From assembly GCF_021991835.1 (NCBI RefSeq), contig NZ_JAHDAU010000001.1, positions 248,001 through 312,000 of the forward strand: a stretch of 64,000 bases of DNA, read 5' to 3'. The notes under the pieces were generated by a model. The model was not told the DNA's origin, did no database searches, and worked only from the letters and a program-made list of their open reading frames with translations. Position numbers and translations under genes: made by a program. Below are positions 1 through 64,000 of this stretch, piece after piece (positions within the stretch are counted from its first letter, which is position 1; every line of letters begins with the position of its first letter). Source of the stretch: Polaribacter sargassicola (GTDB taxonomy: Bacteria; Bacteroidota; Bacteroidia; Flavobacteriales; Flavobacteriaceae).

Positions 1-110
1 TGAGAGTAATTACCGTTATTAAGTTCTTTAATTGAAATAACTTCTCCGTTATTTGCAATACTTACAGAGCAATTTTTAGTTGCAGTTTCAATATTAAGAA
101 TAATTGCCAA
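1..110 (-). CDS. tsaB: tRNA threonylcarbamoyladenosine biosynthesis protein TsaB, N-terminal fragment
   Basis: Only the first 36 or so residues lie in the window; the gene runs off the left edge. The N-terminus reads MAIILNIETATKNCSVSIAN, which matches the phosphate-1 region of the ASKHA fold of TsaB, the scaffold partner of TsaD in the t6A37 tRNA modification. The start is a TTG at 108-110. No ATG, GTG or other TTG fits between it and a TAnnTTTG box at 127-134, so the TTG start is well supported. The call rests on a short stretch but the motif is distinctive. Confidence 0.8.
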   Translation of the reverse strand, partial: MAIILNIETATKNCSVSIANNGEVISIKELNNGNYS

Positions 111-126
111 ATTGTAAATTTTAGTA

Positions 127-134
127 CAAATATA
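127..134 (-). promoter_or_regulatory. Bacteroidota -7 box upstream of tsaB
   Basis: The minus strand reads TATATTTG, a full match to the Bacteroidota -7 consensus TAnnTTTG, ending 16 bases before the proposed TTG start. No clear -33 TTG is visible. Confidence 0.55.
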
Positions 135-163
135 AGTGATAATCTATTTTATATAAAACAAAA

Positions 164-185
164 AACCTCGCTTATATGCGAGGTT
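164..185 (-). terminator. Rho-independent terminator after the TolC gene
   Basis: Perfect 8-bp stem AACCTCGC/GCGAGGTT with a 6-base loop. On the minus strand it is followed by a T run, so it ends transcription of the TolC-family gene. Confidence 0.85.
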
Positions 186-207
186 GTATAAGAAAACTAT
201 AATTCTA

Positions 208-1539
208 TTAATCCATTTCTAACTCGCCAGAATAAAATTGTAACACTTTTGTTTTAAAAATATAATCGTATTTAGAACTAATTAATGATGCTTCTGCATT
301 TACTAAACGAGTTCTTACAAGATCAAAATCAAACAAAGTCATTGCTCCATAATTATAACTCTCCTGTGCATTTTTAAAAGCTTCTTTTTGAGCTTCTAGA
401 GAAATCTTTGATGCTTCAAAAGTTTTTAAAGCAGATTTAACATCTAAAAAAGCTTGCTCTATGGTTTGTTTTAAATTTAATTTTTCGCTTTCTAATTGAG
501 TTATAGAAATTTCTTTATTGATTTTAGATTTTGCTACGCTGTTTTTAGTTTGAAATCTATTAAAGATAGGAATGCTTAAAGAAAAACCCGCTCCATACTG
601 AAGTCTATCTTCAAATTGACTAAAATAAGAAGCATTCTTTTGGTTGAATACTAAATTATTAAATTGATGATAATAAGAACTTCCTGCATTTAAAGAATAG
701 GATAACGTTGGTAAAAAAGCTCCTTTAGAAATTGCAATGCTTAGGTCTGCATTTTCTATTGCCAATTCTGCTCTTTTTATTTCTGGCATTCTTGTTAAAG
801 ATTTTTCAAAAACAACATCTGAGTTCTCATAAAGCAGAATTGCAGAAGGAGAATCTACATTAATAGATGCAACATCAAAATTATTAACAGGTATTTGTAA
901 TAACTGCGCTAAATTTAACAATGCTAAATCTAAAGCATTTTCTTGTGTAATAACTGCTTGTTGATCTGTAGCCGCAGTTGATTGAGCGTTTAATAAATCT
1001 CCTTTAGGTATTACACCAGACTCAAATCTAGTTTTTACTGCATCTATTTGTTTACTACTTATTTCAAATTGTACTTGTGCAGCTTTTAGGTTTTCTTTGG
1101 CAAATAAAACATTTAAATAACCATTTACAACAAATAAAGAAATGTCATTTTCTATTTTCTTTAAATCTAAAACACTAGACTCTACACCTAATTGAGCTTG
1201 TTTATAAGTATTAGTATTTACATACCCATTAAAAATAACACCACTAAAACCTAAACCTAAACTAGAAGAAAAGTTATTTGTATTTTTTAAAACACCACTT
1301 TCATCTTGAGATAAACCAGAGTTAAATGTACCAGAAGAAGAAGCTCCTAAATATGGTAAAAAATTACCTTTAGCAATCTCTACATCTTTTTTAGATAGTT
1401 CTAAACTTAATTTATTTTGTTGAATTGATATGTTTTTTTCTAGCGCTTGATCTACACATTCTTTAAGTGTCCATTTTTTTTGAGAAAAAGTAGCAATAGA
1501 AATAAAAAGAGCTACAAAAAGTATAGGTTTAGTTTTCAA
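208..1539 (-). CDS. TolC family outer membrane efflux protein
   Basis: 443 residues, the normal length for the outer membrane efflux (OEP) family. A Sec signal peptide covers about residues 1-19, ending in SFSQ. The mature protein opens with WTLKECVDQALEKN, the usual first OEP motif in Bacteroidota. Two long alpha-helical/barrel repeats follow (about 20-220 and 225-440) and are rich in Leu/Lys/Glu heptads as expected for the periplasmic tunnel. TolC proteins form trimeric exit ducts for RND, ABC or MFS pumps. No pump or membrane-fusion gene lies beside it, so its partner and substrate are unknown. It is followed by a strong terminator. Confidence 0.9.
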   Translation of the reverse strand: MKTKPILFVALFISIATFSQKKWTLKECVDQALEKNISIQQNKLSLELSKKDVEIAKGNFLPYLGASSSGTFNSGLSQDESGVLKNTNNFSSSLGLGFSGVIFNGYVNTNTYKQAQLGVESSVLDLKKIENDISLFVVNGYLNVLFAKENLKAAQVQFEISSKQIDAVKTRFESGVIPKGDLLNAQSTAATDQQAVITQENALDLALLNLAQLLQIPVNNFDVASINVDSPSAILLYENSDVVFEKSLTRMPEIKRAELAIENADLSIAISKGAFLPTLSYSLNAGSSYYHQFNNLVFNQKNASYFSQFEDRLQYGAGFSLSIPIFNRFQTKNSVAKSKINKEISITQLESEKLNLKQTIEQAFLDVKSALKTFEASKISLEAQKEAFKNAQESYNYGAMTLFDFDLVRTRLVNAEASLISSKYDYIFKTKVLQFYSGELEMD

Positions 1540-1657
1540 AATGTATTTTATTTTAGTTTATGCCTTTAATTAAAATTTAAATAAAAACAACAATTTTATA
1601 TTAACACAAGTAAGACGACTAAAAGTAAAATATGTTACAAAATAAAAAAAGTTATAA

Positions 1658-1879
1658 TTAAATTTTAGCTTTCTTTTTATATCTGTAGATTACATAAAAC
1701 AATATACCTATTAACAAATAAGGAAAAACCATTAAATAAGTAATACCATTATTAACACCTTCTGCAATAGAAACATCTCCGTTTTCTACTACTGCTTTAC
1801 ACATTGCACATTGAGAATATGTAGTTTCTGAAATAAAAAAAATAGTTAAAACTAAAAATAAGAAACCTTTTTTAAGCAT
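1658..1879 (-). CDS. small membrane protein with CAMC motif, oxidase-assembly cluster
   Basis: 73 residues: a signal peptide or first helix (about 3-22), a short periplasmic part starting QCAMCKAVVENG, one transmembrane helix (about 47-66) and a basic tail. The CxxC pair right after the signal could bind a metal or be redox active, but this is inference. The gene overlaps the DUF420 gene upstream by 8 bases, so the two are translationally coupled and in one unit with SCO1. A role in cytochrome oxidase maturation is likely from context alone. I do not recognise a named family. Confidence 0.6.
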   Translation of the reverse strand: MLKKGFLFLVLTIFFISETTYSQCAMCKAVVENGDVSIAEGVNNGITYLMVFPYLLIGILFYVIYRYKKKAKI

Positions 1880-2411
1880 AGTAAGGAGATATCATTAAAT
1901 AAACTATAACACCAGTAACTGCAACGTACAACCATAAAGGAAACGTTATTTTAGCTATTTTTTTATGCTGAGGAAAATTACCCAACTTTGCTCTCATATA
2001 AGTTGTTAATACAAGCGGAATTATAATAATTGATAAAACAATATGAGTAAACAAAATAAAATAGTAAATATATTTTATAACTCCTTCTCCCCCATATTTT
2101 GTAGAATCAGATGTCATATGATATCCTATATACAATACAAGAAAAACTAAAGAGCAAGCAATAGCAATTGTATTTAATTGCTCATGCAATTTTCTATTTC
2201 CTTTTTTTATAGCCACCACTGCAGCTACTAAAAGAACAGCTGTAAGACCATTTATAGTTGCATAAATTGGTGGCAAAAAAGTTAAAGGCTCTACATTAAA
2301 GCCAAGTTTTTTTAAGTTAATACCAAACAAAGCCGCTACAGCTATTGGAATAAAAACTGATAATACAGTAATTATTTTCTTATATTTTTTTTCTTGTGAT
2401 AAACTACTCAT
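1872..2411 (-). CDS. DUF420 membrane protein (CtaM/YozB-like)
   Basis: 179 residues, with five hydrophobic helices at about 13-31, 42-67, 83-100, 117-140 and 155-175. Histidines sit in the helices (YHMTSDST and HIVLSIIIIPLV). DUF420 proteins are related to CtaM, which is needed for assembly or activity of heme-copper oxidase in Staphylococcus. It overlaps the SCO1 gene by 8 bases and the 73-residue gene by 8 bases, so all are co-translated. Context with SCO1 supports a role in oxidase biogenesis. Confidence 0.75.
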   Translation of the reverse strand: MSSLSQEKKYKKIITVLSVFIPIAVAALFGINLKKLGFNVEPLTFLPPIYATINGLTAVLLVAAVVAIKKGNRKLHEQLNTIAIACSLVFLVLYIGYHMTSDSTKYGGEGVIKYIYYFILFTHIVLSIIIIPLVLTTYMRAKLGNFPQHKKIAKITFPLWLYVAVTGVIVYLMISPYYA

Positions 2412-3105
2412 TAAGCAAAATTTTAATATCTTCTTTTAACTCTTTAATTTGATCAGGAAAACCTTGTTCTTCTATAGCTCTATAATACATTATCGGATTA
2501 CCAAACTTATCCTTTCTAGATCTTATAAAACCATTTTTATCTACTAAAGCAAATAATCCAGAATGCTCAAAACCTCCGTGTTCTTCTTCTCCTTTTCCTG
2601 CAAATAATTTAAATCCCTTATTAGATAACTCGTAAACAATATCATCTGATTTACCCGTTAATAAATGCCAGTTTTTATGAGTAATTTCATGATTTTTGGC
2701 ATATTCTTTCATTACTTCTGGTGTATCAATATCTGGTGTTATAGAAATGGATGCAATACCAAAATTAGAATTTTCTTTAAATTCATTTTGAATAGTTAAC
2801 ATCTTTCTATTCATAATAGGACAAATAGTTGGACAAGTTGTAAAGAAAAACTCTACAACATAAACTTTACCATCATAATTCTTATTTGTAATTGTTAATC
2901 CATTTTGATTAATAAATTCAAAATCTGGTACTTTATTAAATTTAAATAAATTACTTTTTGAATCTATTTTTTTATCAACTTTGTTTAATCGATCGTCTTG
3001 CACAAGATCATTTTCATCAACTCTTCTATCTAGGTTTCTAACAACATAAATTCCGAATAAAAGAATAATAAAAGAAACACCTACGTATGAATATTTTTTT
3101 TTCAT
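2404..3105 (-). CDS. SCO1/SenC family copper chaperone
   Basis: 233 residues. An N-terminal membrane anchor (about 6-23) is followed by a periplasmic thioredoxin-fold domain. The copper/redox site is visible as TTCPTICPIM (Cys at about 91 and 95, the CxxxC of SCO proteins) and the distal His lies in FEHSGLFALVDK. SCO proteins deliver copper to or reduce the CuA centre of cytochrome oxidase subunit II. The gene overlaps its upstream neighbour by 4 bases (stop/start overlap) and its downstream neighbour by 8 bases. It lies just downstream of cox subunit genes, which fits the function. Confidence 0.88.
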   Translation of the reverse strand: MKKKYSYVGVSFIILLFGIYVVRNLDRRVDENDLVQDDRLNKVDKKIDSKSNLFKFNKVPDFEFINQNGLTITNKNYDGKVYVVEFFFTTCPTICPIMNRKMLTIQNEFKENSNFGIASISITPDIDTPEVMKEYAKNHEITHKNWHLLTGKSDDIVYELSNKGFKLFAGKGEEEHGGFEHSGLFALVDKNGFIRSRKDKFGNPIMYYRAIEEQGFPDQIKELKEDIKILLNE

Positions 3106-3767
3106 AAACCTACTTCCTTTCTATCTGCTTTGTTACTATTTTTCTCTTTAAACGCTGCATAATACTCATAATACAAAACTAATACATCGTCTTTTAATTT
3201 ACCATTTAACTCAGAGACAGATTTCATATTGTATCCTAATAATTTTCCGTCAACATTGTCTTCATCATCTATTCTTCCTCTCAAATCTCCATTTCTATCT
3301 ATTAAAAACACTTTTGATGAATAATAGTTAGATAATGTTTCTTTAGCGTTTAAACTATTATAAAATAGAGTAATCTTATCTTTAGATGCTGCAATAAAAT
3401 TCCATTTTACCATATCTGTAAAAGCACTAATAGATTTCTCTATTTCTTTAGCTTCTTTTTCTTTTCCTTTAGGATAAATCGCTATTATTTGAAAATTATT
3501 ATACTCTATAAATTTCTTATAAATTTTTTCATTTAAATTTAGAAAACCTCCTTTATTACTATCCATATCTTCACCTAAAAAACAGACAATAGAAATATTG
3601 TCTTTAAAAGTCTTTGTGGCATCAATAGTTGAAATATCTATTACATTTTTATTTACAACTGGTAGTTTTGTAAAATTATTTGTACCTGTTGATAATATTA
3701 AAAAACATATTAAAGGAAAAATGAATAGTAAAAATAATACAATTCTTTTTTTAGTAAGTTTAATCAT
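3102..3767 (-). CDS. SCO-like membrane-anchored protein lacking the copper site
   Basis: 221 residues with one N-terminal helix (about 8-26). The C-terminal half (SSKVFLIDRNGDLRGRIDDE, then LLGYNM) resembles the end of the SCO/thioredoxin fold, but the CxxxC motif and the ligand His are absent; the expected redox position reads VCFLGEDMDSNKGG. It overlaps the true SCO1 gene by 4 bases, so the two are made together. It may be a structural partner of SCO1 or a degenerate duplicate. The fold assignment is inference from the short C-terminal match. Confidence 0.6.
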   Translation of the reverse strand: MIKLTKKRIVLFLLFIFPLICFLILSTGTNNFTKLPVVNKNVIDISTIDATKTFKDNISIVCFLGEDMDSNKGGFLNLNEKIYKKFIEYNNFQIIAIYPKGKEKEAKEIEKSISAFTDMVKWNFIAASKDKITLFYNSLNAKETLSNYYSSKVFLIDRNGDLRGRIDDEDNVDGKLLGYNMKSVSELNGKLKDDVLVLYYEYYAAFKEKNSNKADRKEVGL

Positions 3768-3806
3768 TTATTTTTATTGAAGATCTCTAAAAATTGTTTT
3801 GTATAA

Positions 3807-3832
3807 AAAAAGGTGGTAAAAACCACCTTTTT
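3807..3832 (-). terminator. Rho-independent terminator after cox subunit IV
   Basis: Stem AAAAAGGTGGT/ACCACCTTTTT with a 4-base A loop, followed on the minus strand by more T. It separates the ctaB/cox3/subunit IV unit from the SCO cluster, although no strong promoter box is seen between it and the SCO-like gene, so read-through is possible. Confidence 0.85.
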
Positions 3833-3844
3833 AATTTTTTTAAA

Positions 3845-4183
3845 TTACCATTTTACAAGTGGTCCTAATGTACTGTGTAAATAGCCTCCTTCTGTTAAAA
3901 ATAAGACTATTATGTAACATATTAGAAAAACAGCAGACCAAACTATAGAACGTCTAAACCATTTTTTTTCTCCTTCTAAGTGCATAAATGCCCAGGCTAT
4001 ATAATATGCTTTAACTAGAGTTAAGATAATAAATATCCAGTTTAACCAACTAGTTCCAATTCCGTGTAAGTGTAAAGAAGCTGGTTTAATAATACCCAAA
4101 ACAACTTCTACTGTAGTTAAAAGACTTAAAATACCTAAAACTACCCAAATTCTTTTTGTGTTAGACTCGTGTGCGTGTGCCAT
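3845..4183 (-). CDS. cytochrome c oxidase subunit IV family protein
   Basis: 112 residues with three hydrophobic helices (about 12-31, 44-67 and 79-100) and a His-containing N-terminus (MAHAHES), as in the prokaryotic subunit IV / COX4_pro family. The motif AWAFMHLEGEKKW between helices 2 and 3 is typical. It is the last gene of the minus-strand unit that also holds two subunit III-type genes and ctaB, and a terminator follows. It is an inner-membrane accessory subunit of a caa3-type oxidase. Catalytic subunits I and II are not in this window. Confidence 0.82.
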   Translation of the reverse strand: MAHAHESNTKRIWVVLGILSLLTTVEVVLGIIKPASLHLHGIGTSWLNWIFIILTLVKAYYIAWAFMHLEGEKKWFRRSIVWSAVFLICYIIVLFLTEGGYLHSTLGPLVKW

Positions 4184-4202
4184 TTTAAAATGCTATTTTT
4201 TA

Positions 4203-5186
4203 TTAAACTAAGTAGAAGAAAGTAAATACAAATACCCAAACTAAATCTACAAAGTGCCAATACAACCCAACTTTTTCTACCATTTCATAATGTCCTCTTC
4301 TTTCATAAGTACCTAAAATTACATTAATAAAAATAATGATATTAAGTATAATACCTGATAATACGTGAAAACCGTGAAAACCTGTTATAAAGAAAAAGAA
4401 ATCTGCAAAAATGCTATTACCATATTCATTAACATGTAAGTTAGCTCCTTCTACAACTAATTTTGCTTTAGCTAAACGTAAAGCTCCGTCTTCTCTAGAA
4501 AAAATTATTTTTTGTTTTGTTGCTGGATCTATTAATTCTGAACGAATTAAAACATCTTGATTTGCTTTATATGCTTCTTGTACTTGAGCTACTGAATAGT
4601 TAGCAATTGTACCTTCTCCCTCAAACCATAATCCATTTTCTCTTTTGTGTTGAACTCTACCATCTGTTCTTTCTCCTACAACAAAATCTGATAAAGCAAT
4701 TTGATGACCATCTTTTACGAATTGTAAAATTTTACCATCAGTGGTTTTAACTGCTCCGTAAGAACCGTTAATAAAATTTTTCCACTCCCAAGCCTGAGAA
4801 CCAACAAAAATAATACCGAAAACAATAGTAGCAAACATATACCAAGCTACTTTACTTTGTTTCTTTTGATGACCTGCATCTACTGCTAATACCATTGTTA
4901 CAGAAGATACAATAAGTATAAATGTCATTAAAGCTACATAATACATTGGCGCATGTACACCATGTAAACCAGGAAAGTGAGTAAACACCTCATCTGCAAT
5001 AGGCCAAGAATCGATAAATTTAAATCGTGTTAAACCGTAAGCGGCTAAAAAACCTGAAAAAGTTAAAGCATCAGAAACGATAAAAAACCACATCATCATC
5101 TTACCATAACTTGCACCAAATGGTTTTACACCACCTCCGCTCCAAGTTCCTTTACTATCCGAAGGTATAGCAATATTTGCTTCCAT
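4203..5186 (-). CDS. cytochrome c oxidase subunit 3 with large extramembrane insertion
   Basis: 327 residues, much longer than the usual roughly 200 for short bacterial subunit III. Helices lie at about 29-50, 80-101 and 113-132. Then about 115 mostly polar residues (roughly 137-250) interrupt the protein before the conserved FFFITGFHGFHVLSGI helix and a last segment ending HFVDLVWVFVFTFFY, both classic subunit III signatures. The insertion is not a separate domain I recognise. The gene is 55 bases downstream of another subunit III gene. It is a membrane subunit of the terminal oxidase. Confidence 0.88.
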   Translation of the reverse strand: MEANIAIPSDSKGTWSGGGVKPFGASYGKMMMWFFIVSDALTFSGFLAAYGLTRFKFIDSWPIADEVFTHFPGLHGVHAPMYYVALMTFILIVSSVTMVLAVDAGHQKKQSKVAWYMFATIVFGIIFVGSQAWEWKNFINGSYGAVKTTDGKILQFVKDGHQIALSDFVVGERTDGRVQHKRENGLWFEGEGTIANYSVAQVQEAYKANQDVLIRSELIDPATKQKIIFSREDGALRLAKAKLVVEGANLHVNEYGNSIFADFFFFITGFHGFHVLSGIILNIIIFINVILGTYERRGHYEMVEKVGLYWHFVDLVWVFVFTFFYLV

Positions 5187-5241
5187 ATAATAATCTCTAT
5201 TAATTGTTGTTAGTTAGTTTGCCAAAAATAACTATTTTTCA

Positions 5242-5829
5242 TCACCTAATAAAATAGAAAAAGAAAAATAGGTAAATCCATAGTATATCTACAAAATGCC
5301 AGAAGATTGCACCAAGTTCAAACCCAAGCATATTGTCTGATTTGTATTTGTATTTAAAATGATTATAAATAACAACTAAAAGTACAAAAACCCCTGCCAA
5401 CACGTGTAAAACATGCATAAAAGTGATTCCGATTATAAAAGATGTTGACACCGTACTTTCTGGGCCTGTAAAAAACAAGCCAATACTTTTTAATTGATTA
5501 AAACCTACATATTGTTGCCACACAAAACCAATTCCTAATAAAAAAGTTACAACTAATAGTATTAATGATAGTTGTCTTTTGTTATTTTTTAAAAATTTTT
5601 GTGACAAAAAAAGTGCTATGCTACTCGCTATAATTAAAAAAGTACTTACGTAAAATGCGCTCGGCAAATCAAAAGAAACCCAATCATCTCTTTTCATACT
5701 AATTACGTATGCACTTGTTAATCCTGCAAAAAACATTGTCATACTAATCATAGAAACCCATAACATAGGTTTTGCTGATTTTTTCTTAGCAACTAATAAT
5801 TCTTCTTTTACTATTTGTTCTTGTATCAT
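5242..5829 (-). CDS. heme-copper oxidase subunit III
   Basis: 195 residues with five helices (about 22-43, 61-78, 87-104, 129-152 and 172-193). The signatures FMHVLHVLAGVFVLL and FWHFVDILWIYLFFFFYF identify subunit III. It lacks the long insertion of its neighbour, so the locus carries two different subunit III proteins in tandem. It starts 2 bases after the end of ctaB and is certainly co-transcribed with it. Together they would form part of a caa3/aa3-type oxidase in the inner membrane. Confidence 0.88.
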   Translation of the reverse strand: MIQEQIVKEELLVAKKKSAKPMLWVSMISMTMFFAGLTSAYVISMKRDDWVSFDLPSAFYVSTFLIIASSIALFLSQKFLKNNKRQLSLILLVVTFLLGIGFVWQQYVGFNQLKSIGLFFTGPESTVSTSFIIGITFMHVLHVLAGVFVLLVVIYNHFKYKYKSDNMLGFELGAIFWHFVDILWIYLFFFFYFIR

Positions 5830-5831
5830 TA

Positions 5832-6734
5832 TTAATGTAAAAATTTATCTACTACATATATAATTTGTACTAAAGTAATATATAATACACTAGATAACAT
5901 TAGTTTTCTAGCATCTATATTTTCTTCACTTTTATGTAATTTAACTGAAAAATATAGCATTAACCCACCCAACAAAGCAATAATTACAGCTGTAATAGGG
6001 TAAATATAAAACAACCCAGATAATTTTAAAACTGGTGCTATAGATACCAAAATCATAATTACTGTATAAAATATAATTTGTTTTACAGCTCCTTTGTCTT
6101 TTGTTTTCATAGGTAACATATTAAAACCTGCTTTTTTATATTCTTCAAATTGCAACCAACCAATTGCCCAAAAATGAGGGAATTGCCAAAAGAACTGAAT
6201 CATAAATAAAAAACCTGCTTCTAACCCAAAATGATTAGTTTCTGCAACCCAACCTAGCATAAACGGTATTGCTCCTGGTATTGCACCAACAAAAACAGAT
6301 AAAGGGGTTACTGGTTTTAAAGGTGTGTAAACACTAGTATATAAAAATATAGAAATAGCACCAAACAATGCTGTTTTAGGATTTATACTATATAAAATTG
6401 AAAGACCAGAAATTGTAAATAAAATTGCTATAGTAAGCGCCACACCAACCGACATTCTACCTGTTGGTAAAGGTCTATTTTGGGTACGTTTCATTATAGC
6501 ATCTGTATCTTTTTCTATTATTTGATTAAATGCATTTGATGCCCCAACCATAAAAAAACCACCTATTGCCAACATTATAAGTGTAAAGTAATTGATAACA
6601 TTTACTGCTAATAAATAACCAGCAACAGAAGAAAAGACAACACTTAAAGACAAACCAACTTTTGTAAGTTGTTTAAAGTCTGAAAAAATAGCTTGCATAG
6701 ATATTTTAGTGTCTGTAGTTACTGTTGATTCCAT
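5832..6734 (-). CDS. ctaB: heme O synthase (protoheme IX farnesyltransferase)
   Basis: 300 residues, the standard length. UbiA-family prenyltransferase with about eight to nine helices. The first Asp-rich site is visible as NQIIEKDTDAIMKRTQNRPL around residues 68-90, and the second conserved region as YTSVYTPLKPVTPLSVFVGA followed by IPFMLGW. It adds a farnesyl group to heme b to make heme O, the precursor of heme A for the oxidase encoded directly downstream. First gene of the cox unit; a TATCTTTG promoter box lies 16 bases before the ATG. Confidence 0.92.
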   Translation of the reverse strand: MESTVTTDTKISMQAIFSDFKQLTKVGLSLSVVFSSVAGYLLAVNVINYFTLIMLAIGGFFMVGASNAFNQIIEKDTDAIMKRTQNRPLPTGRMSVGVALTIAILFTISGLSILYSINPKTALFGAISIFLYTSVYTPLKPVTPLSVFVGAIPGAIPFMLGWVAETNHFGLEAGFLFMIQFFWQFPHFWAIGWLQFEEYKKAGFNMLPMKTKDKGAVKQIIFYTVIMILVSIAPVLKLSGLFYIYPITAVIIALLGGLMLYFSVKLHKSEENIDARKLMLSSVLYITLVQIIYVVDKFLH

Positions 6735-6750
6735 TTTATAAAATAGTTTG

Positions 6751-6758
6751 CAAAGATA
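6751..6758 (-). promoter_or_regulatory. -7 box for the ctaB-cox unit
   Basis: The minus strand reads TATCTTTG, a full match to TAnnTTTG, ending 16 bases before the ctaB start codon. No convincing -33 element. Confidence 0.55.
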
Positions 6759-6815
6759 TTTGATAAATATGACTTTACCTTGTTTTTTAACTACATTTTA
6801 ATTTAAATAAAAAAA

Positions 6816-6836
6816 CCCACTCAATAAATGAGTGGG
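6816..6836 (-). terminator. Rho-independent terminator downstream of the remB operon
   Basis: Perfect 8-bp stem CCCACTCA/TGAGTGGG with a 5-base loop. On the minus strand it is followed by seven T. It separates the deoC-remB operon from ctaB. Confidence 0.88.
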
Positions 6837-6892
6837 AAAATTGCTATGAAAAAGAAAAAGTGTGGTTAAAAATAAACCACGCTGCAAAGATA
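6818..6892 (-). other. possible 3'-UTR small RNA unit: promoter box, hairpin, terminator
   Basis: About 40 bases after the end of the remB-like gene the minus strand carries TATCTTTG (6885-6892), a full -7 match, then a 6-bp hairpin GTGGTT/AACCAC (6862-6880) followed by a T-rich run, then the strong terminator at 6816-6836. A transcript starting near 6880 would be about 65 nucleotides with two hairpins. There is no -33 match, so this is only a candidate; the box may be chance in AT-rich DNA. Confidence 0.3.
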
Positions 6893-6930
6893 TATAAAAA
6901 AAACTCTTTAGCCTTAACTTTAACTTAATT

Positions 6931-9009
6931 TTAAAAATCAAAGTACCAATTAAATAAATCTGCCCTTACACCCACTGAAAACCATACAGTTGAATCTACC
7001 GGATATCCATTTGATGAAGCTTCAGGAGAAAAATCCCTGTACGATAAACCTGCAAAAAGGTTCGTATTATTTGACGGATTGATCAAATAGTTTGCCTGTA
7101 AGTCTGCAATAAATATATTAGCAGTATTCCCTTGAGTCAGCTCAATACCTGTGTCTGACGGTCTACTTTCATAAGACAAGTAAATATCTCCTCCATAACT
7201 TACCGACTGATCTTGGTAATCAAATCCTTTTTTTCCTAAAATAAATTTTGCGCTCCCGCTCCATCTTCCTTTCTTATATCTAGCTATAGCAACCGTTTCC
7301 CAGAAATTAGCACCCCAAAGGTGCCCTAAAGGTTGGCTATAGTTACCATAATTTAAAATTGGTGATTTATGAGAAAAAGTATAAGGACGAGCACGATTAT
7401 ACTCTAGCTGTAAAAATAAATTTTCAACTTTAAAAGCATCAAAATATTTTGCTCCAATTTGGTATGCATACTTATGTTTCCAATCAGTTAAATCACTTAA
7501 ATTACCTACAGAAAACTCATCTAAAATAAATTGAGAGTATAAAGAAATATTGTCATTTAATTTATATTTAGCAGACATACCAAGAATTGCATTACCTGCA
7601 TCTTCTCCTCTATTAAACTCTAAAGATCTATAAAATATAAGAGGGTTTAAGAAACCTGCATCAATACCATTTTCTCCTTTAGAAATAGCTGTTTCAAAAA
7701 AACCTAAATTTAATCTATCATTAACATTTATACTAAAATAATGAGCTGCAATATACTTTCTTGCGTGCTCATTTGCATCAGAAACAGAACTTATAGAAGG
7801 CTCTGTACTCCACATCCAAACATTGGTATATTGTATTTTCCAAATATCTAATTTCATCTTTAAATATGTAGATGGAGAAGACACATCTGATAAAATAAAA
7901 GATCTATAACCATCTCCTATAAAATTTTTACCATTTCCAAATTGAAATTGCATGAACTTATTTGGAGTATATGCTATATATGCTTCTGCTACTGGATAAT
8001 CGTGAGAATCTGTTTTAAACCCTTTTGTTTTTCCTCTTCCAGGCACTAATCCTTCAGAATTTTTAGGTCTTACATTAGTAGCACGATTGGTGATAAAACT
8101 ATTTACATAATCTGCAAACCTTCCTTGACTCTCGTAATAACTAGTAGAAAAAGATAAATTTTTACCGATTTCTCCATTAATATTAACAATTCTAGAATTG
8201 TTATAAGTGTAATCTACATCAGAATCGTCTTTACCTAACTGAACATCTAATAAAAAATCTACTGTAAACCAATAATTTTTATTGACTACTTCTAACAAAT
8301 GCTCGTTCCATACTTTTTTACCCAACCAAGTTTCTTTGTTTGGTTTTAAAAACTGTTTTTTCTCTTTTGTTAAATCATAATACTTACTTATTTCGTTATA
8401 AGTATATGGTTTAGATGCCGTATGCGTACCGTTTGCTTTATGCATAGCAAACTCGTAATCTACATAACTTCTGTGTGTAAAAGGAATATTTAATTTACTC
8501 TTATGTTCTATAAAATCTGTTTCTAAATGTTTATTTTCTTCTACAACATCAAATAAACTTTCTTTTGGGTTTTCTTTAATAGGATGAACTGCAACTGGTG
8601 TAGTTACTTTTTTTGTTTTTTGATTTAGAGGAAACCCTATAGGTAATTCAAACTTCATTTCTATATCATGATTATTATACCTAGCGGGTTTTATTTTAGG
8701 AAAAGTTTTAAAAACCCTTTTTATCTCTTCCTTAACCTCTTCATAAGGAGTATTTATATAAATTAATTTAAACTCACCTTCTTCTGTAACCGCAAAAATA
8801 GTATTTGCTGTACCTATAAATCTTTCTTCTATTACAATAGATGGTGTTTTAAATTCTGAAAAGAAAAGTTTTTCTGTAGTGGCATAAAAACAATTTTGTA
8901 AAAAGCTTAATTCTGTATTTTTACAAGTATCGTAAACCGGATATTTTTCTTCTTGAGCAAAAAATATTGACGGAAACAACAAAACTAGAAATATGTATTT
9001 TTTTAGCAT
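6931..9009 (-). CDS. remB: RemB-like / Wzi-family outer membrane beta-barrel protein
   Basis: 692 residues with a signal peptide (about 1-18, ending FFAQ). The N-terminal 170 residues look like a periplasmic domain. The rest is Gly/aromatic-rich beta-barrel ending in a terminal Phe (WYFDF). The block FGNGKNFIGDGYRSFILSD near residue 365 is the hallmark of the capsule-assembly Wzi superfamily and of Bacteroidota proteins annotated as gliding protein RemB. In Flavobacterium johnsoniae RemB is a surface protein needed for full motility. It is the last gene of a tight operon after a sugar acetyltransferase (1-base gap), which suggests a polysaccharide link. The family is fairly sure; RemB function is inferred. 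Confidence 0.7.
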   Translation of the reverse strand: MLKKYIFLVLLFPSIFFAQEEKYPVYDTCKNTELSFLQNCFYATTEKLFFSEFKTPSIVIEERFIGTANTIFAVTEEGEFKLIYINTPYEEVKEEIKRVFKTFPKIKPARYNNHDIEMKFELPIGFPLNQKTKKVTTPVAVHPIKENPKESLFDVVEENKHLETDFIEHKSKLNIPFTHRSYVDYEFAMHKANGTHTASKPYTYNEISKYYDLTKEKKQFLKPNKETWLGKKVWNEHLLEVVNKNYWFTVDFLLDVQLGKDDSDVDYTYNNSRIVNINGEIGKNLSFSTSYYESQGRFADYVNSFITNRATNVRPKNSEGLVPGRGKTKGFKTDSHDYPVAEAYIAYTPNKFMQFQFGNGKNFIGDGYRSFILSDVSSPSTYLKMKLDIWKIQYTNVWMWSTEPSISSVSDANEHARKYIAAHYFSINVNDRLNLGFFETAISKGENGIDAGFLNPLIFYRSLEFNRGEDAGNAILGMSAKYKLNDNISLYSQFILDEFSVGNLSDLTDWKHKYAYQIGAKYFDAFKVENLFLQLEYNRARPYTFSHKSPILNYGNYSQPLGHLWGANFWETVAIARYKKGRWSGSAKFILGKKGFDYQDQSVSYGGDIYLSYESRPSDTGIELTQGNTANIFIADLQANYLINPSNNTNLFAGLSYRDFSPEASSNGYPVDSTVWFSVGVRADLFNWYFDF

Positions 9010-9010
9010 T

Positions 9011-9583
9011 CTATAATTTTATAACTGTATTATTCTTTAATTTATATTTTTGATTACTTTCTATACAAGTAGCATTTCCTTCTTTATCAAAATTTAAAGT
9101 ATGTCCATACTCACTTACCCAACCTATTTGTTTTGATGGATTACCAACCACTAAAGCAAAAGGTAAAACTTCTTTTGTAACAACAGCACCTGCGCCTATA
9201 AGTGCAAATTGACCTATAGTATTACCGCAAATAATAGTAGCATTAGCTCCAATAGTCGCTCCTTTTTTTACTATAGTTTCTTTATATTCACTTTGTCTTT
9301 TTATAGCACTTCTTGGATTAATAACATTTGTAAAAACCATAGAAGGCCCTAAAAAAACATCATCTTCGCATATTACACCTGTGTAAATAGAAACATTATT
9401 TTGAACTTTAACATTTTTACCCAAAATTACGTTTGGTGAAACCACTACATTTTGACCAATATTACACTGTTCTCCAATAACACAATCGGTCATAATATGA
9501 CTAAAATGCCATATCTTAGTATCTTTTCCTATACTGCAACCCTTGTCTATTACTGCAGTTTCATGAGCAAAGTATTCTACCAA
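9011..9583 (-). CDS. hexapeptide-repeat sugar N-acetyltransferase (WlbB/WbpD-like)
   Basis: 190 residues of left-handed beta-helix: repeated [LIV]G-x4 hexapeptides such as IGKDTKIWHFSHI, IGEQCNIGQNVVV and IGANATIICGNTIGQFALIG. The motif CNIGQNVVVSPNVILG and the His in the KIWHFSHI region are typical of UDP-2-acetamido-3-amino-2,3-dideoxyglucuronate N-acetyltransferases, which build O-antigen or capsule sugars with acetyl-CoA in the cytosol. The exact substrate is inferred. It sits 2 bases after deoC and 1 base before the RemB-like gene, so the three form one operon. Confidence 0.8.
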   Translation of the reverse strand: MVEYFAHETAVIDKGCSIGKDTKIWHFSHIMTDCVIGEQCNIGQNVVVSPNVILGKNVKVQNNVSIYTGVICEDDVFLGPSMVFTNVINPRSAIKRQSEYKETIVKKGATIGANATIICGNTIGQFALIGAGAVVTKEVLPFALVVGNPSKQIGWVSEYGHTLNFDKEGNATCIESNQKYKLKNNTVIKL

Positions 9584-9585
9584 AT

Positions 9586-10332
9586 CTAATATTCTGAATT
9601 ACTATTTTTTTCTTTATTAACAATCTCTTTAGAAGAAGATGTCCCAATTCTATCTACACCTAAATTAATCATTTTTATTGCGGTTTCATAATCTCTAACG
9701 CCACCTGCAGCTTTTACGTTTAATGGTTTTGCATTATCTACAATTAATTTCATTGTATTTAATGTAGCTCCATTTGGTAAATTATTTTCTGTTTTAAAAA
9801 AACCCGTAGAAGATTTTACAAAAACATTTGCTGCTTTATCTGCACCAAAGACATTAAAAACAACCTCTTTTATTAATTGCGAAATTACAACTATTTCTTT
9901 GTCCGTTAGAGCAGCAACCTCAATTATCCATTTTACTACCTTGTTGTTTGCCAAACAAATTTCTATACCTTTTGTAATTTCTTCTTTTACAAGATCTATT
10001 TTCCCTTTTTTAAAAGCACTATAGTTTATAACAAAATCTAACTCATCTGCTCCTAAATCTATTGCATTCTTAGCTTCTACTAATTTTTCTTCTATAGAAG
10101 ACACACCTTCATGAAAACCAATAACAGTACCTATAAGAATTTCTTTGCCAGACTCTACAAGCAACTCTTTTGCTAAAGAAATATAATTTGCCCTAATCAT
10201 CACTAATTTATAATCAAATAAAATAGCTTCTTTTATTAAATCTATTACTTTTTGTTGATTCTCTTTTTCTGAAAGATTAGCTTGATTTGCTGTCTTTAAA
10301 TAAGTAGCATCTAAATATTTATTAATTTCCAT
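9586..10332 (-). CDS. deoC: deoxyribose-phosphate aldolase
   Basis: 248 residues, TIM barrel of the DeoC/LacD family. It splits 2-deoxy-D-ribose 5-phosphate into glyceraldehyde 3-phosphate and acetaldehyde. Catalytic residues are visible: Asp at about 99 (ADELDFVINY), the Schiff-base Lys at about 173 (FVKSSTGF) and the second Lys at about 207 (NVKAAGGVRD). First gene of a three-gene operon with a sugar acetyltransferase and a RemB-like barrel, an unusual setting for a nucleoside-salvage enzyme. A TATTTTTG box ends only 4 bases before the ATG, so its mRNA is probably leaderless or nearly so. Confidence 0.9.
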   Translation of the reverse strand: MEINKYLDATYLKTANQANLSEKENQQKVIDLIKEAILFDYKLVMIRANYISLAKELLVESGKEILIGTVIGFHEGVSSIEEKLVEAKNAIDLGADELDFVINYSAFKKGKIDLVKEEITKGIEICLANNKVVKWIIEVAALTDKEIVVISQLIKEVVFNVFGADKAANVFVKSSTGFFKTENNLPNGATLNTMKLIVDNAKPLNVKAAGGVRDYETAIKMINLGVDRIGTSSSKEIVNKEKNSNSEY

Positions 10333-10336
10333 AATA

Positions 10337-10344
10337 CAAAAATA
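10337..10344 (-). promoter_or_regulatory. -7 box 4 bases before the deoC ATG
   Basis: The minus strand reads TATTTTTG, then four bases (TATT), then ATG. If the box is used, transcription would start at or next to the start codon. The same spacing is seen at panD and the DUF3109 gene. Confidence 0.5.
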
Positions 10345-10389
10345 AGAAAAGGAAGTTATTATAAATACTTAGAAAAGTACATAAAAAAA

Positions 10390-10410
10390 GCATCACAAGA
10401 AATGTGATGC
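10390..10410 (-). terminator. Rho-independent terminator with no protein gene upstream of it
   Basis: Perfect 8-bp stem GCATCACA/TGTGATGC with a 5-base loop and seven T on the minus strand. It lies upstream of the deoC promoter, between two divergent genes, so no annotated gene needs it. This implies an untranslated minus-strand transcript ending here. Confidence 0.85.
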
Positions 10411-10503
10411 TCCTAAAATTATTTTTATATGCACTTCCCTCAAAATGCGATTCAAATTTAAATATTATTTTAATCTTAGCACGCTTTTTTTGTATAAGCG
10501 GTT
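10390..10503 (-). ncRNA. candidate structured small RNA (6S-like rod plus terminator)
   Basis: Between deoC and the response regulator the minus strand can fold into a 5' hairpin (10482-10486 with 10496-10500), a long irregular stem (10471-10479 with 10413-10421, then a 3x3 internal loop, then 10462-10465 with 10427-10430), an apical hairpin (10443-10448 with 10431-10436), and a strong intrinsic terminator (10390-10410). The size of about 110 nucleotides and the rod with an internal bubble recall 6S RNA; Rfam lists a Flavobacteria class, 6S-Flavo. I cannot verify the class. No clear -7 box is visible. The existence of a transcript is inferred mainly from the orphan terminator. Confidence 0.5.
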
Positions 10504-10582
10504 ATTATTAATGTATAAATGGTAGTAAAAACAAAAAAATTGAAACTTTATAACCTTTAGATAACATCTAAAAATATTATAG

Positions 10583-10590
10583 TATTTTTG
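10583..10590 (+). promoter_or_regulatory. -7 box for the LytTR/histidine kinase operon
   Basis: TATTTTTG, a full TAnnTTTG match, ending 14 bases before the ATG at 10605. It supports the ATG rather than the in-frame TTG at 10599. Confidence 0.5.
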
Positions 10591-10604
10591 ACTAAAAGTT
10601 GTTT

Positions 10605-11339
10605 ATGTTAAAAGCAGTTATAATAGACGATGAACCTAAAGCTATAGATGGTTTATCTTGGGAATTATCTAATTTTAATGACCAATTAAAAATTGTTGCC
10701 ACCTTTAATGATCCTAAAGAAGGATTAATTTATTTAGAGAAAAATAATATTGATTGTCTTTTTTTAGACATAGATATGCCAACAATGGATGGTTTTCAAT
10801 TTTTAAACAAACTAAAATCTAGAGATTTTGCTGTAATTATTACCACCGCTTATAATGAGTACGCTATAAAGGCTATTAAAAACGAAGCTATAGATTATCT
10901 ATTAAAACCTATAGACTCTGATGATTTAACAGAAACAATAAAAAAAATAAAAAAATATAGTTTTAACACCTTAAACTCTGCTACAGTTGAAACAGTTTTA
11001 TTAAATTTTAATAAAAAACTGACTCAAAAAAAAATTATATTAAATACCGATGGAAAACTTATTTTTTTAGAACCTAAAGAAATACTTTTTATAGAGTCTG
11101 ACGGTAATTACTGCACAATAAACACAATTGAAAACAAGAAAATTGTTGTCACCAAAAAACTAAAAGAAATTAACCAATTATTACCTACAGATCTTTTTTA
11201 CAGAGTTCATAATTCTTTTATTATCAACTTAAAAAAAGTAAAAGAATTTTTAAAAAACGATGGTTATATTGTTTTAGATAAAAACCATAAAATACCTGTT
11301 TCTCGTCAAAAAAAAGCAGATTTTTTAGACAAGTTTTAA
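10605..11339 (+). CDS. LytTR-family response regulator
   Basis: 244 residues from the ATG at 10605; an in-frame TTG six bases earlier is less likely. Receiver domain about 1-118: acidic pocket VIIDDEP, phospho-acceptor Asp55 in LFLDIDMPTMDG, Thr in IITTAYNEYA and Lys in LLKPID. LytTR DNA-binding domain about 135-240, with the IESDGNYC and VHNSFIINL motifs. The kinase gene begins 3 bases after its stop, so the pair is a two-component system of the LytS/LytR type. Target genes are unknown. Confidence 0.9.
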   Translation: MLKAVIIDDEPKAIDGLSWELSNFNDQLKIVATFNDPKEGLIYLEKNNIDCLFLDIDMPTMDGFQFLNKLKSRDFAVIITTAYNEYAIKAIKNEAIDYLLKPIDSDDLTETIKKIKKYSFNTLNSATVETVLLNFNKKLTQKKIILNTDGKLIFLEPKEILFIESDGNYCTINTIENKKIVVTKKLKEINQLLPTDLFYRVHNSFIINLKKVKEFLKNDGYIVLDKNHKIPVSRQKKADFLDKF

Positions 11340-11342
11340 TCG

Positions 11343-13247
11343 ATGAAAGTAAATTTATTAACCTTTTATTTTATATTTTTTAGCCTTTGTTCATTTTCTC
11401 AAAATGATGAAATAAATTACCTTATTAGCAACAAAATTTCTTCTTTTAATGTAATAGATTCTATTCTTAATGATGATCTTAAAAATTTACAAAAACTAGA
11501 ATTATTTGTAAAAAAAAGCAAAGCAGCTTCTTATATAGAAGGGCAATTATATGGTTTTAACTCTTTAGGTAAATATTACAGAAATCTTTCTTTATTTAAT
11601 AAATCTATTAATGAGTATAAAAAAGCACTTGCACTTAGCATAGAAACAAAAAATAGTCTTTCTGAAATTCAAAATTTAAATTCCATTGGCTCTGTATACA
11701 GAAGACAAGATGATATAAGAAATGCCTTATACTATCATCAAGAAGCATTAAACAAAGCGCTTAGCATAAAAAATCCTTCTATAGAAGTTAGAAAAAGCAT
11801 AAGTAATTGCCAAAATAGTATGGGTAATATTTATATTTCCCTAAAACAATATAATTTAGCTTTAAAAGAATTTAGAAAATCTATTATACCACAAGAAACG
11901 CTTAACCTTAAATATGGTCTTGCTATAAATCATCAAAATATGGGGCAAGCATATGAAAATTTAAACGAATTAGACAAAGCATTACAAAGCTATCATAAAT
12001 CTCTGTATTACAACAATCTTATAAAATCTGATATTGGTAAAATTATCTGTGGATATAGCATTGCAAACGTTTTAATTCAGAAAAAAGAATATACAAAAGC
12101 ACTTGTTACAGTAGATACTATTTTACAAAAAGCAATAAAAGAAAACGACAAATATTATCTTTCTAAAACTTATAACACATTAGCTTTAGCACAAATTTAT
12201 ACAGGAAAACTTACAGAAGCTAAACTTAATTTAAATAAAGCATTAGACCTTGCCACAAATTATAATATACAAACTGTAATTGTTAAAGCAAACGAAAATT
12301 TTGCTTTCTTATATGAAAAACTAAAAGATTACAAAAAAGCTTATAATTACTACAAAATATCTAAAGAAGAAGAAGCTAAAATTATAAATGAAAAAAACTT
12401 ATTCTACGTTAGCCAATTAATAACGCACTATGACAAAGAAAGAAGTAATAATGAAATAAAATACTTAGCAAATAAAAACGAAATAGCAGAACTACAAATT
12501 ACTAGAAATAGAAATTTATGGGTAATAGCTATTTGTATTTTTACCTTAATTATTGCCTTATTAACTTTTGCTATTAAACAAAAAGGACTTAAAAATGAAA
12601 AAGACATACTTTCTTTAAAAAGAGATGCTTTAAGAAGTCAAATGAATCCTCATTTTATTTTTAATGCACTAAACTCTATTAAGCTTTACATTATTAATAA
12701 CGATGCTAAATTAGCCAGTCGTTATTTAAATAAATTTTCTAAATTAATTAGAAAAATATTAGAAGGCTCTAACACAAGAGTAATTTGCTTAGAAGAAGAG
12801 TTAGAAACTATGGAGTTATATATAACTATAGAAAATATTCGTTTTACTAATAAAATAAAATACATTGTAAATGTAGATGAAGACATTAATTTACAAGCCG
12901 TAAAAATACCTCCATTTGCCTTACAACCTTTTTTAGAAAATGCTCTTTGGCATGGTTTATCTACCAAAAAAGATAATAAAAAAATTATGCTTTCTGTTGT
13001 TAAAAATCAAAAAGGGTTGATAGAAATTACAATTCAAGATAACGGTATTGGGAGAAAAGCTTCTGCAGAAATAATTTCTAAAAAATCGTTATCTAAAAAA
13101 TCTATGGGTATAAATATAACAAAGGGAAGACTGTATCACTTTTATAGAAATTACAAAAAAAACTACGCTATTATTTATGAAGATTTATTTGATAAAGACT
13201 TAAATTCTGCAGGTACAAAGGTTGTAATCTCTATACCTTTATTCTAA
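11343..13247 (+). CDS. sensor histidine kinase with periplasmic TPR domain
   Basis: 634 residues. Signal peptide about 1-19; periplasmic tetratricopeptide repeats about 70-345 (pairs such as YKKALALSIET and YYHQEALNKAL); one membrane helix at about 392-412; then the His_kinase (LytS/YehU class) domain with the H-box MNPHFIFNALNSI, phospho-acceptor His437, N-box PFLENALWHGL and a Gly-rich ATP lid (IQDNGIGRK). It works with the LytTR regulator just upstream. The TPR sensor suggests it responds to a protein or peptide in the periplasm (inference). Its last 9 bases overlap the convergent DUF3109 gene. Confidence 0.9.
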   Translation: MKVNLLTFYFIFFSLCSFSQNDEINYLISNKISSFNVIDSILNDDLKNLQKLELFVKKSKAASYIEGQLYGFNSLGKYYRNLSLFNKSINEYKKALALSIETKNSLSEIQNLNSIGSVYRRQDDIRNALYYHQEALNKALSIKNPSIEVRKSISNCQNSMGNIYISLKQYNLALKEFRKSIIPQETLNLKYGLAINHQNMGQAYENLNELDKALQSYHKSLYYNNLIKSDIGKIICGYSIANVLIQKKEYTKALVTVDTILQKAIKENDKYYLSKTYNTLALAQIYTGKLTEAKLNLNKALDLATNYNIQTVIVKANENFAFLYEKLKDYKKAYNYYKISKEEEAKIINEKNLFYVSQLITHYDKERSNNEIKYLANKNEIAELQITRNRNLWVIAICIFTLIIALLTFAIKQKGLKNEKDILSLKRDALRSQMNPHFIFNALNSIKLYIINNDAKLASRYLNKFSKLIRKILEGSNTRVICLEEELETMELYITIENIRFTNKIKYIVNVDEDINLQAVKIPPFALQPFLENALWHGLSTKKDNKKIMLSVVKNQKGLIEITIQDNGIGRKASAEIISKKSLSKKSMGINITKGRLYHFYRNYKKNYAIIYEDLFDKDLNSAGTKVVISIPLF

Positions 13248-13808
13248 ATGTTTTTCTGCTACTTTTTCTAATTCAGCATACCAATCTTCACCAAATTTTC
13301 TAATTAAAGCTTGCTTAACAAATTTATAAACTGGCACTTGTAATTCTTTTCCTAAAGAACACGCATCATCACATATTTCCCATTTGTCGTAGTTTACGGC
13401 AGAAAACTCACTATAATCTTTTATTCTTATAGGGTATAAGTGACAAGAAATTGGTTTTTTCCAATCAATATCTCCTTGATTATAAGCTTCTTCAATTGCA
13501 CATAAAGCAGTATTTTTTTCATCAAAAATAACATAAGCACAATCTGCCCCATCAATTAAAGGGGTTTCTAACTCTCCCCACTCACTAGTAATCCAAGTAC
13601 CTTCTTTTTCAATAACCTCAATACCTTCTTTACGTAAAAAAGGTTTTACTTTTGGGTAAATATCTTCTAAAATTTTAGTCTCCTCTAAAGATAAAGGCGC
13701 ACCAGCATCACCATCAATACAACAAGCTCCCTTACAGGCAGACAAATTACAGACAAAATCTTTTTCGATAATATCTTCAGAAACGATTGTTTTTCCTAAT
13801 TGAAACAT
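13239..13808 (-). CDS. DUF3109 family cysteine-rich protein
   Basis: 189 residues, no membrane segment. An N-terminal cluster CNLSACKGACC (about residues 21-31) and further Cys at DCAYVIF, ALCAIEEAY, ISCHLYPIR, WEICDDAC suggest a bound Fe-S cluster or zinc, as proposed for DUF3109 and the related YkgJ-type families. The function is not known. The 3' end overlaps the convergent histidine-kinase gene by 9 bases. TATTTTTG ends exactly 4 bases before the ATG, so the mRNA may be leaderless. Confidence 0.82.
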   Translation of the reverse strand: MFQLGKTIVSEDIIEKDFVCNLSACKGACCIDGDAGAPLSLEETKILEDIYPKVKPFLRKEGIEVIEKEGTWITSEWGELETPLIDGADCAYVIFDEKNTALCAIEEAYNQGDIDWKKPISCHLYPIRIKDYSEFSAVNYDKWEICDDACSLGKELQVPVYKFVKQALIRKFGEDWYAELEKVAEKHLE

Positions 13809-13812
13809 AGTG

Positions 13813-13820
13813 CAAAAATA
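13813..13820 (-). promoter_or_regulatory. -7 box 4 bases before the DUF3109 ATG
   Basis: The minus strand reads TATTTTTG, then CACT, then ATG. Spacing is identical to deoC and panD. Confidence 0.5.
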
Positions 13821-13868
13821 GTATTATTTTTTTCAAGAAATTTATATTATTCCTAAAATAAAGTTCTC

Positions 13869-13876
13869 TAATTTTG
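13869..13876 (+). promoter_or_regulatory. -7 box for marC
   Basis: TAATTTTG, a full TAnnTTTG match, ending 19 bases before the ATG at 13896. Confidence 0.5.
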
Positions 13877-13895
13877 CAAAAAATATAATACTCTT

Positions 13896-14483
13896 ATGAA
13901 TTTTAATTTTAAAGATATTATTACAGCTTTTATGGTCTTATTTGCTGTAATTGATGTAATTGGTAATATTCCTATCATTATTGATTTAAGAAAAAAATCT
14001 GGTCATATTCAATCAGAAAAAGCAGCAATTATTGCAGGTTTTATTATGATTCTTTTTCTGTTTTTAGGACAAAGTTTATTAAGATTAATTGGTATTGATG
14101 TAAATTCTTTTGCAGTTGCAGGTGCTTTTATATTATTTTTTATTGCCTTAGAAATGATTTTAGGTATTACCTTATACCAAGATAATGATGGAGATGTAAA
14201 TGCAATGTCTGCCTCTATATTTCCTATTGCGTTTCCTTTAATTGCAGGACCTGGTAGTTTAACCACCTTACTATCTCTTAGAGCCGAATTTCATATAGAA
14301 AATATTATAGTTGCAGTTTTATTAAATGTTATTTTAATTTACATTGTTTTAAAAACTTCTTCTAAGATAGAACGCATTATTGGCCCAAACGGAATTCAAA
14401 TAATTAGAAAAATATTTGGAGTTATTTTGTTAGCCATTTCTGTAAAACTATTTGCGACCAATATTAAAATGCTTTTTATTTAA
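13896..14483 (+). CDS. MarC family integral membrane protein (UPF0056)
   Basis: 195 residues with six hydrophobic helices (about 7-25, 42-60, 67-88, 105-125, 137-152 and 172-192). The motif FPIAFPLIAGPGSLTT in the middle is the hallmark of the MarC/NAAT family. Despite the name, MarC was shown not to be a multidrug-resistance determinant in E. coli; its substrate is unknown. The next gene starts 1 base after the stop, so the two are co-transcribed. Confidence 0.88.
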   Translation: MNFNFKDIITAFMVLFAVIDVIGNIPIIIDLRKKSGHIQSEKAAIIAGFIMILFLFLGQSLLRLIGIDVNSFAVAGAFILFFIALEMILGITLYQDNDGDVNAMSASIFPIAFPLIAGPGSLTTLLSLRAEFHIENIIVAVLLNVILIYIVLKTSSKIERIIGPNGIQIIRKIFGVILLAISVKLFATNIKMLFI

Positions 14484-14484
14484 A

Positions 14485-15090
14485 ATGAATTTTGATCTTC
14501 TAATTATCGGAGCTGGGGTTTCTGGCCTACAATGCGCCTTAGTTGTTGGTTCTGCAAAAAATAAAGATTTTGCTAAAGACAAAAAAATAGGAATTATTTC
14601 GCATCAAAGAAATTCTCATTTACAAAATGCTTTATTAAACAATGTTTTAGGGTTAAAACCAAAAACTTTAGGTGAAGATGTTTTAAATGATGGAAAACAA
14701 CATTTATCTTCTTTATATCCTCATATTTCTCAAATTGAAAATGAAAAAGTAATTTCTGTTGAAAGTAATAATTCTGGCTATATCGTAACAAGTAACAAAA
14801 GCAAATACGTAAGTAAAATAGTTGTTATTGCCCTAAACTACTCTAAGCCTTTTACAATAAATGGTCTAGAATCTTTTATAGAACCTCACCAAAGAGCTAA
14901 CCCTAAAAAAGACAGAATTCAATTAACAAACAAAAATCACCTTATAAAAAAAGGATTATACTGTTGCGGAACCATTGCTGGTTGGCGTAGCCAGTTTGCC
15001 ATAGCAGCAGGAAGTGGTTCAAGCGTTGCTACAGACATACTTACTATTTGGAACAATAATACCCCTATTAAAATACACGACAAAGTATGA
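14485..15090 (+). CDS. compact FAD-dependent oxidoreductase, thioredoxin-reductase-like without CxxC
   Basis: 201 residues from the ATG at 14485 (a longer in-frame start exists inside marC but is unlikely). The N-terminal FAD-binding motif LLIIGAGVSGLQCALV and the C-terminal motif GLYCCGTIAGWRSQFAIAAGSGSS match thioredoxin-reductase-like flavoproteins, with the second motif binding the flavin. The central NAD(P)H domain and the redox CxxC of thioredoxin reductase are missing, making it about two thirds of normal length. Electron donor and substrate are unknown. It starts 1 base after marC. Confidence 0.75.
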   Translation: MNFDLLIIGAGVSGLQCALVVGSAKNKDFAKDKKIGIISHQRNSHLQNALLNNVLGLKPKTLGEDVLNDGKQHLSSLYPHISQIENEKVISVESNNSGYIVTSNKSKYVSKIVVIALNYSKPFTINGLESFIEPHQRANPKKDRIQLTNKNHLIKKGLYCCGTIAGWRSQFAIAAGSGSSVATDILTIWNNNTPIKIHDKV

Positions 15091-15132
15091 TGAAAATCAT
15101 ATTTTAAAACCCTTATAATTTATAATTTTACA

Positions 15133-15171
15133 ATAAGAAATAGAAATTCTAAGAATTTGATAATTTCTTAT
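15133..15171 (+). repeat. inverted repeats upstream of tonB
   Basis: Nine-base arms ATAAGAAAT/ATTTCTTAT enclose a smaller palindrome TAGAAATTCTA (15141-15151). They lie in the gap before tonB and could be an operator or leader structure. This is AT-rich DNA, so chance is possible. Confidence 0.3.
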
Positions 15172-15224
15172 AAACAATTTTAGGTAAAATTATTAAGATT
15201 ATAAATTTTTAAAAGGGTTACAAA

Positions 15225-15959
15225 ATGGAAGTTAAAAAAAATCCAAAACAACAGTTAGAAAATTTTAGTAAAATTTTCATGCAAATAGGGTTAGTTTTAT
15301 CCTTATTTATTATTTACGCACTAGTAGAACATAAAACATATGAAAAAAATGATGTAAAAAGCTTAGGGCAAGCACATATGACGGATGAAATACAAGAGGA
15401 TATACCGATTGTTGCAATCCAAGAAATAAAACCTCCTGCACCAAAAACACCACCACCTGTTGTAGAACAAATTAAAGTGGTAGAAGATGATTTAAAGGTA
15501 GAAGAAACCGTTATTGAATCTACAGAAACAGATGAATCTGAAAGTGTAATTGTAAATACAGAAGATATTATTGAAGTAGAAGAAGTAGAAGAAGTTGTAG
15601 AAGATATTCCTTTTATATTAATTGAAAATGTACCTGTTTACCCTGGATGCAAAGGAGACAACACTAAACTTAAAGCATGTTTTACAAAAAATGTAACACA
15701 GTATTTTGGTAAAAGATTTGACACAAGTTTAGCAACCGAATTAGGTTTAAGTGAAGGAAAGAAAAAAATGTTTGTAATTTTTAGAATTGATAAAACTGGA
15801 AAAGTAACAAATGTTAATGCTAGAGGGCCACACCCAAGACTAGAAAAAGAAGTTGTAGAAATAATTAGTTCTCTACCAAAGATGACCCCTGGTAAACAAA
15901 GAGGACTTCCTGTAAGTGTTAGTTATAGTATACCAATTACATTTGAAGTTAGATTATAA
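15225..15959 (+). CDS. energy transducer TonB
   Basis: 244 residues. One N-terminal inner-membrane helix (about 17-36), a Pro/acidic periplasmic linker (PPAPKTPPPVVEQ then many Glu/Val), and a C-terminal TonB domain from about 128. The domain begins with PVYPGCKGDNTKLKACF, the two-cysteine form common in Bacteroidota, and ends SYSIPITFEVRL. It transmits proton-motive force from ExbB/ExbD to outer-membrane receptors. No exbB/exbD or receptor genes adjoin it. A strong terminator follows immediately. Confidence 0.9.
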   Translation: MEVKKNPKQQLENFSKIFMQIGLVLSLFIIYALVEHKTYEKNDVKSLGQAHMTDEIQEDIPIVAIQEIKPPAPKTPPPVVEQIKVVEDDLKVEETVIESTETDESESVIVNTEDIIEVEEVEEVVEDIPFILIENVPVYPGCKGDNTKLKACFTKNVTQYFGKRFDTSLATELGLSEGKKKMFVIFRIDKTGKVTNVNARGPHPRLEKEVVEIISSLPKMTPGKQRGLPVSVSYSIPITFEVRL

Positions 15960-15960
15960 A

Positions 15961-15986
15961 AAAAGACCAGCTTAAGCTGGTCTTTT
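15961..15986. terminator. bidirectional terminator between tonB and glmS
   Basis: Perfect 13-bp inverted repeat AAAAGACCAGCTT/AAGCTGGTCTTTT, T-rich on both strands. It serves both convergent genes. Confidence 0.9.
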
Positions 15987-16004
15987 TTTATAGAATTTAT
16001 AATT

Positions 16005-17861
16005 TTATTCAACCGTAACAGATTTTGCTAAGTTTCTAGGTTGATCTACATTTTTATTTAACATTACAGCTATATGATAAGACAATAATTGAAACGGAAC
16101 AGTTGTTAACAATGGCGATAAAGCCTCTTCTGTTTCTGGTATCTCAATTACATGGTCTGCAATTTCTCTTACTGTAACATCTCCTTTAGTAATAATCGCA
16201 ATAATTTTTCCTGCTCTAGATTTTATCTCTTGAATGTTACTTACAACTTTTTCATAATGACCTTTATTTATTGCAATAACAAAAATTGGCATATTTTCAT
16301 CAATTAAAGCAATTGGTCCATGTTTCATTTCTGCAGCAGGATAACCTTCTGCATGAATGTAAGAAATTTCTTTAAGCTTTAACGCTCCCTCTAAAGCCAC
16401 AGGAAAATTAAACCCTCGTCCTAAATACAAACAATTAGGCGCATCTTTATATACAGCTGCTATTTCTTTTACCTTTTCATCAATTTCTAATAAAGCTTCT
16501 ACTTTTTTAGGAATCAATTGTAATTTCTGTAAATACATTCTAAAATCAGAATCCGATAAATTACCTTTCGATTTTGCTAACTTTAATGAAATTAGTGTTA
16601 ATACAGTAATTTGTGTTGTAAATGCTTTTGTAGATGCAACACCTATTTCTGGCCCTGCATGTGTATAAGCACCTGCATGTGTTTCTCTTGCTATAGAAGA
16701 ACCTACAACATTACAGATTCCAAAAACAAATGCTCCTTTAGATTTAGCCAACTTAATTGCCGCTAAAGTATCTGCTGTTTCACCAGATTGCGAAATAGCA
16801 ATTACCACATCTTTAGGTGTAATAATTGGGTTTCTATATCTAAATTCTGATGCATATTCTACTTCAACAGGAATTCTAGCCATATCTTCTATAAGATACT
16901 CCCCAACCAAACCTGCGTGCCAAGAAGTACCACAAGCAACAATTATTATTCTTTCTGCATTCAAAAACTTATTAAGGTGGTTATCTATACCTGCCATTTT
17001 TATAATACCACTATCTGGCAACATTCTACCTCTAAAAGTATCTAAAATAGCTTTAGGCTGCTCATGAATTTCTTTAAGCATAAAGTGATCATAACCTCCT
17101 TTTTCTATTTGCTCTAAACTTATTTCTAGCTCTTGAATATTAGCATCAACTAAAGTATCATCTTTAATTTTACGAACTTTAATCTCTTTATCTAGTTTAA
17201 TTATTGCTAATTCTTCGTCTTCTAAATAAATAGCATCTTTTGTATATTCTATAAATGGGGAGGCGTCTGACGCTATAAAAAACTCAGAATTATCTTCTCC
17301 TACTCCAATTGCAATAGGACTTCCTAAACGAGCAACGATAATTTCATTTGGTCTTGTTTTATCAAAAACCGCAATTGCATAGGCACCAATTACATAGTTT
17401 AAGGCTAATTGTACTGCTTTACCTAGCTTACAATTTCTTTCTTTTTTAACCTCTTCTATTAAATTTACAAGAACCTCTGTGTCTGTATCACTTTTAAAAG
17501 TATATCCTCTTGATACTAATTCTTTTCTAAGTGTATCGTAATTTTCAATAATTCCGTTATGAACAATTACTAAATTCCCTGATTGAGAAAGATGTGGGTG
17601 AGAATTTACATCATTAGGAATACCGTGGGTTGCCCAACGCGTATGACCAATACCTATACTTCCTTCTTTTCTATCTGGATCTTCAGCAACTATTTTTTCT
17701 AAATCAGAAACTTTTCCTTTTGTTTTAGATAGATGTATTTTTTCATCATTATACATCATAATCCCTGCACTATCATAACCTCTATATTCTAGTCTTTTAA
17801 GACCATTTATTATTATAGGATAGGCTTCTCTAGAACCAATATAACCGGTAATTCCGCACAT
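16005..17861 (-). CDS. glmS: glutamine-fructose-6-phosphate aminotransferase (isomerizing)
   Basis: 618 residues, the usual length. It makes glucosamine 6-phosphate for peptidoglycan and lipopolysaccharide. The N-terminal glutaminase domain has the nucleophile Cys directly after Met (MCGITGYIGS), and GHTRWATHG and HNGIIENYDTL follow. Two SIS isomerase domains fill the rest (about 290-425 and 460-600), with CGTSWHAG, SQSGETADT and the C-terminal PRNLAKSVTVE. No glmS ribozyme is expected in this phylum and none is visible. A near-consensus -7 box (TATCTTTA, 17883-17890) lies just upstream. Confidence 0.95.
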   Translation of the reverse strand: MCGITGYIGSREAYPIIINGLKRLEYRGYDSAGIMMYNDEKIHLSKTKGKVSDLEKIVAEDPDRKEGSIGIGHTRWATHGIPNDVNSHPHLSQSGNLVIVHNGIIENYDTLRKELVSRGYTFKSDTDTEVLVNLIEEVKKERNCKLGKAVQLALNYVIGAYAIAVFDKTRPNEIIVARLGSPIAIGVGEDNSEFFIASDASPFIEYTKDAIYLEDEELAIIKLDKEIKVRKIKDDTLVDANIQELEISLEQIEKGGYDHFMLKEIHEQPKAILDTFRGRMLPDSGIIKMAGIDNHLNKFLNAERIIIVACGTSWHAGLVGEYLIEDMARIPVEVEYASEFRYRNPIITPKDVVIAISQSGETADTLAAIKLAKSKGAFVFGICNVVGSSIARETHAGAYTHAGPEIGVASTKAFTTQITVLTLISLKLAKSKGNLSDSDFRMYLQKLQLIPKKVEALLEIDEKVKEIAAVYKDAPNCLYLGRGFNFPVALEGALKLKEISYIHAEGYPAAEMKHGPIALIDENMPIFVIAINKGHYEKVVSNIQEIKSRAGKIIAIITKGDVTVREIADHVIEIPETEEALSPLLTTVPFQLLSYHIAVMLNKNVDQPRNLAKSVTVE

Positions 17862-17936
17862 AGCTATTTTCTATTTTGTTTATAAAGATATTTTAAAAAT
17901 AGGTTTTTCACCTTTAATTACTAAATAATTTAAAAT

Positions 17937-18000
17937 AAAAAACACTAACAAAGATTAATTAGGCTATAAAAACCTGAAATTATATTTGTTAGTGTTTTTT
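17937..18000 (-). terminator. long-stem hairpin downstream of the starch-synthase-like gene
   Basis: Perfect 16-base arms, AAAAAACACTAACAAA at 17937-17952 and its complement at 17985-18000, enclose a 32-base loop. T-rich on both strands; in the minus direction it would end the 18122 gene transcript about 120 bases after its stop. The loop is unusually long for a plain terminator. A second weaker hairpin (CTTGTT/AACAAG) lies between it and the gene. Confidence 0.6.
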
Positions 18001-18121
18001 CCCAATATATACATTTAAAATATTTTTATGAAACTTGTTTTATTTGAACAAGCTCAAATTCTATTTTTAAACTGCGATAATAATAGGGGAAATTATCAAA
18101 AATATTCTTATCCAAGAAGAA

Positions 18122-18931
18122 TTAATCTTCTGAAATTAAATTAGCATAAAATTCTAAATAAGTTTCTTTTATATTTTCTGTTTGATATTCTAAAACAGGA
18201 AGCTCTTTTTCTTCTATAAAAGAACTTAATTCTTCTGAAACATTTTCACTTCCATGAATAATTGCATCAGAATTTTCTATCGCGCTTTTTAAGATGTTTG
18301 TATAATTTGGCGTCTTTAATGTTAAAACTTTGTCTTCACTAATGTCATCAAACTTTACTTTATCCGCCAATTTCTCATTCAAATTACCCTCAAAACTATT
18401 ATCGTAAAGAGAAGTAATAATTTTACTTTCTGTAAATAATGGCTCTTCTTTATAAAATTCTTTTAAATATAGTGGTAATAAAGAAGCTAACCAACCATGA
18501 ACATGTATAATATCTGGAGCCCAATTTAACTTTTTAACAGTTTCTACAACACCTTTAGCAAAGAAAATTGCACGCTCATCATTATCTGGAAACAAATTAT
18601 CATCTTCATCAGAAAAAACAGCTTTTCTTTTAAAGTATTCTTCATTATCAATAAAATAAACTTGCATTCTTTCTTTAGGTATAGATGCTACCTTTATAAT
18701 TAAAGGCATGTCCATATCATTAACAACCAGGTTCATACCAGACAAACGAATTACTTCATGTAGCTGATGTCTTCTTTCGTTAATAACGCCATACCTTGGC
18801 ATAAAGATTCTTGTTTGTACCCCTTTAGAATGTGCGTTTTTTGCAACATTAAAAGCTGTTGACGATAACTCTGTTTCTGGTAAGTAAGGCACTACCTCAG
18901 ACGAAACAAATAATATTCTTTTGTCCTTCAT
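18122..18931 (-). CDS. glycogen/starch synthase-like protein (GT5 N-terminal domain only)
   Basis: 269 residues. The start KRILFVSSEVVPYLPETELS and the motif PDIIHVHGWLASLLPLYL match the N-terminal ADP-glucose/acceptor half of GT5 glycogen synthases (a KTGGL-like loop is replaced by PETELS). The C-terminal GT-B half with the nucleotide-sugar site is absent, so normal synthase activity is doubtful. Proteins of this short form next to panC recur in Bacteroidota as far as I recall. It is divergent from panC and may be regulatory or have another substrate. Confidence 0.7.
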   Translation of the reverse strand: MKDKRILFVSSEVVPYLPETELSSTAFNVAKNAHSKGVQTRIFMPRYGVINERRHQLHEVIRLSGMNLVVNDMDMPLIIKVASIPKERMQVYFIDNEEYFKRKAVFSDEDDNLFPDNDERAIFFAKGVVETVKKLNWAPDIIHVHGWLASLLPLYLKEFYKEEPLFTESKIITSLYDNSFEGNLNEKLADKVKFDDISEDKVLTLKTPNYTNILKSAIENSDAIIHGSENVSEELSSFIEEKELPVLEYQTENIKETYLEFYANLISED

Positions 18932-18959
18932 TAAATCAAACTCTTTTATAAGAAGTGCA

Positions 18960-18967
18960 AAAATACG
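18960..18967 (-). promoter_or_regulatory. -7 box for the starch-synthase-like gene
   Basis: The minus strand reads TATTTTTG, ending 28 bases before the ATG at 18931, in the divergent gap with panC. Confidence 0.45.
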
Positions 18968-19028
18968 AATTTTTATGCAAATATCGTGTTAAAATGGTAA
19001 GTTTGCAGACTTTACTCAATTTTTGAAG

Positions 19029-19880
19029 ATGAGAATTTTTACTACTAAAGAAGAAATAAAAACCTTTTTAACACATATAAAAAAGGAAAATAAAACTATT
19101 GGCTTTGTGCCTACAATGGGCGCATTACACGATGGCCACTTATCTTTAATTAAAAAAGCTAAGAAAAAAAACGACATTGTTGTTGTTAGTATTTTTGTAA
19201 ATCCTACACAATTTAACAACCAAGAAGACCTAATAAAATACCCAAAAACGTTAGATAACGATACTAAATTACTAAAAAGTACTAATTGTGATGTTTTGTT
19301 TTTTCCTTCTGTAGAAGAAATTTATGAAAACAACGTAAAATCAGAAAAATTTAATTTTGATGGTTTAGAACATCAAATGGAAGGTAAATTTAGAGAAGGT
19401 CATTTTGATGGTGTTGGTACAATTGTAAAAACATTTTTTGAAATTGTAACACCTAACAAGGCTTATTTTGGCGAAAAAGATTTTCAGCAATTGCAGATTA
19501 TCAAAAAAATGGTAGAAAAAAACCAACTTCCTGTAAAAATAAAAGGTTGTCCAATTTTTAGAGAAGAAGACGGCTTAGCAATGAGTTCTAGAAATATTCG
19601 TTTATCTAAAAAACACAGAGAAGCCGCTCCTTTTATTTATAAAACATTAAAAAAAGCTAATAAAAAATTTGGCACAGAAAATGCTATTAACGTAACCGAA
19701 TGGGTAGAAAATCAATTTAAAAAACATCCTTTATTAGATTTAGAGTACTTTACTATTGCTGATGAAAAATCATTAGAAACCATAAAAAATAAAGAATCTA
19801 ACAAAAAATACAGAGCTTTTATTGCAGTATTTGCAGGAGAAATAAGATTAATTGATAACATTCGTTTAAATAAAAATTAA
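19029..19880 (+). CDS. panC: pantothenate synthetase (pantoate-beta-alanine ligase)
   Basis: 283 residues from the ATG at 19029; an in-frame TTG two codons earlier is less likely. It joins pantoate and beta-alanine with ATP. Signatures are PTMGALHDGHLSLI (HxGH-like ATP site), VVSIFVNPTQF, the FREGHFDGVGTIV pantoate site, FGEKDFQQL, and AMSSRNIRLS (the KMSKS counterpart). panD, which makes its beta-alanine substrate, begins 24 bases downstream, forming a pantothenate/CoA unit. Confidence 0.93.
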   Translation: MRIFTTKEEIKTFLTHIKKENKTIGFVPTMGALHDGHLSLIKKAKKKNDIVVVSIFVNPTQFNNQEDLIKYPKTLDNDTKLLKSTNCDVLFFPSVEEIYENNVKSEKFNFDGLEHQMEGKFREGHFDGVGTIVKTFFEIVTPNKAYFGEKDFQQLQIIKKMVEKNQLPVKIKGCPIFREEDGLAMSSRNIRLSKKHREAAPFIYKTLKKANKKFGTENAINVTEWVENQFKKHPLLDLEYFTIADEKSLETIKNKESNKKYRAFIAVFAGEIRLIDNIRLNKN

Positions 19881-19892
19881 CCAAAAAAAGCT

Positions 19893-19900
19893 TATTTTTG
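19893..19900 (+). promoter_or_regulatory. -7 box 4 bases before the panD ATG
   Basis: TATTTTTG, then CCGC, then ATG. It could give panD its own leaderless transcript inside the pan operon. Confidence 0.45.
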
Positions 19901-19904
19901 CCGC

Positions 19905-20255
19905 ATGTTAGTACAAGTTGTAAAATCTAAAATCCACCGTGTAAAAGTTACAGGTGCAGATTTAAATTATATAGGAAGCATTACCATTGATGAAGATTTA
20001 ATGGATGCAGCAAACATTATAGAAGGAGAACGCGTTCAAATAGTAAACAACAATAATGGAGAGCGTTTAGAAACTTATGCAATTCCCGGACCTAGAGGTA
20101 GTGGAGAAATTACATTAAATGGTGCTGCAGCAAGAAGAGTTGCGGTAAACGATGTGTTAATTTTAATTGTTTATGCTTTTATGGATTTTGAAGAAGCCAA
20201 AACTTTTAAACCAAGTTTAGTTTTCCCTAATGAAGCAGATAATACTCTTACATAG
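19905..20255 (+). CDS. panD: aspartate 1-decarboxylase
   Basis: 116 residues as proenzyme, the usual size. The self-cleavage site Gly-Ser is visible in [12 protein letters not shown] at about residues 24-25; cleavage creates the N-terminal pyruvoyl group on the alpha chain. It converts aspartate to beta-alanine for panC upstream. Other conserved parts are the [20 protein letters not shown] stretch with Tyr and Arg near the active site. The next gene starts 2 bases after its stop. Confidence 0.94.
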
Positions 20256-20257
20256 GT

Positions 20258-21202
20258 TTGGATATTAAAAAGACTTTAAAAATTATATTACCTCTCGTTT
20301 TGGGAGGTTTTTTAGTTTGGTATTCTATCTCTAAAATATCTATAGATGTTTTAATAGGTTATTTTAAAGAAGCTAATTACAGTTATATTTTTCTTGGTTT
20401 ATTTTTCGGAATTTTAAGCCACCTCTCTAGAGCTTACCGCTGGAAGTTTATGTTAGAACCTTTAGGTTTTAAACCAAAATTTACCAACAGTGTTTTAGCT
20501 GTTTTAGTTGGTTATTTGGTAAACTTAGCTTTGCCAAGAGCCGGAGAAATTTCTAGAGCAACCGTAATGGCAAATTACGAGAAAATTCCGTTTGAAAAAG
20601 GTTTCGGAACCATTGTTGCAGAACGTATTGCAGATTTAATAATGATGCTTTCTATCGTTGCAATTACACTTTTTGTTCAGTTCGATTTTATTTACAACTT
20701 ACTAACACAAAACTTTAATCCAACAAAAATAATTATTGGTTTAGCTGTTTTAGTTATTGGTTTTTTCATCTTTTCATCTTTTGTAAAAAAAGCAGAATCT
20801 GGTTTTTTACTAAAAATTAAAACTTTTATTACTGGTTTAATAGAAGGTGTTACCAGTATTTTTAAAATGAAAAATAAATGGGCTTTTATTTTTCATACTA
20901 TTTTTATTTGGGTAATGTACGTAGCCATGTTTTGGGCAACAATACCTGCAATAGACGGTTTAAGCCTTCCGTTTGGCGGTGTTTTAATTGGTTTTATTGC
21001 TGGCGGATTTGCTATTGCGGCAACAAATGGCGGAATTGGTTTATACCCAATAGCTGTAGCTGGTGCTTTGGCTTTGTTTGATATTCCTACAGAACCTGCA
21101 ACTGCTTTTGGTTGGATTATGTGGACTGCGCAAACCGCAATGATTATTGTTTTTGGTGGCTTAGCATTTCTATTCTTACCTATTTACAATAAAAATAAAT
21201 AA
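20258..21202 (+). CDS. UPF0104 / lysylphosphatidylglycerol synthetase-like flippase domain protein
   Basis: 314 residues with about eight transmembrane helices. The conserved regions LSRAYRWKFMLEPLGFKP, VNLALPRAGEISRATVM and FGTIVAERIADLIMML identify the UPF0104/LPG-synthase-TM family of lipid-flippase-like proteins. The start is TTG, 2 bases after the panD stop; the next in-frame ATG would remove the first two helices. It is co-transcribed with panCD but has no known role in CoA synthesis. It faces a convergent dehydrogenase gene across a hairpin. Confidence 0.82.
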   Translation: MDIKKTLKIILPLVLGGFLVWYSISKISIDVLIGYFKEANYSYIFLGLFFGILSHLSRAYRWKFMLEPLGFKPKFTNSVLAVLVGYLVNLALPRAGEISRATVMANYEKIPFEKGFGTIVAERIADLIMMLSIVAITLFVQFDFIYNLLTQNFNPTKIIIGLAVLVIGFFIFSSFVKKAESGFLLKIKTFITGLIEGVTSIFKMKNKWAFIFHTIFIWVMYVAMFWATIPAIDGLSLPFGGVLIGFIAGGFAIAATNGGIGLYPIAVAGALALFDIPTEPATAFGWIMWTAQTAMIIVFGGLAFLFLPIYNKNK

Positions 21203-21212
21203 CTTAATAAAG

Positions 21213-21243
21213 CCTATTTTAAAGGTTAACCTTTAAAGTAGGT
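21213..21243. terminator. convergent hairpin covering the stop codon of the dehydrogenase-like gene
   Basis: Arms CCTATTTTAAAGG/CCTTTAAAGTAGG (one G-T pair) with loop TTAA form a 13-bp stem. It overlaps the last codons of the minus-strand gene ending at 21226. T tracts are modest on both sides. Confidence 0.6.
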
Positions 21244-22137
21244 GTTTATATTTTCTATTACTTTTTCGCTTAACCTAACAAATGCTTGTTGTGTTCTACC
21301 ACTAGAAACTTCAAAACAATTTACGTTTGGTAGTTTTAATAGTTCTTTTCCTCCTAAAGCACCTAAAGAGTCACAATACACAACATTATTATCTGTGTTT
21401 ATCCATTTGTTAAAAGGTACTGAATCCCAAGCAGGAGATAATCCAATATTGAATAATATTTTAGAATTTCCAAATTTTAAAAATTCCTCTTCATGCAATA
21501 AAACGGTGTTTTTATTTAACGCAGCAATTACAACTTCATTTGTTTCCATTAATTTATCTAAAGGTAAAAAATGGTATCCTTTTTCTTTGGCTTCTTGTTT
21601 TTCACTTCTAGCAAAATAAGTAATATCTGCACCTAAAAAGTTAAGTCCATCAGCAACCATACCTCCTAACTTTCCCAAACCAATAACACCCACTTTTAAA
21701 CCTGTAATTTCTCTCGGAATTCCACTCCAAGCTTTTCTAGGTTTTCCATCAGATGTGTTTCCAAAACCATGTAAACATCTTACCAATTCGCTAATTACAT
21801 ATTCCACAACACCTTCATCACCATAATCTCTTACACCTGTAACCGTTATTCCTTTTGAATTTGCATAATTAATATCAACATTTGCACTTTCTGGTGTATA
21901 TAAAGAACAACACATTCCTATATATTTTACGTTTGGGCAACGCTCTAAAATTTCTTTTGTTAATGTTGTAGTATAACTCAATAAAACGGCATCTGCAGCA
22001 CCAATTCGTTTTACAATTTCATCATCAGTAGTTGGCATATCAGTATGCAACACCAAATTATCTGCAAACGATTCTAATTTTAAATTTGCCGAATCAATTA
22101 ACCCCAAAGGCTCTATTCCTACAATTTCTTTAAACAT
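21226..22137 (-). CDS. D-2-hydroxyacid dehydrogenase homologue lacking the usual catalytic residues
   Basis: 303 residues with the two-domain layout of the family. The Rossmann motif GVIGLGKLGGMVADGL (around residue 150) and LEITGLKVGV-like linker are clear. The catalytic Arg/Glu/His set is not where expected: the NxaRG segment reads ILFNIGLSPAWD, and the TPH segment reads VSSGRTQQAF. It may bind NAD(P) without the usual reaction or use other residues. The neighbours give no pathway. The name dehydrogenase should be treated as fold-level only. Confidence 0.75.
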   Translation of the reverse strand: MFKEIVGIEPLGLIDSANLKLESFADNLVLHTDMPTTDDEIVKRIGAADAVLLSYTTTLTKEILERCPNVKYIGMCCSLYTPESANVDINYANSKGITVTGVRDYGDEGVVEYVISELVRCLHGFGNTSDGKPRKAWSGIPREITGLKVGVIGLGKLGGMVADGLNFLGADITYFARSEKQEAKEKGYHFLPLDKLMETNEVVIAALNKNTVLLHEEEFLKFGNSKILFNIGLSPAWDSVPFNKWINTDNNVVYCDSLGALGGKELLKLPNVNCFEVSSGRTQQAFVRLSEKVIENINTYFKG

Positions 22138-22475
22138 AATAAACTTTATTTACCAAATCACCAACTTATGAAATATCATTTATAATAACTAATTTTTACT
22201 CTTAACTTTATTTTCTTGTTCAAAATAAATATTTTTTTGGCGTTCCCTAAAGGTCGCGCTTTCATTACTCGCTTTTTTTAGTTTTGTTCTCGATACAAAT
22301 TTGTTCATTCTTCACAAATTCACTCGAACTGACAACTAAAAAAGAGCTCAAACATGCCATTCAATCGCTAACGCAACTGTTTGCCAACTTTTAAAATTCT
22401 GTAAAATTAATTTAGTGTTTAAAATCAATTTTACTTTGTAACTTTACTCCTTTTAAACTTTACAAATCAAAATAA
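22138..22475. other. 338-base gap holding a nested dispersed repeat
   Basis: No gene is supported here. The middle holds a composite palindromic repeat (22239-22379, listed separately). The rest is AT-rich and should contain the radA promoter; the best box is the imperfect TTACTTTG near 22430, about 40 bases before the ATG. Confidence 0.6.
22239..22379. repeat. composite dispersed palindromic repeat with a second repeat nested in its loop
   Basis: The outer element runs from GGCGTTCCCTAAAGGTCGCG to TCAATCGCTAACGCAACTG, end sequences I know from dispersed repeats in Flavobacteriaceae. Its inner arms CTTTTTTTAGTT/AACTAAAAAAG enclose 22286-22335, which begins GTTCTCGATAC and ends CTCGAACTGAC, matching the end motifs of the repeat at 58031-58055. 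One repeat therefore appears inserted into the loop of another. Confidence 0.65.
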
Positions 22476-23837
22476 ATGGCCAAAACCAAAACAACTTTTT
22501 TCTGTCAAAATTGTGGAACACAACACGCAAAATGGGTTGGCCAATGTGGCGCTTGTAAAGAATGGAATACCATTGTAGAAGAAGTTGTACAAAAAGAAGA
22601 AAAACGTGTTTGGAAACAAAGTACAACTGCAAAACAAACAGTAAACAAACCTTTAAAAATTGCCGACATACAACTAAACCCAGAAGAAAGAGTTGTTACC
22701 AATAACAACGAATTAGACACTGTTTTAGGTGGCGGATTGGTAAAAGGTTCTGTTACACTTTTGGGTGGAGAACCTGGTATTGGTAAATCTACTTTATTAT
22801 TGCAAGTTGCTTTAAACATTAGCCAAAAAGTATTGTATGTTTCTGGTGAGGAAAGTCAGTCTCAAATAAAAATGAGAGCAGAACGTTTAGAAGCCAATAA
22901 CTCTAACTGTTTAATTTTAACAGAAACTAGCACACAACAAATTTTTAAAAATATAGAAGAAACAGGACCAGATGTTTTGGTTATAGATTCTATACAAACA
23001 CTACACACAAATTCTATAGAAGCATCTCCCGGAACTATTTCTCAAATTAGAGAAACCTCTGCAGAGTTAATAAAATTTGCCAAAGAAACAGCTACTCCTG
23101 TTTTATTAATTGGCCACATTAACAAAGAAGGAAACATTGCAGGTCCAAAAATTTTAGAACACATGGTAGATGTTGTTTTACAATTTGAAGGAGACAGAAA
23201 TCATACCTACAGAATTTTAAGAAGTCAGAAAAACAGATTTGGTTCTACATCAGAATTAGGTATTTACGAAATGCTTTCTAACGGATTAAGAGAAATCTCA
23301 AATCCGTCTGAAATATTGATTTCAAAAAAAGATGCAGATTTAAGCGGAACTGCAATTGCAAGCACTTTAGAAGGAATTAGACCTTTAATGATAGAAATAC
23401 AAGCCTTGGTTTCTACTGCTGTTTACGGAACTCCACAACGTTCTACAACCGGTTATAATTTAAAACGTTTAAACATGCTTTTAGCTGTTTTAGAAAAACG
23501 AGCAGGTTTTAAATTAGGTGCAAAAGATGTTTTTTTAAATATTACTGGTGGTATAAATGTAGATGACCCTGCAATAGATTTAGCGGTTGTTGCAGCAATT
23601 TTATCATCTAACCAAGATATTGCTATAAACCCAAATGTATGTTTTGCTGCAGAAGTTGGTTTGGCAGGAGAAATTAGACCGGTTTCTAAAATTGACCAAA
23701 GAATTACAGAAGCAGAAAAATTAGGCTACAAAACCATTGTAACATCAAAATACAATAAAATATCTTCTAAAAATCATTCTATAAAATTGATTTTAGTTGG
23801 TAAAATAGAAGAAGCTTTTGCTACTTTGTTTGCTTAA
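22476..23837 (+). CDS. radA: DNA repair protein RadA
   Basis: 453 residues. N-terminal zinc finger with Cys10, 13, 24 and 27 (CQNCGTQHAKWVGQCGAC). A RecA-like ATPase follows with Walker A GGEPGIGKST at about 97-106 and Walker B VLVIDSIQTL. The RadA-specific KNRFGSTSELG motif and a C-terminal Lon-protease-like domain (about 285-450, GGINVDDPAIDLAV) are present. It promotes branch migration and helps process recombination intermediates. It stands alone on the plus strand. Confidence 0.95.
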   Translation: MAKTKTTFFCQNCGTQHAKWVGQCGACKEWNTIVEEVVQKEEKRVWKQSTTAKQTVNKPLKIADIQLNPEERVVTNNNELDTVLGGGLVKGSVTLLGGEPGIGKSTLLLQVALNISQKVLYVSGEESQSQIKMRAERLEANNSNCLILTETSTQQIFKNIEETGPDVLVIDSIQTLHTNSIEASPGTISQIRETSAELIKFAKETATPVLLIGHINKEGNIAGPKILEHMVDVVLQFEGDRNHTYRILRSQKNRFGSTSELGIYEMLSNGLREISNPSEILISKKDADLSGTAIASTLEGIRPLMIEIQALVSTAVYGTPQRSTTGYNLKRLNMLLAVLEKRAGFKLGAKDVFLNITGGINVDDPAIDLAVVAAILSSNQDIAINPNVCFAAEVGLAGEIRPVSKIDQRITEAEKLGYKTIVTSKYNKISSKNHSIKLILVGKIEEAFATLFA

Positions 23838-23866
23838 AATTTAATCTTATCAGGTTCAAAAAGAAA

Positions 23867-23897
23867 GTCTCTTCAAGTTTTAAAAACTTAAAGAGAC
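23867..23897 (-). terminator. Rho-independent terminator between radA and the peroxiredoxin-like gene
   Basis: Stem GTCTCTTCAAGTTTT/AAAACTTAAAGAGAC with one mismatch. The minus strand has a T-rich tail (TTTCTTTTT), so it mainly ends minus-strand transcripts; it may also serve radA. Confidence 0.65.
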
Positions 23898-23960
23898 CTA
23901 AAATATTTTACTTTTAGATAAGTACTAAACTCAATTACAATCTAATTGTTGTCAAACAAG

Positions 23961-24030
23961 CTTAGCCCTGATTGCAGTGGCATCCTTTTTGTTTTTCACA
24001 AAAAGATATAACGGAAAGCAGGAAATAGCT
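23961..24030 (-). repeat. 70-base dispersed repeat, copy 1
   Basis: Begins CTTAGCCCTGATTGCAGTGG and ends AACGGAAAGCAGGAAATAGCT, with an internal hairpin CTTTTTGT/ACAAAAAG. It differs from copy 2 (24843-24912) at one base. It begins 2 bases past the stop of the peroxiredoxin-like gene, so it forms its 3' UTR. Confidence 0.85.
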
Positions 24031-24031
24031 T

Positions 24032-24682
24032 CTAAGAAAGGGCTTTTAAAGCCTCAATAATTTCTTCTGGCTCAGAACGTGTTCTATAATCTACATTTAC
24101 ATAACTCCATTTAACAACTCCGTCTGTACCTAATATAAATGTAGCCGGAATTGGCAATATACTTGCGTTACCGTTATTAATTTTCTTTAAATCTAGATTA
24201 CGATCTACTCGCATATGTTCCATTAAAAATTCTGGAACTTCCCAAGCAACACCATATTGCGAAGCTACTTTTGCGTCTTGATCTGACAATACAATAAAAT
24301 CCATTTCATTAATTTCATTTTTTGTTAATGATCCGTCTGGCACTTCTGGACTGATTGCAACTAACTCTGCTCCTAGAGTATGAATTTCGCTTAATTTAGC
24401 TTGCAATGCTCTTAATTGTAAATTACAATACGGACACCAACTGCCTCGATAAAAAGTAACTACAAGAGGTCCTTTTTCTAATAAAGAAGACAAAGAAACT
24501 GAATCTCCTTTTGGGTTTGGTAGTTGAAAATCTGGTGCTTTTTCTCCTATTTTAATGGCGTCTTTTCCTTCTTGAAAAGATTTTGCTTTTGCTATAATAT
24601 CATCAACCCCTTTCATAAAATTAGGGTTATTTTTTCTTCCTGCTGCTATTTTTGCATCAGTTTGTTCTTTTAATGTTTTCAT
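24032..24682 (-). CDS. peroxiredoxin-like protein (AhpC/TSA thioredoxin fold)
   Basis: 216 residues. A helical N-terminal region (about 1-40) is followed by the thioredoxin fold APDFQLPNPKGDSVSLSSLL. The active-site loop reads TFYRGSWCPYCNLQLRALQ, a CxxC pair in place of the classic peroxiredoxin TxxC, as in the peroxiredoxin-like AhpC/TSA_2 group. It probably reduces peroxides or disulfides in the cytosol. It is a single gene bounded on both sides by copies of a 70-base repeat. Confidence 0.82.
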   Translation of the reverse strand: MKTLKEQTDAKIAAGRKNNPNFMKGVDDIIAKAKSFQEGKDAIKIGEKAPDFQLPNPKGDSVSLSSLLEKGPLVVTFYRGSWCPYCNLQLRALQAKLSEIHTLGAELVAISPEVPDGSLTKNEINEMDFIVLSDQDAKVASQYGVAWEVPEFLMEHMRVDRNLDLKKINNGNASILPIPATFILGTDGVVKWSYVNVDYRTRSEPEEIIEALKALS

Positions 24683-24842
24683 ATATTGTTTTAAGTTCTA
24701 TTTTTAACTTATACATAGACTATTAAAATACTTGGAATTTAAATTTAAAATACCTCGTTTTTAATTGACGTTAGCGAAGTTAATTCTTTACAACTAAAAG
24801 GAAAAACATCTGTTTCTAAATAACAAATAGTTAACAAATACA

Positions 24843-24912
24843 CTTAGCCCTGATTGCAGTGACATCCTTTTTGTTTTTCACAAAAAGATATAACGGAAAG
24901 CAGGAAATAGCT
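24843..24912 (-). repeat. 70-base dispersed repeat, copy 2
   Basis: Same as 23961-24030 at 69 of 70 bases and in the same orientation, 882 bases away. It lies 15 bases past the stop of the sugar-kinase gene, again in a 3' UTR position. With copy 1 it brackets the peroxiredoxin-like gene. Confidence 0.85.
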
Positions 24913-24927
24913 ACTAAAAACAAAAAA

Positions 24928-25932
24928 TTATCTCTTTATTTTTCCAGAAGTATCACCATCCATTAAACTGGTTACATTTTCTACAGAAACCATATTTACA
25001 TCGCCAAGAACGGTATGTTTTAAAGCACAAGCGGCTGTGGCAAAATTTAAAGCATCCATATCGTCTTTATAATGTAATAAACCATAAATAATACCCGATG
25101 CAAAAGCATCTCCTGTACCAACACGATCTATAACATGTGTAATATCTAATCTTTCTGCTTTTATAAATTGTTTTCCATCCCACATTTTACCTTGTATTTG
25201 TTGATGAGAAGCACTGATAGATTTTCTTGTTTTACCTACTACTTTTTCTATTCTTGGGTATTTGTCCATTAATAATTTAGCAGAAGCACTAAAACCGCCA
25301 CCTAATTCGCCAAGACCAAAAATTTCATGAATACCACGATTACTAGTAAGAACTATGTCTGTGTTTTTTACCAATTCTGGCATTACTTCTTGCATGGTTT
25401 TACCGTATTTCCACATATTATTACGAGAATTAATATCACCAGAAACCTTTATACCCATTTTATTAGCAGTTTTAATAGCATCTAAACAACATTGTGCTGC
25501 GCCTTCTGAAATAGCTGGTGTAATACCTGTGTAATGAAACCAATCTGCACCTTTAAGTACTTTTTTCCAATTTACCATGTGTGGTTCTATTAAAGAAAAA
25601 GCAGAACCTTCTCTTTCATAAATTACCTCACTAGGTCTGTGTACTGCTCCTTTTTCTAAAAAATACTTACCTAACATATTATCACCATAAACTACATCTA
25701 CAGTGCTTAACCAATGTTTACGTAAAAATTGTGTGGCTGCTTTACCAAGAGCATTGTCTGGAAAACGGGTTACATGCGCAGCTTTCATTCCTAAATATCC
25801 ACAAGAAATTCCTACGTTTGCTTCTCCTCCTCCAAACACAATATCAAAAGAACTTGCTTGAGAAAATTTTGTATATCCTGGTGGAGATAAGCGCATCATT
25901 ACTTCACCAAATGTAATTAGTTTTTTAGCCAC
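24928..25932 (-). CDS. PfkB-family sugar kinase, probably 2-dehydro-3-deoxygluconate kinase
   Basis: 334 residues of ribokinase fold. N-terminal LITFGEVMMRLSPPGYTKFS and FGGGEANVGISCGYLGM are typical of KDG kinases. The catalytic base and anion hole are in DRVGTGDAFASGIIYGLL near residue 272. It would make 2-keto-3-deoxy-6-phosphogluconate for the Entner-Doudoroff/uronate route. No aldolase or uronate gene is adjacent, so the substrate is inferred from sequence only. Confidence 0.8.
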   Translation of the reverse strand: MAKKLITFGEVMMRLSPPGYTKFSQASSFDIVFGGGEANVGISCGYLGMKAAHVTRFPDNALGKAATQFLRKHWLSTVDVVYGDNMLGKYFLEKGAVHRPSEVIYEREGSAFSLIEPHMVNWKKVLKGADWFHYTGITPAISEGAAQCCLDAIKTANKMGIKVSGDINSRNNMWKYGKTMQEVMPELVKNTDIVLTSNRGIHEIFGLGELGGGFSASAKLLMDKYPRIEKVVGKTRKSISASHQQIQGKMWDGKQFIKAERLDITHVIDRVGTGDAFASGIIYGLLHYKDDMDALNFATAACALKHTVLGDVNMVSVENVTSLMDGDTSGKIKR

Positions 25933-26060
25933 AATATTAAATTTTAATTTAGTTTATTATTTCTTGTTGAATGTATTTAAAAAACATGAAACACACAAAA
26001 ATTTAAAATCTAAAATTTAAGAATATGTTATTTTTTATGATATAATATTCTAAAAACACA

Positions 26061-26087
26061 AAAACCGAACATTTCTGTTCGGTTTTT
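26061..26087. terminator. bidirectional terminator downstream of hemD
   Basis: Eleven-base arms AAAACCGAACA/TGTTCGGTTTT with a 4-base loop and T runs on both strands. It ends the DUF4271-hemD unit. Confidence 0.9.
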
Positions 26088-26113
26088 CTCAATTTTAAAA
26101 GAATGTAAGTAAA

Positions 26114-26860
26114 TTATTTTTTATTTACTTCTTTAATATATTTATCTAAAGCCATTGTCATAGAAGGTGTTTCTGGTGATGGTGCAACAATATCGCATTT
26201 AAAACCAGCTTCTGTAACAGCTTTTATTGTAGAATTACCAAAAGCAGCTATTCTTGTTTTGTTTTGTTTAAAATCTGGAAAGTTCTTTAATAAAGACTCT
26301 ATACCAGATGGGCTAAAGAATACTAAAACGTCGTAAAAAACATTTTCTAAGTCAGATAAATCACTTACTACAGTTCTATATAAATCTAATCGAGTCCAAT
26401 TTATACCTAACTTATCTAATTCTTCAGGAATTAAAGGTTTTAATTTGTCTGAACTTGGTAATAAAAACTTTTCAGTTTTATGTTTCTTTATTAATTTTAA
26501 TAATTCTGTAAATGATCTAGGGCCAACATAAATTTTACGTTTTCTATAAACCACATACTTTTGTAAGTAATAAGCAACAGCTTCAGATTGACAGAAATAT
26601 TTCATATCATCTGGCACTCTAAAACGCATTTCTTCTGCAATTCTAAAGAAATGATCTACTGCATTTCTACTTGTTAAAATAATTGCACTAAAGTTTTTAA
26701 GATCAACTTTCTCTCCTCTAACTTCTTTTACAGGAATACCTTCTACATGAATAAAAGGTCTAAAATCTATCTTTACTTTTTGTTTATCAGATAAATCAAA
26801 GTAAGGAGAAGTTTCTGTCTTCGGTTTTGGTTGTGACACTAAAATTGTTTTCACTTTCAT
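26114..26860 (-). CDS. hemD: uroporphyrinogen-III synthase
   Basis: 248 residues, the size of HemD. It closes hydroxymethylbilane to uroporphyrinogen III in heme synthesis. The family is very divergent; helpful segments are AIILTSRNAVDHFF, the middle PSSDKLKPLIPEELDKLGI and VLVFFSPSGIESLL, followed by IAAFGNSTIKAVTEAG. The DUF4271 gene lies 16 bases upstream on the same strand, a pairing common in Bacteroidota. Confidence 0.88.
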   Translation of the reverse strand: MKVKTILVSQPKPKTETSPYFDLSDKQKVKIDFRPFIHVEGIPVKEVRGEKVDLKNFSAIILTSRNAVDHFFRIAEEMRFRVPDDMKYFCQSEAVAYYLQKYVVYRKRKIYVGPRSFTELLKLIKKHKTEKFLLPSSDKLKPLIPEELDKLGINWTRLDLYRTVVSDLSDLENVFYDVLVFFSPSGIESLLKNFPDFKQNKTRIAAFGNSTIKAVTEAGFKCDIVAPSPETPSMTMALDKYIKEVNKK

Positions 26861-26876
26861 ACGCTTCGTTTTGTAT

Positions 26877-27518
26877 TTAAAACATCAATTTAAACAGTAT
26901 AAATAAAGGTGCTATTTCGAAGCTGCAAATGTACAAAATAAAATAAAACAACTTACTAAAAATCAGCTTTTTATTATTTACAAAAATTAAGACCGAACGA
27001 AGAAAAAACAAAGCCCCTGAAAAACAGAGTAAAAAACCAATATTTACTCTAGAATACTCAAACAAAAAAAGAGCAAAAAGCAAGAAAAATGAAACAGAAT
27101 ATAAATAGCTTAGTTTAGACATTAAAAAAAAACCAATTATAGGTTTAATTTCAAACAACAAAGACATTAAAAATTCTAACCCTCTCTTAATCACAAAATA
27201 ACCAAGAACACCTAAAAAAATAAAACTAAAACTTATAGGACCTGATACAAAATTTAAAGAAAAAGAGAGACTTAAATAATATATAAGTAAAGAAAAAACT
27301 AGGGTTGAAAATAAAGAAGTTATTACCTGAAAAGAATCTAAAAAACTAATCTCTTCTTCCATTTCTTTAAGAATAAAACGTCTTTGAAACATTGATAAAG
27401 CATAGGATTCTAACTTTTTTGCATTTAATAGTTTTAAAAAAAAAACCATAGCAATAAGGGTTACCAACAATATGGTAATCCAATCAGAATTTAAACTTAT
27501 CCTTTCTAATACTTCCAC
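26877..27518 (-). CDS. DUF4271 membrane protein
   Basis: 213 residues with about six hydrophobic helices (roughly 16-33, 61-83, 92-110, 117-137, 140-155 and 190-210). No catalytic motif is visible. The length, helix pattern and place directly before hemD fit DUF4271, a Bacteroidota family of unknown function. It shares a short divergent promoter region with the glycosyltransferase gene. Confidence 0.72.
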   Translation of the reverse strand: MEVLERISLNSDWITILLVTLIAMVFFLKLLNAKKLESYALSMFQRRFILKEMEEEISFLDSFQVITSLFSTLVFSLLIYYLSLSFSLNFVSGPISFSFIFLGVLGYFVIKRGLEFLMSLLFEIKPIIGFFLMSKLSYLYSVSFFLLFALFLFEYSRVNIGFLLCFSGALFFLRSVLIFVNNKKLIFSKLFYFILYICSFEIAPLFILFKLMF

Positions 27519-27542
27519 CTTTTTGGTTTTATAATATTAACA

Positions 27543-27550
27543 CAAAATTA
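27543..27550 (-). promoter_or_regulatory. -7 box for the DUF4271-hemD unit
   Basis: The minus strand reads TAATTTTG, a full TAnnTTTG match, 24 bases before the ATG. It nearly touches the divergent box at 27565-27572. Confidence 0.45.
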
Positions 27551-27564
27551 GTAATTAAATCATG

Positions 27565-27572
27565 TATATTTG
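27565..27572 (+). promoter_or_regulatory. -7 box for the glycosyltransferase-pyrC unit
   Basis: TATATTTG, a full TAnnTTTG match, 26 bases before the ATG at 27599. Confidence 0.5.
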
Positions 27573-27598
27573 CCTACTTACCACATGAAATTTTATTT

Positions 27599-28321
27599 AT
27601 GTCAGACGCGTTAGTCATAATTCCTACCTATAACGAAAAAGAAAATATAAAAGCTATAATTACAGCTACTTTTAATCAAGAAAAAGATTTTGATATTTTA
27701 GTTGTTGATGATAACTCTCCTGATGGAACTGCTGAAATTGTAGAGGAGTTAATGCTAAAATTTCCTAATCGTCTTTTTATAGAAAAAAGAAAAGGCAAAA
27801 ATGGTTTAGGTACAGCTTATATTCATGGATTTAAATGGGCAATTGCAAAAAAATATGATTATATTATAGAAATGGATGCAGATTTTTCTCATAACCCAGA
27901 AGATTTAATCCGCTTGTATAATGCTTGTAAAAAAGAAAACGGAGATGTTTCCGTTGGCTCTAGATATGTTAACAATCAAGTAAATGTTGTTAATTGGGAT
28001 ATGAAAAGGTTATTACTTTCTTATTTTGCATCAAAATACGTACGTTTAGTAACTAAAATTCCTCTTTTTGATACTACAGCTGGTTTTGTTTGCTGGAAAA
28101 GAGAAGTATTAGAAACAATTAATCTAGACAAAATAAAGTTTGTAGGTTATGCTTTTCAAATAGAAATGAAGTTTAAAGCTTGGAAACATAACTTTAATAT
28201 AAAAGAAGTTTCTGTTATTTTTACAGACAGAACTTTAGGTACTTCTAAAATGAGTGGTAATATTGTTTATGAAGCTTTATTTGGAGTAATAAAAATGAGA
28301 TTAAAAGGTTTACCAAAATAA
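27599..28321 (+). CDS. family 2 glycosyltransferase, polyprenol monophosphomannose synthase type
   Basis: 240 residues, single GT-A domain with no C-terminal membrane part. The N-terminus ALVIIPTYNEKENIKAII, VVDDNSPDGTAEI and EMDADFSHNPEDL (the DxD-type site) match dolichyl/polyprenyl-phosphate mannosyltransferases. Such enzymes move mannose from GDP-mannose to a lipid carrier at the inner membrane. It is first in a unit with pyrC (10 bases) and a DUF4296 lipoprotein. Confidence 0.85.
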   Translation: MSDALVIIPTYNEKENIKAIITATFNQEKDFDILVVDDNSPDGTAEIVEELMLKFPNRLFIEKRKGKNGLGTAYIHGFKWAIAKKYDYIIEMDADFSHNPEDLIRLYNACKKENGDVSVGSRYVNNQVNVVNWDMKRLLLSYFASKYVRLVTKIPLFDTTAGFVCWKREVLETINLDKIKFVGYAFQIEMKFKAWKHNFNIKEVSVIFTDRTLGTSKMSGNIVYEALFGVIKMRLKGLPK

Positions 28322-28330
28322 AATTGCAAG

Positions 28331-29668
28331 ATGAATTCTTACTTAATAAAAAACGCAACAATAGTAAATGAAAACAATACTTTTAAAGGTGATGTTTTAA
28401 TTGAAAATGAAATTATAAAAGAAATTGCAGCAGAAATAACAACAGCAAAAAATGCTACTATTATTGATGCTGAAGGAAAAACTTTAATTCCTGGTTTTAT
28501 TGATGATCAGGTGCATTTTAGAGAGCCTGGTTTAACACACAAAGCAAATATAGAAACAGAAAGTAGGGCTGCAGTTGCTGGCGGAATTACTACTTTTATA
28601 GAAATGCCAAACACTGTACCACAAGCTACAACACAAGATTTATTAGAAGATAAATTTAAAATTGCTGCTAAAGATTCTTACGCAAATTATTCTTTTATGT
28701 TTGGTGGAACCAATGATAATTTAGAAGAATTATTAAAGACAGATCCAAAAAAAGTTGCAGGAATTAAGTTGTTCTTGGGTTCTTCTACAGGAAATATGTT
28801 AGTTGATAATGAAGCTGTTTTAGAAAAAATTTTCTCATCAACAAAAATGATTATTTCTGTACATTGTGAAGATGAAGCAACTATTAGAAAAAACACACAA
28901 GAGTTTAAAGATAAATATGGCGATGACATTCCTGTAAAATACCATCCAATTATTAGAAGCGAAGAAGCTTGTTATTTATCCTCTTCTAAAGCTATAGAAT
29001 TGGCTAAAAAAACAGGTGCAAGATTGCATATTTTTCATCTATCAACTGCTAAAGAAACAGAGTTATTTAGAAACGACATCCCGTTAGAAGAAAAACAAAT
29101 TACAGCAGAAGTTTGTGTGCATCATTTATGGTTTTCTGATAAAGATTATGAAGAAAAAGGAACACATATAAAATGGAATCCGGCTGTAAAAACTGAAACC
29201 GACAGACAAGGTTTATGGAAAGCTTTTTTAGATGATAGAATTGATGTTTTAGCAACAGACCACGCACCACATACGTTAGAAGAAAAAGATAACGTATACA
29301 CAAAAGCACCAAGTGGCGGACCTTTAGTACAACATGCCGTAATTGCTATTTTAGAAAAAGTAAAAGAAGGTGTAATTTCTATTGAAAAAGCTGTTGAAAA
29401 GATGAGTCATAATCCAGCAAAATTATTTCAAATAGAAAAAAGAGGTTTTGTTAAAGAAGGTTATTTTGCCGATTTAGTTTTAATTGACACAAACAAACCT
29501 CAAACAGTTTCTAAAGACAATATTTTATATAAATGTGGTTGGTCTCCTTTTGAAGGCACAACTTTTTCTTCTACTATAACACATACTTTTGTAAACGGAA
29601 AACTAATATACAACAATGGTGTATTTGACGACCAAACAAAAGGTAAACGACTTACTTTTAACAGATAA
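28331..29668 (+). CDS. pyrC: dihydroorotase with QxH in place of HxH
   Basis: 445 residues of the class I amidohydrolase type. It cyclises carbamoyl-aspartate in pyrimidine synthesis. The metal-site region reads IDDQVHFREPGLTHK: residue 60 is Gln where the first His of the HxH pair is usual, with His62 kept. The likely carboxylated Lys (GIKLFLGSST), His in SVHCED and HIFHLSTAKE, and catalytic Asp in LATDHAPHTLEEK are all present. It lies between a glycosyltransferase and DUF4296, whose ATG is 1 base past this stop. Confidence 0.88.
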   Translation: MNSYLIKNATIVNENNTFKGDVLIENEIIKEIAAEITTAKNATIIDAEGKTLIPGFIDDQVHFREPGLTHKANIETESRAAVAGGITTFIEMPNTVPQATTQDLLEDKFKIAAKDSYANYSFMFGGTNDNLEELLKTDPKKVAGIKLFLGSSTGNMLVDNEAVLEKIFSSTKMIISVHCEDEATIRKNTQEFKDKYGDDIPVKYHPIIRSEEACYLSSSKAIELAKKTGARLHIFHLSTAKETELFRNDIPLEEKQITAEVCVHHLWFSDKDYEEKGTHIKWNPAVKTETDRQGLWKAFLDDRIDVLATDHAPHTLEEKDNVYTKAPSGGPLVQHAVIAILEKVKEGVISIEKAVEKMSHNPAKLFQIEKRGFVKEGYFADLVLIDTNKPQTVSKDNILYKCGWSPFEGTTFSSTITHTFVNGKLIYNNGVFDDQTKGKRLTFNR

Positions 29669-29669
29669 C

Positions 29670-30098
29670 ATGAAAAAAATAAGCTATTTATTACTCTTTG
29701 TTTTTTTGGTTTCTTGCACAAGTAATACTATTTTTAAAAAACCAGAAGATCTAATACCGAAAGATACAATGATGCTATTAATAGAAGACATGATGATAGC
29801 TTCTTCTTCTAAATTTGTAAAAAACAAAAACAACGAATCTAAGATTAATTACATGTCTTTTGTGTACGATAAATATAAAATTGATAGTTCTCGTTTTAAA
29901 AGAAGTAATTTTTACTACATTTCTGAAATAGATTTATACGGTGAAATGATAGATGATGTTAAAAAGCGATTGGAAGAAAAAAAATCTTTTTACAAAAAAA
30001 TAAGCGATAAAAAAGATTCTATTACAAACGATTCTATACTTAAAAGTAATAAAATATTACTAAAAGTAGACAGCATTAAAGGTCTTAAAAAGAAGTAA
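29670..30098 (+). CDS. DUF4296 lipoprotein
   Basis: 142 residues from the ATG at 29670, 1 base after the pyrC stop. A lipoprotein signal is clear (SYLLLFVFLVSC, Cys at about 17). The rest is short, charged and helical with the segment ALIEDM-like LLIEDMMIASSS and YDKYKIDSSRFKRSNFYY typical of DUF4296. The function is unknown. The 3' end overlaps the convergent epimerase gene by 14 bases. Confidence 0.8.
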   Translation: MKKISYLLLFVFLVSCTSNTIFKKPEDLIPKDTMMLLIEDMMIASSSKFVKNKNNESKINYMSFVYDKYKIDSSRFKRSNFYYISEIDLYGEMIDDVKKRLEEKKSFYKKISDKKDSITNDSILKSNKILLKVDSIKGLKKK

Positions 30099-31086
30099 AA
30101 TTTTTACACACTCTTTTTATTACTTCTTCAATTTTTTCAAACTGAAAAGGTAACATATTTTCAATTTTTTCTGATGAATATCTAGATACAGAATGTGCAC
30201 TTTTTGCAGAGTATTTACTTAAAAGAGGTGCTTTTTTTGTTAATAAAGATATCAACCAAGAAATTCTCCAAAAAATATTAGTTTGCCAAGGTTTTATTTT
30301 TTTAGAAGGCATTTTTTTACCAAAAAAAGTAGCCATCATATAAAAAATTTCTTTAAAAGATTTGTTTTCAGAAACCAATATAAAACGTTCATTTTTTATA
30401 TTAGAATTCATCAACTTAACCATTACTTCTACTACATCTTTTACACCAACAAAACCAGTAATACCTTCTGTATAATATTTAAATCCTTTATAAATTTGAG
30501 AGAATAATTTACTAGAACCTTGTTGCCAAAAACCACTTCCTAAAATTACACCTGGGTTTACAATAACTACATCAACTCCTTCTTGGCTTGCTCTCCAAAT
30601 TTCCATTTCTGCTCCAAATTTAGTAATTGAGTAACCGCTATTATCATTCTCTTTATTCCATTCATTTTCTTCTGTAATTAAACCTCCTTTTAAAGAATCG
30701 CCAACAGAAGCAATAGAACCTACAAAACAAATTTTATCAATTTTGGCATCAATAGCAAGATTTACAATAATTGCTGTTCCATGAATATTTATTTTTCGCA
30801 TTTCTCTATAATCTTTAGGATTAAAAGAAATTAATGCAGCACAATGATATACTTTTTTAACACCAACAAAAGCCGGAATCATAGAAGGCACTTCTGTAAC
30901 ATCAGCTTTAAACCACTCTATTTTAGAAATTAGAGAATCATCATCAGTATAAAAAGAAAAAACTTCTTTTACTTTTTTTATTTTCTCTTTGGTGCGATAT
31001 ATAGCACGTACTTTTTCATCATTTTTAATTAAATGATATAATAAATGTGCACCAACCAAACCTGTTCCTCCGGTAACTAAAATCAT
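30085..31086 (-). CDS. NAD-dependent epimerase/dehydratase family protein (extended SDR)
   Basis: 333 residues. The nucleotide site is VTGGTGLVGAHLLYHL at the N-terminus and the active-site YxxxK is in SGYSITKFGAEMEIWRA. The segment IVNPGVILGSGFW follows. The family covers sugar-nucleotide epimerases, dihydroflavonol-type reductases and others; the substrate cannot be told. It overlaps the convergent DUF4296 gene by 14 bases and is divergent from tyrS. Confidence 0.82.
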   Translation of the reverse strand: MILVTGGTGLVGAHLLYHLIKNDEKVRAIYRTKEKIKKVKEVFSFYTDDDSLISKIEWFKADVTEVPSMIPAFVGVKKVYHCAALISFNPKDYREMRKINIHGTAIIVNLAIDAKIDKICFVGSIASVGDSLKGGLITEENEWNKENDNSGYSITKFGAEMEIWRASQEGVDVVIVNPGVILGSGFWQQGSSKLFSQIYKGFKYYTEGITGFVGVKDVVEVMVKLMNSNIKNERFILVSENKSFKEIFYMMATFFGKKMPSKKIKPWQTNIFWRISWLISLLTKKAPLLSKYSAKSAHSVSRYSSEKIENMLPFQFEKIEEVIKRVCKNFTSF

Positions 31087-31119
31087 ACGGCTAATTTATG
31101 ATTTTTTCATTGATAAGTT

Positions 31120-31127
31120 TATCTTTG
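31120..31127 (+). promoter_or_regulatory. -7 box upstream of tyrS
   Basis: TATCTTTG, a full TAnnTTTG match. The ATG lies 126 bases downstream, so tyrS would have a leader of about 120 bases; I see no known riboswitch or T-box in it. Confidence 0.45.
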
Positions 31128-31253
31128 CGCTACGAAAATGGTAAATGATTAATTGCCATAAAAGCGTTAAATTAAAGATACCGAACGTATATATAAGTTT
31201 CGAAAACATTGATTTAACACACCTATTTAAAATTGAATTAATTTAGATTTATA

Positions 31254-32546
31254 ATGACAAACTTTGTTGAAGAATTACGCTGGCGTGGACTATTGCATGA
31301 TATTATGCCAGACACGGAAGAATATTTATTAAAAAATAAAACCGCTGGTTATATCGGTTTTGATCCTACTGCAGATTCTCTACACATTGGTAGTTTGGTT
31401 CAAATTTTTATTTTAAAACACTTTCAAAACGCAGGGCATAATCCTATTGCTTTAATTGGTGGTGCAACAGGTATGGTTGGTGATCCTTCTGGTAAATCTG
31501 CAGAAAGAAACTTATTAGACGAAGCAACTTTAGAAAAAAATATTGCAGGTGTTAGAGAAAATTTAGAGCGTTATTTAGATTTTGATGCAACTGCAGAAAA
31601 CAAAGCAGAATTGGTTAATAATTACGATTGGATGAAAGATATTTCGTTAATCGATTTTGTTAGAGATACAGGTAAACATATTACTGTAAACTACATGATG
31701 GCTAAAGATTCTGTAAAAAAACGTTTAAGCTCAGAATCTTCTGTAGGTATGAGTTTTACAGAATTTACATATCAGTTATTTCAAGGATACGATTTTTATC
31801 ACCTATACAAAGAGAAAAATTGTATGCTACAAATGGGTGGTTCTGATCAATGGGGAAATATTACCACTGGTACAGAATTAATCCGTAGAAAAGCACAAGG
31901 AAAAGCGTACGCAATTACAGTGCCTTTAGTTACAAAAGCAGATGGAACAAAATTTGGTAAGACAGAAGGTGGTAATGTTTGGTTAAATGCAGACAGAACA
32001 TCGCCTTACAAATTTTACCAATATTGGTTAAATTCTTCTGATGAAGATGCAGAAAATTTTATTAAAAAGTTTACATTTTTAGATAAAGAAACTATAGAGA
32101 ATTTAATTGCAGAACATAAAGAAAATCCGCATTTACGTTTATTGCAGAAAAAATTAGGAGAAGAAGTTACTATTTTAACTCATGGAAAAGAAGCTTATAA
32201 AAATGCTTTAAAAGCTTCTACTATTTTATTTGGAAAATCTACAGCTTCTGATTTAAAATCTTTAGATGAACAAACTTTTTTAGACGTGTTTGATGGTGTA
32301 CCACAAGCTACAGTTTCTGCTACAGACATAGAAGAAGGTTTAGATATGATTGGAGCTTTAGCTGCAAAAACAAACTTCTTAAAATCTAACGGAGACGCAA
32401 GAAGAGCATTAAAAGAAAATGCAATTTCTGTAAATAAAGAAAAAGTAAAAGAAGATTACTCTATTACAAAAGAAGATTTAATAGCTAATAAATATGTGCT
32501 TTTACAAAGAGGTAAAAAAACGTATTATTTATTAAGTGTAGAGTAA
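31254..32546 (+). CDS. tyrS: tyrosyl-tRNA synthetase
   Basis: 430 residues, normal length. Class I synthetase: the HIGH-like motif is SLHIGSLVQIF, the tyrosine site includes GYIGFDPTAD and QGYDFYHLY, QMGGSDQWGNITTG is typical, and the KMSKS counterpart is KFGKTEGGNVW. A C-terminal S4 RNA-binding domain covers about 360-430. It is a single gene with a strong terminator right after. Confidence 0.95.
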   Translation: MTNFVEELRWRGLLHDIMPDTEEYLLKNKTAGYIGFDPTADSLHIGSLVQIFILKHFQNAGHNPIALIGGATGMVGDPSGKSAERNLLDEATLEKNIAGVRENLERYLDFDATAENKAELVNNYDWMKDISLIDFVRDTGKHITVNYMMAKDSVKKRLSSESSVGMSFTEFTYQLFQGYDFYHLYKEKNCMLQMGGSDQWGNITTGTELIRRKAQGKAYAITVPLVTKADGTKFGKTEGGNVWLNADRTSPYKFYQYWLNSSDEDAENFIKKFTFLDKETIENLIAEHKENPHLRLLQKKLGEEVTILTHGKEAYKNALKASTILFGKSTASDLKSLDEQTFLDVFDGVPQATVSATDIEEGLDMIGALAAKTNFLKSNGDARRALKENAISVNKEKVKEDYSITKEDLIANKYVLLQRGKKTYYLLSVE

Positions 32547-32569
32547 TTTATAAATATTATAAAACTAAA

Positions 32570-32598
32570 AAAAGAGCTGAAGATGATTCAGCTCTTTT
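32570..32598 (+). terminator. Rho-independent terminator after tyrS
   Basis: Twelve-base arms AAAAGAGCTGAA/TTCAGCTCTTTT, 5-base loop, T run. T-rich also on the minus strand. Confidence 0.9.
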
Positions 32599-32650
32599 TT
32601 CTTTTCAACTACATTCACAAACTCCCCCAAGATTGCTTTCAATCATTATA

Positions 32651-33097
32651 TTACTCTTTAATAATTTTTTGCCAATTTTTATCAGCCTTATTTTTTAATT
32701 CTTCTGCTCCTTCTTTCTCCCAAAGTTCTAACGTATTTATTCCCCAAGAATTGTAAAATAAATAAATTTTTCCGTCTCTTATTTCAAATGTTTTAGGGTC
32801 TATAGATACTTTGTCTCCTTTTGCGCCTATTGCATATGCACAATAACCACCATAAGCAGGTATATATTTTTCTGGTGATTTTTTAAAAATCTCTAAATTT
32901 TCTTTAGATACAAATTTGTATTTTACACCATCATGCGCTGTTGTAAATTTTTTATCTCCTTTAACAGCTTTGTTTTTAAAATACATAACTACATCGTAGC
33001 CTTCTGCAACATAGCCTTTTTGAATATTATAACTGTTTTTTTGAGAAAATAAAGATGTTGATACTACTAAAAATAGAATTGTTAAATAAGGTTTCAT
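32651..33097 (-). CDS. secreted YHS-domain protein
   Basis: 148 residues with a signal peptide (about 1-18, ending SLFSQ). The YHS-type core covers about 30-90: VAEGYDVVMYFKNKAVKGD, then FVSKENLEIFKKSPEKYIPA and YGGYCAYA, a single conserved Cys. YHS domains bind metals, often copper or heavy metals, in other proteins; here the role is unknown. It probably acts in the periplasm. It follows the LuxE-like gene on the same strand after 42 bases. Confidence 0.8.
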   Translation of the reverse strand: MKPYLTILFLVVSTSLFSQKNSYNIQKGYVAEGYDVVMYFKNKAVKGDKKFTTAHDGVKYKFVSKENLEIFKKSPEKYIPAYGGYCAYAIGAKGDKVSIDPKTFEIRDGKIYLFYNSWGINTLELWEKEGAEELKNKADKNWQKIIKE

Positions 33098-33139
33098 AAA
33101 TTTATATTTTTACAAATAGTCGTAAAAATTATCTTTAAA

Positions 33140-34114
33140 TTACAAAACCATTAAATTACAACCTCTAATATCAGAATTATCAAAACGTCCAATAATTTCA
33201 AACGTATCATTCTGGTATACTTTTCCTAAATCTTGTGTGGCAATAAAAGAACAAGAATTATAGTTTGCTAAATCAATAACATTAATTCCACCTGTTTTTC
33301 CGGTCTGTTGTATGGTTAAAGCATCTTCTGTATCTCTGGTAAGAATTTTCATCCAAGGTGGCGTTTTAAAAATACCATTTCCTTTAGAATATCCTTGGCT
33401 TAACAACTCTGTCATTCCGTATTCTGAGTGAATTCTATCAACTCCAAATCCATCTTGTAAAAGTTCGTGTAATTCTTCTCTAACCAATTCTTTTCTTCTA
33501 CCTTTCATTCCACCAGTTTCCATAATTATGGTGTTTTTTAGGTGAAATTTTTGGCTTTCAACCAAATCTAACAAAGCAAAAGAAACTCCTATTAATAAAA
33601 CTTTTTGTCCTTTTTTATCTAATTCTGATAATTTTACGGCTAATTCATCAATATTATTTAAATAAAAGCCGCTTTGCTCATTCTTCGATTTTTTTATTAA
33701 ATCATCTACCATAAAAACCAAAGAAGAACCTTTACGTTCTAAATAATTAGGCAACAAAGCCAACACAACATAATCTTCTATATCTCCATAAAAGTGAGCA
33801 AATCCTTTTAAATAGCTTTCTTTATAAAGATTAATATCCGTTACATAATGTTTACTTGTAACACTACCCGTTGTACCAGAACTTGTAAAAATTTCTTGCT
33901 CTTTTTCTAATGATGAAATTACTTTTCTGCTCTTAAAGAATTGAATAGGTAAAAACGGAATTTCATTAACCTTAGTAACATCTGAAGGATGAATATATAG
34001 TAGATCACAAAAAGATCTATACACCTTATTATTATTAAACTGATGTTTAAAAATGGCTAAAGCAACTTGCTTAAAATCTTCTTGTGTCTGTATGTTAAAA
34101 ATATCTTCTTGCAT
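33140..34114 (-). CDS. LuxE-like acyl-protein synthetase / acyl transferase
   Basis: 324 residues. The nucleotide-binding motif of the adenylate-forming class is visible as IFTSSGTTGSVTSKHYV, and LFVMDDL-like VFMVDDLIKK, METGGMKGRRKELVREEL and SEYGMTELLSQGYS match the LuxE family (PF04443), which activates fatty acids as acyl-AMP. In Bacteroidota such stand-alone proteins have no bioluminescence genes around them. The substrate is unknown. Confidence 0.82.
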   Translation of the reverse strand: MQEDIFNIQTQEDFKQVALAIFKHQFNNNKVYRSFCDLLYIHPSDVTKVNEIPFLPIQFFKSRKVISSLEKEQEIFTSSGTTGSVTSKHYVTDINLYKESYLKGFAHFYGDIEDYVVLALLPNYLERKGSSLVFMVDDLIKKSKNEQSGFYLNNIDELAVKLSELDKKGQKVLLIGVSFALLDLVESQKFHLKNTIIMETGGMKGRRKELVREELHELLQDGFGVDRIHSEYGMTELLSQGYSKGNGIFKTPPWMKILTRDTEDALTIQQTGKTGGINVIDLANYNSCSFIATQDLGKVYQNDTFEIIGRFDNSDIRGCNLMVL

Positions 34115-34123
34115 ATACTTTTA

Positions 34124-34131
34124 CAAAAATA
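34124..34131 (-). promoter_or_regulatory. -7 box for the LuxE-like gene
   Basis: The minus strand reads TATTTTTG, 9 bases before the ATG at 34114. Confidence 0.45.
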
Positions 34132-34209
34132 GTATTATTACACGCAACCTTTTAATTCTTTTTACATCTTTTAAATATAAAAGTTAACCTAAAACTATTA
34201 TTTAAAAAT

Positions 34210-34902
34210 ATGAACTTTAAAAATAGCATACTTATTCTTTTTACGCTGTTGTTTTTTTCTTGTGAAGAAAACCAAATTACCTTAGATGCAGATAATTTAT
34301 TACTTGGTAATTGGGTAGAACCTGTTTACAACGGAGAAACGACAACTTATAAAAGAGGAGAATCTTTACCTAACAAAGGTTATGGAATTTCTTTTAACCA
34401 ACAAAATATTTATACAGAACGCACATCTGGTTGGTGTGGCACGCCACCACTTTCTTACTTTAATGTAGAAGGTACTTTTGAGTTAAAGAATCAAATTATT
34501 AATATTTCTAAACAAAGTTTTCCTACAGATTATGCTTTAAAAATAGTTTCGTTAACAGAAACTGAATTGGTCGTTAAAAAAGAGCTTACAGAGCAAGAAA
34601 TAGATCATAAAAATTTAATAGACCTATTTACAGAAATAGAAGAACTAGCATATAGCATTTCTTGTACAGATATTAACAATTGGTCTTTTACCGCTTATGG
34701 AGCAAAAGCTTGTGGTGGTCCGCAAGGATATATACCTTATTCTAATCAAATAGATATTGATGCTTTTTTAGAAAAAATTAAAATATATACGCAAGCAGAA
34801 AAAGATTATAATGAAAAACACGGAATAATTTCTGACTGTGCTTTAGCTGCTACTCCTGTTTCTATAGAATGCCAAAATGGATATCCAATACTTAAATACT
34901 AA
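34210..34902 (+). CDS. lipoprotein of unknown function, possibly lipocalin-like
   Basis: 230 residues. A lipoprotein signal is clear: ILILFTLLFFSC with Cys at about 18. The mature part contains LLGNWVEPVYNGE, a start often seen in lipocalin-like beta-barrel domains, then a Cys pair region GWCGTPPLSYFNVEGTF and late Cys (SCTDINNW, KACGGPQGY, DCALAA, ECQNG). The many cysteines suggest disulfides in the periplasm or on the surface. It leads a unit with a second lipoprotein, an ECF sigma factor and its membrane partner. I do not recognise the family. Confidence 0.7.
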   Translation: MNFKNSILILFTLLFFSCEENQITLDADNLLLGNWVEPVYNGETTTYKRGESLPNKGYGISFNQQNIYTERTSGWCGTPPLSYFNVEGTFELKNQIINISKQSFPTDYALKIVSLTETELVVKKELTEQEIDHKNLIDLFTEIEELAYSISCTDINNWSFTAYGAKACGGPQGYIPYSNQIDIDAFLEKIKIYTQAEKDYNEKHGIISDCALAATPVSIECQNGYPILKY

Positions 34903-34921
34903 TTTATAAATACACACTTTA

Positions 34922-35326
34922 ATGAAAAAACTTACATTACTTTTATTTAGTTTAATTGTTTTTACATCTTGCCTAGATGATTCTTATACTCCTAATTACA
35001 CGTATGAGTATTTACCAATAGATGAAGCAATAACTCCAGATAGTTTAACATTTGGTGAAGTTGATACCATACACATAAAATATTCGCTGCCAAATTATTG
35101 CTATTCTTTTGATAGAATTTATTACGAAACACAAGATACTACTAGAATTGTAGCTGTTACAGCTTTAGTAAATTTAGATGATGATTGTGCTGAACAAATT
35201 ATACAAGAAGAATACGACATACCAATTATGGCATCACAAAAAGAAGATTATATCTTTAAATTTTTTAAAGGAGTTGATAGTGATGGAGAAAATATTTTTG
35301 ATGAAATAATAGTTCCTGTAAATTAG
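34922..35326 (+). CDS. small lipoprotein of unknown function upstream of ECF sigma factor
   Basis: 134 residues. Lipobox FTSCLDD with Cys at about 17. The mature part is acidic and beta-rich, with Cys in LPNYCYSFD and DDDCAEQ. Its TAG stop overlaps the proposed ATT start of the sigma gene (AATTAG), which suggests translational coupling. A surface or periplasmic ligand/sensor role in the sigma circuit is possible but is inference. No known domain is recognised. Confidence 0.68.
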   Translation: MKKLTLLLFSLIVFTSCLDDSYTPNYTYEYLPIDEAITPDSLTFGEVDTIHIKYSLPNYCYSFDRIYYETQDTTRIVAVTALVNLDDDCAEQIIQEEYDIPIMASQKEDYIFKFFKGVDSDGENIFDEIIVPVN

Positions 35327-35873
35327 CCTCATCAAACTAGAGAAACTCATACAAGAATGCTGCAAACAAAAAATTACAGCGCAAGCAGAAGTTTATCAGA
35401 TTTTTTCTGATAAGCTTTTTGCTGTATGTTTAAAATACTCTCGTAATTATCAAGATGCAGAAGACACTTTACAAGACAGTTTTATTACAATATTTGATAA
35501 AATTAATCAATATAAAAACAAAGGTTCTTTTGAAGGATGGTTAAAAAGAATTACCATAAATACAGCACTGCAAAAGTATAGAGAAAAATCTCCTTTACAA
35601 ATTGTAAAAGAATATGATGATGAACAAGAAGAAACAGATTTAGATCTAGAAAATACTACTGTAAATGTAGATGTTTTATTAAAATTTATTCAAGAATTAC
35701 CAGATAGATATAGGCTGGTTTTCAATTTATATGTTTTAGATAATTTTTCGCATAAAGAGATTGCTAAAATGTTAGATATTTCTGAAGGAACTTCTAAATC
35801 TAACTTATCTAGAGCAAGAAAAATTCTTAAAGATAAATTAGAAATTTATCAAAAAAAGGCACAAAAAGCTTAA
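35322..35873 (+). CDS. ECF-type RNA polymerase sigma factor with apparent ATT start codon
   Basis: 183 codons. The frame from 35322 reads ISLIKLEKLIQECCKQKITA, then the sigma-70 region 2 core (LKYSRNYQDAEDTLQDSF, GSFEGWLKRITINTAL) and region 4 (LPDRYRLVFNLYVL, HKEIAKMLDISEGTSKSNL). Flavobacterial relatives begin with a similar MSLIKLI-like segment. There is no ATG, GTG or TTG in this frame before the conserved core, and an in-frame TAA lies just upstream of the ATT. The ATT (35322-35324) overlaps the TAG of the lipoprotein gene. ATC or another rare start, or a sequencing error, are alternatives. The next gene follows after 3 bases. Confidence 0.85.
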   Translation: MSLIKLEKLIQECCKQKITAQAEVYQIFSDKLFAVCLKYSRNYQDAEDTLQDSFITIFDKINQYKNKGSFEGWLKRITINTALQKYREKSPLQIVKEYDDEQEETDLDLENTTVNVDVLLKFIQELPDRYRLVFNLYVLDNFSHKEIAKMLDISEGTSKSNLSRARKILKDKLEIYQKKAQKA

Positions 35874-35876
35874 TTA

Positions 35877-37235
35877 ATGAGTAATAAGAATATAGATAAA
35901 TTGTTTAAAGACCAACTTAAAGATTTGGAGGTAACTCCAAATAAAAAAGTATGGAATAACATAGAGTCTAAACTTAAAAAGAAAAAACGTAAAGTAATTC
36001 CTTTTTGGTGGTTTACAACTGCAGGTGTTGCCGCATTACTAATTTTAGGATTATTTTTATACCCTTTTTCTACTAATGATGATTTTATTAAAAACGATTC
36101 TAATATCATAATTACAAACAGTAATACTCCGCTTAAAAAAACAGAAAGTATAGATTCTTTAATTCTGCCAGAAAAAATTGAAGAAAACATACGTATTGTT
36201 GATAATAACACCAAACAAAAAACAGATAAAGACAAAAAATCTACTACAAAAAACTCAATTAAAGAGGAGAAGATTGTTAGCTCAAAAAACGCTATGAAAA
36301 AGATATTATTAGCTAATAATTCTGATGAAAAAAATAAAAAAGTTGAAGAAAACAAAACTCAAAAACACGCTAATAAAAAAAGAGATACTTTAATAAATAA
36401 GAACAAAGAACAACAAAAAAATACTACTAAAACAAACAAGAATACATCTATTAAAAAGATAGATTTTAATAATTTTATAAAGCAGAAAGACAGTGTTTAT
36501 ATTGCAAAATCTTCTAAAAAAAATTGGTCTATTTCACCTGTTTTTGCAGTTTTAAATTCTAATTCTTTTTCAAATTCTTCTCCAATAGATCAAAATTTAT
36601 CCAACACAACTCAAGGAAAAAATTCTATCTCTTATGGTTTACAAGTAGGTTATCAAATAAATAAAAAATGGAGCATTCAATCTGGTATATTTTTGCAAGA
36701 AACTAATTACACTAATAAACAAATTACTGTATCGCCTTCTATTGCAAGAAACTCTACAGCTTCTGTTACTTTTAATACTGGTAGTTCTTTTAACTTTACT
36801 GCTAATACTAACGAAATTTCTGATTTTGAAAACTTTGATGAATTTAATTCAATAATGACTAGCACATCAGATTTAAACGGTAATTTAAATCAGAATTATG
36901 GTTATATAGAAATCCCTATAGAGGTTAAATACAATCTTGTAGCTACTAATAAATTTAACACCGAATTAGTTGCTGGTTTTAGCTCTTTATTTTTACAAAA
37001 AAACAAAATAAACTTTAGTACTCAACTACTCTTAAAATCTGGAGAAGCTACCAATTTAAACGACATCAATTTTAGTGGAAATTTTGGTTTTGATTTTAAT
37101 TACTTTTTAAACAACAGTTGGTCATTTAATTTAAACCCTATGATTAAAGCGCAACTAAACACTTTTAGTAAAAACTCTAACGGTTTTGCGCCTTATAATT
37201 TAGGTCTGTTTTCTGGGATAAAATATAACTTCTGA
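35877..37235 (+). CDS. anti-sigma-like head with membrane helix and outer-membrane beta-barrel-like C-terminus
   Basis: 452 residues. Residues 1-40 are cytoplasmic and charged (LFKDQLKDLEVTPNKKVWNN), like the short sigma-binding heads found next to Bacteroidota ECF sigma factors. One membrane helix at about 44-63 (FWWFTTAGVAALLILGLFLY). Residues 64-205 are a Lys/Asn/Thr-rich linker. Residues 210-452 look like an outer-membrane barrel: SYGLQVGYQINKKWSIQSGI, alternating aromatic strands, and a terminal Phe (LGLFSGIKYNF). This predicts one protein touching both membranes. It starts 3 bases after the sigma gene, so it is probably its regulator. Confidence 0.72.
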   Translation: MSNKNIDKLFKDQLKDLEVTPNKKVWNNIESKLKKKKRKVIPFWWFTTAGVAALLILGLFLYPFSTNDDFIKNDSNIIITNSNTPLKKTESIDSLILPEKIEENIRIVDNNTKQKTDKDKKSTTKNSIKEEKIVSSKNAMKKILLANNSDEKNKKVEENKTQKHANKKRDTLINKNKEQQKNTTKTNKNTSIKKIDFNNFIKQKDSVYIAKSSKKNWSISPVFAVLNSNSFSNSSPIDQNLSNTTQGKNSISYGLQVGYQINKKWSIQSGIFLQETNYTNKQITVSPSIARNSTASVTFNTGSSFNFTANTNEISDFENFDEFNSIMTSTSDLNGNLNQNYGYIEIPIEVKYNLVATNKFNTELVAGFSSLFLQKNKINFSTQLLLKSGEATNLNDINFSGNFGFDFNYFLNNSWSFNLNPMIKAQLNTFSKNSNGFAPYNLGLFSGIKYNF

Positions 37236-37327
37236 TATTTATATAAAAATTAACATCCTTTAAAAACATCTTTATTGAATAATTAATATTATTACCGATA
37301 ATGTGACTTTTGTAAAAATTAAGAGTC

Positions 37328-37335
37328 TAATTTTA
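37328..37335 (+). promoter_or_regulatory. possible -7 box of the first tandem paralogue
   Basis: CTAATTTTA contains TAATTTTA (7 of 8 to TAnnTTTG), 15 bases before the ATG. A similar CTAGTTTTA sits before the second copy. Confidence 0.3.
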
Positions 37336-37350
37336 TATAAAACATAATTA

Positions 37351-37704
37351 ATGAAATTAAAAAAGAATACATATAGAACTCTAAGTGGTACTAAAGAAAT
37401 TGTGGAAACCATTAAGAAAAAAAGTTCTCAATGGGTTATTTATGAAAATAATAAACCTGCTTTTTATGTAGATTTTTATGATTTAAAAACAGAATCTAAT
37501 CTAATAATGAATAACTTAGTTTTATGTTCTGAAAAATCTATACATGAAGTTTTAGAGCTAATTAATAAAAGAAACAATATTAACTTATCTGTGCCTAAAA
37601 TATCTCGTTTAGGTTTTAAAAAACAAATAAAATCTGAAGAAATAGAACTTTCTTTAGAACCAATTCCAGAAAAATGGTTGTCTTATTACATAGAAACTAT
37701 TTAA
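37351..37704 (+). CDS. unknown protein, tandem paralogue 1
   Basis: 117 residues, basic, no signal peptide or membrane helix, so probably cytoplasmic. Conserved features are SQWVIYENNKPAFYVDFYDL, a central TESNLIMNNLVLCSEKSIHE, and RLGFKKQIKSEEIELSL near the end. The gene 245 bases downstream encodes a close paralogue whose central 75 residues are almost identical, also at DNA level. I do not recognise the family. It lies downstream of the sigma/anti-sigma unit and could be one of its targets (inference). Confidence 0.7.
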   Translation: MKLKKNTYRTLSGTKEIVETIKKKSSQWVIYENNKPAFYVDFYDLKTESNLIMNNLVLCSEKSIHEVLELINKRNNINLSVPKISRLGFKKQIKSEEIELSLEPIPEKWLSYYIETI

Positions 37705-37880
37705 AAGCTTTTGTAACAACAATCTAAAATTGATTATAATTTGTTCTAAGCTACTTAAAATTATAATTTATATCATTAGCCAACTTAGCTAATTTCTCTT
37801 CCCTCAATATTTAAAAATTTACTATTAAAGATACCTACAAAGGTTTTACTTAGGTAAAACACAGTATTTGCTTGCAATAA

Positions 37881-37902
37881 AAATACCTATAAATAGGTAT
37901 TT
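37881..37902. repeat. perfect 9-bp palindrome upstream of the second tandem paralogue
   Basis: AAATACCTA/TAGGTATTT with a 4-base loop, 21 bases before the possible -7 box of the 37950 gene. No T run follows on the plus strand, so it is more like an operator than a terminator. Confidence 0.4.
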
Positions 37903-37922
37903 AAAAAATTATCCTGTTTTTC

Positions 37923-37930
37923 TAGTTTTA
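37923..37930 (+). promoter_or_regulatory. possible -7 box of the second tandem paralogue
   Basis: CTAGTTTTA contains TAGTTTTA (7 of 8 to TAnnTTTG), 19 bases before the ATG at 37950. Confidence 0.3.
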
Positions 37931-37949
37931 CATGCCAACTAACATTTAA

Positions 37950-38297
37950 ATGATATTAAAAAAAAAATTATACAGAACATTAAAAGGGCGCAAAGAAATT
38001 ATAGTACCATCAAAAAAAACATATTCTCAATGGGTTATTTATAAAGATAATGTGCCTAAATATTTTGTAGATTTTTATGATTTAAACACCGAATCTAATC
38101 TAATAATGAATAACTTAGTATTGTGTTCTGATAGATCTATACATGAAGTTTTAGAGCTTATCAATAAGAATAATAATATTAACTTGTCTGTGCCTAAAAT
38201 ATCTCGTTTAGGTTTTAAAAAACAAATAAAATCCGAAGAAATAGAACTTTCTCTAAGACCACTTCCAAAAAAGTGGTTAATTTACAGCTCTAAATAA
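37950..38297 (+). CDS. unknown protein, tandem paralogue 2
   Basis: 115 residues, the same layout as the 37351 gene: SQWVIYKDNVPKYFVDFYDL, TESNLIMNNLVLCSDRSIHE and RLGFKKQIKSEEIELSL. The centre is nearly identical while the first 26 and last 12 residues differ, which points to recent duplication with gene conversion or selection on the ends. It has its own promoter-like box and upstream palindrome and a strong terminator after it. No domain is recognised. Confidence 0.7.
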   Translation: MILKKKLYRTLKGRKEIIVPSKKTYSQWVIYKDNVPKYFVDFYDLNTESNLIMNNLVLCSDRSIHEVLELINKNNNINLSVPKISRLGFKKQIKSEEIELSLRPLPKKWLIYSSK

Positions 38298-38324
38298 CTT
38301 CTAAAAGATATCTATTTAAAAAAT

Positions 38325-38354
38325 AAAAAACCAACTCAAATGAGTTGGTTTTTT
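38325..38354. terminator. Rho-independent terminator after the tandem paralogues
   Basis: Fourteen-base arms AAAAAACCAACTCA/TGAGTTGGTTTTTT, very short loop, T runs on both strands. Confidence 0.88.
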
Positions 38355-38466
38355 TGTCACTTACAATACGTGTTGTTATTTAAAAAACTATTAATTTCGT
38401 TTTAAAATGAATTAAAACTCATTTTATCTGACCCCCTATTAATAAAACTCTCTTAATCTTAACATA

Positions 38467-39441
38467 ATGAAATCTTACTTAGCAAATATCATAATAAAAA
38501 CAACTCTTAAGTTTAAGGATAAAAAAAAGTATCCTAAAGGAAAACCATCAGAATATAAACTTGCCAAAAGGTATAAAGAAATTCTAATTAACTTTAAACG
38601 TAACTTTAAAAACCTTTTATTAATAATTGTTGGTATATTTTCTGCTTCTTTTGGTTTTAAAGGTTTTTTATTAACAAACGATTTTATAGATGGTGGTGCT
38701 ACAGGTATTTCTTTACTAATAGCTGCAATTACAGGAATTCCTCTTTATATTTTAATTATTTGCATCAACTTTCCTTTTGTAATTATGGGCTATAAAATTA
38801 TGGGAAAACAGTTTGCTATAAAAACGGCTTTAGCTATTGCTGGTTTAGCACTTTGTGTTGCAGTTGTACCTTTTCCTAACGTTACAAATGATGATTTATT
38901 AGTTGCAATTTTTGGAGGTTTTTTTCTTGGTGCAGGTATTGGCCTTTCTATTAGAGGTGGCGCTGTTATAGACGGTACAGAAGTTCTTGCCATTTATTTA
39001 AGTAGAAAATTTGGTACAACCATTGGTGATATTATTATACTAATTAATGTTATTATTTTTTCTGTTGCCGCTTATTTACTTTCTATTGAAATAGCATTAT
39101 ATTCTATGATAACTTATATGGCAGCCTCTAAAACATTAGATTTTATAATAGAAGGTATAGAAGAATATATTGGTGTAACTATTATTTCTTCTCAAAGTAC
39201 AAGAATAAAAGAAATGATTACTCATAAATTGGGGCGTGCTGTAACAATTTATAAAGGAAAAGGTGGTTTTGAGAAAGAAGGAGTTGCTAACGAAAAAGAA
39301 ATTATTTATACTGTAATAACTCGTTTAGAGGTTAATAAATTAAATACAGAAATTGAAAAAATTGAATCGAATGCTTTTATTATAATGAATAGTATAAAAG
39401 ATATAAAAGGAGGTATGATAAAGAAAAGACCACTACATTAA
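38467..39441 (+). CDS. YitT family membrane protein (DUF161 plus DUF2179)
   Basis: 324 residues. About five to six helices between residues 50 and 235, with the family motif GFLLTNDFIDGGATGISLL and IRGGAVIDGTEVLAIYL. A cytosolic DUF2179 domain covers about 240-320 (GRAVTIYKGKGGFEKEG, then a beta-alpha end). The family is widespread and its substrate is unknown. It stands alone on the plus strand between two terminators. Confidence 0.85.
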   Translation: MKSYLANIIIKTTLKFKDKKKYPKGKPSEYKLAKRYKEILINFKRNFKNLLLIIVGIFSASFGFKGFLLTNDFIDGGATGISLLIAAITGIPLYILIICINFPFVIMGYKIMGKQFAIKTALAIAGLALCVAVVPFPNVTNDDLLVAIFGGFFLGAGIGLSIRGGAVIDGTEVLAIYLSRKFGTTIGDIIILINVIIFSVAAYLLSIEIALYSMITYMAASKTLDFIIEGIEEYIGVTIISSQSTRIKEMITHKLGRAVTIYKGKGGFEKEGVANEKEIIYTVITRLEVNKLNTEIEKIESNAFIIMNSIKDIKGGMIKKRPLH

Positions 39442-39460
39442 CGGTCTTAAATAAACAAAA

Positions 39461-39501
39461 AGGCAATACAAATTAATTTTTCTAATAAATCTGTATTGCC
39501 T
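39461..39501 (-). terminator. terminator after the isoaspartyl peptidase gene
   Basis: Ten-base arms AGGCAATACA/TGTATTGCCT with a 21-base loop; the minus strand continues TTTTTGTTTATTT. Confidence 0.75.
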
Positions 39502-39523
39502 AAAATTTTAAACAAATATTGTT

Positions 39524-40585
39524 TTATTCTTTGTATATTTTTACAACTAATTCTCCTTTATCATCCATAGAAGCTCTGTACATACCTGCTGTATTAAACT
39601 CAAAAGACATATTTCCATTTTTATCTAAAGCTACAACACCGCCTGTACCACCAAGTTTAGTTAGCTTATTTTGAATAACATCTTTTGTTGCTTCTTTTAA
39701 AGAACTATTTTTATATTCCATTTGAGCAGAAATATCATAAGCTACTTGATTTCTAATAAAATATTCTCCCCAACCTGTAGATGAAACACCACATGTTGCA
39801 TTATTAGCGTAAGTACCAGAACCTATAATTGGCGAATCTCCAATTCTACCCCAACGCTTGTTTGTCATTCCTCCTGTAGAAGTTCCTGCGGCAATATTTC
39901 CTTCTTTATCTAAAGCAACACAACCTACAGTACCAAATTTGGCATTTTTAATATCAGAATCATAAAAAACAGCCGTTTTATCATCATGATCTAATTCTGT
40001 TTTTTCTTTGTCTTTTATTCTTTTTAAAGATTTAAATCGTCTTTCTGTATAAAAATAACTTGGGTCTACAATTTCTAATCCTTTTTCTTTTGCAAATTCT
40101 GATGCCCCTTTACCAGAAAGCATTACATGATCAGAATCTGTCATTACTTTTATAGCCAATTCTATTGGGCTTTTTACATTTGTTACACCGGCAACTGCAC
40201 CTGCATTTAATGTTTTTCCGTCCATAAAAGAAGCGTCTAATTCATTGGTTTCTTCATGTGTAAAAACAGCTCCTTTACCAGAATTAAATAACGGAGATTC
40301 TTCCATTACTTGTATCGTTTTCATTACGGCTTCTTGGCTTGTGCCGCCATTTTTTAAAATTGTATAACCAATTTTTATTGCTTCTGTTAACTTAGCTTTG
40401 TACTCTACTTCTTTTTCATCAGACATATTTTTCTTTAAAATTGTGCCTGCTCCACCATGAATTATAATTGCAAATTCGTTCTTTTTCTCTTCTGTTGTTT
40501 GTAAAATATTTTTTTGTTTATTAGAAGCTGGTTGGCATCCAACTAATAATGTTAAAAAAATAATTGTAAAAAGTTGCTTTATCAT
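39524..40585 (-). CDS. isoaspartyl peptidase/L-asparaginase, N-terminal nucleophile type, lipoprotein
   Basis: 353 residues. A lipoprotein signal (FLTLLVGC, Cys at about 17) places it in the periplasm. The fold starts AIIIHGGAGTILKKN. The autocatalytic cleavage site and nucleophile Thr are in NAKFGTVGCVALDKEG, and TSTGGMTNKRWGRIGDSPI and GSGTYAN are the substrate loops of plant-type asparaginases. Cleavage would give alpha and beta chains. It degrades isoaspartyl dipeptides or asparagine. It is the last gene on its strand before a terminator. Confidence 0.9.
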   Translation of the reverse strand: MIKQLFTIIFLTLLVGCQPASNKQKNILQTTEEKKNEFAIIIHGGAGTILKKNMSDEKEVEYKAKLTEAIKIGYTILKNGGTSQEAVMKTIQVMEESPLFNSGKGAVFTHEETNELDASFMDGKTLNAGAVAGVTNVKSPIELAIKVMTDSDHVMLSGKGASEFAKEKGLEIVDPSYFYTERRFKSLKRIKDKEKTELDHDDKTAVFYDSDIKNAKFGTVGCVALDKEGNIAAGTSTGGMTNKRWGRIGDSPIIGSGTYANNATCGVSSTGWGEYFIRNQVAYDISAQMEYKNSSLKEATKDVIQNKLTKLGGTGGVVALDKNGNMSFEFNTAGMYRASMDDKGELVVKIYKE

Positions 40586-40655
40586 AATTTATAGTTTTGT
40601 CGAATTTAAAAAACAATCTTAAAATCACAAAACAATCGTATTTTTAATTACAACT

Positions 40656-41795
40656 TTAACTATATTTTACTTTTCTAATAATTCGCATTGCTTCTTTGTA
40701 TTTAATGTAAGTTGTTTTATCATCTAAATTTCTAATATAGTTTTTTGCTTTTTTTAACTGTATAGATACTTCTAAAAAACCATGTAAATAACAAATTAAG
40801 TAATTTGTAGGTAGACGTAAAATTTCGGCTTTTTCTATATCTGAAAGAATTTCTTTTCTTTCTGTTTTAGCAACAAGGTTATTACATGTGTTGTAAATAA
40901 TTCTTACAATATTTTCATCAAATTTTGGCGGAACAAATAAAAATTCTTTTACAATAGAATGCTTTCCGTTTTCTTTAAAGTTGATGATTGTTTTTTCTAA
41001 AGGATATAATTCTTCTTGCTTTTCTAAACCTAAATAAAGGTATTCTGTTACTATAAAAGAGTCTTTATTATAAGTTATTTGAACATCATCTAAAGAAGAA
41101 AAAAATATTTTTACTTGCTCATTAATTAACTCTATATCTACTCTAGAAAAAAAATCTTCACCTTTTATAACTTTCTTTTCTCCTGCCCAACATAATACAA
41201 ATTGCTCGCTAAAAACCTTATATTGTGGATTATATTCTATTTTATGATTATTTATAAAATAGAAAACACCATCTAAAGTTAATTCAATATTATTTCTTGC
41301 ATTTTTTTCTATTGCATCAACAATATCTTTGTTTGTATTTCTTAATTCGAAGTTTCTGTTTACAGGAATAGAATTACTGCCTCTTCTATAAAAAATTGTT
41401 TCTTTATTATATTTCCAAACATTTTTTAAGAGTGATGTAATTTTATTATTAGGATAAATAGTAACCAAACCAATAACTTTATGACGTGGTAATCTTGGAA
41501 AAGGAACATTTACATATTCTATTTTTGGTGGATTTTTTAAGTATGCATTTACCAAATTTTGAATCTTACTATCATCAAAAAAGTCTACACCAACTATTTT
41601 ATTAGCTTCATCTTCAACACCAATTACTAAATAAGAATTGTTTTCTGGATTAGAATTAGAAAGTGCACAGATATGTTTTAAAAACTTTGCCTTTCCGTCT
41701 TTAGTATTTAAGGATAACTTTTGCTTTTTATCATAAAAACTATTCTCATCGTTATGAGAAAGTAGGTTTTTGATAAGTAAGCGTTTGTTAATCAT
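40656..41795 (-). CDS. Schlafen AlbA_2-domain protein
   Basis: 379 residues. Residues about 15-140 form the AlbA_2/Schlafen domain: an Glu-rich entry, FLKHICALSNSNPENNSYLVIGVEDE, IVGVDFFDDSKIQNLVNAYL and a following basic strand, then FYRRGSNSIPVN. The C-terminal 230 residues are of no known family. AlbA_2 proteins are thought to bind nucleic acid and act in regulation or defence. Here it lies 1 base after a short-chain dehydrogenase gene in a housekeeping setting, so a regulatory role is as likely as defence. Confidence 0.75.
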   Translation of the reverse strand: MINKRLLIKNLLSHNDENSFYDKKQKLSLNTKDGKAKFLKHICALSNSNPENNSYLVIGVEDEANKIVGVDFFDDSKIQNLVNAYLKNPPKIEYVNVPFPRLPRHKVIGLVTIYPNNKITSLLKNVWKYNKETIFYRRGSNSIPVNRNFELRNTNKDIVDAIEKNARNNIELTLDGVFYFINNHKIEYNPQYKVFSEQFVLCWAGEKKVIKGEDFFSRVDIELINEQVKIFFSSLDDVQITYNKDSFIVTEYLYLGLEKQEELYPLEKTIINFKENGKHSIVKEFLFVPPKFDENIVRIIYNTCNNLVAKTERKEILSDIEKAEILRLPTNYLICYLHGFLEVSIQLKKAKNYIRNLDDKTTYIKYKEAMRIIRKVKYS

Positions 41796-41796
41796 C

Positions 41797-42549
41797 TTAA
41801 TCTTTATTTAGCAAAGTTGGTGTTGCTTGTGCTGTTGGGTAAACAACTAAATCTTCTATATTTACATGATACGGTCTAGTTATTACAAAATGGATAATAT
41901 CTGCAATATCTTCTGCCTGTAAAGCTTTGTAACCTGCATAAACAGATTTTGCCTTTTCTTTATCTCCTTTAAACCGAACATCTGAAAACTCGGTTTCTAC
42001 AGCACCTGGATGAATAGCAGAAACACGAATATTATATTTGTTTAAGTCTATTCTCATCGCTTTATTTAAAGCATTTACAGCGTGTTTTGTTGCACAATAA
42101 ACATTTCCGTTAGGATACACGTCTTTTCCTGCTATAGAGCCAATATTTACAATAAAACCACTATTTTGTTGTGTCATTTTTGGAATTATTGCTTTAGAAA
42201 CATATAACAGACCTTTTACATTAATATCTAACATAGCATCCCAATCATCTAAATTACCATCTTGTATAGCAGACAAACCATGAGCGTTACCTGCATTATT
42301 TATTAAAAAATCAATGTCTTTAAAATTTTCTGGTAAAGATTTAATTGCCTTTATAACATCTTCTTTTTTAGACACATCAAACTGCAATGTAGTTACTTCT
42401 GTAAACTTGCTTAATGTTTCTTTAAGTTCTGCTAACCTCTCGGCTCTTCTACCGCAAAGAATTAATCTAATATTATTTTTTGCAAAAATTTCTGCTGTTG
42501 CTTTTCCTATTCCAGAAGTAGCTCCTGTTATAAATGCTGTTCTTCTCAT
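41797..42549 (-). CDS. short-chain dehydrogenase/reductase (YdfG-like)
   Basis: 250 residues, classical SDR. NADP site RTAFITGATSGIGKATA with RRAERL after beta-2, NNAGNAHG, active-site Ser in NIGSIAGKDVYP and the YxxxK in VYCATKHAVNALN. The end AIHPGAVETEFSDVRFKGD resembles NADP-dependent 3-hydroxy acid dehydrogenases such as YdfG. The substrate is inferred. It is immediately upstream of the AlbA_2 gene (1-base gap), probably one operon. Confidence 0.88.
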   Translation of the reverse strand: MRRTAFITGATSGIGKATAEIFAKNNIRLILCGRRAERLAELKETLSKFTEVTTLQFDVSKKEDVIKAIKSLPENFKDIDFLINNAGNAHGLSAIQDGNLDDWDAMLDINVKGLLYVSKAIIPKMTQQNSGFIVNIGSIAGKDVYPNGNVYCATKHAVNALNKAMRIDLNKYNIRVSAIHPGAVETEFSDVRFKGDKEKAKSVYAGYKALQAEDIADIIHFVITRPYHVNIEDLVVYPTAQATPTLLNKD

Positions 42550-42580
42550 CTTTTTAAAATTATAATTACTATGATAAATT

Positions 42581-43069
42581 TTATTTAATAGTAAATTCTT
42601 CTTGCATTATTTTCTTTGCTTTTTCAGTTTCGTTTTGTCCGTCTTTTAACAAACCTGGTAGCATTATTAATCTTCTTTTAATACTCCCATTTTCATCTTC
42701 AAAATAGATTATAAATCTAGAGCATGTTAAACCTAAAATTGCTTTTTTAAACTTTATCTTTTTAATTTTATTCTTATCAATTACAGAAGTAGCTGAGTTG
42801 TTTAAGCTTCTAAATATTCCGAATATTAAGTACAAGCCAAATACACTAAAAAATACTGATGAAGAAATTTCTTCTTTTTGAAAACTAATAAATGCAGAGT
42901 ATAATAAGAATAAAGAAAGTGCTGCATAGATTAATAATATTTTAGTAATACTATTACCAACACTAACACTTGCAACATTGCCAATTATTCCATCTCTAGA
43001 AATAACAATTTTATCAATTAAAACATGGCAAAATCCAGTTTTAGTTTTAAACCTTTTCTCTAATTGCAT
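42581..43069 (-). CDS. unknown membrane protein
   Basis: 162 residues. A polar N-terminal part (1-38), two adjacent helices (about 44-62 and 70-88) and a C-terminal soluble part of beta strands (KKIKFKKAILGLTCSRFIIYFE) ending in a helix. The layout, two helices with a small beta domain, recalls bacterial PH-like membrane proteins, but this is only a shape argument. It is 31 bases upstream of the SDR gene on the same strand. Confidence 0.6.
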   Translation of the reverse strand: MQLEKRFKTKTGFCHVLIDKIVISRDGIIGNVASVSVGNSITKILLIYAALSLFLLYSAFISFQKEEISSSVFFSVFGLYLIFGIFRSLNNSATSVIDKNKIKKIKFKKAILGLTCSRFIIYFEDENGSIKRRLIMLPGLLKDGQNETEKAKKIMQEEFTIK

Positions 43070-43179
43070 TATATACTAATCGCTATTTAAAAGCATTTAT
43101 AAATTCAACATAAAAATATCAAAAAGAAACTGTCTTATTTTTTGTTGCAAGTAAAATTTACTTAAAAATTATCAACAAA

Positions 43180-43206
43180 AAAACCGCTCTTTGCAGAGCG
43201 GTTTTT
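43180..43206. terminator. Rho-independent terminator upstream of the 42581 gene
   Basis: Eleven-base arms AAAACCGCTCT/AGAGCGGTTTT, loop TTGC, T runs on both sides. It ends the 43259 lipoprotein gene. Confidence 0.88.
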
Positions 43207-43258
43207 ACTTTAATTGATTAACTCCTAAATAATCAATTAAAAATCAACTAACCAAACT

Positions 43259-44188
43259 TTATTTTAAATTTCTTCTATTCTTTATCTTTCTTTCTACTTT
43301 AGTACGTTTTCTATTATCATTCCTTACAATTTCTTTTGTTTCTTTTTTTGCACTATCCGATTTTAAATACTGTACAAAACCTCTTCCCTTAAAACTGTAA
43401 GTTGTATTAGAATTTATATGATATAAACTTATCTTTCCATCATTAATAACGCTTAACTCAAATTCTTCAATATATCCGCCATCATAATTAAGTGTTAAAA
43501 TCTTTAAATTGTCATAACCAGCTACATCATAAACTTCATAACCTCCTACATAGTTCCAATTAATAGAATCAATATCTGTGCCAAAATTGTCTTGAGAACT
43601 ATAAAATGTTGTTATATTTTCTGGAGTAAAGGCTAAATAATTTTCATAATCAAAAGAATTAGGTACTCCATCTTTGGTTGATACTTTTTCCCAAGCAATG
43701 TATTCTTGTAAAAAGTATTCTATATTTTCATAAAATAACTTATCGTAATCAAAGTTATTTATGTGATATCCGATTAAATAATAATTTACATTTTCTGTAT
43801 AATTATATAATCTAATTTCATTGTTGGAAATAACTGTAACTTCAAAATCATTAAAGCCATCAATATCATGGTTAGTTTCTAAAAATCCATTATAAGTATT
43901 GTAAGTACCAACATCAATACCAAAACCATTACCTGTTCTACCAATATCTACAATGTTGTTATTGGCATATAAAATTCCGTTTACAAACGATAAGGTAAAT
44001 GCTCTAGAAACGTAAGGAATATCTCCATTACCTGTAGTTCTATGATAATCTACATACCATAAATCATATTCTGATACAACTTCTTCTAAAGTTGGTTGGT
44101 ACTCTTCATAGTAAATAGTAGAACAAGAACTAAATACTACACTTGTAATAATAATTGTTAAAAGTAGTTTTACTGATTTCATAAGCAT
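43259..44188 (-). CDS. unknown lipoprotein of a Flavobacteriaceae family
   Basis: 309 residues (306 if the second ATG at 44182 is used). Lipobox SVVFSSCSTIYY with Cys near 22. The mature protein has two similar beta-rich parts, for example YDLWYVDYHRTTGNGDIPYV and FGIDVGTYNTYNGFLET then WNYVGGYEVYDVAGYDNLK, and a basic tail. I recall relatives in Flavobacteriaceae being labelled nicotinic acid mononucleotide adenyltransferase, which this sequence does not support: no HxGH nucleotidyltransferase site is present. The function is unknown. Confidence 0.7.
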   Translation of the reverse strand: MLMKSVKLLLTIIITSVVFSSCSTIYYEEYQPTLEEVVSEYDLWYVDYHRTTGNGDIPYVSRAFTLSFVNGILYANNNIVDIGRTGNGFGIDVGTYNTYNGFLETNHDIDGFNDFEVTVISNNEIRLYNYTENVNYYLIGYHINNFDYDKLFYENIEYFLQEYIAWEKVSTKDGVPNSFDYENYLAFTPENITTFYSSQDNFGTDIDSINWNYVGGYEVYDVAGYDNLKILTLNYDGGYIEEFELSVINDGKISLYHINSNTTYSFKGRGFVQYLKSDSAKKETKEIVRNDNRKRTKVERKIKNRRNLK

Positions 44189-44270
44189 TTATTTTATGGT
44201 TACGCTTATGTAAATTCAAAATGCATGCCAAAAAATAAAATTACTCTTTCTAGAGTGATTTATATACTTA

Positions 44271-44717
44271 TTAATAACTTACTTCTTTAAGGTTTTTAAC
44301 CTTGTAATAGTAGGTCTTATTATTCAATAGATAACTAATAACAACCTCGTTTCTATTTAATTTAAAAGAACTGTTTTGGTATGATGGTAATTGATTTATA
44401 GATTCTTTTGTACGATTATTATCTAAGATTAAATCTTTATTGTTTAATGTTTTATCGAACTCTACAAAAATATATTTTAAATCTCCTTTTGTTTTTATTA
44501 AAGTTTTGGCCTTTTTATTTTTTAAAAATAAGCTATCAAATACTACTTTTTCAAAAGGAGTATATCTAATATACACTTTAGATTTATTATTAAATTTTGA
44601 AGGATAATAAATGGCCGATTCTATTGTAAAAGGAGGTTCTTTTACAAAACCTACACTTGCACAATCTATAAACAAAACAGAAATAAATAATATTAAAATA
44701 AGTTTAGTGTTTTTCAT
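44271..44717 (-). CDS. unknown secreted or lipoprotein-like protein
   Basis: 148 residues. The N-terminus ILILFISVLFIDCASVGF is a signal peptide with a Cys at the lipobox position, though Asp before Cys is unusual. The mature part is basic and beta-rich (YIRYTPFEKVVFDSLFL, VVISYLLNNKTYYYKV). No family is recognised. It shares strand with the 43259 lipoprotein gene, 82 bases away, and both look like envelope accessory genes. Confidence 0.6.
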   Translation of the reverse strand: MKNTKLILILFISVLFIDCASVGFVKEPPFTIESAIYYPSKFNNKSKVYIRYTPFEKVVFDSLFLKNKKAKTLIKTKGDLKYIFVEFDKTLNNKDLILDNNRTKESINQLPSYQNSSFKLNRNEVVISYLLNNKTYYYKVKNLKEVSY

Positions 44718-44765
44718 GTTTATTATTTTAAATAAATTAGTTCAAATTTTATACCAATAAACAAA

Positions 44766-44792
44766 AAAAGCGAACCTTATTGGTTCGCTTTT
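44766..44792. terminator. terminator at the end of the ATP synthase unit
   Basis: Eleven-base arms AAAAGCGAACC/GGTTCGCTTTT, loop TTATT, T runs on both strands. It follows atpG. Confidence 0.9.
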
Positions 44793-44812
44793 ATATCCTA
44801 TAAAAATTATTA

Positions 44813-45679
44813 TTAATTATTTAAAGCTTCTGCTCCTCCTACAATTTCTAAAATTTCATTAGTAATTGCAGCTTGACGTGCTTTATTATAAGTTAATAAT
44901 AACTCATCTCTTAATTCTGTTGCGTTGTCTGTTGCTTTATGCATTGCAGTCATACGTGCACCATGTTCTGAAGCAAAACTATCTCTAATAGCTTTATATA
45001 ATTGAGTTTTTAATGATTTTGGTATTAAAGCCTCAATAATTTCTTCTTTAGATGGTTCAAAAATATAATCAGAATTTACTTCAGATGCATCTGCTCCTTC
45101 AATAGGTTTAATTGGCAAAAATTGCTCTACCTGAGGAATTTGCGTTGCTGCATTTTTAAACTGATTATATAAAAGCTCAATTTTATCGTAAGTTCCATCA
45201 ACATATAAAGACATTAACTTTTCTGCAAGTATTGCTACATTATCAAAAGTTAAATCATCATAAATTTCATTATTATTTTCAATAATATTGAATTGCTTCT
45301 CTAAAGTATCTGCACCTTTTTTACCAATAGCAAATAAATCTACATCTACATTACTATATTTTTCTTTTACAGTTTTAAGTACTTCTTTTGTGATAGATGA
45401 ATTAAAACCACCACACAAACCTCTATTAGAAGTTACTACAACTAATAAAACTTTAGAAACTTCTCTTTGAGTTGAATATACTCCACCAGCATTACTATCT
45501 AAAGTTGCGCTTAAATTTTGCAACAATTCAGTTAGTTTAGATGAATAAGGACGCATTGCCGTAATTGCATCTTGTGCTTTCTTCAACTTTGCAGCAGATA
45601 CCATTTTCATGGCAGATGTAATCTGCATTGTTGATTTAATAGAGGTTATTCTATTACGTATTTCTTTTAAGTTTGCCAT
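44813..45679 (-). CDS. atpG: F0F1 ATP synthase gamma subunit
   Basis: 288 residues from the ATG at 45679. A longer open frame to 45721 runs through a palindromic repeat and is rejected. The N-terminus MANLKEIRNRITSIKSTMQI forms the first long helix of the rotor shaft and the C-terminus TYNKARQAAITNEILEIVGG the second; VVTSNRGLCGGFNSSI is the family signature. It is the central stalk of F1. Last gene of the atp run; atpD and atpC, which often follow, are not in this window. Confidence 0.93.
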   Translation of the reverse strand: MANLKEIRNRITSIKSTMQITSAMKMVSAAKLKKAQDAITAMRPYSSKLTELLQNLSATLDSNAGGVYSTQREVSKVLLVVVTSNRGLCGGFNSSITKEVLKTVKEKYSNVDVDLFAIGKKGADTLEKQFNIIENNNEIYDDLTFDNVAILAEKLMSLYVDGTYDKIELLYNQFKNAATQIPQVEQFLPIKPIEGADASEVNSDYIFEPSKEEIIEALIPKSLKTQLYKAIRDSFASEHGARMTAMHKATDNATELRDELLLTYNKARQAAITNEILEIVGGAEALNN

Positions 45680-45697
45680 TCTATTGAAATTTTGAAA

Positions 45698-45715
45698 TTC
45701 CCGATTTCTCGGGAA
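45698..45715. repeat. REP-like palindrome between atpA and atpG
   Basis: TTCCCGA/TCGGGAA with a 4-base loop, followed by ATGACA. It is a remnant of a dispersed repeat of the TCATTCCCG type. It sits in the 49-base gap inside the ATP synthase operon. Confidence 0.7.
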
Positions 45716-45728
45716 TGACAACTATTTT

Positions 45729-47306
45729 TTATTCGAAATGAGTAGAAATTTCTTTAGCTGCAGCTTCTAAAACTGCTGTAGCTTCTGGTGTTAATTTACC
45801 AGATTTTAGTACATCTAAAGTATCTCTATGCTTTGCGTTTAAATAATCTATATAATCCTTCTCAAATTTCTTTACTTGATCTACAGGCACATCTTTTAAC
45901 AAGTTCTTAGAACCTGCATAAATAATTGCTATTTGATCTTCTACAGAGAAAGGGTCGTTTTGTGCTTGCTTTAAAATTTCAACATTACGTTGTCCTTTAG
46001 AAATTACACTTAAAGTAGCTGCATCTAAATCTGAACCAAATTTAGCAAATGCTTCTAATTCTCTAAACTGAGCTTGATCTAATTTTAAAGTACCAGATAC
46101 TTTTTTCATAGATTTAATCTGTGCGTTACCACCAACACGAGATACAGAAATACCTACGTTAATTGCTGGACGTACACCAGAGTTAAATAAATCTCCATCT
46201 AAGAAAATCTGTCCATCTGTAATAGAAATTACGTTTGTTGGAATATATGCAGAAACGTCACCAGCTTGAGTTTCAATAATTGGTAATGCAGTTAAAGAAC
46301 CTCCACCTTTTACGATTCCTTTAATAGAATCTGGTAAATCGTTCATTTCACTTGCAATTTTATCATCATTAATAACTTTTGCAGCACGTTCTAATAATCT
46401 TGAGTGTAAGTAAAATACATCTCCTGGATAAGCCTCACGTCCCGGTGGTCTTCTTAATAATAAAGAAATTTCACGATAAGCAACTGCTTGTTTAGATAAA
46501 TCATCATAAATAATTAAAGCTGGTCTACCAGAATCTCTAAAATACTCTCCAATTGCAGCTCCTGCAAATGGTGCATAAACTTGCATTGCAGCAGGGTCTG
46601 ATGCATTTGCAGCAATAATTGTTGTATAAGCTAAAGCTCCTTTTTCTTCTAACATGTTTGCAATTGCTGCAACTGTAGAAGCTTTTTGACCAATAGCTAC
46701 ATAAATACAATATACTGGCTCACCAGCATCATAAAATTCTTTTTGATTTAAGATGGTATCTAAAGCAACTGTAGATTTACCAGTCTGACGGTCTCCAATA
46801 ATCAACTCACGTTGACCTCTACCAACAGGAATCATTGCATCAATAGATTTAATACCTGTTTGTAATGGTTCTGTTACTGGCTCTCTAAAAATAACCCCAG
46901 GAGCTCTACGCTCTAAAGGCATTTGATAAGTTATACCAACAATAGGTCCTTTACCATCAATTGGGTTTCCTAAAGTATCTAACACACGCCCAACAACTCC
47001 TTCACCTGCTTGTAAAGAAGCAATACGTTCTGTACGTTTTACTGTAGAACCTTCTTTTACTGATGTAGAAGCACCTAATAATACAACACCTGCATTATCT
47101 TCTTCTAAGTTTAATACGATACCTTCTAATCCGTTATCGAATTCTACCAACTCACCATATTGAACGTTAGAAAGACCGTAAACACGAGCAATTCCATCTC
47201 CTACCTGTAAAACAGTTCCAACTTCATTTAAAGTAGCTTTAGCTTCGAAATTTGTTAACTGTTGCTTTAAAATTGCTGATACTTCAGCTGGTTTAATACT
47301 TGCCAT
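45729..47306 (-). CDS. atpA: F0F1 ATP synthase alpha subunit
   Basis: 525 residues. Walker [14 protein letters not shown] (about residue 170), Walker B-like [30 protein letters not shown] and the arginine finger region [15 protein letters not shown] are intact. The N-terminal crown and C-terminal helical domains are of normal size. It carries the non-catalytic nucleotide sites of F1. It lies between atpH and atpG in the usual order. Confidence 0.96.
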
Positions 47307-47327
47307 CTGCTATAATTTGATGTATTA

Positions 47328-47885
47328 TTAAATTTTTGGAATGAAATGACTATTGTCAAATTCCTTTTTCAATTCGTTTAAATAATTAGAGATACTTGCA
47401 TCGTATTGCACATCTCCTACACGCAAAATAAATCCTCCTAATATATTTGGATTTACTTCGTTTACTAAATTTGCTTTCTCTCCTGTTAAAGCAACTATTT
47501 TATCTAAAACTGCTTGCTCTACTTCTTTTGTTAAAGGAACCGCAGTTGTTACCTTTGCTTCTTGTAAATGCTTATCAAAATCGTAAATTATAGCATATTG
47601 TTGTGCTATTGATTGAAGCATTGCAATTCTTTTATTGTCTTCTAATAAATGAAATAAACCAAGAGTAATGTTATTTACTTTACCGTTAAATAAAGCGTTT
47701 AAAACTTTTATCTTGTCTGAAGCCTTAACAATAGGACTTGTTAACATTACTTCAAGTTCATTACTATCTGAAATTGTAGTAGCAATAAATAACATATCAT
47801 CATTTACTACAGTTTCTTCATTAGAATCTTTAGCAAGATTTAAAATTGCTTTTGCGTAACGTAATGCTGCTCTTGCGTCTTTCAT
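47328..47885 (-). CDS. atpH: F0F1 ATP synthase delta subunit
   Basis: 185 residues, normal length. The N-terminal helical bundle starts with ARAALRYAKAILNLA, and the C-terminal family motif ILGGFILRVGDVQYDASISN is clear. It forms the peripheral stalk cap that joins subunits b to F1. It starts 7 bases after the end of atpF and is followed by atpA. Confidence 0.92.
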   Translation of the reverse strand: MKDARAALRYAKAILNLAKDSNEETVVNDDMLFIATTISDSNELEVMLTSPIVKASDKIKVLNALFNGKVNNITLGLFHLLEDNKRIAMLQSIAQQYAIIYDFDKHLQEAKVTTAVPLTKEVEQAVLDKIVALTGEKANLVNEVNPNILGGFILRVGDVQYDASISNYLNELKKEFDNSHFIPKI

Positions 47886-47892
47886 ACTTAGC

Positions 47893-48393
47893 TTAGTTTA
47901 AAGTAACATCTTTTAAAATTCCTTCTACTAAATCTAATTGATCTTGTTTAGAAGATAATTCTTTTTTAATTACTGATTCTGCTATACCAATAGATAACTC
48001 TGCAACATTCTTTTTTAATTCTGCTAAAGCAGCTTGTTTTTCTTGAGCAATAGAAGCTTGTGCTTTTTCTATTAAAGATGCTGTAACTTCTTTTGCATCT
48101 TCTTTTGCTTCTGCAATCATATTATCTCTAATATCTCTTGCTTCTTTCATCATTGCATCTCTTTCTGCTCTTGCCTCTTTTATCAATCTTTCATTATCTG
48201 CTTGTAAGTTTTGCATTTCTTTTTTTGCGTTTTCTGCTGCAAGTAATGCATCTTCAATACCAGTTTCTCTTTCTTCTAAAGAGTTTAAAATTGGTTTCCA
48301 AGCAAACTTCTTCATCAAAAATAATAAAATTATTAAGATTACTATTTGCATTGCAAATAAGCCTGGCGAAAAATCGTTTAATAAAGTTTCCAT
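47893..48393 (-). CDS. atpF: F0F1 ATP synthase subunit b
   Basis: 166 residues. One N-terminal membrane helix (about 10-28, GLFAMQIVILIILLFLMKKF), the typical KPILNSLEERETGIEDALLA hinge, then a long charged coiled coil rich in Ala/Glu/Lys to the C-terminus. It is the peripheral stator stalk. Between it and atpE upstream lies a strong hairpin that may tune expression. Confidence 0.93.
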   Translation of the reverse strand: METLLNDFSPGLFAMQIVILIILLFLMKKFAWKPILNSLEERETGIEDALLAAENAKKEMQNLQADNERLIKEARAERDAMMKEARDIRDNMIAEAKEDAKEVTASLIEKAQASIAQEKQAALAELKKNVAELSIGIAESVIKKELSSKQDQLDLVEGILKDVTLN

Positions 48394-48428
48394 TCTATTA
48401 ACTAATTATATTGTTTTTTGTTTAATTT

Positions 48429-48470
48429 AAAAACACATTCTGTAACCAACCGTTACAGACTTGTGTTTTT
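48429..48470 (-). promoter_or_regulatory. two-part hairpin between atpE and atpF
   Basis: Outer 9-bp stem AAAAACACA/TGTGTTTTT and inner 7-bp stem CTGTAAC/GTTACAG, then on the minus strand TTTTTAAATT. In the direction of transcription it lies right after atpE. It could be a leaky terminator or RNA-stabilising structure that raises atpE output over downstream genes, since the c ring needs many copies. The structure is seen; the role is inferred. Confidence 0.6.
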
Positions 48471-48486
48471 GTTTTTTTTGAGAAAA

Positions 48487-48699
<213 letters not shown>

Positions 48700-48752
48700 T
48701 TAAACAAATTCTAATTCTCTTTTATACTTGATTTTTTACATCAAGATTTTTA

Positions 48753-49898
48753 CTAATGATGCTCGTGTTCTTCTACCGCCATCCCGATAAACAATGATGA
48801 TAACATCGTAAATATAAATGCTTGTAAAAAGGCTACTAAAACTTCTATAACCATAATAAACAACGCTAATACCAAAGACATTCCTGTAGATGCTACAGGG
48901 CCAAAAGCTTCTTTCATTGTAACCATTAATGCTATTAAACTCATTACCACAAAGTGACCCGCCGTTATGTTTGCGAATAAACGTACTAATAATGAAAATG
49001 GTTTAATTAAAATAAAACCTGTTAACTCAATAATAGCTAATATTGGTCTTAAAATATAAGGCACACCTGGCATCCATAATGTATGCGCCCAAAAATCTTT
49101 ACTTCCATTAAAAATGTAAATTACTAACGTAAATAATGCTAATGCTAATGTAACTGCAATTTGCCCAGTTACGTTAAACCCTAATGGAGTTAATCCTAAT
49201 AAATTTAAAATCCAAATAAAGAAAAATACAGTTAACAAAAAGCCCATAAACTTTTTATACTTTTTCTCCCCAATATTTGGTCTTGCTATTTCATCTCTAA
49301 CGTAAATTACTAAAGGCTCTAAAGCTCTACCTAATCCTTTAGGAATTTCTCTTGTTTTATATTGTTTTGCTAAAGCAGAAAAACCTAAAAACATTAAAAG
49401 ACTTGCCAACAAAATACCTACAACAGATTTTGTAATAGAAAAATCTAATACTTTATGAGCGTTTGTTGCGTGATGAGTTTCATCGAAAGATACTGTTGCA
49501 GCATCACTATTTAACTCGTAAATTTTAGAATGAATCTTTGCAAATTTTAATCCATTTTTTTCTACAATAACGTGCCCATCATCATTGTGATGAAATTCTG
49601 AAGACATAAAAGTTACCAAACCTTCACTAGACCATAAAATTACAGGTAAAGAAAAACCAAAATGCTTTCTTTCTCCCTCTTCTGATGTGTAAGAAAAAAA
49701 TGTAAAATCGTGAGAATCTTTTAAGTGATGCTGAATATAATCAGTCACTTCTTTTTGAGTATTTACTTGCCCGCCATCGTGGTTCTGAACATTATGATTC
49801 TGATCAGCATTACCAGATATAGATGCGAAACTTGTAGTTGTAATAAGAGCTATTACTGCTATTGCAAGAAATTTGATTGTTTTTTTGGCAACCTTCAT
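48753..49898 (-). CDS. atpB: F0F1 ATP synthase subunit a with signal-peptide-like extension
   Basis: 381 residues, longer than the usual 240-290. Residues 1-26 look like a signal peptide (FLAIAVIALITTTSFAS), then about 130 polar residues with many His before the first core helix at about 152. The core holds ITAGHFVVMS and the essential Arg in KPFSLLVRLFANI. A His-rich tail (VEEHEHH) ends the protein. Bacteroidota subunit a often has this layout. A TACCTTTG promoter box is 28 bases upstream. Confidence 0.93.
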   Translation of the reverse strand: MKVAKKTIKFLAIAVIALITTTSFASISGNADQNHNVQNHDGGQVNTQKEVTDYIQHHLKDSHDFTFFSYTSEEGERKHFGFSLPVILWSSEGLVTFMSSEFHHNDDGHVIVEKNGLKFAKIHSKIYELNSDAATVSFDETHHATNAHKVLDFSITKSVVGILLASLLMFLGFSALAKQYKTREIPKGLGRALEPLVIYVRDEIARPNIGEKKYKKFMGFLLTVFFFIWILNLLGLTPLGFNVTGQIAVTLALALFTLVIYIFNGSKDFWAHTLWMPGVPYILRPILAIIELTGFILIKPFSLLVRLFANITAGHFVVMSLIALMVTMKEAFGPVASTGMSLVLALFIMVIEVLVAFLQAFIFTMLSSLFIGMAVEEHEHH

Positions 49899-49926
49899 TG
49901 TTAAAATACGCTTTCTAAATTCGGCG

Positions 49927-49934
49927 CAAAGGTA
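49927..49934 (-). promoter_or_regulatory. -7 box before atpB
   Basis: The minus strand reads TACCTTTG, a full TAnnTTTG match, 28 bases before the atpB ATG. It would let the atp core genes be transcribed apart from sprE-bactofilin-atpZ. Confidence 0.5.
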
Positions 49935-49980
49935 TGCAATTATTAAAAAATATTAACCTTTTTTTAGGTATTTTTTAATA

Positions 49981-50367
49981 TTATTTTCTCTTAAGTATTT
50001 TAATAACAAAAACAGCTTCTGTTAATAAAAAAATAATAGTAGGTAATAACAGAGAAATTTTAGATGAAAACAACAGACTTTCTTCTGAAAGTAGCGATTT
50101 ATTAAAGGCTGCAGTAAACAGCATCAATTTAAAAAAAATTAAACCTAGATATATAAAACCTAATCTTTCAGAAATTTTATCAACAGTTAAAAGCAGTAAA
50201 AAATTTACCAAAATCAACAAAGAAAAACTAACATGAAAAAAGTATACTTTTTTTAATGAAAAGGGTAAAACTATTTGATAATATTCTAAAATAAAATTAT
50301 GAAGAAAAAAACATAAAAATGAAAGAACAACAAACAAAATAGCTTTTATGATAAAATTTTTAATCAT
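49981..50367 (-). CDS. small membrane protein in the AtpI position
   Basis: 128 residues with four hydrophobic helices (about 6-26, 42-62, 70-90 and 105-124). No conserved motif stands out. It overlaps atpZ by 8 bases and is followed by atpB, the place where atpI genes sit in other bacteria, so a role in c-ring assembly or as an uncharacterised ATP synthase accessory is possible. Similar proteins in Bacteroidota are labelled as DUF6168, as far as I recall. Confidence 0.6.
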   Translation of the reverse strand: MIKNFIIKAILFVVLSFLCFFLHNFILEYYQIVLPFSLKKVYFFHVSFSLLILVNFLLLLTVDKISERLGFIYLGLIFFKLMLFTAAFNKSLLSEESLLFSSKISLLLPTIIFLLTEAVFVIKILKRK

Positions 50368-50578
50368 TTATCTTATTAGCTTGTTTTATTAAAGAATATG
50401 TAGCGATAAAAACAGATAGTAATGCAACTGTTTCTGTTAAAAAAGAAGTTTTAAACTTAGCATCTAACCACTCTCCTAACAAAAAACCTAAATAAATAGT
50501 TAAACCCATTTGCAAACCTGCACCTGAGAGTCTTAGAGCCTTATTAAGCGATTTTTTCTGAACGTCTTTCTTGCTCAT
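50360..50578 (-). CDS. AtpZ/AtpI family ATP synthase accessory protein
   Basis: 72 residues with two helices (about 21-33 and 46-64). The segment LRLSGAGLQMGLTIYLGFLL then GEWLDAKF is the AtpZ signature. AtpZ proteins help ATP synthase assembly or magnesium/calcium supply in other bacteria. The start at 50578 overlaps the bactofilin gene by 35 bases; this long overlap in another frame suggests translational coupling. Confidence 0.8.
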   Translation of the reverse strand: MSKKDVQKKSLNKALRLSGAGLQMGLTIYLGFLLGEWLDAKFKTSFLTETVALLSVFIATYSLIKQANKIND

Positions 50579-50963
50579 TACTAGAATTTAATTCTTTTAC
50601 TGCTCCAACACCTTTCATTGCGCAAGAAGCATTAAATGAAGCTCCCGCTTCTACAACAAGCTTTTCTATAATTACATTTCCAGAGATATTAGCAGACGCT
50701 TTAACTGTTAGTGTATTTAAAACCAACAACTCTCCTAAAAAGACACCTTCTATATCTGCATATTCTGCTTCTACTTTACCTTTTATTTTACCATTTACAC
50801 CAATAATTACACGACCATTGGTTTTTAGTGTACCTTCTAAAGTTCCGTCAATTCTAAAATCTCCTTCAGATTTAATATCTCCGACAACTACTGTGTTTTT
50901 GGCTATAACATTTCTTTCCATAACTGTTTTTTTTGCTGTTTCTTTGTTTTTTCCCCCAAACAT
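50544..50963 (-). CDS. bactofilin (polymer-forming cytoskeletal protein)
   Basis: 139 residues. The core (about 18-115) is a right-handed beta-helix of short Gly/Val repeats: GDIKSEGDFRIDGTLEGTL, NGRVIIGVNGKIKGKVEAEY, IEGVFLGELLVLNTLTVKAS. N- and C-terminal tails are polar and disordered. Bactofilins form non-nucleotide filaments that set cell shape or place other proteins. It begins 2 bases after sprE ends and overlaps atpZ by 35 bases, so it links the secretion and ATP synthase genes. Confidence 0.9.
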   Translation of the reverse strand: MFGGKNKETAKKTVMERNVIAKNTVVVGDIKSEGDFRIDGTLEGTLKTNGRVIIGVNGKIKGKVEAEYADIEGVFLGELLVLNTLTVKASANISGNVIIEKLVVEAGASFNASCAMKGVGAVKELNSSNEQERRSEKIA

Positions 50964-50965
50964 TT

Positions 50966-53203
50966 CTACTTACTTAATTGATTAACGATTTCTTTTGCTT
51001 TTTTTCCTTCTTCTGTATTTGCATAGCTAACAGCTACAAAATCCATTGCAATTTTGTAAGTTTCTTTATCTTTATATTTACCTATAGCATAAGCTTTTAA
51101 CAACTCAAATTTAGGAATTAATTTCGAATTTTTAATTAATGGTAATTGTTCATCAATTTTTAATACTGTTTCTTCAAATTTATCTTCTTTATATAAATAG
51201 TAAATTTCTTTATATAAAACTTCTAGCTCATCAACAGAAACCTCTTCTACAATTGGCTCATCAGGATTTCTTATAATTTGTGCAAATTTAGTTTTAGCGT
51301 AATCTGTAAGTATTACATCTTTATATTTAAGTGCCAATATATTTTGCCCTAAACCGGTATAAATTTGATATAAATGCCAATTTATAGGCAACCTCAACTC
51401 TTCTAAAGTGTTTAAACTAGCAACTCTTTCTAATCTTTCTATAGCTAATTTTGTGTCTTTAAATTGTTCTTTATAAATTATCCCTAACTCATATAAAGCT
51501 TTATTTCTTTCTAGCTTTAAAGTATCTATTTTAGCTTTTTCTTTAGGAATTGTTTCTAGATAACTTGCCAAATCATAACGAGAACTTTTTTTACTTATCT
51601 GTAAAGAATCGTTACTTGTTAAACCTGTATCAGCTTTAGAAGACCATCTCCAATCATCTTCCTTCTTTCTATTTCCCCAAATTTTCTGAAACTCAGTTTT
51701 TCCAAAACTTAAAGACTGAGAATTATAAAAATACCATTTTCCTTTATTATTAGATTGCAAAGAACTACCACCAAAAGAACTGCCAAATGCTTGCTGATTT
51801 AATTTTAGCTGAGCAGCCTCTTCATCTTTCTTCTTTAAATTATCTATATAATTTTGAAAAAACTTTTCTTGATCTTCTGTAGAAAGCGATGCAATTCTTA
51901 AAATACTATCATTTTCTATCACTTTTTTTTCAAAACGAATTAAAGATGCTAAGTTTCTATGCTTTCTTCTAATCCTTCTAAATCTTAAATCTAAGGTATC
52001 TTTAGAAATACTTAAAATACTATCATAATAGGCACTTGCATCTAAATAGTTAGAATTATCAAAATTAATATTTCCTAATCTTTCATAGGTAAAAGTTTTC
52101 TGTTTTACACTGCTAGAAAGAGACCTTAAAGATTGATTATAATAATTAACTGCTAAACCAATACTGTCTTGTTTTTCATACAAAATACCTGTTTGGTAAT
52201 ATAGCTCATCTAAATACGCTCTATTTTCTCTCTCTTTAATTAGTTTTTGCATTTTTTCTAAAACAACTGCAGAAGAAGAATCTGTTGCTACATTTTTTGC
52301 TAATTCTATATTAGCATGCATTTTGTATTTATAAGGTGCTTTTTTAAAGTTGATGATTTTATTAAAGGTGATAGAAGCTGAATCTTTTTTATTTTCTGAA
52401 CTGTAAATCTGCCCTAAAACAAATAAATTTCTTGCTCCCTGTGTTTTGTTATTTAAAGTTTCTGTAGATTTTGCAAGATATTTTTTAGCTTTCTGCAAAC
52501 TATCTGTTTTTAAATAAGCCATTGCTAAAGCGGTATAACCTTGCTCTTTAATTTCTTCTGGTAAATCTGCTTCTACCGTATCTTTTGTGTGCAAAAGTAA
52601 TTTTAAAGATTCTATTGCAAACTCTTCATTATCTATTCTAATATTTGCTTTTGCTCTCCAAATTTTAGTTTCATTTATTAAATTAGCATAAGGATAATTA
52701 GCAATCACATAATTAAAAGCCTCTATTGCTGGTATAAAACGCTGATCGTAATAACGTGCTTTCCCTAATAAAAGATAAGCGTCATCAATCTGGCTATTTC
52801 GCTCCATTCCATCAATATTCATTCCATGTTTTTGGATTGCTTTTATTGCTTTTTCTTCTGCAATACCAAACGGTGTTGTTGCTTTTTCTTCTTCGGTATC
52901 TGCTGTTTTATTTTTACCAAAACTAACACCCGATTTTACTTTTGAATTAAATGTAGGTATTGAAATTTTATCTTCTTCAAACTTAATTGGCTCTATTTGT
53001 AGTTGTTGAAACCAATCTTCTTTATAATTTTCATTTATACTATTTACACCTTCTTTAAAAGCTTCTTTACCATTAAACAATACGTTAAATTTTGTGTTTA
53101 AAGAATGCCAATTTCTATTAATTAAAGTATCTTTTTTTGTACTACAAGAAAGTAGCACTGTAAAGATGGTAATTACTAAAACTATTTTATGGGTGCTTTT
53201 CAC
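50966..53203 (-). CDS. sprE: type IX secretion/gliding lipoprotein SprE (PorW-like)
   Basis: 745 residues. Lipobox ITIFTVLLSC (Cys at about 20). The sequence right after, STKKDTLINRNWHSLNTKFN, is the conserved start of SprE/PorW proteins, which are periplasmic TPR lipoproteins needed for the type IX secretion system and gliding. TPR-like helical pairs fill about 150-420 and 570-740, and a charged middle holds KGKWYFYNSQSLSFGKTEF, also typical. It is the first gene of a run that includes bactofilin and the ATP synthase. Somewhat shorter than some relatives. Confidence 0.85.
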   Translation of the reverse strand: MKSTHKIVLVITIFTVLLSCSTKKDTLINRNWHSLNTKFNVLFNGKEAFKEGVNSINENYKEDWFQQLQIEPIKFEEDKISIPTFNSKVKSGVSFGKNKTADTEEEKATTPFGIAEEKAIKAIQKHGMNIDGMERNSQIDDAYLLLGKARYYDQRFIPAIEAFNYVIANYPYANLINETKIWRAKANIRIDNEEFAIESLKLLLHTKDTVEADLPEEIKEQGYTALAMAYLKTDSLQKAKKYLAKSTETLNNKTQGARNLFVLGQIYSSENKKDSASITFNKIINFKKAPYKYKMHANIELAKNVATDSSSAVVLEKMQKLIKERENRAYLDELYYQTGILYEKQDSIGLAVNYYNQSLRSLSSSVKQKTFTYERLGNINFDNSNYLDASAYYDSILSISKDTLDLRFRRIRRKHRNLASLIRFEKKVIENDSILRIASLSTEDQEKFFQNYIDNLKKKDEEAAQLKLNQQAFGSSFGGSSLQSNNKGKWYFYNSQSLSFGKTEFQKIWGNRKKEDDWRWSSKADTGLTSNDSLQISKKSSRYDLASYLETIPKEKAKIDTLKLERNKALYELGIIYKEQFKDTKLAIERLERVASLNTLEELRLPINWHLYQIYTGLGQNILALKYKDVILTDYAKTKFAQIIRNPDEPIVEEVSVDELEVLYKEIYYLYKEDKFEETVLKIDEQLPLIKNSKLIPKFELLKAYAIGKYKDKETYKIAMDFVAVSYANTEEGKKAKEIVNQLSK

Positions 53204-53246
53204 TCAGATAAATCTAAATTAAAAATTTGTTTTTTTTAAACTAAAA

Positions 53247-53293
53247 ACTCTTATTTACAACTAATTTCTAATGAAAATAGTATAAATAAGAGT
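53247..53293 (-). terminator. terminator after the ABC transporter operon
   Basis: Eleven-base arms ACTCTTATTTA/TAAATAAGAGT with a 25-base loop; the minus strand continues TTTTTAGTTT. It separates the ABC genes from sprE. Confidence 0.6.
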
Positions 53294-53325
53294 GTAAAAA
53301 TAGTAATAAAATAAGAATAGAAGGC

Positions 53326-54021
53326 TTATACAGAAAAATAGCTTTCTAATTCTTTTAAAGTTTCTTCTGATGTTTCTATATCTTTTACAACATTACCTTT
53401 ATCTAAAACCACAATGCGCTCGCAAACTTCGGTTACGTGTGTTAAATCGTGACTAGAAATTAAAACAGTAATTTCTTTATTTTCTGTTAATTCTTTTATG
53501 ATGTTTTTTAACCTAATTTGTGTTGTTGGATCTAAGTTTGCAAAAGGTTCGTCTAAAATTACCACTTTTGGGTTTCCCATCATTGCGGCAACAATACCTG
53601 CTTTTTTCTGATTTCCTTTACTTAAATCTCTTAAGTATTTTTTCTTGCCGATAATTTCATCATTAAAAAACTCATCAAACTGAGTTAAAAAGCTTTTAAT
53701 ATCAGCCTTGTTCATACCTCTTAAATCCCCAATAAAATCGAAATACTCATCTGGAGTTAAATAACCAATTAAAAAAGATTCATCAATAAAAGAACCTGTA
53801 AAATTTTTCCAATCTTCGCTTTGGTTTACAACAATATCATTATTAGTAATTGCACCTGAAGACGGCCTAACCAAATCTAACAAAATATTAAAATAGGTTG
53901 TTTTTCCGGCTCCGTTATTACCAACCAAACCAAAACTTTGACCAGTAGGAATCTGTAAAGCATCTATATTTAAAACCTCTGTTTTTCCGTATTTTTTAGA
54001 AAGTTGTGTAGTTTGTATCAT
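53326..54021 (-). CDS. ABC transporter ATP-binding protein
   Basis: 231 residues. Walker A GLVGNNGAGKTTYFN (about 33-45), signature DLSKGNQKKAGIVAAM, Walker B KVVILDEPFANLDP and the switch His in LISSHDLTHV. This variant of the signature motif is common in ABC-2 type exporters. It is paired with the DUF5687 permease 6 bases upstream and probably powers export of an unknown substrate or acts in envelope stress. Confidence 0.92.
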   Translation of the reverse strand: MIQTTQLSKKYGKTEVLNIDALQIPTGQSFGLVGNNGAGKTTYFNILLDLVRPSSGAITNNDIVVNQSEDWKNFTGSFIDESFLIGYLTPDEYFDFIGDLRGMNKADIKSFLTQFDEFFNDEIIGKKKYLRDLSKGNQKKAGIVAAMMGNPKVVILDEPFANLDPTTQIRLKNIIKELTENKEITVLISSHDLTHVTEVCERIVVLDKGNVVKDIETSEETLKELESYFSV

Positions 54022-54027
54022 CTTTTT

Positions 54028-55494
54028 TTAATTTTCTTGATTAAATGCATGAATCATTACATATTTATTTGCAATGTATTTTTTTGTAATAAAAGCCATT
54101 AATTTTTTATGTAAAGCAATCCCTACAAAACCTAAAATAGCAATTGTTAATGTGGCTATTTCAAAATTAACAAGCCAATTAATTAAACCAAAAATAATCA
54201 TTGGTAAAATCATTAAAGGCAAACCTATTAACCATTGTACAGCACCTGTACCTTGAAAGTTAAAAGCTGCTTTTTCATCTAAATTTATTTTTTTTCGATT
54301 AAAAGTTCCTCCATATAAAATTACATGCGTATTTACACCAACGTTATAAATCATGGCCGCAAAATGTACTAATAAAATCTTCCATCCAAAATAAACATAA
54401 GGTATACCCAGCACAAAAAGGCCAACCACACTAATACTCATAATAGTAAATTTTGATTTTAAATAGCGTTCGTATTTAAAATTCTGACTCATTAACATTT
54501 TGTAATAACTACTATCCCAAGCAGGAATAAATTGACCAAAATTGATTAGAAAAGTTCCTGTAGAAAAAATACCTACCAACACAAACATAAAATCTTTGTC
54601 TGCATATAAAGGGTTTGGATAAAAAAACAATCCGTACAACAAACCAACTAAAACCATCCAAATAGAAGATTTTGTACGTTTATTACGCCACATTAAACGC
54701 AAATCGTTTTTTATAAAAGGGGCTACATCACCCAACTTATCTGCAAAAGATAAATCTGATGCGTTTGCTTGTTCTACTTTTTCTGATATTAAAGCATCTA
54801 AATAAACTTCGTTTTTTAACTGCTTATAATTTGCAATATAAAGCACAATTAAGAGTATTAAAAAGACAACAGAAACAATTGGATTTAGATAAATAAAATC
54901 GAATCCTTTACCTACAAAACTTGCTAAATTAAAAAGCTGAAAATATTCTACTAAATAACCACCAACTAGTAAAGTTATTAATCCGCCTAAGGCGATATTA
55001 TTTTTATTGATTAAAAAATTTAAAAAATTAGTACATTGAATAATTAAAATCATACTTGCTAACCAACCTAACACACCCAACACACTGTAACCTTCTCTTA
55101 TTAAAACTATTGCAAACGGAATGTAGAAAAACAAACCCATAACATTAAAAAGAGAAGCAGATGATTTTGCTAAAATAAAATGTACAATTTTATTTCTTTT
55201 TATTGGTAAAATAAGAAATGGTTTTATATTCATTACCGGTAACTTTTGCATGATGTATCTAAAAATTAAATCGGCTACAATAGCAAATAACAAGTAAGAA
55301 TTTACCAAAACTAAAGGATCTTTATCTGGAAATTGTTCTTTTAGAATGTAAAAACCGCCAACACCTAGTATTGAAAAAGAAACAATAAAATAGAGCGCAA
55401 AAAATACCAAAAGTATATTTAGAAAAATACTTTTTCCGAAAGAAGCAGATCGGAAAAACTGTTTCCATTCTAACTTTAAAAAACGAGAAATCAT
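54028..55494 (-). CDS. DUF5687 family ABC-2-type permease
   Basis: 488 residues with about 11-12 helices. The N-terminus FLKLEWKQFFRSASFGKSI and the middle LRLMWRNKRTKSS are the cytoplasmic coupling segments seen in this Bacteroidota permease family. The partner ATPase starts 6 bases downstream. Upstream are three HAAS-like membrane proteins and a PadR regulator in the same direction, so the whole block is probably one regulated unit. Substrate unknown. Confidence 0.85.
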   Translation of the reverse strand: MISRFLKLEWKQFFRSASFGKSIFLNILLVFFALYFIVSFSILGVGGFYILKEQFPDKDPLVLVNSYLLFAIVADLIFRYIMQKLPVMNIKPFLILPIKRNKIVHFILAKSSASLFNVMGLFFYIPFAIVLIREGYSVLGVLGWLASMILIIQCTNFLNFLINKNNIALGGLITLLVGGYLVEYFQLFNLASFVGKGFDFIYLNPIVSVVFLILLIVLYIANYKQLKNEVYLDALISEKVEQANASDLSFADKLGDVAPFIKNDLRLMWRNKRTKSSIWMVLVGLLYGLFFYPNPLYADKDFMFVLVGIFSTGTFLINFGQFIPAWDSSYYKMLMSQNFKYERYLKSKFTIMSISVVGLFVLGIPYVYFGWKILLVHFAAMIYNVGVNTHVILYGGTFNRKKINLDEKAAFNFQGTGAVQWLIGLPLMILPMIIFGLINWLVNFEIATLTIAILGFVGIALHKKLMAFITKKYIANKYVMIHAFNQEN

Positions 55495-55544
55495 AAGTTG
55501 GTTTTTAGTTTGATTGACAATAAGTAGTTAAAAACCATATTTTG

Positions 55545-56252
55545 TTACAAATTTTTAACAATTTTATATTCTGGGTATGTTTCTTGCAATAATTCTTCTG
55601 CTTTTTGCGGAATTACATAATTAGACACGTAAAACAAAATACACAATAAGGTTAGCACAATAGAAATGATAAAAACCCAATAAATATTTAAGTTGCTAAA
55701 ATCTAACCTAGTTAAATTTACAAGGTTAAATAAATTTACAAAAGCAAAACCGGTATAGCTGTTTTTTGTTGTGCCCAACATGGCTTCTAACAAAAATATT
55801 TTCTCTTCTTTCTTTTCTTTTACTTTATGTTCTTTTCTTATTTTATATCCGGCAATCATCTCATAAGTGATTAAGATTAAAAGCAGACCTAAGAAAAAAT
55901 ACTCTGAAAACTGTATTTGAAGCAACATAAAGAAAGACAAGAAAATTACAAAAGTTAGTATAATTTTTGGCACAGTAAACCATTCTTTTGCAAAGCGTAA
56001 AAGTATTTTCCAATACCGTTTATTCATTTGTTTTTGCTTTTCTTCTACAACATCCATAAAACCAAAAACACCAAATTTTTTAAAGGATAAATCTCTTGCT
56101 TGTTCAAAAGTTAAAAGTGGCTGCGCCACCCAAATTTCTTCAATATCATTGGCTAAATGATCTACCAATTCACTTTGTACGTCATAATGATATACATAAT
56201 GTTTTCTAGTAAACTTGTAAAGTTCTTCTATTTGATTTTCTGTAAGTTTCAT
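55545..56252 (-). CDS. HAAS-like membrane protein 3 of the PadR cluster
   Basis: 235 residues. The N-terminal helical domain (about 1-80) reads LTENQIEELYKFTRKHYVYH then SELVDHLANDIEEIW, and ends KKFGVFGFMDVVEEKQKQMN. Four helices follow (about 100-117, 122-140, 172-190, 195-215). The head is shared with the next two genes upstream and resembles the HAAS domain of proteins controlled with PadR regulators. It is nearest to the ABC permease. Its role may be to sense membrane state for the transporter (inference). Confidence 0.72.
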   Translation of the reverse strand: MKLTENQIEELYKFTRKHYVYHYDVQSELVDHLANDIEEIWVAQPLLTFEQARDLSFKKFGVFGFMDVVEEKQKQMNKRYWKILLRFAKEWFTVPKIILTFVIFLSFFMLLQIQFSEYFFLGLLLILITYEMIAGYKIRKEHKVKEKKEEKIFLLEAMLGTTKNSYTGFAFVNLFNLVNLTRLDFSNLNIYWVFIISIVLTLLCILFYVSNYVIPQKAEELLQETYPEYKIVKNL

Positions 56253-56255
56253 CGT

Positions 56256-56933
56256 TTACACAATTACATTAGGATATTGTTTTTTTACCAATTTTTTATT
56301 TTGATGAAAAACAGATTCTCCAGACCAATAAAATAATAATAACAACACAAAAATGCCCAAATGAATATTGTTATGTATTGGATTTAAAAAACTTTCTTCA
56401 ACTCTAAAATTAGTTATCGAATTAAAACAAATGAAAATAAAGTTTAACATTTGTAAAAAGTTATTTGTTTTATTTAAAACTAAAAAGGATTCTTTTTGAT
56501 TATTTTTTGTTTTTCTATATTGATAAAAAATTCGAACAATAATAAATAGCAAAACAGCATATAAAGAAACAAAAAAGTTTTCTTTATCGTCAAACAAATT
56601 CATCAATAAAAATAACACATAAAACAACGTTACTGTAACAATAATTTTAGGCAACTTAAAAAACGTAATTAAGTGTTTTAAAGAGTTTTTATAAAACTTT
56701 GATTGAACAGCTTTTGTTTTTTCTTCTAGTAACTTGCTAAAACCTCTATCGCTAAAATTCCTATGAATATTTTCAATTTCCCTTTTTAAATTTAAATCAG
56801 GGTTCTTATCTAATTTAGTCTCTAAAATATTGGCAAAATGATCTACAACTTCTGTTCTAACATCGTAATATTTTATTCCGTAAGAAAAAATGTAATTGTC
56901 TATTTGTAAAAGTTGCTCTTTTGATAATTCCAT
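56256..56933 (-). CDS. HAAS-like membrane protein 2 of the PadR cluster
   Basis: 225 residues. The same head: LSKEQLLQIDNYIFSYGIKY, then TEVVDHFANILETKL, ending FSDRGFSKLLEEKTKAVQ. Four hydrophobic helices follow (about 92-110, 120-136, 155-175 and 186-205). It is 3 bases from each neighbour, so it is made from one message with its two paralogues. The membrane parts of the three differ much more than the heads. Confidence 0.7.
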   Translation of the reverse strand: MELSKEQLLQIDNYIFSYGIKYYDVRTEVVDHFANILETKLDKNPDLNLKREIENIHRNFSDRGFSKLLEEKTKAVQSKFYKNSLKHLITFFKLPKIIVTVTLFYVLFLLMNLFDDKENFFVSLYAVLLFIIVRIFYQYRKTKNNQKESFLVLNKTNNFLQMLNFIFICFNSITNFRVEESFLNPIHNNIHLGIFVLLLLFYWSGESVFHQNKKLVKKQYPNVIV

Positions 56934-56936
56934 AGC

Positions 56937-57590
56937 TTATAGAATTTTATATTTTTGGATTGCTTCTTGGTGTTTTTTGTAGAAGTAACTGCAGATATAA
57001 GTAACTGCAAAACCTGCACTTTGAAAACTAATTAAAAATGGGATAAAACTTCTATCATCATTAAAATAATTACCTGTAAGCAATGGAATTAATAAAAATA
57101 CAATACTTAAATATTGGGTTTTTAAAATAAAACTATAGGTAGTTTTTACTTTAGATTTTATCACTTTTACAATTATAAAAATCATATAAACAAAAAAACT
57201 GATGTTTAATGCGTTTAAAAATCCGTTGATAAAATCTAACACGTTTTCAGAAAAAACAATAGGAACTTTCGTAAAAAATAACACTGGTAAAAAATAAGCT
57301 GTTAAGTATAAAAAATAAAAAGGCTTAAATATTTTTACTGCATTTTTTACCACAATTTTAGATTCTGAATATTGAAAACCAAAAAAGAAACTAGAAGTAT
57401 CTTTAAAATGTTTATCCCATTTTAAAACCGTTATTTTAAAAGCATTTTCAAAAGAATACTCTTTGTTTAAATAGCTTTCAATATCAGAAATTATATGATC
57501 TAAAATTTCTACTTTTAAATCTATAAATTCGAAATTTTTATTATAAAGATAATTTTCTACTAATTGTATTTGTTCTTTTGTTAATTCCAT
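56937..57590 (-). CDS. HAAS-like membrane protein 1 of the PadR cluster
   Basis: 217 residues from the ATG at 57590 (a TTG two codons earlier is possible). Head: LTKEQIQLVENYLYNKNFEF, then VEILDHIISDIESYL and a diverged FENAFKITVLKWDKHF segment. Four or five helices cover about 90-200. It is the most diverged of the three tandem paralogues and lies 13 bases after the PadR gene. Confidence 0.7.
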   Translation of the reverse strand: MELTKEQIQLVENYLYNKNFEFIDLKVEILDHIISDIESYLNKEYSFENAFKITVLKWDKHFKDTSSFFFGFQYSESKIVVKNAVKIFKPFYFLYLTAYFLPVLFFTKVPIVFSENVLDFINGFLNALNISFFVYMIFIIVKVIKSKVKTTYSFILKTQYLSIVFLLIPLLTGNYFNDDRSFIPFLISFQSAGFAVTYICSYFYKKHQEAIQKYKIL

Positions 57591-57603
57591 AAGCAAAAAA
57601 TAT

Positions 57604-57942
57604 TTATTCCAAACTTAATTTAGGATTCACCAATTGCTGCATCGTTCTTAAAAACTCTTGCATTTCATCCAACTTGTTGGCTGTTTCTTTGGTGCCAGAT
57701 TCTGTTAATTTGTAATATTTACGTAATCTGTTACCTACTTTTGCAACCTCAACATCTAGCAAACCATCGGCTTCTAATTTGTGTAACGCAGGGTACAAAG
57801 CACCTTCGGTAATTTTAAGTTCGCCTTTGGTTAATTCTTTTACTTTTTGGGTAATTTCATAACCATACATTTTATCGTTAGTTTCTAATAATTTTAAAAT
57901 GATGGTTTGTAAAGAACCTTTATATAATTTCTGATTTCCCAT
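57604..57942 (-). CDS. PadR family transcriptional regulator
   Basis: 112 residues, the small PadR type. The winged helix has QTIILKLLETNDKMYGYEIT and ELKITEGALYPALHKLEADG, then LRKYYKLTESGTKETANKL, with a short C-terminal dimer helix. Such regulators are autorepressors and respond to small molecules or membrane stress. It leads the unit with three HAAS-like proteins and an ABC pair and very likely controls them. Confidence 0.92.
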   Translation of the reverse strand: MGNQKLYKGSLQTIILKLLETNDKMYGYEITQKVKELTKGELKITEGALYPALHKLEADGLLDVEVAKVGNRLRKYYKLTESGTKETANKLDEMQEFLRTMQQLVNPKLSLE

Positions 57943-58030
57943 TCTTAATGTGTAATCGTTTAATTTTTTATTTGAAATGTCACTTCGAGTGATTTCGATT
58001 TTTTATTATTCAAAAAACTTACTCAAAATT

Positions 58031-58080
58031 TGTCAGTTCGAGCGCAGTCGAGAACCTATAAAACCTCTCGACTGCGCTCG
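58031..58080. repeat. dispersed repeat with perfect 15-bp inverted arms
   Basis: Arms CGAGCGCAGTCGAGA (58039-58053) and its exact complement (58066-58080) with a 12-base loop, preceded by TTTGTCAGTT. The end motifs GTCAGTTCGAG and TCGAGAAC also occur in the nested element at 22286-22335. Its GC-rich arms contrast with the AT-rich surroundings. It lies between trxA and padR. Confidence 0.8.
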
Positions 58081-58161
58081 AGAAGACATTGCTCTCACCA
58101 AATATACATAATTTTCTTATACATTAGATTCTTATGTATTGTTTTTTTGACGAAAAAAAAC

Positions 58162-58182
58162 CCTAAGTTTAAAAAACTCAGG
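58162..58182 (-). terminator. terminator after trxA-side transcription from the left
   Basis: Stem CCTAAGTTT/AAACTCAGG with one mismatch; eight T follow on the minus strand. It ends the trxA gene (minus strand, stop at 58215). Confidence 0.75.
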
Positions 58183-58214
58183 ATTTAATTTATATACTTT
58201 TAAAAGTATTTTTT

Positions 58215-58574
58215 TTACTTTTCTACCTTTAAAACCTCTGCAATAATACGTTCTAAATCTGCTTTTGGTAAAGCTCCATTTGCCATTTGTGGTTCTCCTT
58301 CTGCTGGGCAAAACAACATAGACGGTATACTTCTAATACCAAAAGCTGCCGATAATTCTTGCTCTGCTTCTGTATCAATTTTATAAATGTCTATTTTACC
58401 TGCATATTCTTCTGATAAAGTTTCTAAAATAGGAGCTAACATTTTACATGGTCCACACCAATCTGCATAAAAATCGATTAATGCTGGTTTATCTCCTTCA
58501 AATTTCCATTCTTTATTTTCTTCAAAATTAAACACCTTTTCTAAAAAAGTTGCTTTTGTTAAATTTTCTGTCAT
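58215..58574 (-). CDS. trxA: thioredoxin
   Basis: 119 residues, single thioredoxin domain with no signal peptide, so cytosolic. The active site is FYADWCGPCKMLAPIL, and the cis-Pro region is FGIRSIPSMLFC. The N-terminal 25 residues (TFLEKVFNFEENKEWKFEGD) form a short extension common in Bacteroidota. It reduces protein disulfides using thioredoxin reductase. It stands alone with its own terminator. Confidence 0.92.
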   Translation of the reverse strand: MTENLTKATFLEKVFNFEENKEWKFEGDKPALIDFYADWCGPCKMLAPILETLSEEYAGKIDIYKIDTEAEQELSAAFGIRSIPSMLFCPAEGEPQMANGALPKADLERIIAEVLKVEK

Positions 58575-58589
58575 AATTTAAAATATTTT

Positions 58590-58640
58590 TTTCGACAAAG
58601 TCGAAATTTTACACACTTGTCATTCCTGCCATAGCAGAAA
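58590..58640. repeat. palindrome plus repeat fragment upstream of trxA
   Basis: TTTCGAC/GTCGAAA with a 3-base loop (58590-58606) is followed by TTGTCATTCCTGCC and GCAGAAATCTG (58619-58644), pieces of the same TCATTCC-type dispersed repeat as at 45698. Degenerate. Confidence 0.5.
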
Positions 58641-58775
58641 TCTGTTTTCACAAAAGTAGTCGTTTTTTTGGGCGGATGATTACAAATCCTAATTTTGTAA
58701 ATTATCAAAATGTTAAAAAAGGATAACTATTTGAATATCTTTAAAATAACTTCTATTTTTAAAGTAAAAAAATAT

Positions 58776-60935
58776 ATGAAAATCAAAATTATTCCACACA
58801 TTATTTTAGCAAGTATTACTTTAGCTTCTTGTACCAAAGACATAAAACAAAAAACTATACAAGTGAATTATCCAGAGACTGTAAAAAAACCAGTTGTAGA
58901 TACTATTTTTAACACAGCTATAACCGACAATTATAGATGGTTAGAAGACGATAAAAGCAATCAAACTGAAGCGTGGGTAAAAGCACAAAACGCTGTTACT
59001 TTCGATTATTTAAACAAAATACCTTACAGAACTCAATTAAAATCTCGTTTATCAGAAATGGTAAACTACGAAAGAATTGAAACTCCTTATACAGAAGGCG
59101 AATACACCTATTTTTCTAAAAATGATGGTTTGCAAAACCAAAACGTAATTTACAGAAAAAAAGGAAATTCTGAATCAGAAATTTTCTTAGATCCGAATAC
59201 TTTTTCTGAAGATGGAACAACTTCTTTAGGTACTTTAAGCTTTTCTAAGGATGGAAAAACAGCTGCATATGCTATTTCTGAAGCGGGGTCTGATTGGAGA
59301 AAAATTATAGTACTAGATGTAGCATCTAAAACCATAAAAGAAGATACTTTGGTTGATGTAAAATTTACTGGAATTGATTGGTATAAAAATGAAGGATTTT
59401 ATTACTCAAGTTACGATAAACCTAAAGGAAGTGAATTGTCTGCTAAAACTGATCAACATAAACTATATTATCATAAAATAGGAACATCACAAAAAGAAGA
59501 TAAGGTTATTTTTGGAGCAACTTCCGAAGAAAAACACAGGTATGTTTTTAGTAATATAACAGAAGACAACAAATATTTGTTGATTTACGCAGCTGTTTCA
59601 ACCTCTGGTAATAAGTTATTTATTAAAGATTTATCAAAACCCAACAGTAAATTAATTACGGTTTTAGATCATACCAAAAGTGATACTTATCTTATTGATA
59701 GTAGAGATAACATATTGTATTTGGTAACCAATTTAAATGCTCCAAATAAAAAAGTGGTTGTTCTTGATGTAAATAATCCCACCTCAGAAAACTGGAAAGA
59801 TTTTATACCTGAAACAGAAAATGTGTTGACGCCTTCTACAGCTGCTGGATATTTTTTTGCAAGCTATATGGTAGATGCTGTATCAAAAATATTACAATAT
59901 GACTTTGATGGAAACATAATTCGCGAAATAAAACTACCTGGCTTAGGAACTGCTAGTGGTTTTGTAGGAAAAACCGCAGACAAAGAAGTCTATTTTTCTT
60001 TTACCAATTATAAAACACCTAGTTCTTCATTTCAATTAAATCCAAAAAACGGTACATATACAACATATTGGAAACCTGCTCTAGATTTTAATTCTGATGA
60101 ATATTTAAGCAATCAGATTTTTTACACATCAAAAGATGGTACAAAAATTCCGATGATTATTACACACAAAAAAGGATTAGAATTAAATGGAAAAAATCCA
60201 ACTATTTTATACGGTTATGGAGGATTTGATGTTAGCCTAACACCAAGATTTAGTAGTGCTATGGCTGTTTGGATGGAACAAGGAGGAATATATGCAATAC
60301 CAAATTTACGTGGTGGAGGTGAGTATGGAAAAAAATGGCACATTGCTGGTACAAAAATGCAAAAACAAAATGTATTTGACGATTTTATTGCTGCAGGAGA
60401 ATATTTAATTAAAAACAATTATACCTCTTCTAATTTTTTAGCCATTAGTGGAGGCTCTAATGGAGGTTTACTAGTAGGTGCAACAATGACACTAAGACCC
60501 GATTTAGCAAAAGTGGCTTTACCCGCAGTTGGCGTTTTAGACATGTTGCGTTATCATACTTTTACTGCTGGCGCAGGATGGGCGTATGATTATGGTACTG
60601 CAGATGATAGTAAAGAAATGTTTGAGTATTTAAAAGGGTATTCGCCAGTACATAATGTAAAAAAGGGAGTGCAATACCCTGCAACATTAGTAACCACTAG
60701 CGATCATGATGATAGAGTAGTACCTGCACATAGTTTTAAATTTGCAGCAGAATTGCAAGAAAAACAAAGTGGAGATAATCCTACTTTAATAAGAATAGAA
60801 ACCAATGCAGGTCATGGAGCAGGAAAACCAATTTCTAAAATTATTGATGAAATTGGAGATACTTTTAGTTTTACGTTATTTAATATGGGATTTCAACAAT
60901 TACCAAATCCGCCAAAGGCGACACTTAAATTGTAG
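58776..60935 (+). CDS. prolyl oligopeptidase family serine peptidase (S9A), lipoprotein
   Basis: 719 residues from the ATG at 58776, which gives a clean lipoprotein signal (IILASITLASC). An in-frame ATG at 58710 would put 22 residues before it and is unlikely. A seven-bladed propeller covers about 80-430. The alpha/beta hydrolase has Ser561 in AISGGSNGGLLVG, Asp in TSDHDDRVVPAHS and His in ETNAGHGAGKP. It cleaves short peptides after proline. Location in the periplasm or outer membrane follows from the lipid anchor. Confidence 0.92.
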   Translation: MKIKIIPHIILASITLASCTKDIKQKTIQVNYPETVKKPVVDTIFNTAITDNYRWLEDDKSNQTEAWVKAQNAVTFDYLNKIPYRTQLKSRLSEMVNYERIETPYTEGEYTYFSKNDGLQNQNVIYRKKGNSESEIFLDPNTFSEDGTTSLGTLSFSKDGKTAAYAISEAGSDWRKIIVLDVASKTIKEDTLVDVKFTGIDWYKNEGFYYSSYDKPKGSELSAKTDQHKLYYHKIGTSQKEDKVIFGATSEEKHRYVFSNITEDNKYLLIYAAVSTSGNKLFIKDLSKPNSKLITVLDHTKSDTYLIDSRDNILYLVTNLNAPNKKVVVLDVNNPTSENWKDFIPETENVLTPSTAAGYFFASYMVDAVSKILQYDFDGNIIREIKLPGLGTASGFVGKTADKEVYFSFTNYKTPSSSFQLNPKNGTYTTYWKPALDFNSDEYLSNQIFYTSKDGTKIPMIITHKKGLELNGKNPTILYGYGGFDVSLTPRFSSAMAVWMEQGGIYAIPNLRGGGEYGKKWHIAGTKMQKQNVFDDFIAAGEYLIKNNYTSSNFLAISGGSNGGLLVGATMTLRPDLAKVALPAVGVLDMLRYHTFTAGAGWAYDYGTADDSKEMFEYLKGYSPVHNVKKGVQYPATLVTTSDHDDRVVPAHSFKFAAELQEKQSGDNPTLIRIETNAGHGAGKPISKIIDEIGDTFSFTLFNMGFQQLPNPPKATLKL

Positions 60936-60959
60936 TTTATAAAAGAACTAGATAGATAA

Positions 60960-60990
60960 AAAAGATAGCTGTTATTTATGGCTATCTTTT
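60960..60990. terminator. bidirectional terminator overlapping the end of the 60972 gene
   Basis: Ten-base arms AAAAGATAGC/GCTATCTTTT with an 11-base loop that includes the stop of the minus-strand gene. T runs on both strands serve both convergent genes. Confidence 0.85.
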
Positions 60991-62027
60991 TCTTTTTTAG
61001 CAAGATGGTTGCATAAGTATTTTGCATCTTTTTTAACACCACCTAAAGTAGCAGAACCTCTTGTGTATAACCAAGGCAAACCAATAAAATACAAACCTTC
61101 TAAATTGCTTACACCTCTGTAATTTTTTGGGTATTGGTCTTTGTCTAACTCAATATTTTCAATCCAATTAAAATTTGGTTTAAAACCTGTTGCCCAAACA
61201 ATATTTTTAATATCGTTTACTTTTTGTTTTTCAAAAAAGATACTTTCTTCATTAGCATCTAAAGTTCTACCAACACAAATTATATTTTCTTTTTTAAACA
61301 AGGTTTTTACATCTGTACCAATTACAGGTTGCCCACTATTACTTAATTTTTTTCCGATAAAAGAATATTTATTTGCTGATAAAAAACCAACTTTACTAAA
61401 CCACCACCACAATGTTTTACCTAAAAATTCTTGTGGTAAAGAAGCTATATTTGTGTTGCCAGAAAAGTAAACTTTTTTCTTAATTTCAGAAATTTCTTTT
61501 AAAATTTGTACACCAGAGTCTCCGGCACCAACTACTAAAGTTGCACCTTCTTGCAATTGATCAGGACTTTTATAATGTTCACTATGTATTTGAAAAATGT
61601 CTTTTGATATTTTTTTATCACAACTCGGTGTAAATGGTTTGTGAAAAGGCCCTGTGGCAATAATTACATTTTTTGCTTTAAAGGTTTTGGTTTTACTTTT
61701 TAAAATAAAAACTCCATTTTCTTTTTTTAAAGAACTAACTCGTTGGTTAAATTCTATAGGAATCTTAAATTTAAAAACATAGGCTTTTAAATAATCTGCA
61801 ACTTCAAACTTGTTTGCATAATGCCCTTTTTTGTACGGAAATTTCATTCCGGGTAAACTATTAAATTCCGAAGGCGTAAATAATTTTAAAGAATCCCATC
61901 TTTTTAACCAAGGTGCACCCGTTTCTTTATTGGCATCAACAATTAAAAAATTAGCCTTTTGTTTGGTTAAATGATATGCAATTGCAAGCCCAGATTGGCC
62001 AGCTCCTATAATTATATAATCCTTCAT
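60972..62027 (-). CDS. flavin-containing monooxygenase-like NAD(P)/FAD oxidoreductase (CzcO type)
   Basis: 351 residues. FAD motif DYIIIGAGQSGLAIAYHL at the N-terminus, WLKRWDSLKLFTPSEF typical of this group, NAD(P) motif ATLVVGAGDSGVQIL near residue 158, and the ATGFKPNFNW segment near the end. Related proteins oxygenate small substrates or serve metal resistance operons; CzcO itself is named from a cobalt-zinc-cadmium context. No metal pump is near, so the substrate is unknown. Terminator stem covers its last codons. Confidence 0.85.
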   Translation of the reverse strand: MKDYIIIGAGQSGLAIAYHLTKQKANFLIVDANKETGAPWLKRWDSLKLFTPSEFNSLPGMKFPYKKGHYANKFEVADYLKAYVFKFKIPIEFNQRVSSLKKENGVFILKSKTKTFKAKNVIIATGPFHKPFTPSCDKKISKDIFQIHSEHYKSPDQLQEGATLVVGAGDSGVQILKEISEIKKKVYFSGNTNIASLPQEFLGKTLWWWFSKVGFLSANKYSFIGKKLSNSGQPVIGTDVKTLFKKENIICVGRTLDANEESIFFEKQKVNDIKNIVWATGFKPNFNWIENIELDKDQYPKNYRGVSNLEGLYFIGLPWLYTRGSATLGGVKKDAKYLCNHLAKKEKDSHK

Positions 62028-62044
62028 AAACAGTTTTCTCTACA

Positions 62045-62052
62045 CAAAGCTA
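62045..62052 (-). promoter_or_regulatory. -7 box for the FMO-like gene
   Basis: The minus strand reads TAGCTTTG, a full TAnnTTTG match, 17 bases before the ATG at 62027. Confidence 0.5.
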
Positions 62053-62144
62053 GTATAATTAAAAAACTGACAACAAAATTATCTAAATAGTTTTAATTAT
62101 TATTTGCCAATTGATTTACAAATAGTTGTAATTTAAAATTTCTT

Positions 62145-62152
62145 TATCTTTG
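62145..62152 (+). promoter_or_regulatory. -7 box for the M13 peptidase gene
   Basis: TATCTTTG, a full TAnnTTTG match, with a TTG at 62127-62129 as a possible upstream element. The ATG is 117 bases downstream, leaving a leader with short inverted repeats such as TTAAGA/TCTTAA. Confidence 0.5.
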
Positions 62153-62269
62153 ATACATAGCTTAATCAATCTTTAAAAATTAAGATAAATTAAATTGTCT
62201 TAACTGTAACAATTTGCAATTTTAAGGACTAATTAAGCAACTTAAAATTAACTCAAATCAAAAATAATA

Positions 62270-64000
62270 ATGAAAACAATTAAAAAAGTATTTTTTGTTT
62301 CCGCCATTGCTTCTTTAACCATGGTAGCTTGTAAACAAGATAAACCAGCAGAAAAAACTCCTGGTATTGCTTTAGAAAATATGGATACTTCTGTAAAACC
62401 AACAGATGATTTTTTTAGACACGTAAACGGAACTTGGGTAGACAAAACAGAAATTCCAGACGACCAAACTTCTTGGGGTGGTTTTAATGAGCTTCGTAAA
62501 AAAACAGATGCAGATGTTTTGGCTATTTTAAACCAAGCAATTGAAGAAAAAGATTTTCCGAAAGTAAAAGATGCTAATGGAAATGAAATAGATTCAGATC
62601 AAGAAAAAGCAGTAAATTATTACCAAACAATAATGGATACTGTTGCTAGAAATACACAAGGCAAAGCACCTGTAATGCCATATTTAGCAAAAATTGATGA
62701 AATTAAAACTAAAAAAGACATAGAAAACTACTTAACAAATATGGCACCTTACGGTGGTGGTGGTTTTTACGGATTTAGAGTTGGTAATGATTTAAAAAAC
62801 AGTAGTCAATACGCAGGTTATATGGGGGCTGGTTCTTTAGGTTTGTCTAGAGATTATTATATTGATGCTAAAGTAAAAGACAAATTAGAAAAATACCAAG
62901 AGTTTGTTTCTAAAATGTTACAAGAATTTGGTGATGATGCAACTACAGCAAAAAATAGTGCTGCTACAATTGTTGCTTTAGAAACTAGTTTAGCTACACC
63001 AATGATGTCTAAAGAAGAGCGCAGAGATACTCGTAAAATTTACAACCCAATGTCTGTGGCTGAGTTGCAAAAATTGGCTCCGGCAATTGATTGGCAAAAT
63101 CATTTAAACGGTATTGGAGTAACAGATTTAGAAACTATAATTGTAACAGATCCTGGTTACTTTAAAGCTTTTAGTACTATTTTTACAAAAACACCAGTTG
63201 CAGATATTAAGTTGTTATTACGTTGGAACACTATTAACGGTGCTTTATCTTCTCTATCTACAGATTTAGAAACAGCAAGTTGGGAGTTTTATAGCAAAGA
63301 AATGCGTGGTGCAAAAAAACAACGCGCAAGAGATGAACGTGCTTTAGGTGGCGTAAATCGTGCTGTTGGTGAAGCTTTAGGAAAACTTTATGTAGAAAAA
63401 ATGTTTCCGCCAGAAGCTAAAGTAAAAGCTAAGGAAATGATTGATAATGTAATGCTTGGTTTCGAGGCAAGAATTGCTCAATTACCTTGGATGAGTGAAA
63501 TTACTAAAGAAAAAGCTTTAGAAAAATTACACAAATTAACGGTTAAAATTGCATATCCAGATGTTTGGAAAGATTATTCTGCTTTAGAGATTAAAGGTAT
63601 AGAAGAAGATGGTTCTTATTTTGAAAACAACATCAACCTTAGAAAATGGAACTACAACAAAAACATTGCAAAACTAGGTAAAGAAGTAGATAGAACAGAA
63701 TGGGGAATGTCTCCACAAACTGTAAACGCTTACTTTAATCCTCTAAATAATGAGATTGTTTTTCCTGCAGCAATTTTACAACCTCCTTTTTACGATTATA
63801 AAGCTGATGAAGCTGTAAATTATGGTGGAATCGGAGCTGTTATCGGTCACGAAATTTCGCATAGTTTTGATGATTCTGGTGCTCGTTTTGATGGTGATGG
63901 AAACCTTAAAAACTGGTGGACAGAAGAAGACTCAGAAAAATTTGCTGTTGTTGGCGATAAATTAGTAAAACAATACAGCGATATTGTTGCTATAGATAGT
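62270..64000 (+). CDS. M13 family metallopeptidase (PepO/neprilysin-like), lipoprotein, cut at the window edge
   Basis: 577 codons are present and open to the right edge; about 110 residues of a usual 680-690 are missing. Lipoprotein signal SAIASLTMVAC (Cys at about 20). The N-terminal part TSVKPTDDFFRHVNGTWVD is typical. NAYFNPLNNEIVFPAAILQ lies before the zinc site HEISH (His527, Glu528, His531), followed by SFDDSGARFDGDG. The third zinc ligand (ENxAD motif) lies beyond the edge. It cleaves peptides in the periplasm or at the surface. Confidence 0.93.
   Translation, partial: MKTIKKVFFVSAIASLTMVACKQDKPAEKTPGIALENMDTSVKPTDDFFRHVNGTWVDKTEIPDDQTSWGGFNELRKKTDADVLAILNQAIEEKDFPKVKDANGNEIDSDQEKAVNYYQTIMDTVARNTQGKAPVMPYLAKIDEIKTKKDIENYLTNMAPYGGGGFYGFRVGNDLKNSSQYAGYMGAGSLGLSRDYYIDAKVKDKLEKYQEFVSKMLQEFGDDATTAKNSAATIVALETSLATPMMSKEERRDTRKIYNPMSVAELQKLAPAIDWQNHLNGIGVTDLETIIVTDPGYFKAFSTIFTKTPVADIKLLLRWNTINGALSSLSTDLETASWEFYSKEMRGAKKQRARDERALGGVNRAVGEALGKLYVEKMFPPEAKVKAKEMIDNVMLGFEARIAQLPWMSEITKEKALEKLHKLTVKIAYPDVWKDYSALEIKGIEEDGSYFENNINLRKWNYNKNIAKLGKEVDRTEWGMSPQTVNAYFNPLNNEIVFPAAILQPPFYDYKADEAVNYGGIGAVIGHEISHSFDDSGARFDGDGNLKNWWTEEDSEKFAVVGDKLVKQYSDIVAIDS

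Follow-up and report, generated by a model that had tools for sequence, protein, structure and literature searches.

An ECF sigma factor gene that appears to start with AUC, AUU or AUA across a clade of Polaribacter and Tenacibaculum species

Where does translation begin in a gene whose reading frame offers no ATG, GTG or TTG near its 5′ end? The question is raised by a sigma factor gene in a 64,000-nucleotide stretch of the Polaribacter sargassicola genome (contig NZ_JAHDAU010000001.1; hereafter the window). The frame, 35322–35873 on the forward strand, begins after a TAA at 35319–35321 and runs for 183 codons to the TAA at 35871–35873, and its earliest in-frame ATG, GTG or TTG is codon 150 (ATG at 35769). 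An earlier description made from the letters alone (the sequence-only reading) had called the frame intact and lacking any canonical start. Both points hold, and the start appears instead to be an AUH codon, where AUH (ATH in DNA) denotes AUC, AUU or AUA. The features of the locus are collected in Table 1.

Table 1. Features of the sigma factor locus, in window coordinates
Feature	Coordinates	Strand	Remarks
ECF sigma factor gene	35331..35873	+	180 codons with the ATC as inferred start; ends at TAA 35871–35873; Pfam domains, SigW match, orthologue alignment
Inferred start codon ATC (AUC)	35331–35333	+	codon 4 of the frame; ATH in 87 of 87 clade orthologues
ATT of the sequence-only reading	35322–35324	+	reflects the end of the lipoprotein gene that it overlaps; no conserved start
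CTC ATA element	35346..35351	+	+16 to +21 from the start; kept at the nucleotide level
Putative lipoprotein gene	34922..35326	+	stop TAG, 4 nt before the ATC start; no Pfam or NCBIfam match
Downstream gene, 452 aa	35877..37235	+	ATG 3 nt past the sigma stop; one hydrophobic segment near the N terminus

The 180-residue product scored above the Pfam cut-off for both Sigma70_r2 and Sigma70_r4_2, and these sigma regions 2 and 4, together with the length of the protein, are those of an ECF sigma factor (sigma-70 family group 4), a sigma factor of the stress type. Its best solved relative was SigW, and the sequence was aligned with 22 orthologues. In NCBIfam, only the superfamily model TIGR02937 scored above its cut-off among the best 25 of 95 families, with no equivalog among them doing so. 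The source genome has no second close copy of the gene, the next ECF sigma being 39% identical. Of seven further ECF sigma loci examined in the same genome, four (L002, L004, L006 and L007) apparently use TTG or GTG in place of ATG, and such weak starts may be widespread in the ECF sigma protein family.

Start codons of the orthologues

We searched 166 genomes of the window's genus, which includes species named Polaribacter and Tenacibaculum, with an E-value cut-off of 1e-46, which more distant copies in 78 of these genomes would escape. The other 88 have a close homologue, and all 88 loci were examined. At the start position, 86 carry ATC, ATT or ATA, and 85 of these 86 have no in-frame ATG, GTG or TTG upstream. 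The two exceptions are L195, where a TTG lies two codons downstream, and L196, with an ATG 17 codons upstream and CTC replaced by TTA; to judge by these two, the weak codon can be dispensed with. A single genome from outside the genus (G037, locus L024) also has ATH, giving a total of 87 ATH orthologues. This number counts one interrupted copy (L016, in genome G028), where CTC ATA is followed at once by an in-frame stop, and where the 3′ frame is altered and continues into the next gene; this copy is probably dead or decaying.

The searches of the family and the order covered samples of 395 and 246 genomes, and part of their matches was examined. The final set numbered 291 loci with a homologue, made up of 26 duplicates (including the ATH loci L292–L296) and 265 distinct loci. 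Excluding 17 distinct loci with less than 53% identity gave 248 orthologues; for two of them, L260 and L299, the start was placed by gap-free extrapolation. Among the excluded loci were the second paralogues of six genus members (L210–L215; 49–51% identical), all of which have TTG at the start position and lack CTC ATA.

The 248 start codons were TTG (102), GTG (42), ATG (15), ATC (59), ATT (24), ATA (4) and others (2). All but two are therefore no more than one base from AUG, with AUG itself found only 15 times. The position of window codon 4 holds ATH in all 87 clade orthologues and TTG, GTG or ATG (NTG) in all 159 outside orthologues. Among the last 57 distinct loci from the family and order there were 45 TTG, 8 GTG and 4 ATG codons, and no ATH. 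The comparison of orthologous start codons that the sequence-only reading had proposed thus bore out one half of its claim, in that no canonical codon stands at the start position in the clade. The other half fell, since the shared position is 35331 and not the ATT at 35322.

This distribution also bears on whether a canonical start has simply been lost or misread, through a sequencing error or because the gene is a pseudogene. The window does lack a canonical start and one copy is interrupted. However, 86 of the 88 genus genomes share this state, and many of these genomes are assembled into a single contig; the homologues are 54–81% identical with open frames of 180–201 codons, L016 excepted. 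Error or decay is excluded by this sharing among genus genomes, and we give the idea practically no weight.

A quick tree was built from 194 orthologues, with the start region and L016 left out. The ATH orthologues fell into one clade of 88 (SH-aLRT 95), 86 of which are ATH; the division between ATH and the rest needs three changes on the tree. Within the clade, the third base of the start codon has changed at least 14 times among A, C and T, and ATG was found at the start position in no member, although it is always one substitution away from an ATH start. This pattern suggests that the AUH codon is retained by selection so that initiation stays rare. Elsewhere in the tree, 11 ATG-started orthologues (L061, L092, L101, L105, L112, L117, L121, L136, L137, L138 and L219) group with three TTG-started ones near the base.

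Position of the start codon

We noted that the start position carries a codon bias of its own. In the 87 ATH orthologues it is ATC in 59, compared with 7.5% ATC among the other isoleucine codons of the gene in the same sequences. The codons that follow it appear to be translated, because the third codon encodes leucine or isoleucine in 85 of the 87 with a mixture of synonymous codons. The codons 5′ of the position are variable, some being stops. In 77 of the 87, the sigma frame is closed by a stop no more than eight codons upstream; this stop lies 0–1 codon before the start position in three orthologues and 2–3 codons before it in 54. An in-frame ATG, GTG or TTG upstream of the position is absent from 85 of the 87. 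The exceptions are L024, with an ATG 12 codons upstream, and L083, and these canonical codons might be used as starts.

An isoleucine residue that was required by the protein would likewise never be ATG, so the pattern at the third base is by itself no proof of a start. It is the alignment with the NTG starts of the outside orthologues, together with the closed frame upstream, that leads to the reading of this position as the start codon. The gene combines the lack of a canonical start with a conserved AUH at a single position, as in other AUH-initiated genes, and translation most likely starts at the ATC.

The sequence-only reading had placed the start at the ATT at 35322, as the sole initiation point that fitted, and had proposed that ribosomes reach it by coupled re-initiation from the lipoprotein gene. 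The ATT does overlap the lipoprotein stop (TAG, 35324–35326) by one base, as had been noted, and ATT occurs at the same position in 53 of the 87 ATH orthologues. In the other 34 the codon is different, and in at least three it is a stop (TAA in two, TAG in one). Where the spacing to the upstream stop is 4 nt, as in the window, the position reads ATT in 37 orthologues and ACT in the remaining two of 39. These letters are dictated by the asparagine codon of the upstream gene, which ends Asn-stop in another frame. The ATT is also out of line with the NTG start of the relatives, whereas the conserved position is the ATC four bases past the lipoprotein stop. We therefore rejected the ATT as the start, and regard initiation there as very unlikely.

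Start hairpin and the CTC ATA element

A typical start outside the clade consists of TTG or GTG, then AGT, eight further bases and ACTCAT. The second and third bases of the start codon and the whole of the next codon can pair with ACTCA, making a hairpin of five pairs. By sequence complementarity, this hairpin is possible in 122 of the 159 NTG orthologues and in none of the 87 ATH orthologues. Two of the five pairs use the T and G that are present in any NTG start. As a control, the 3′ arm was slid by 1 to 3 bases, and all five pairs were then found in none of the 159 NTG orthologues. Eleven of the 15 ATG-started orthologues in the final set can make the complete hairpin. Synonymous constraint acts on the codon next to the start in orthologues from outside the clade (z 3.9) and is absent there in the ATH orthologues (z −0.4).

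Fold predictions gave a similar division. For the NTG orthologues, the mean pairing of the start codon was 0.794 in the native sequences and 0.619 in synonymous shuffles, the native value being higher in 76 of 102. For the ATH orthologues, the corresponding values were 0.376 and 0.52, the native value being higher in 27 of 86. The shuffles, and the counts of gaps and downstream genes given below, used 102 NTG orthologues rather than the final 159, and the ATH shuffles were made without L016. For comparison, mean pairing at the start codon of the downstream gene was 0.56 in the NTG and 0.59 in the ATH orthologues; pairing there is also high, so that the NTG value of 0.79 counts as elevated rather than extreme. 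Pairing values in the window were 0.05 to 0.23 for the three bases of the start codon. One lineage thus appears to have swapped a weak NTG codon within a hairpin for a very weak AUH codon in an open site.

The 3′ side of the hairpin overlaps the CTC ATA element, which is mostly retained in the NTG-started orthologues, where it can pair with the start. In both groups, no codon of the gene is under stronger synonymous constraint than CTC (35346–35348; z 8.9 and 8.1), against a background of 2.5% and 5.5% CTC among leucine codons in the two groups. The ATA after it is present in all 87 ATH orthologues, compared with 35% ATA among other isoleucine codons. In the ATH clade no pairing partner was found for the element: folding from −40 to +60 and from −120 to +120 gave no position with a mean above 0.11. 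A search of 33000–38500 found no known RNA family at the gathering threshold. The element is not a general start signal either, as CTCAT occurred at +10 to +30 in none of the window's 58 ATG-started open reading frames with a length of 120 aa or more.

Could the AUA of this element (35349–35351), six codons on from the AUC, be the main start or a second one, with CUC-AUA as its context? Its invariance in the clade and the CTC ahead of it, far above background, would agree with such a role, as would infC, which has an apparent UC-AUA start and reads GTC ATA GCA in 11 of 14 loci of the genus. Against it, the codons between the ATC and this ATA show conserved residues with mixed synonymous codons, and the ATC position has its own bias towards ATC. 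In addition, the sister group has an unambiguous NTG at the 35331 position yet keeps CTC ATA. We consider initiation at this AUA unlikely.

The retention of CTC ATA without a pairing partner in the ATH clade is not accounted for by a weak start at the AUC. The element may be a trans-acting site or a signal for initiation that lies downstream of the start; it may also be a pair of slowly read codons, or its AUA may be a second start. A broader proposal is that CUC-AUA and the weak codon together form a regulated non-Shine-Dalgarno initiation site, in which CUC-AUA marks the start or binds an RNA or protein switch. In most of the family it would shut the start by pairing, and in the window's clade it would act unpaired on the AUH codon, with IF3 or a trans factor setting the sigma level. 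We regard this proposal as possible but doubtful; if true, CUC-AUA would be a downstream element governing sigma synthesis.

Neighbouring genes and initiation at AUH codons

Upstream open reading frames were identified by length (at least 80 codons) and not by homology. In 56 of the 87 ATH orthologues their stop is no more than 10 nt from the start, most often at 4 nt, but this is so in only 2 of 102 NTG orthologues. In 57 of these 102 the stop is 11–30 nt away, and in the remainder it is further off or there is no such frame. The gaps include 1, 4, 5, 10, 22, 24, 25 and 26 nt, and the relation between the two frames also varies. Where every third orthologue was inspected, upstream frames with -PV- endings resembling that of the window's lipoprotein were found in both groups; several of the inspected ATH orthologues have an upstream frame of ∼230 aa that ends like the window gene at 34210–34902.

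The coupled re-initiation of the sequence-only reading is in keeping with the close upstream stops of the ATH orthologues. As the only route to initiation it was rejected, because the 31 of 87 that have no stop within 10 nt still use ATH; coupling is therefore not required for the ATH state, but it may help initiation. The close stop would also suit a frameshift or stop bypass that carried ribosomes from the upstream gene into the sigma frame and yielded a fusion. However, the variable spacing and frame relation, the stops just before the start position and the two of 87 ATH orthologues that lack an upstream frame of 80 codons all speak against a fusion. We rejected it as extremely unlikely.

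The frame that follows sigma, taken as the longest NTG frame near the sigma stop, starts with ATG in 84 of 87 ATH and 92 of 102 NTG orthologues. In the window its 452-aa product has no Pfam or NCBIfam match. Its place and its hydrophobic segment make it a putative anti-sigma factor or signalling membrane protein. Further on, two adjacent small genes (37351–37704 and 37950–38297; 117 and 115 aa) are closely similar, with near identity along much of their middle part, which resembles the outcome of gene conversion or of a recent duplication.

Few bacterial genes are known to start with an AUH codon; examples are given in PMC13009471. In E. coli, infC starts with AUU and IF3 autoregulates its own synthesis through this codon. 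Binns and Masters reportedly found in 2002 that the AUU start of E. coli pcnB limits its expression. The sigma gene resembles infC in that an AUH start has been kept in evolution, and infC of the same genus also lacks a canonical start. In 14 genus loci (among L234–L251; L239 in the window's genome), infC has I-A-I where the canonical start is expected, mostly as GTC ATA GCA AT- in place of NTG. ATA is the first codon in at least 13 of the 14, and 13 have no in-frame NTG upstream. It is very likely, given these infC genes, that AUH initiation operates in these cells. The difference is that infC encodes IF3 whereas the window gene encodes a sigma factor, so there is no direct feedback loop, and control of the sigma gene by IF3 is putative. 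Like pcnB, the sigma gene would use a weak start to limit the supply of a protein that regulates RNA metabolism or transcription; it differs in the protein encoded, in the retention of AUC, AUU or AUA by a whole genus and in belonging to a phylum that does not use Shine-Dalgarno sequences.

AUH starts are described as poorly read and disfavoured through IF3 (PMC8266586, PMC13009471). In S. aureus, AUU and AUA starts yielded ∼10% as much as AUG when the medium was poor, and ccpN reached up to 30% when it was rich; infC of this species starts with AUA (PMC13009471). According to the same paper, S. aureus ccpN (AUA; a transcription regulator) and cvfC1 (AUU) likewise have a conserved AUH, and their starts were shown by ribosome profiling and reporters. 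They also have an extended Shine-Dalgarno sequence, as is described for S. aureus AUH genes (PMC13009471). In the sigma clade a strong or extended Shine-Dalgarno sequence is not the rule, GGAG, GAGG or AGGA at −20 to −4 being found in only 2 of the 87 ATH orthologues. This is as expected, because the window's phylum is described as lacking Shine-Dalgarno sequences (PMC6847099). The nearest comparison is with the NTG-started orthologues of other Flavobacteriaceae, which share the gene, the start position and mostly CTC ATA, but use TTG, GTG or ATG and in most cases can form the start hairpin, which none of the 87 ATH orthologues can.

With a probability of roughly 0.78, we favour a functional ECF sigma factor that is started with fMet at the AUC, the AUH codon being kept so that initiation is rare. 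The fMet-tRNA would pair poorly with AUH, and IF3 would reject most such 30S complexes. Each mRNA would then give little sigma, while the next gene, with its ATG, would be made more efficiently, so that low-rate translation from the AUC would keep sigma in short supply compared with what the next gene encodes. For part of the clade, much of this initiation probably comes from ribosomes that have finished the lipoprotein gene, 4 nt before the start. In relatives from outside the clade, a TTG or GTG codon within the start hairpin seems to exert the same restraint, and the window's lineage would have given up this hairpin for the weaker codon.

As the sequence-only reading had foreseen, gene finders that require ATG, GTG or TTG would miss or truncate this gene. 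Annotation probably does so across Tenacibaculum and Polaribacter, because past the start position the first canonical codon lies at least 14 codons inside the gene in 85 of the 87 ATH orthologues and is absent in two. Among the open-licence papers listed, no title concerned this sigma gene, which is weak evidence that no such paper exists.

A whole lineage of marine bacteria, with mRNAs that lack Shine-Dalgarno sequences, thus seems to keep an AUH start in the gene for a sigma factor. In the relatives of this lineage a different device, a weak NTG codon with a hairpin, seems to hold the same gene back. The family would offer a natural experiment in limiting sigma dosage at translation initiation, and in how ribosomes choose a start codon without a Shine-Dalgarno sequence.
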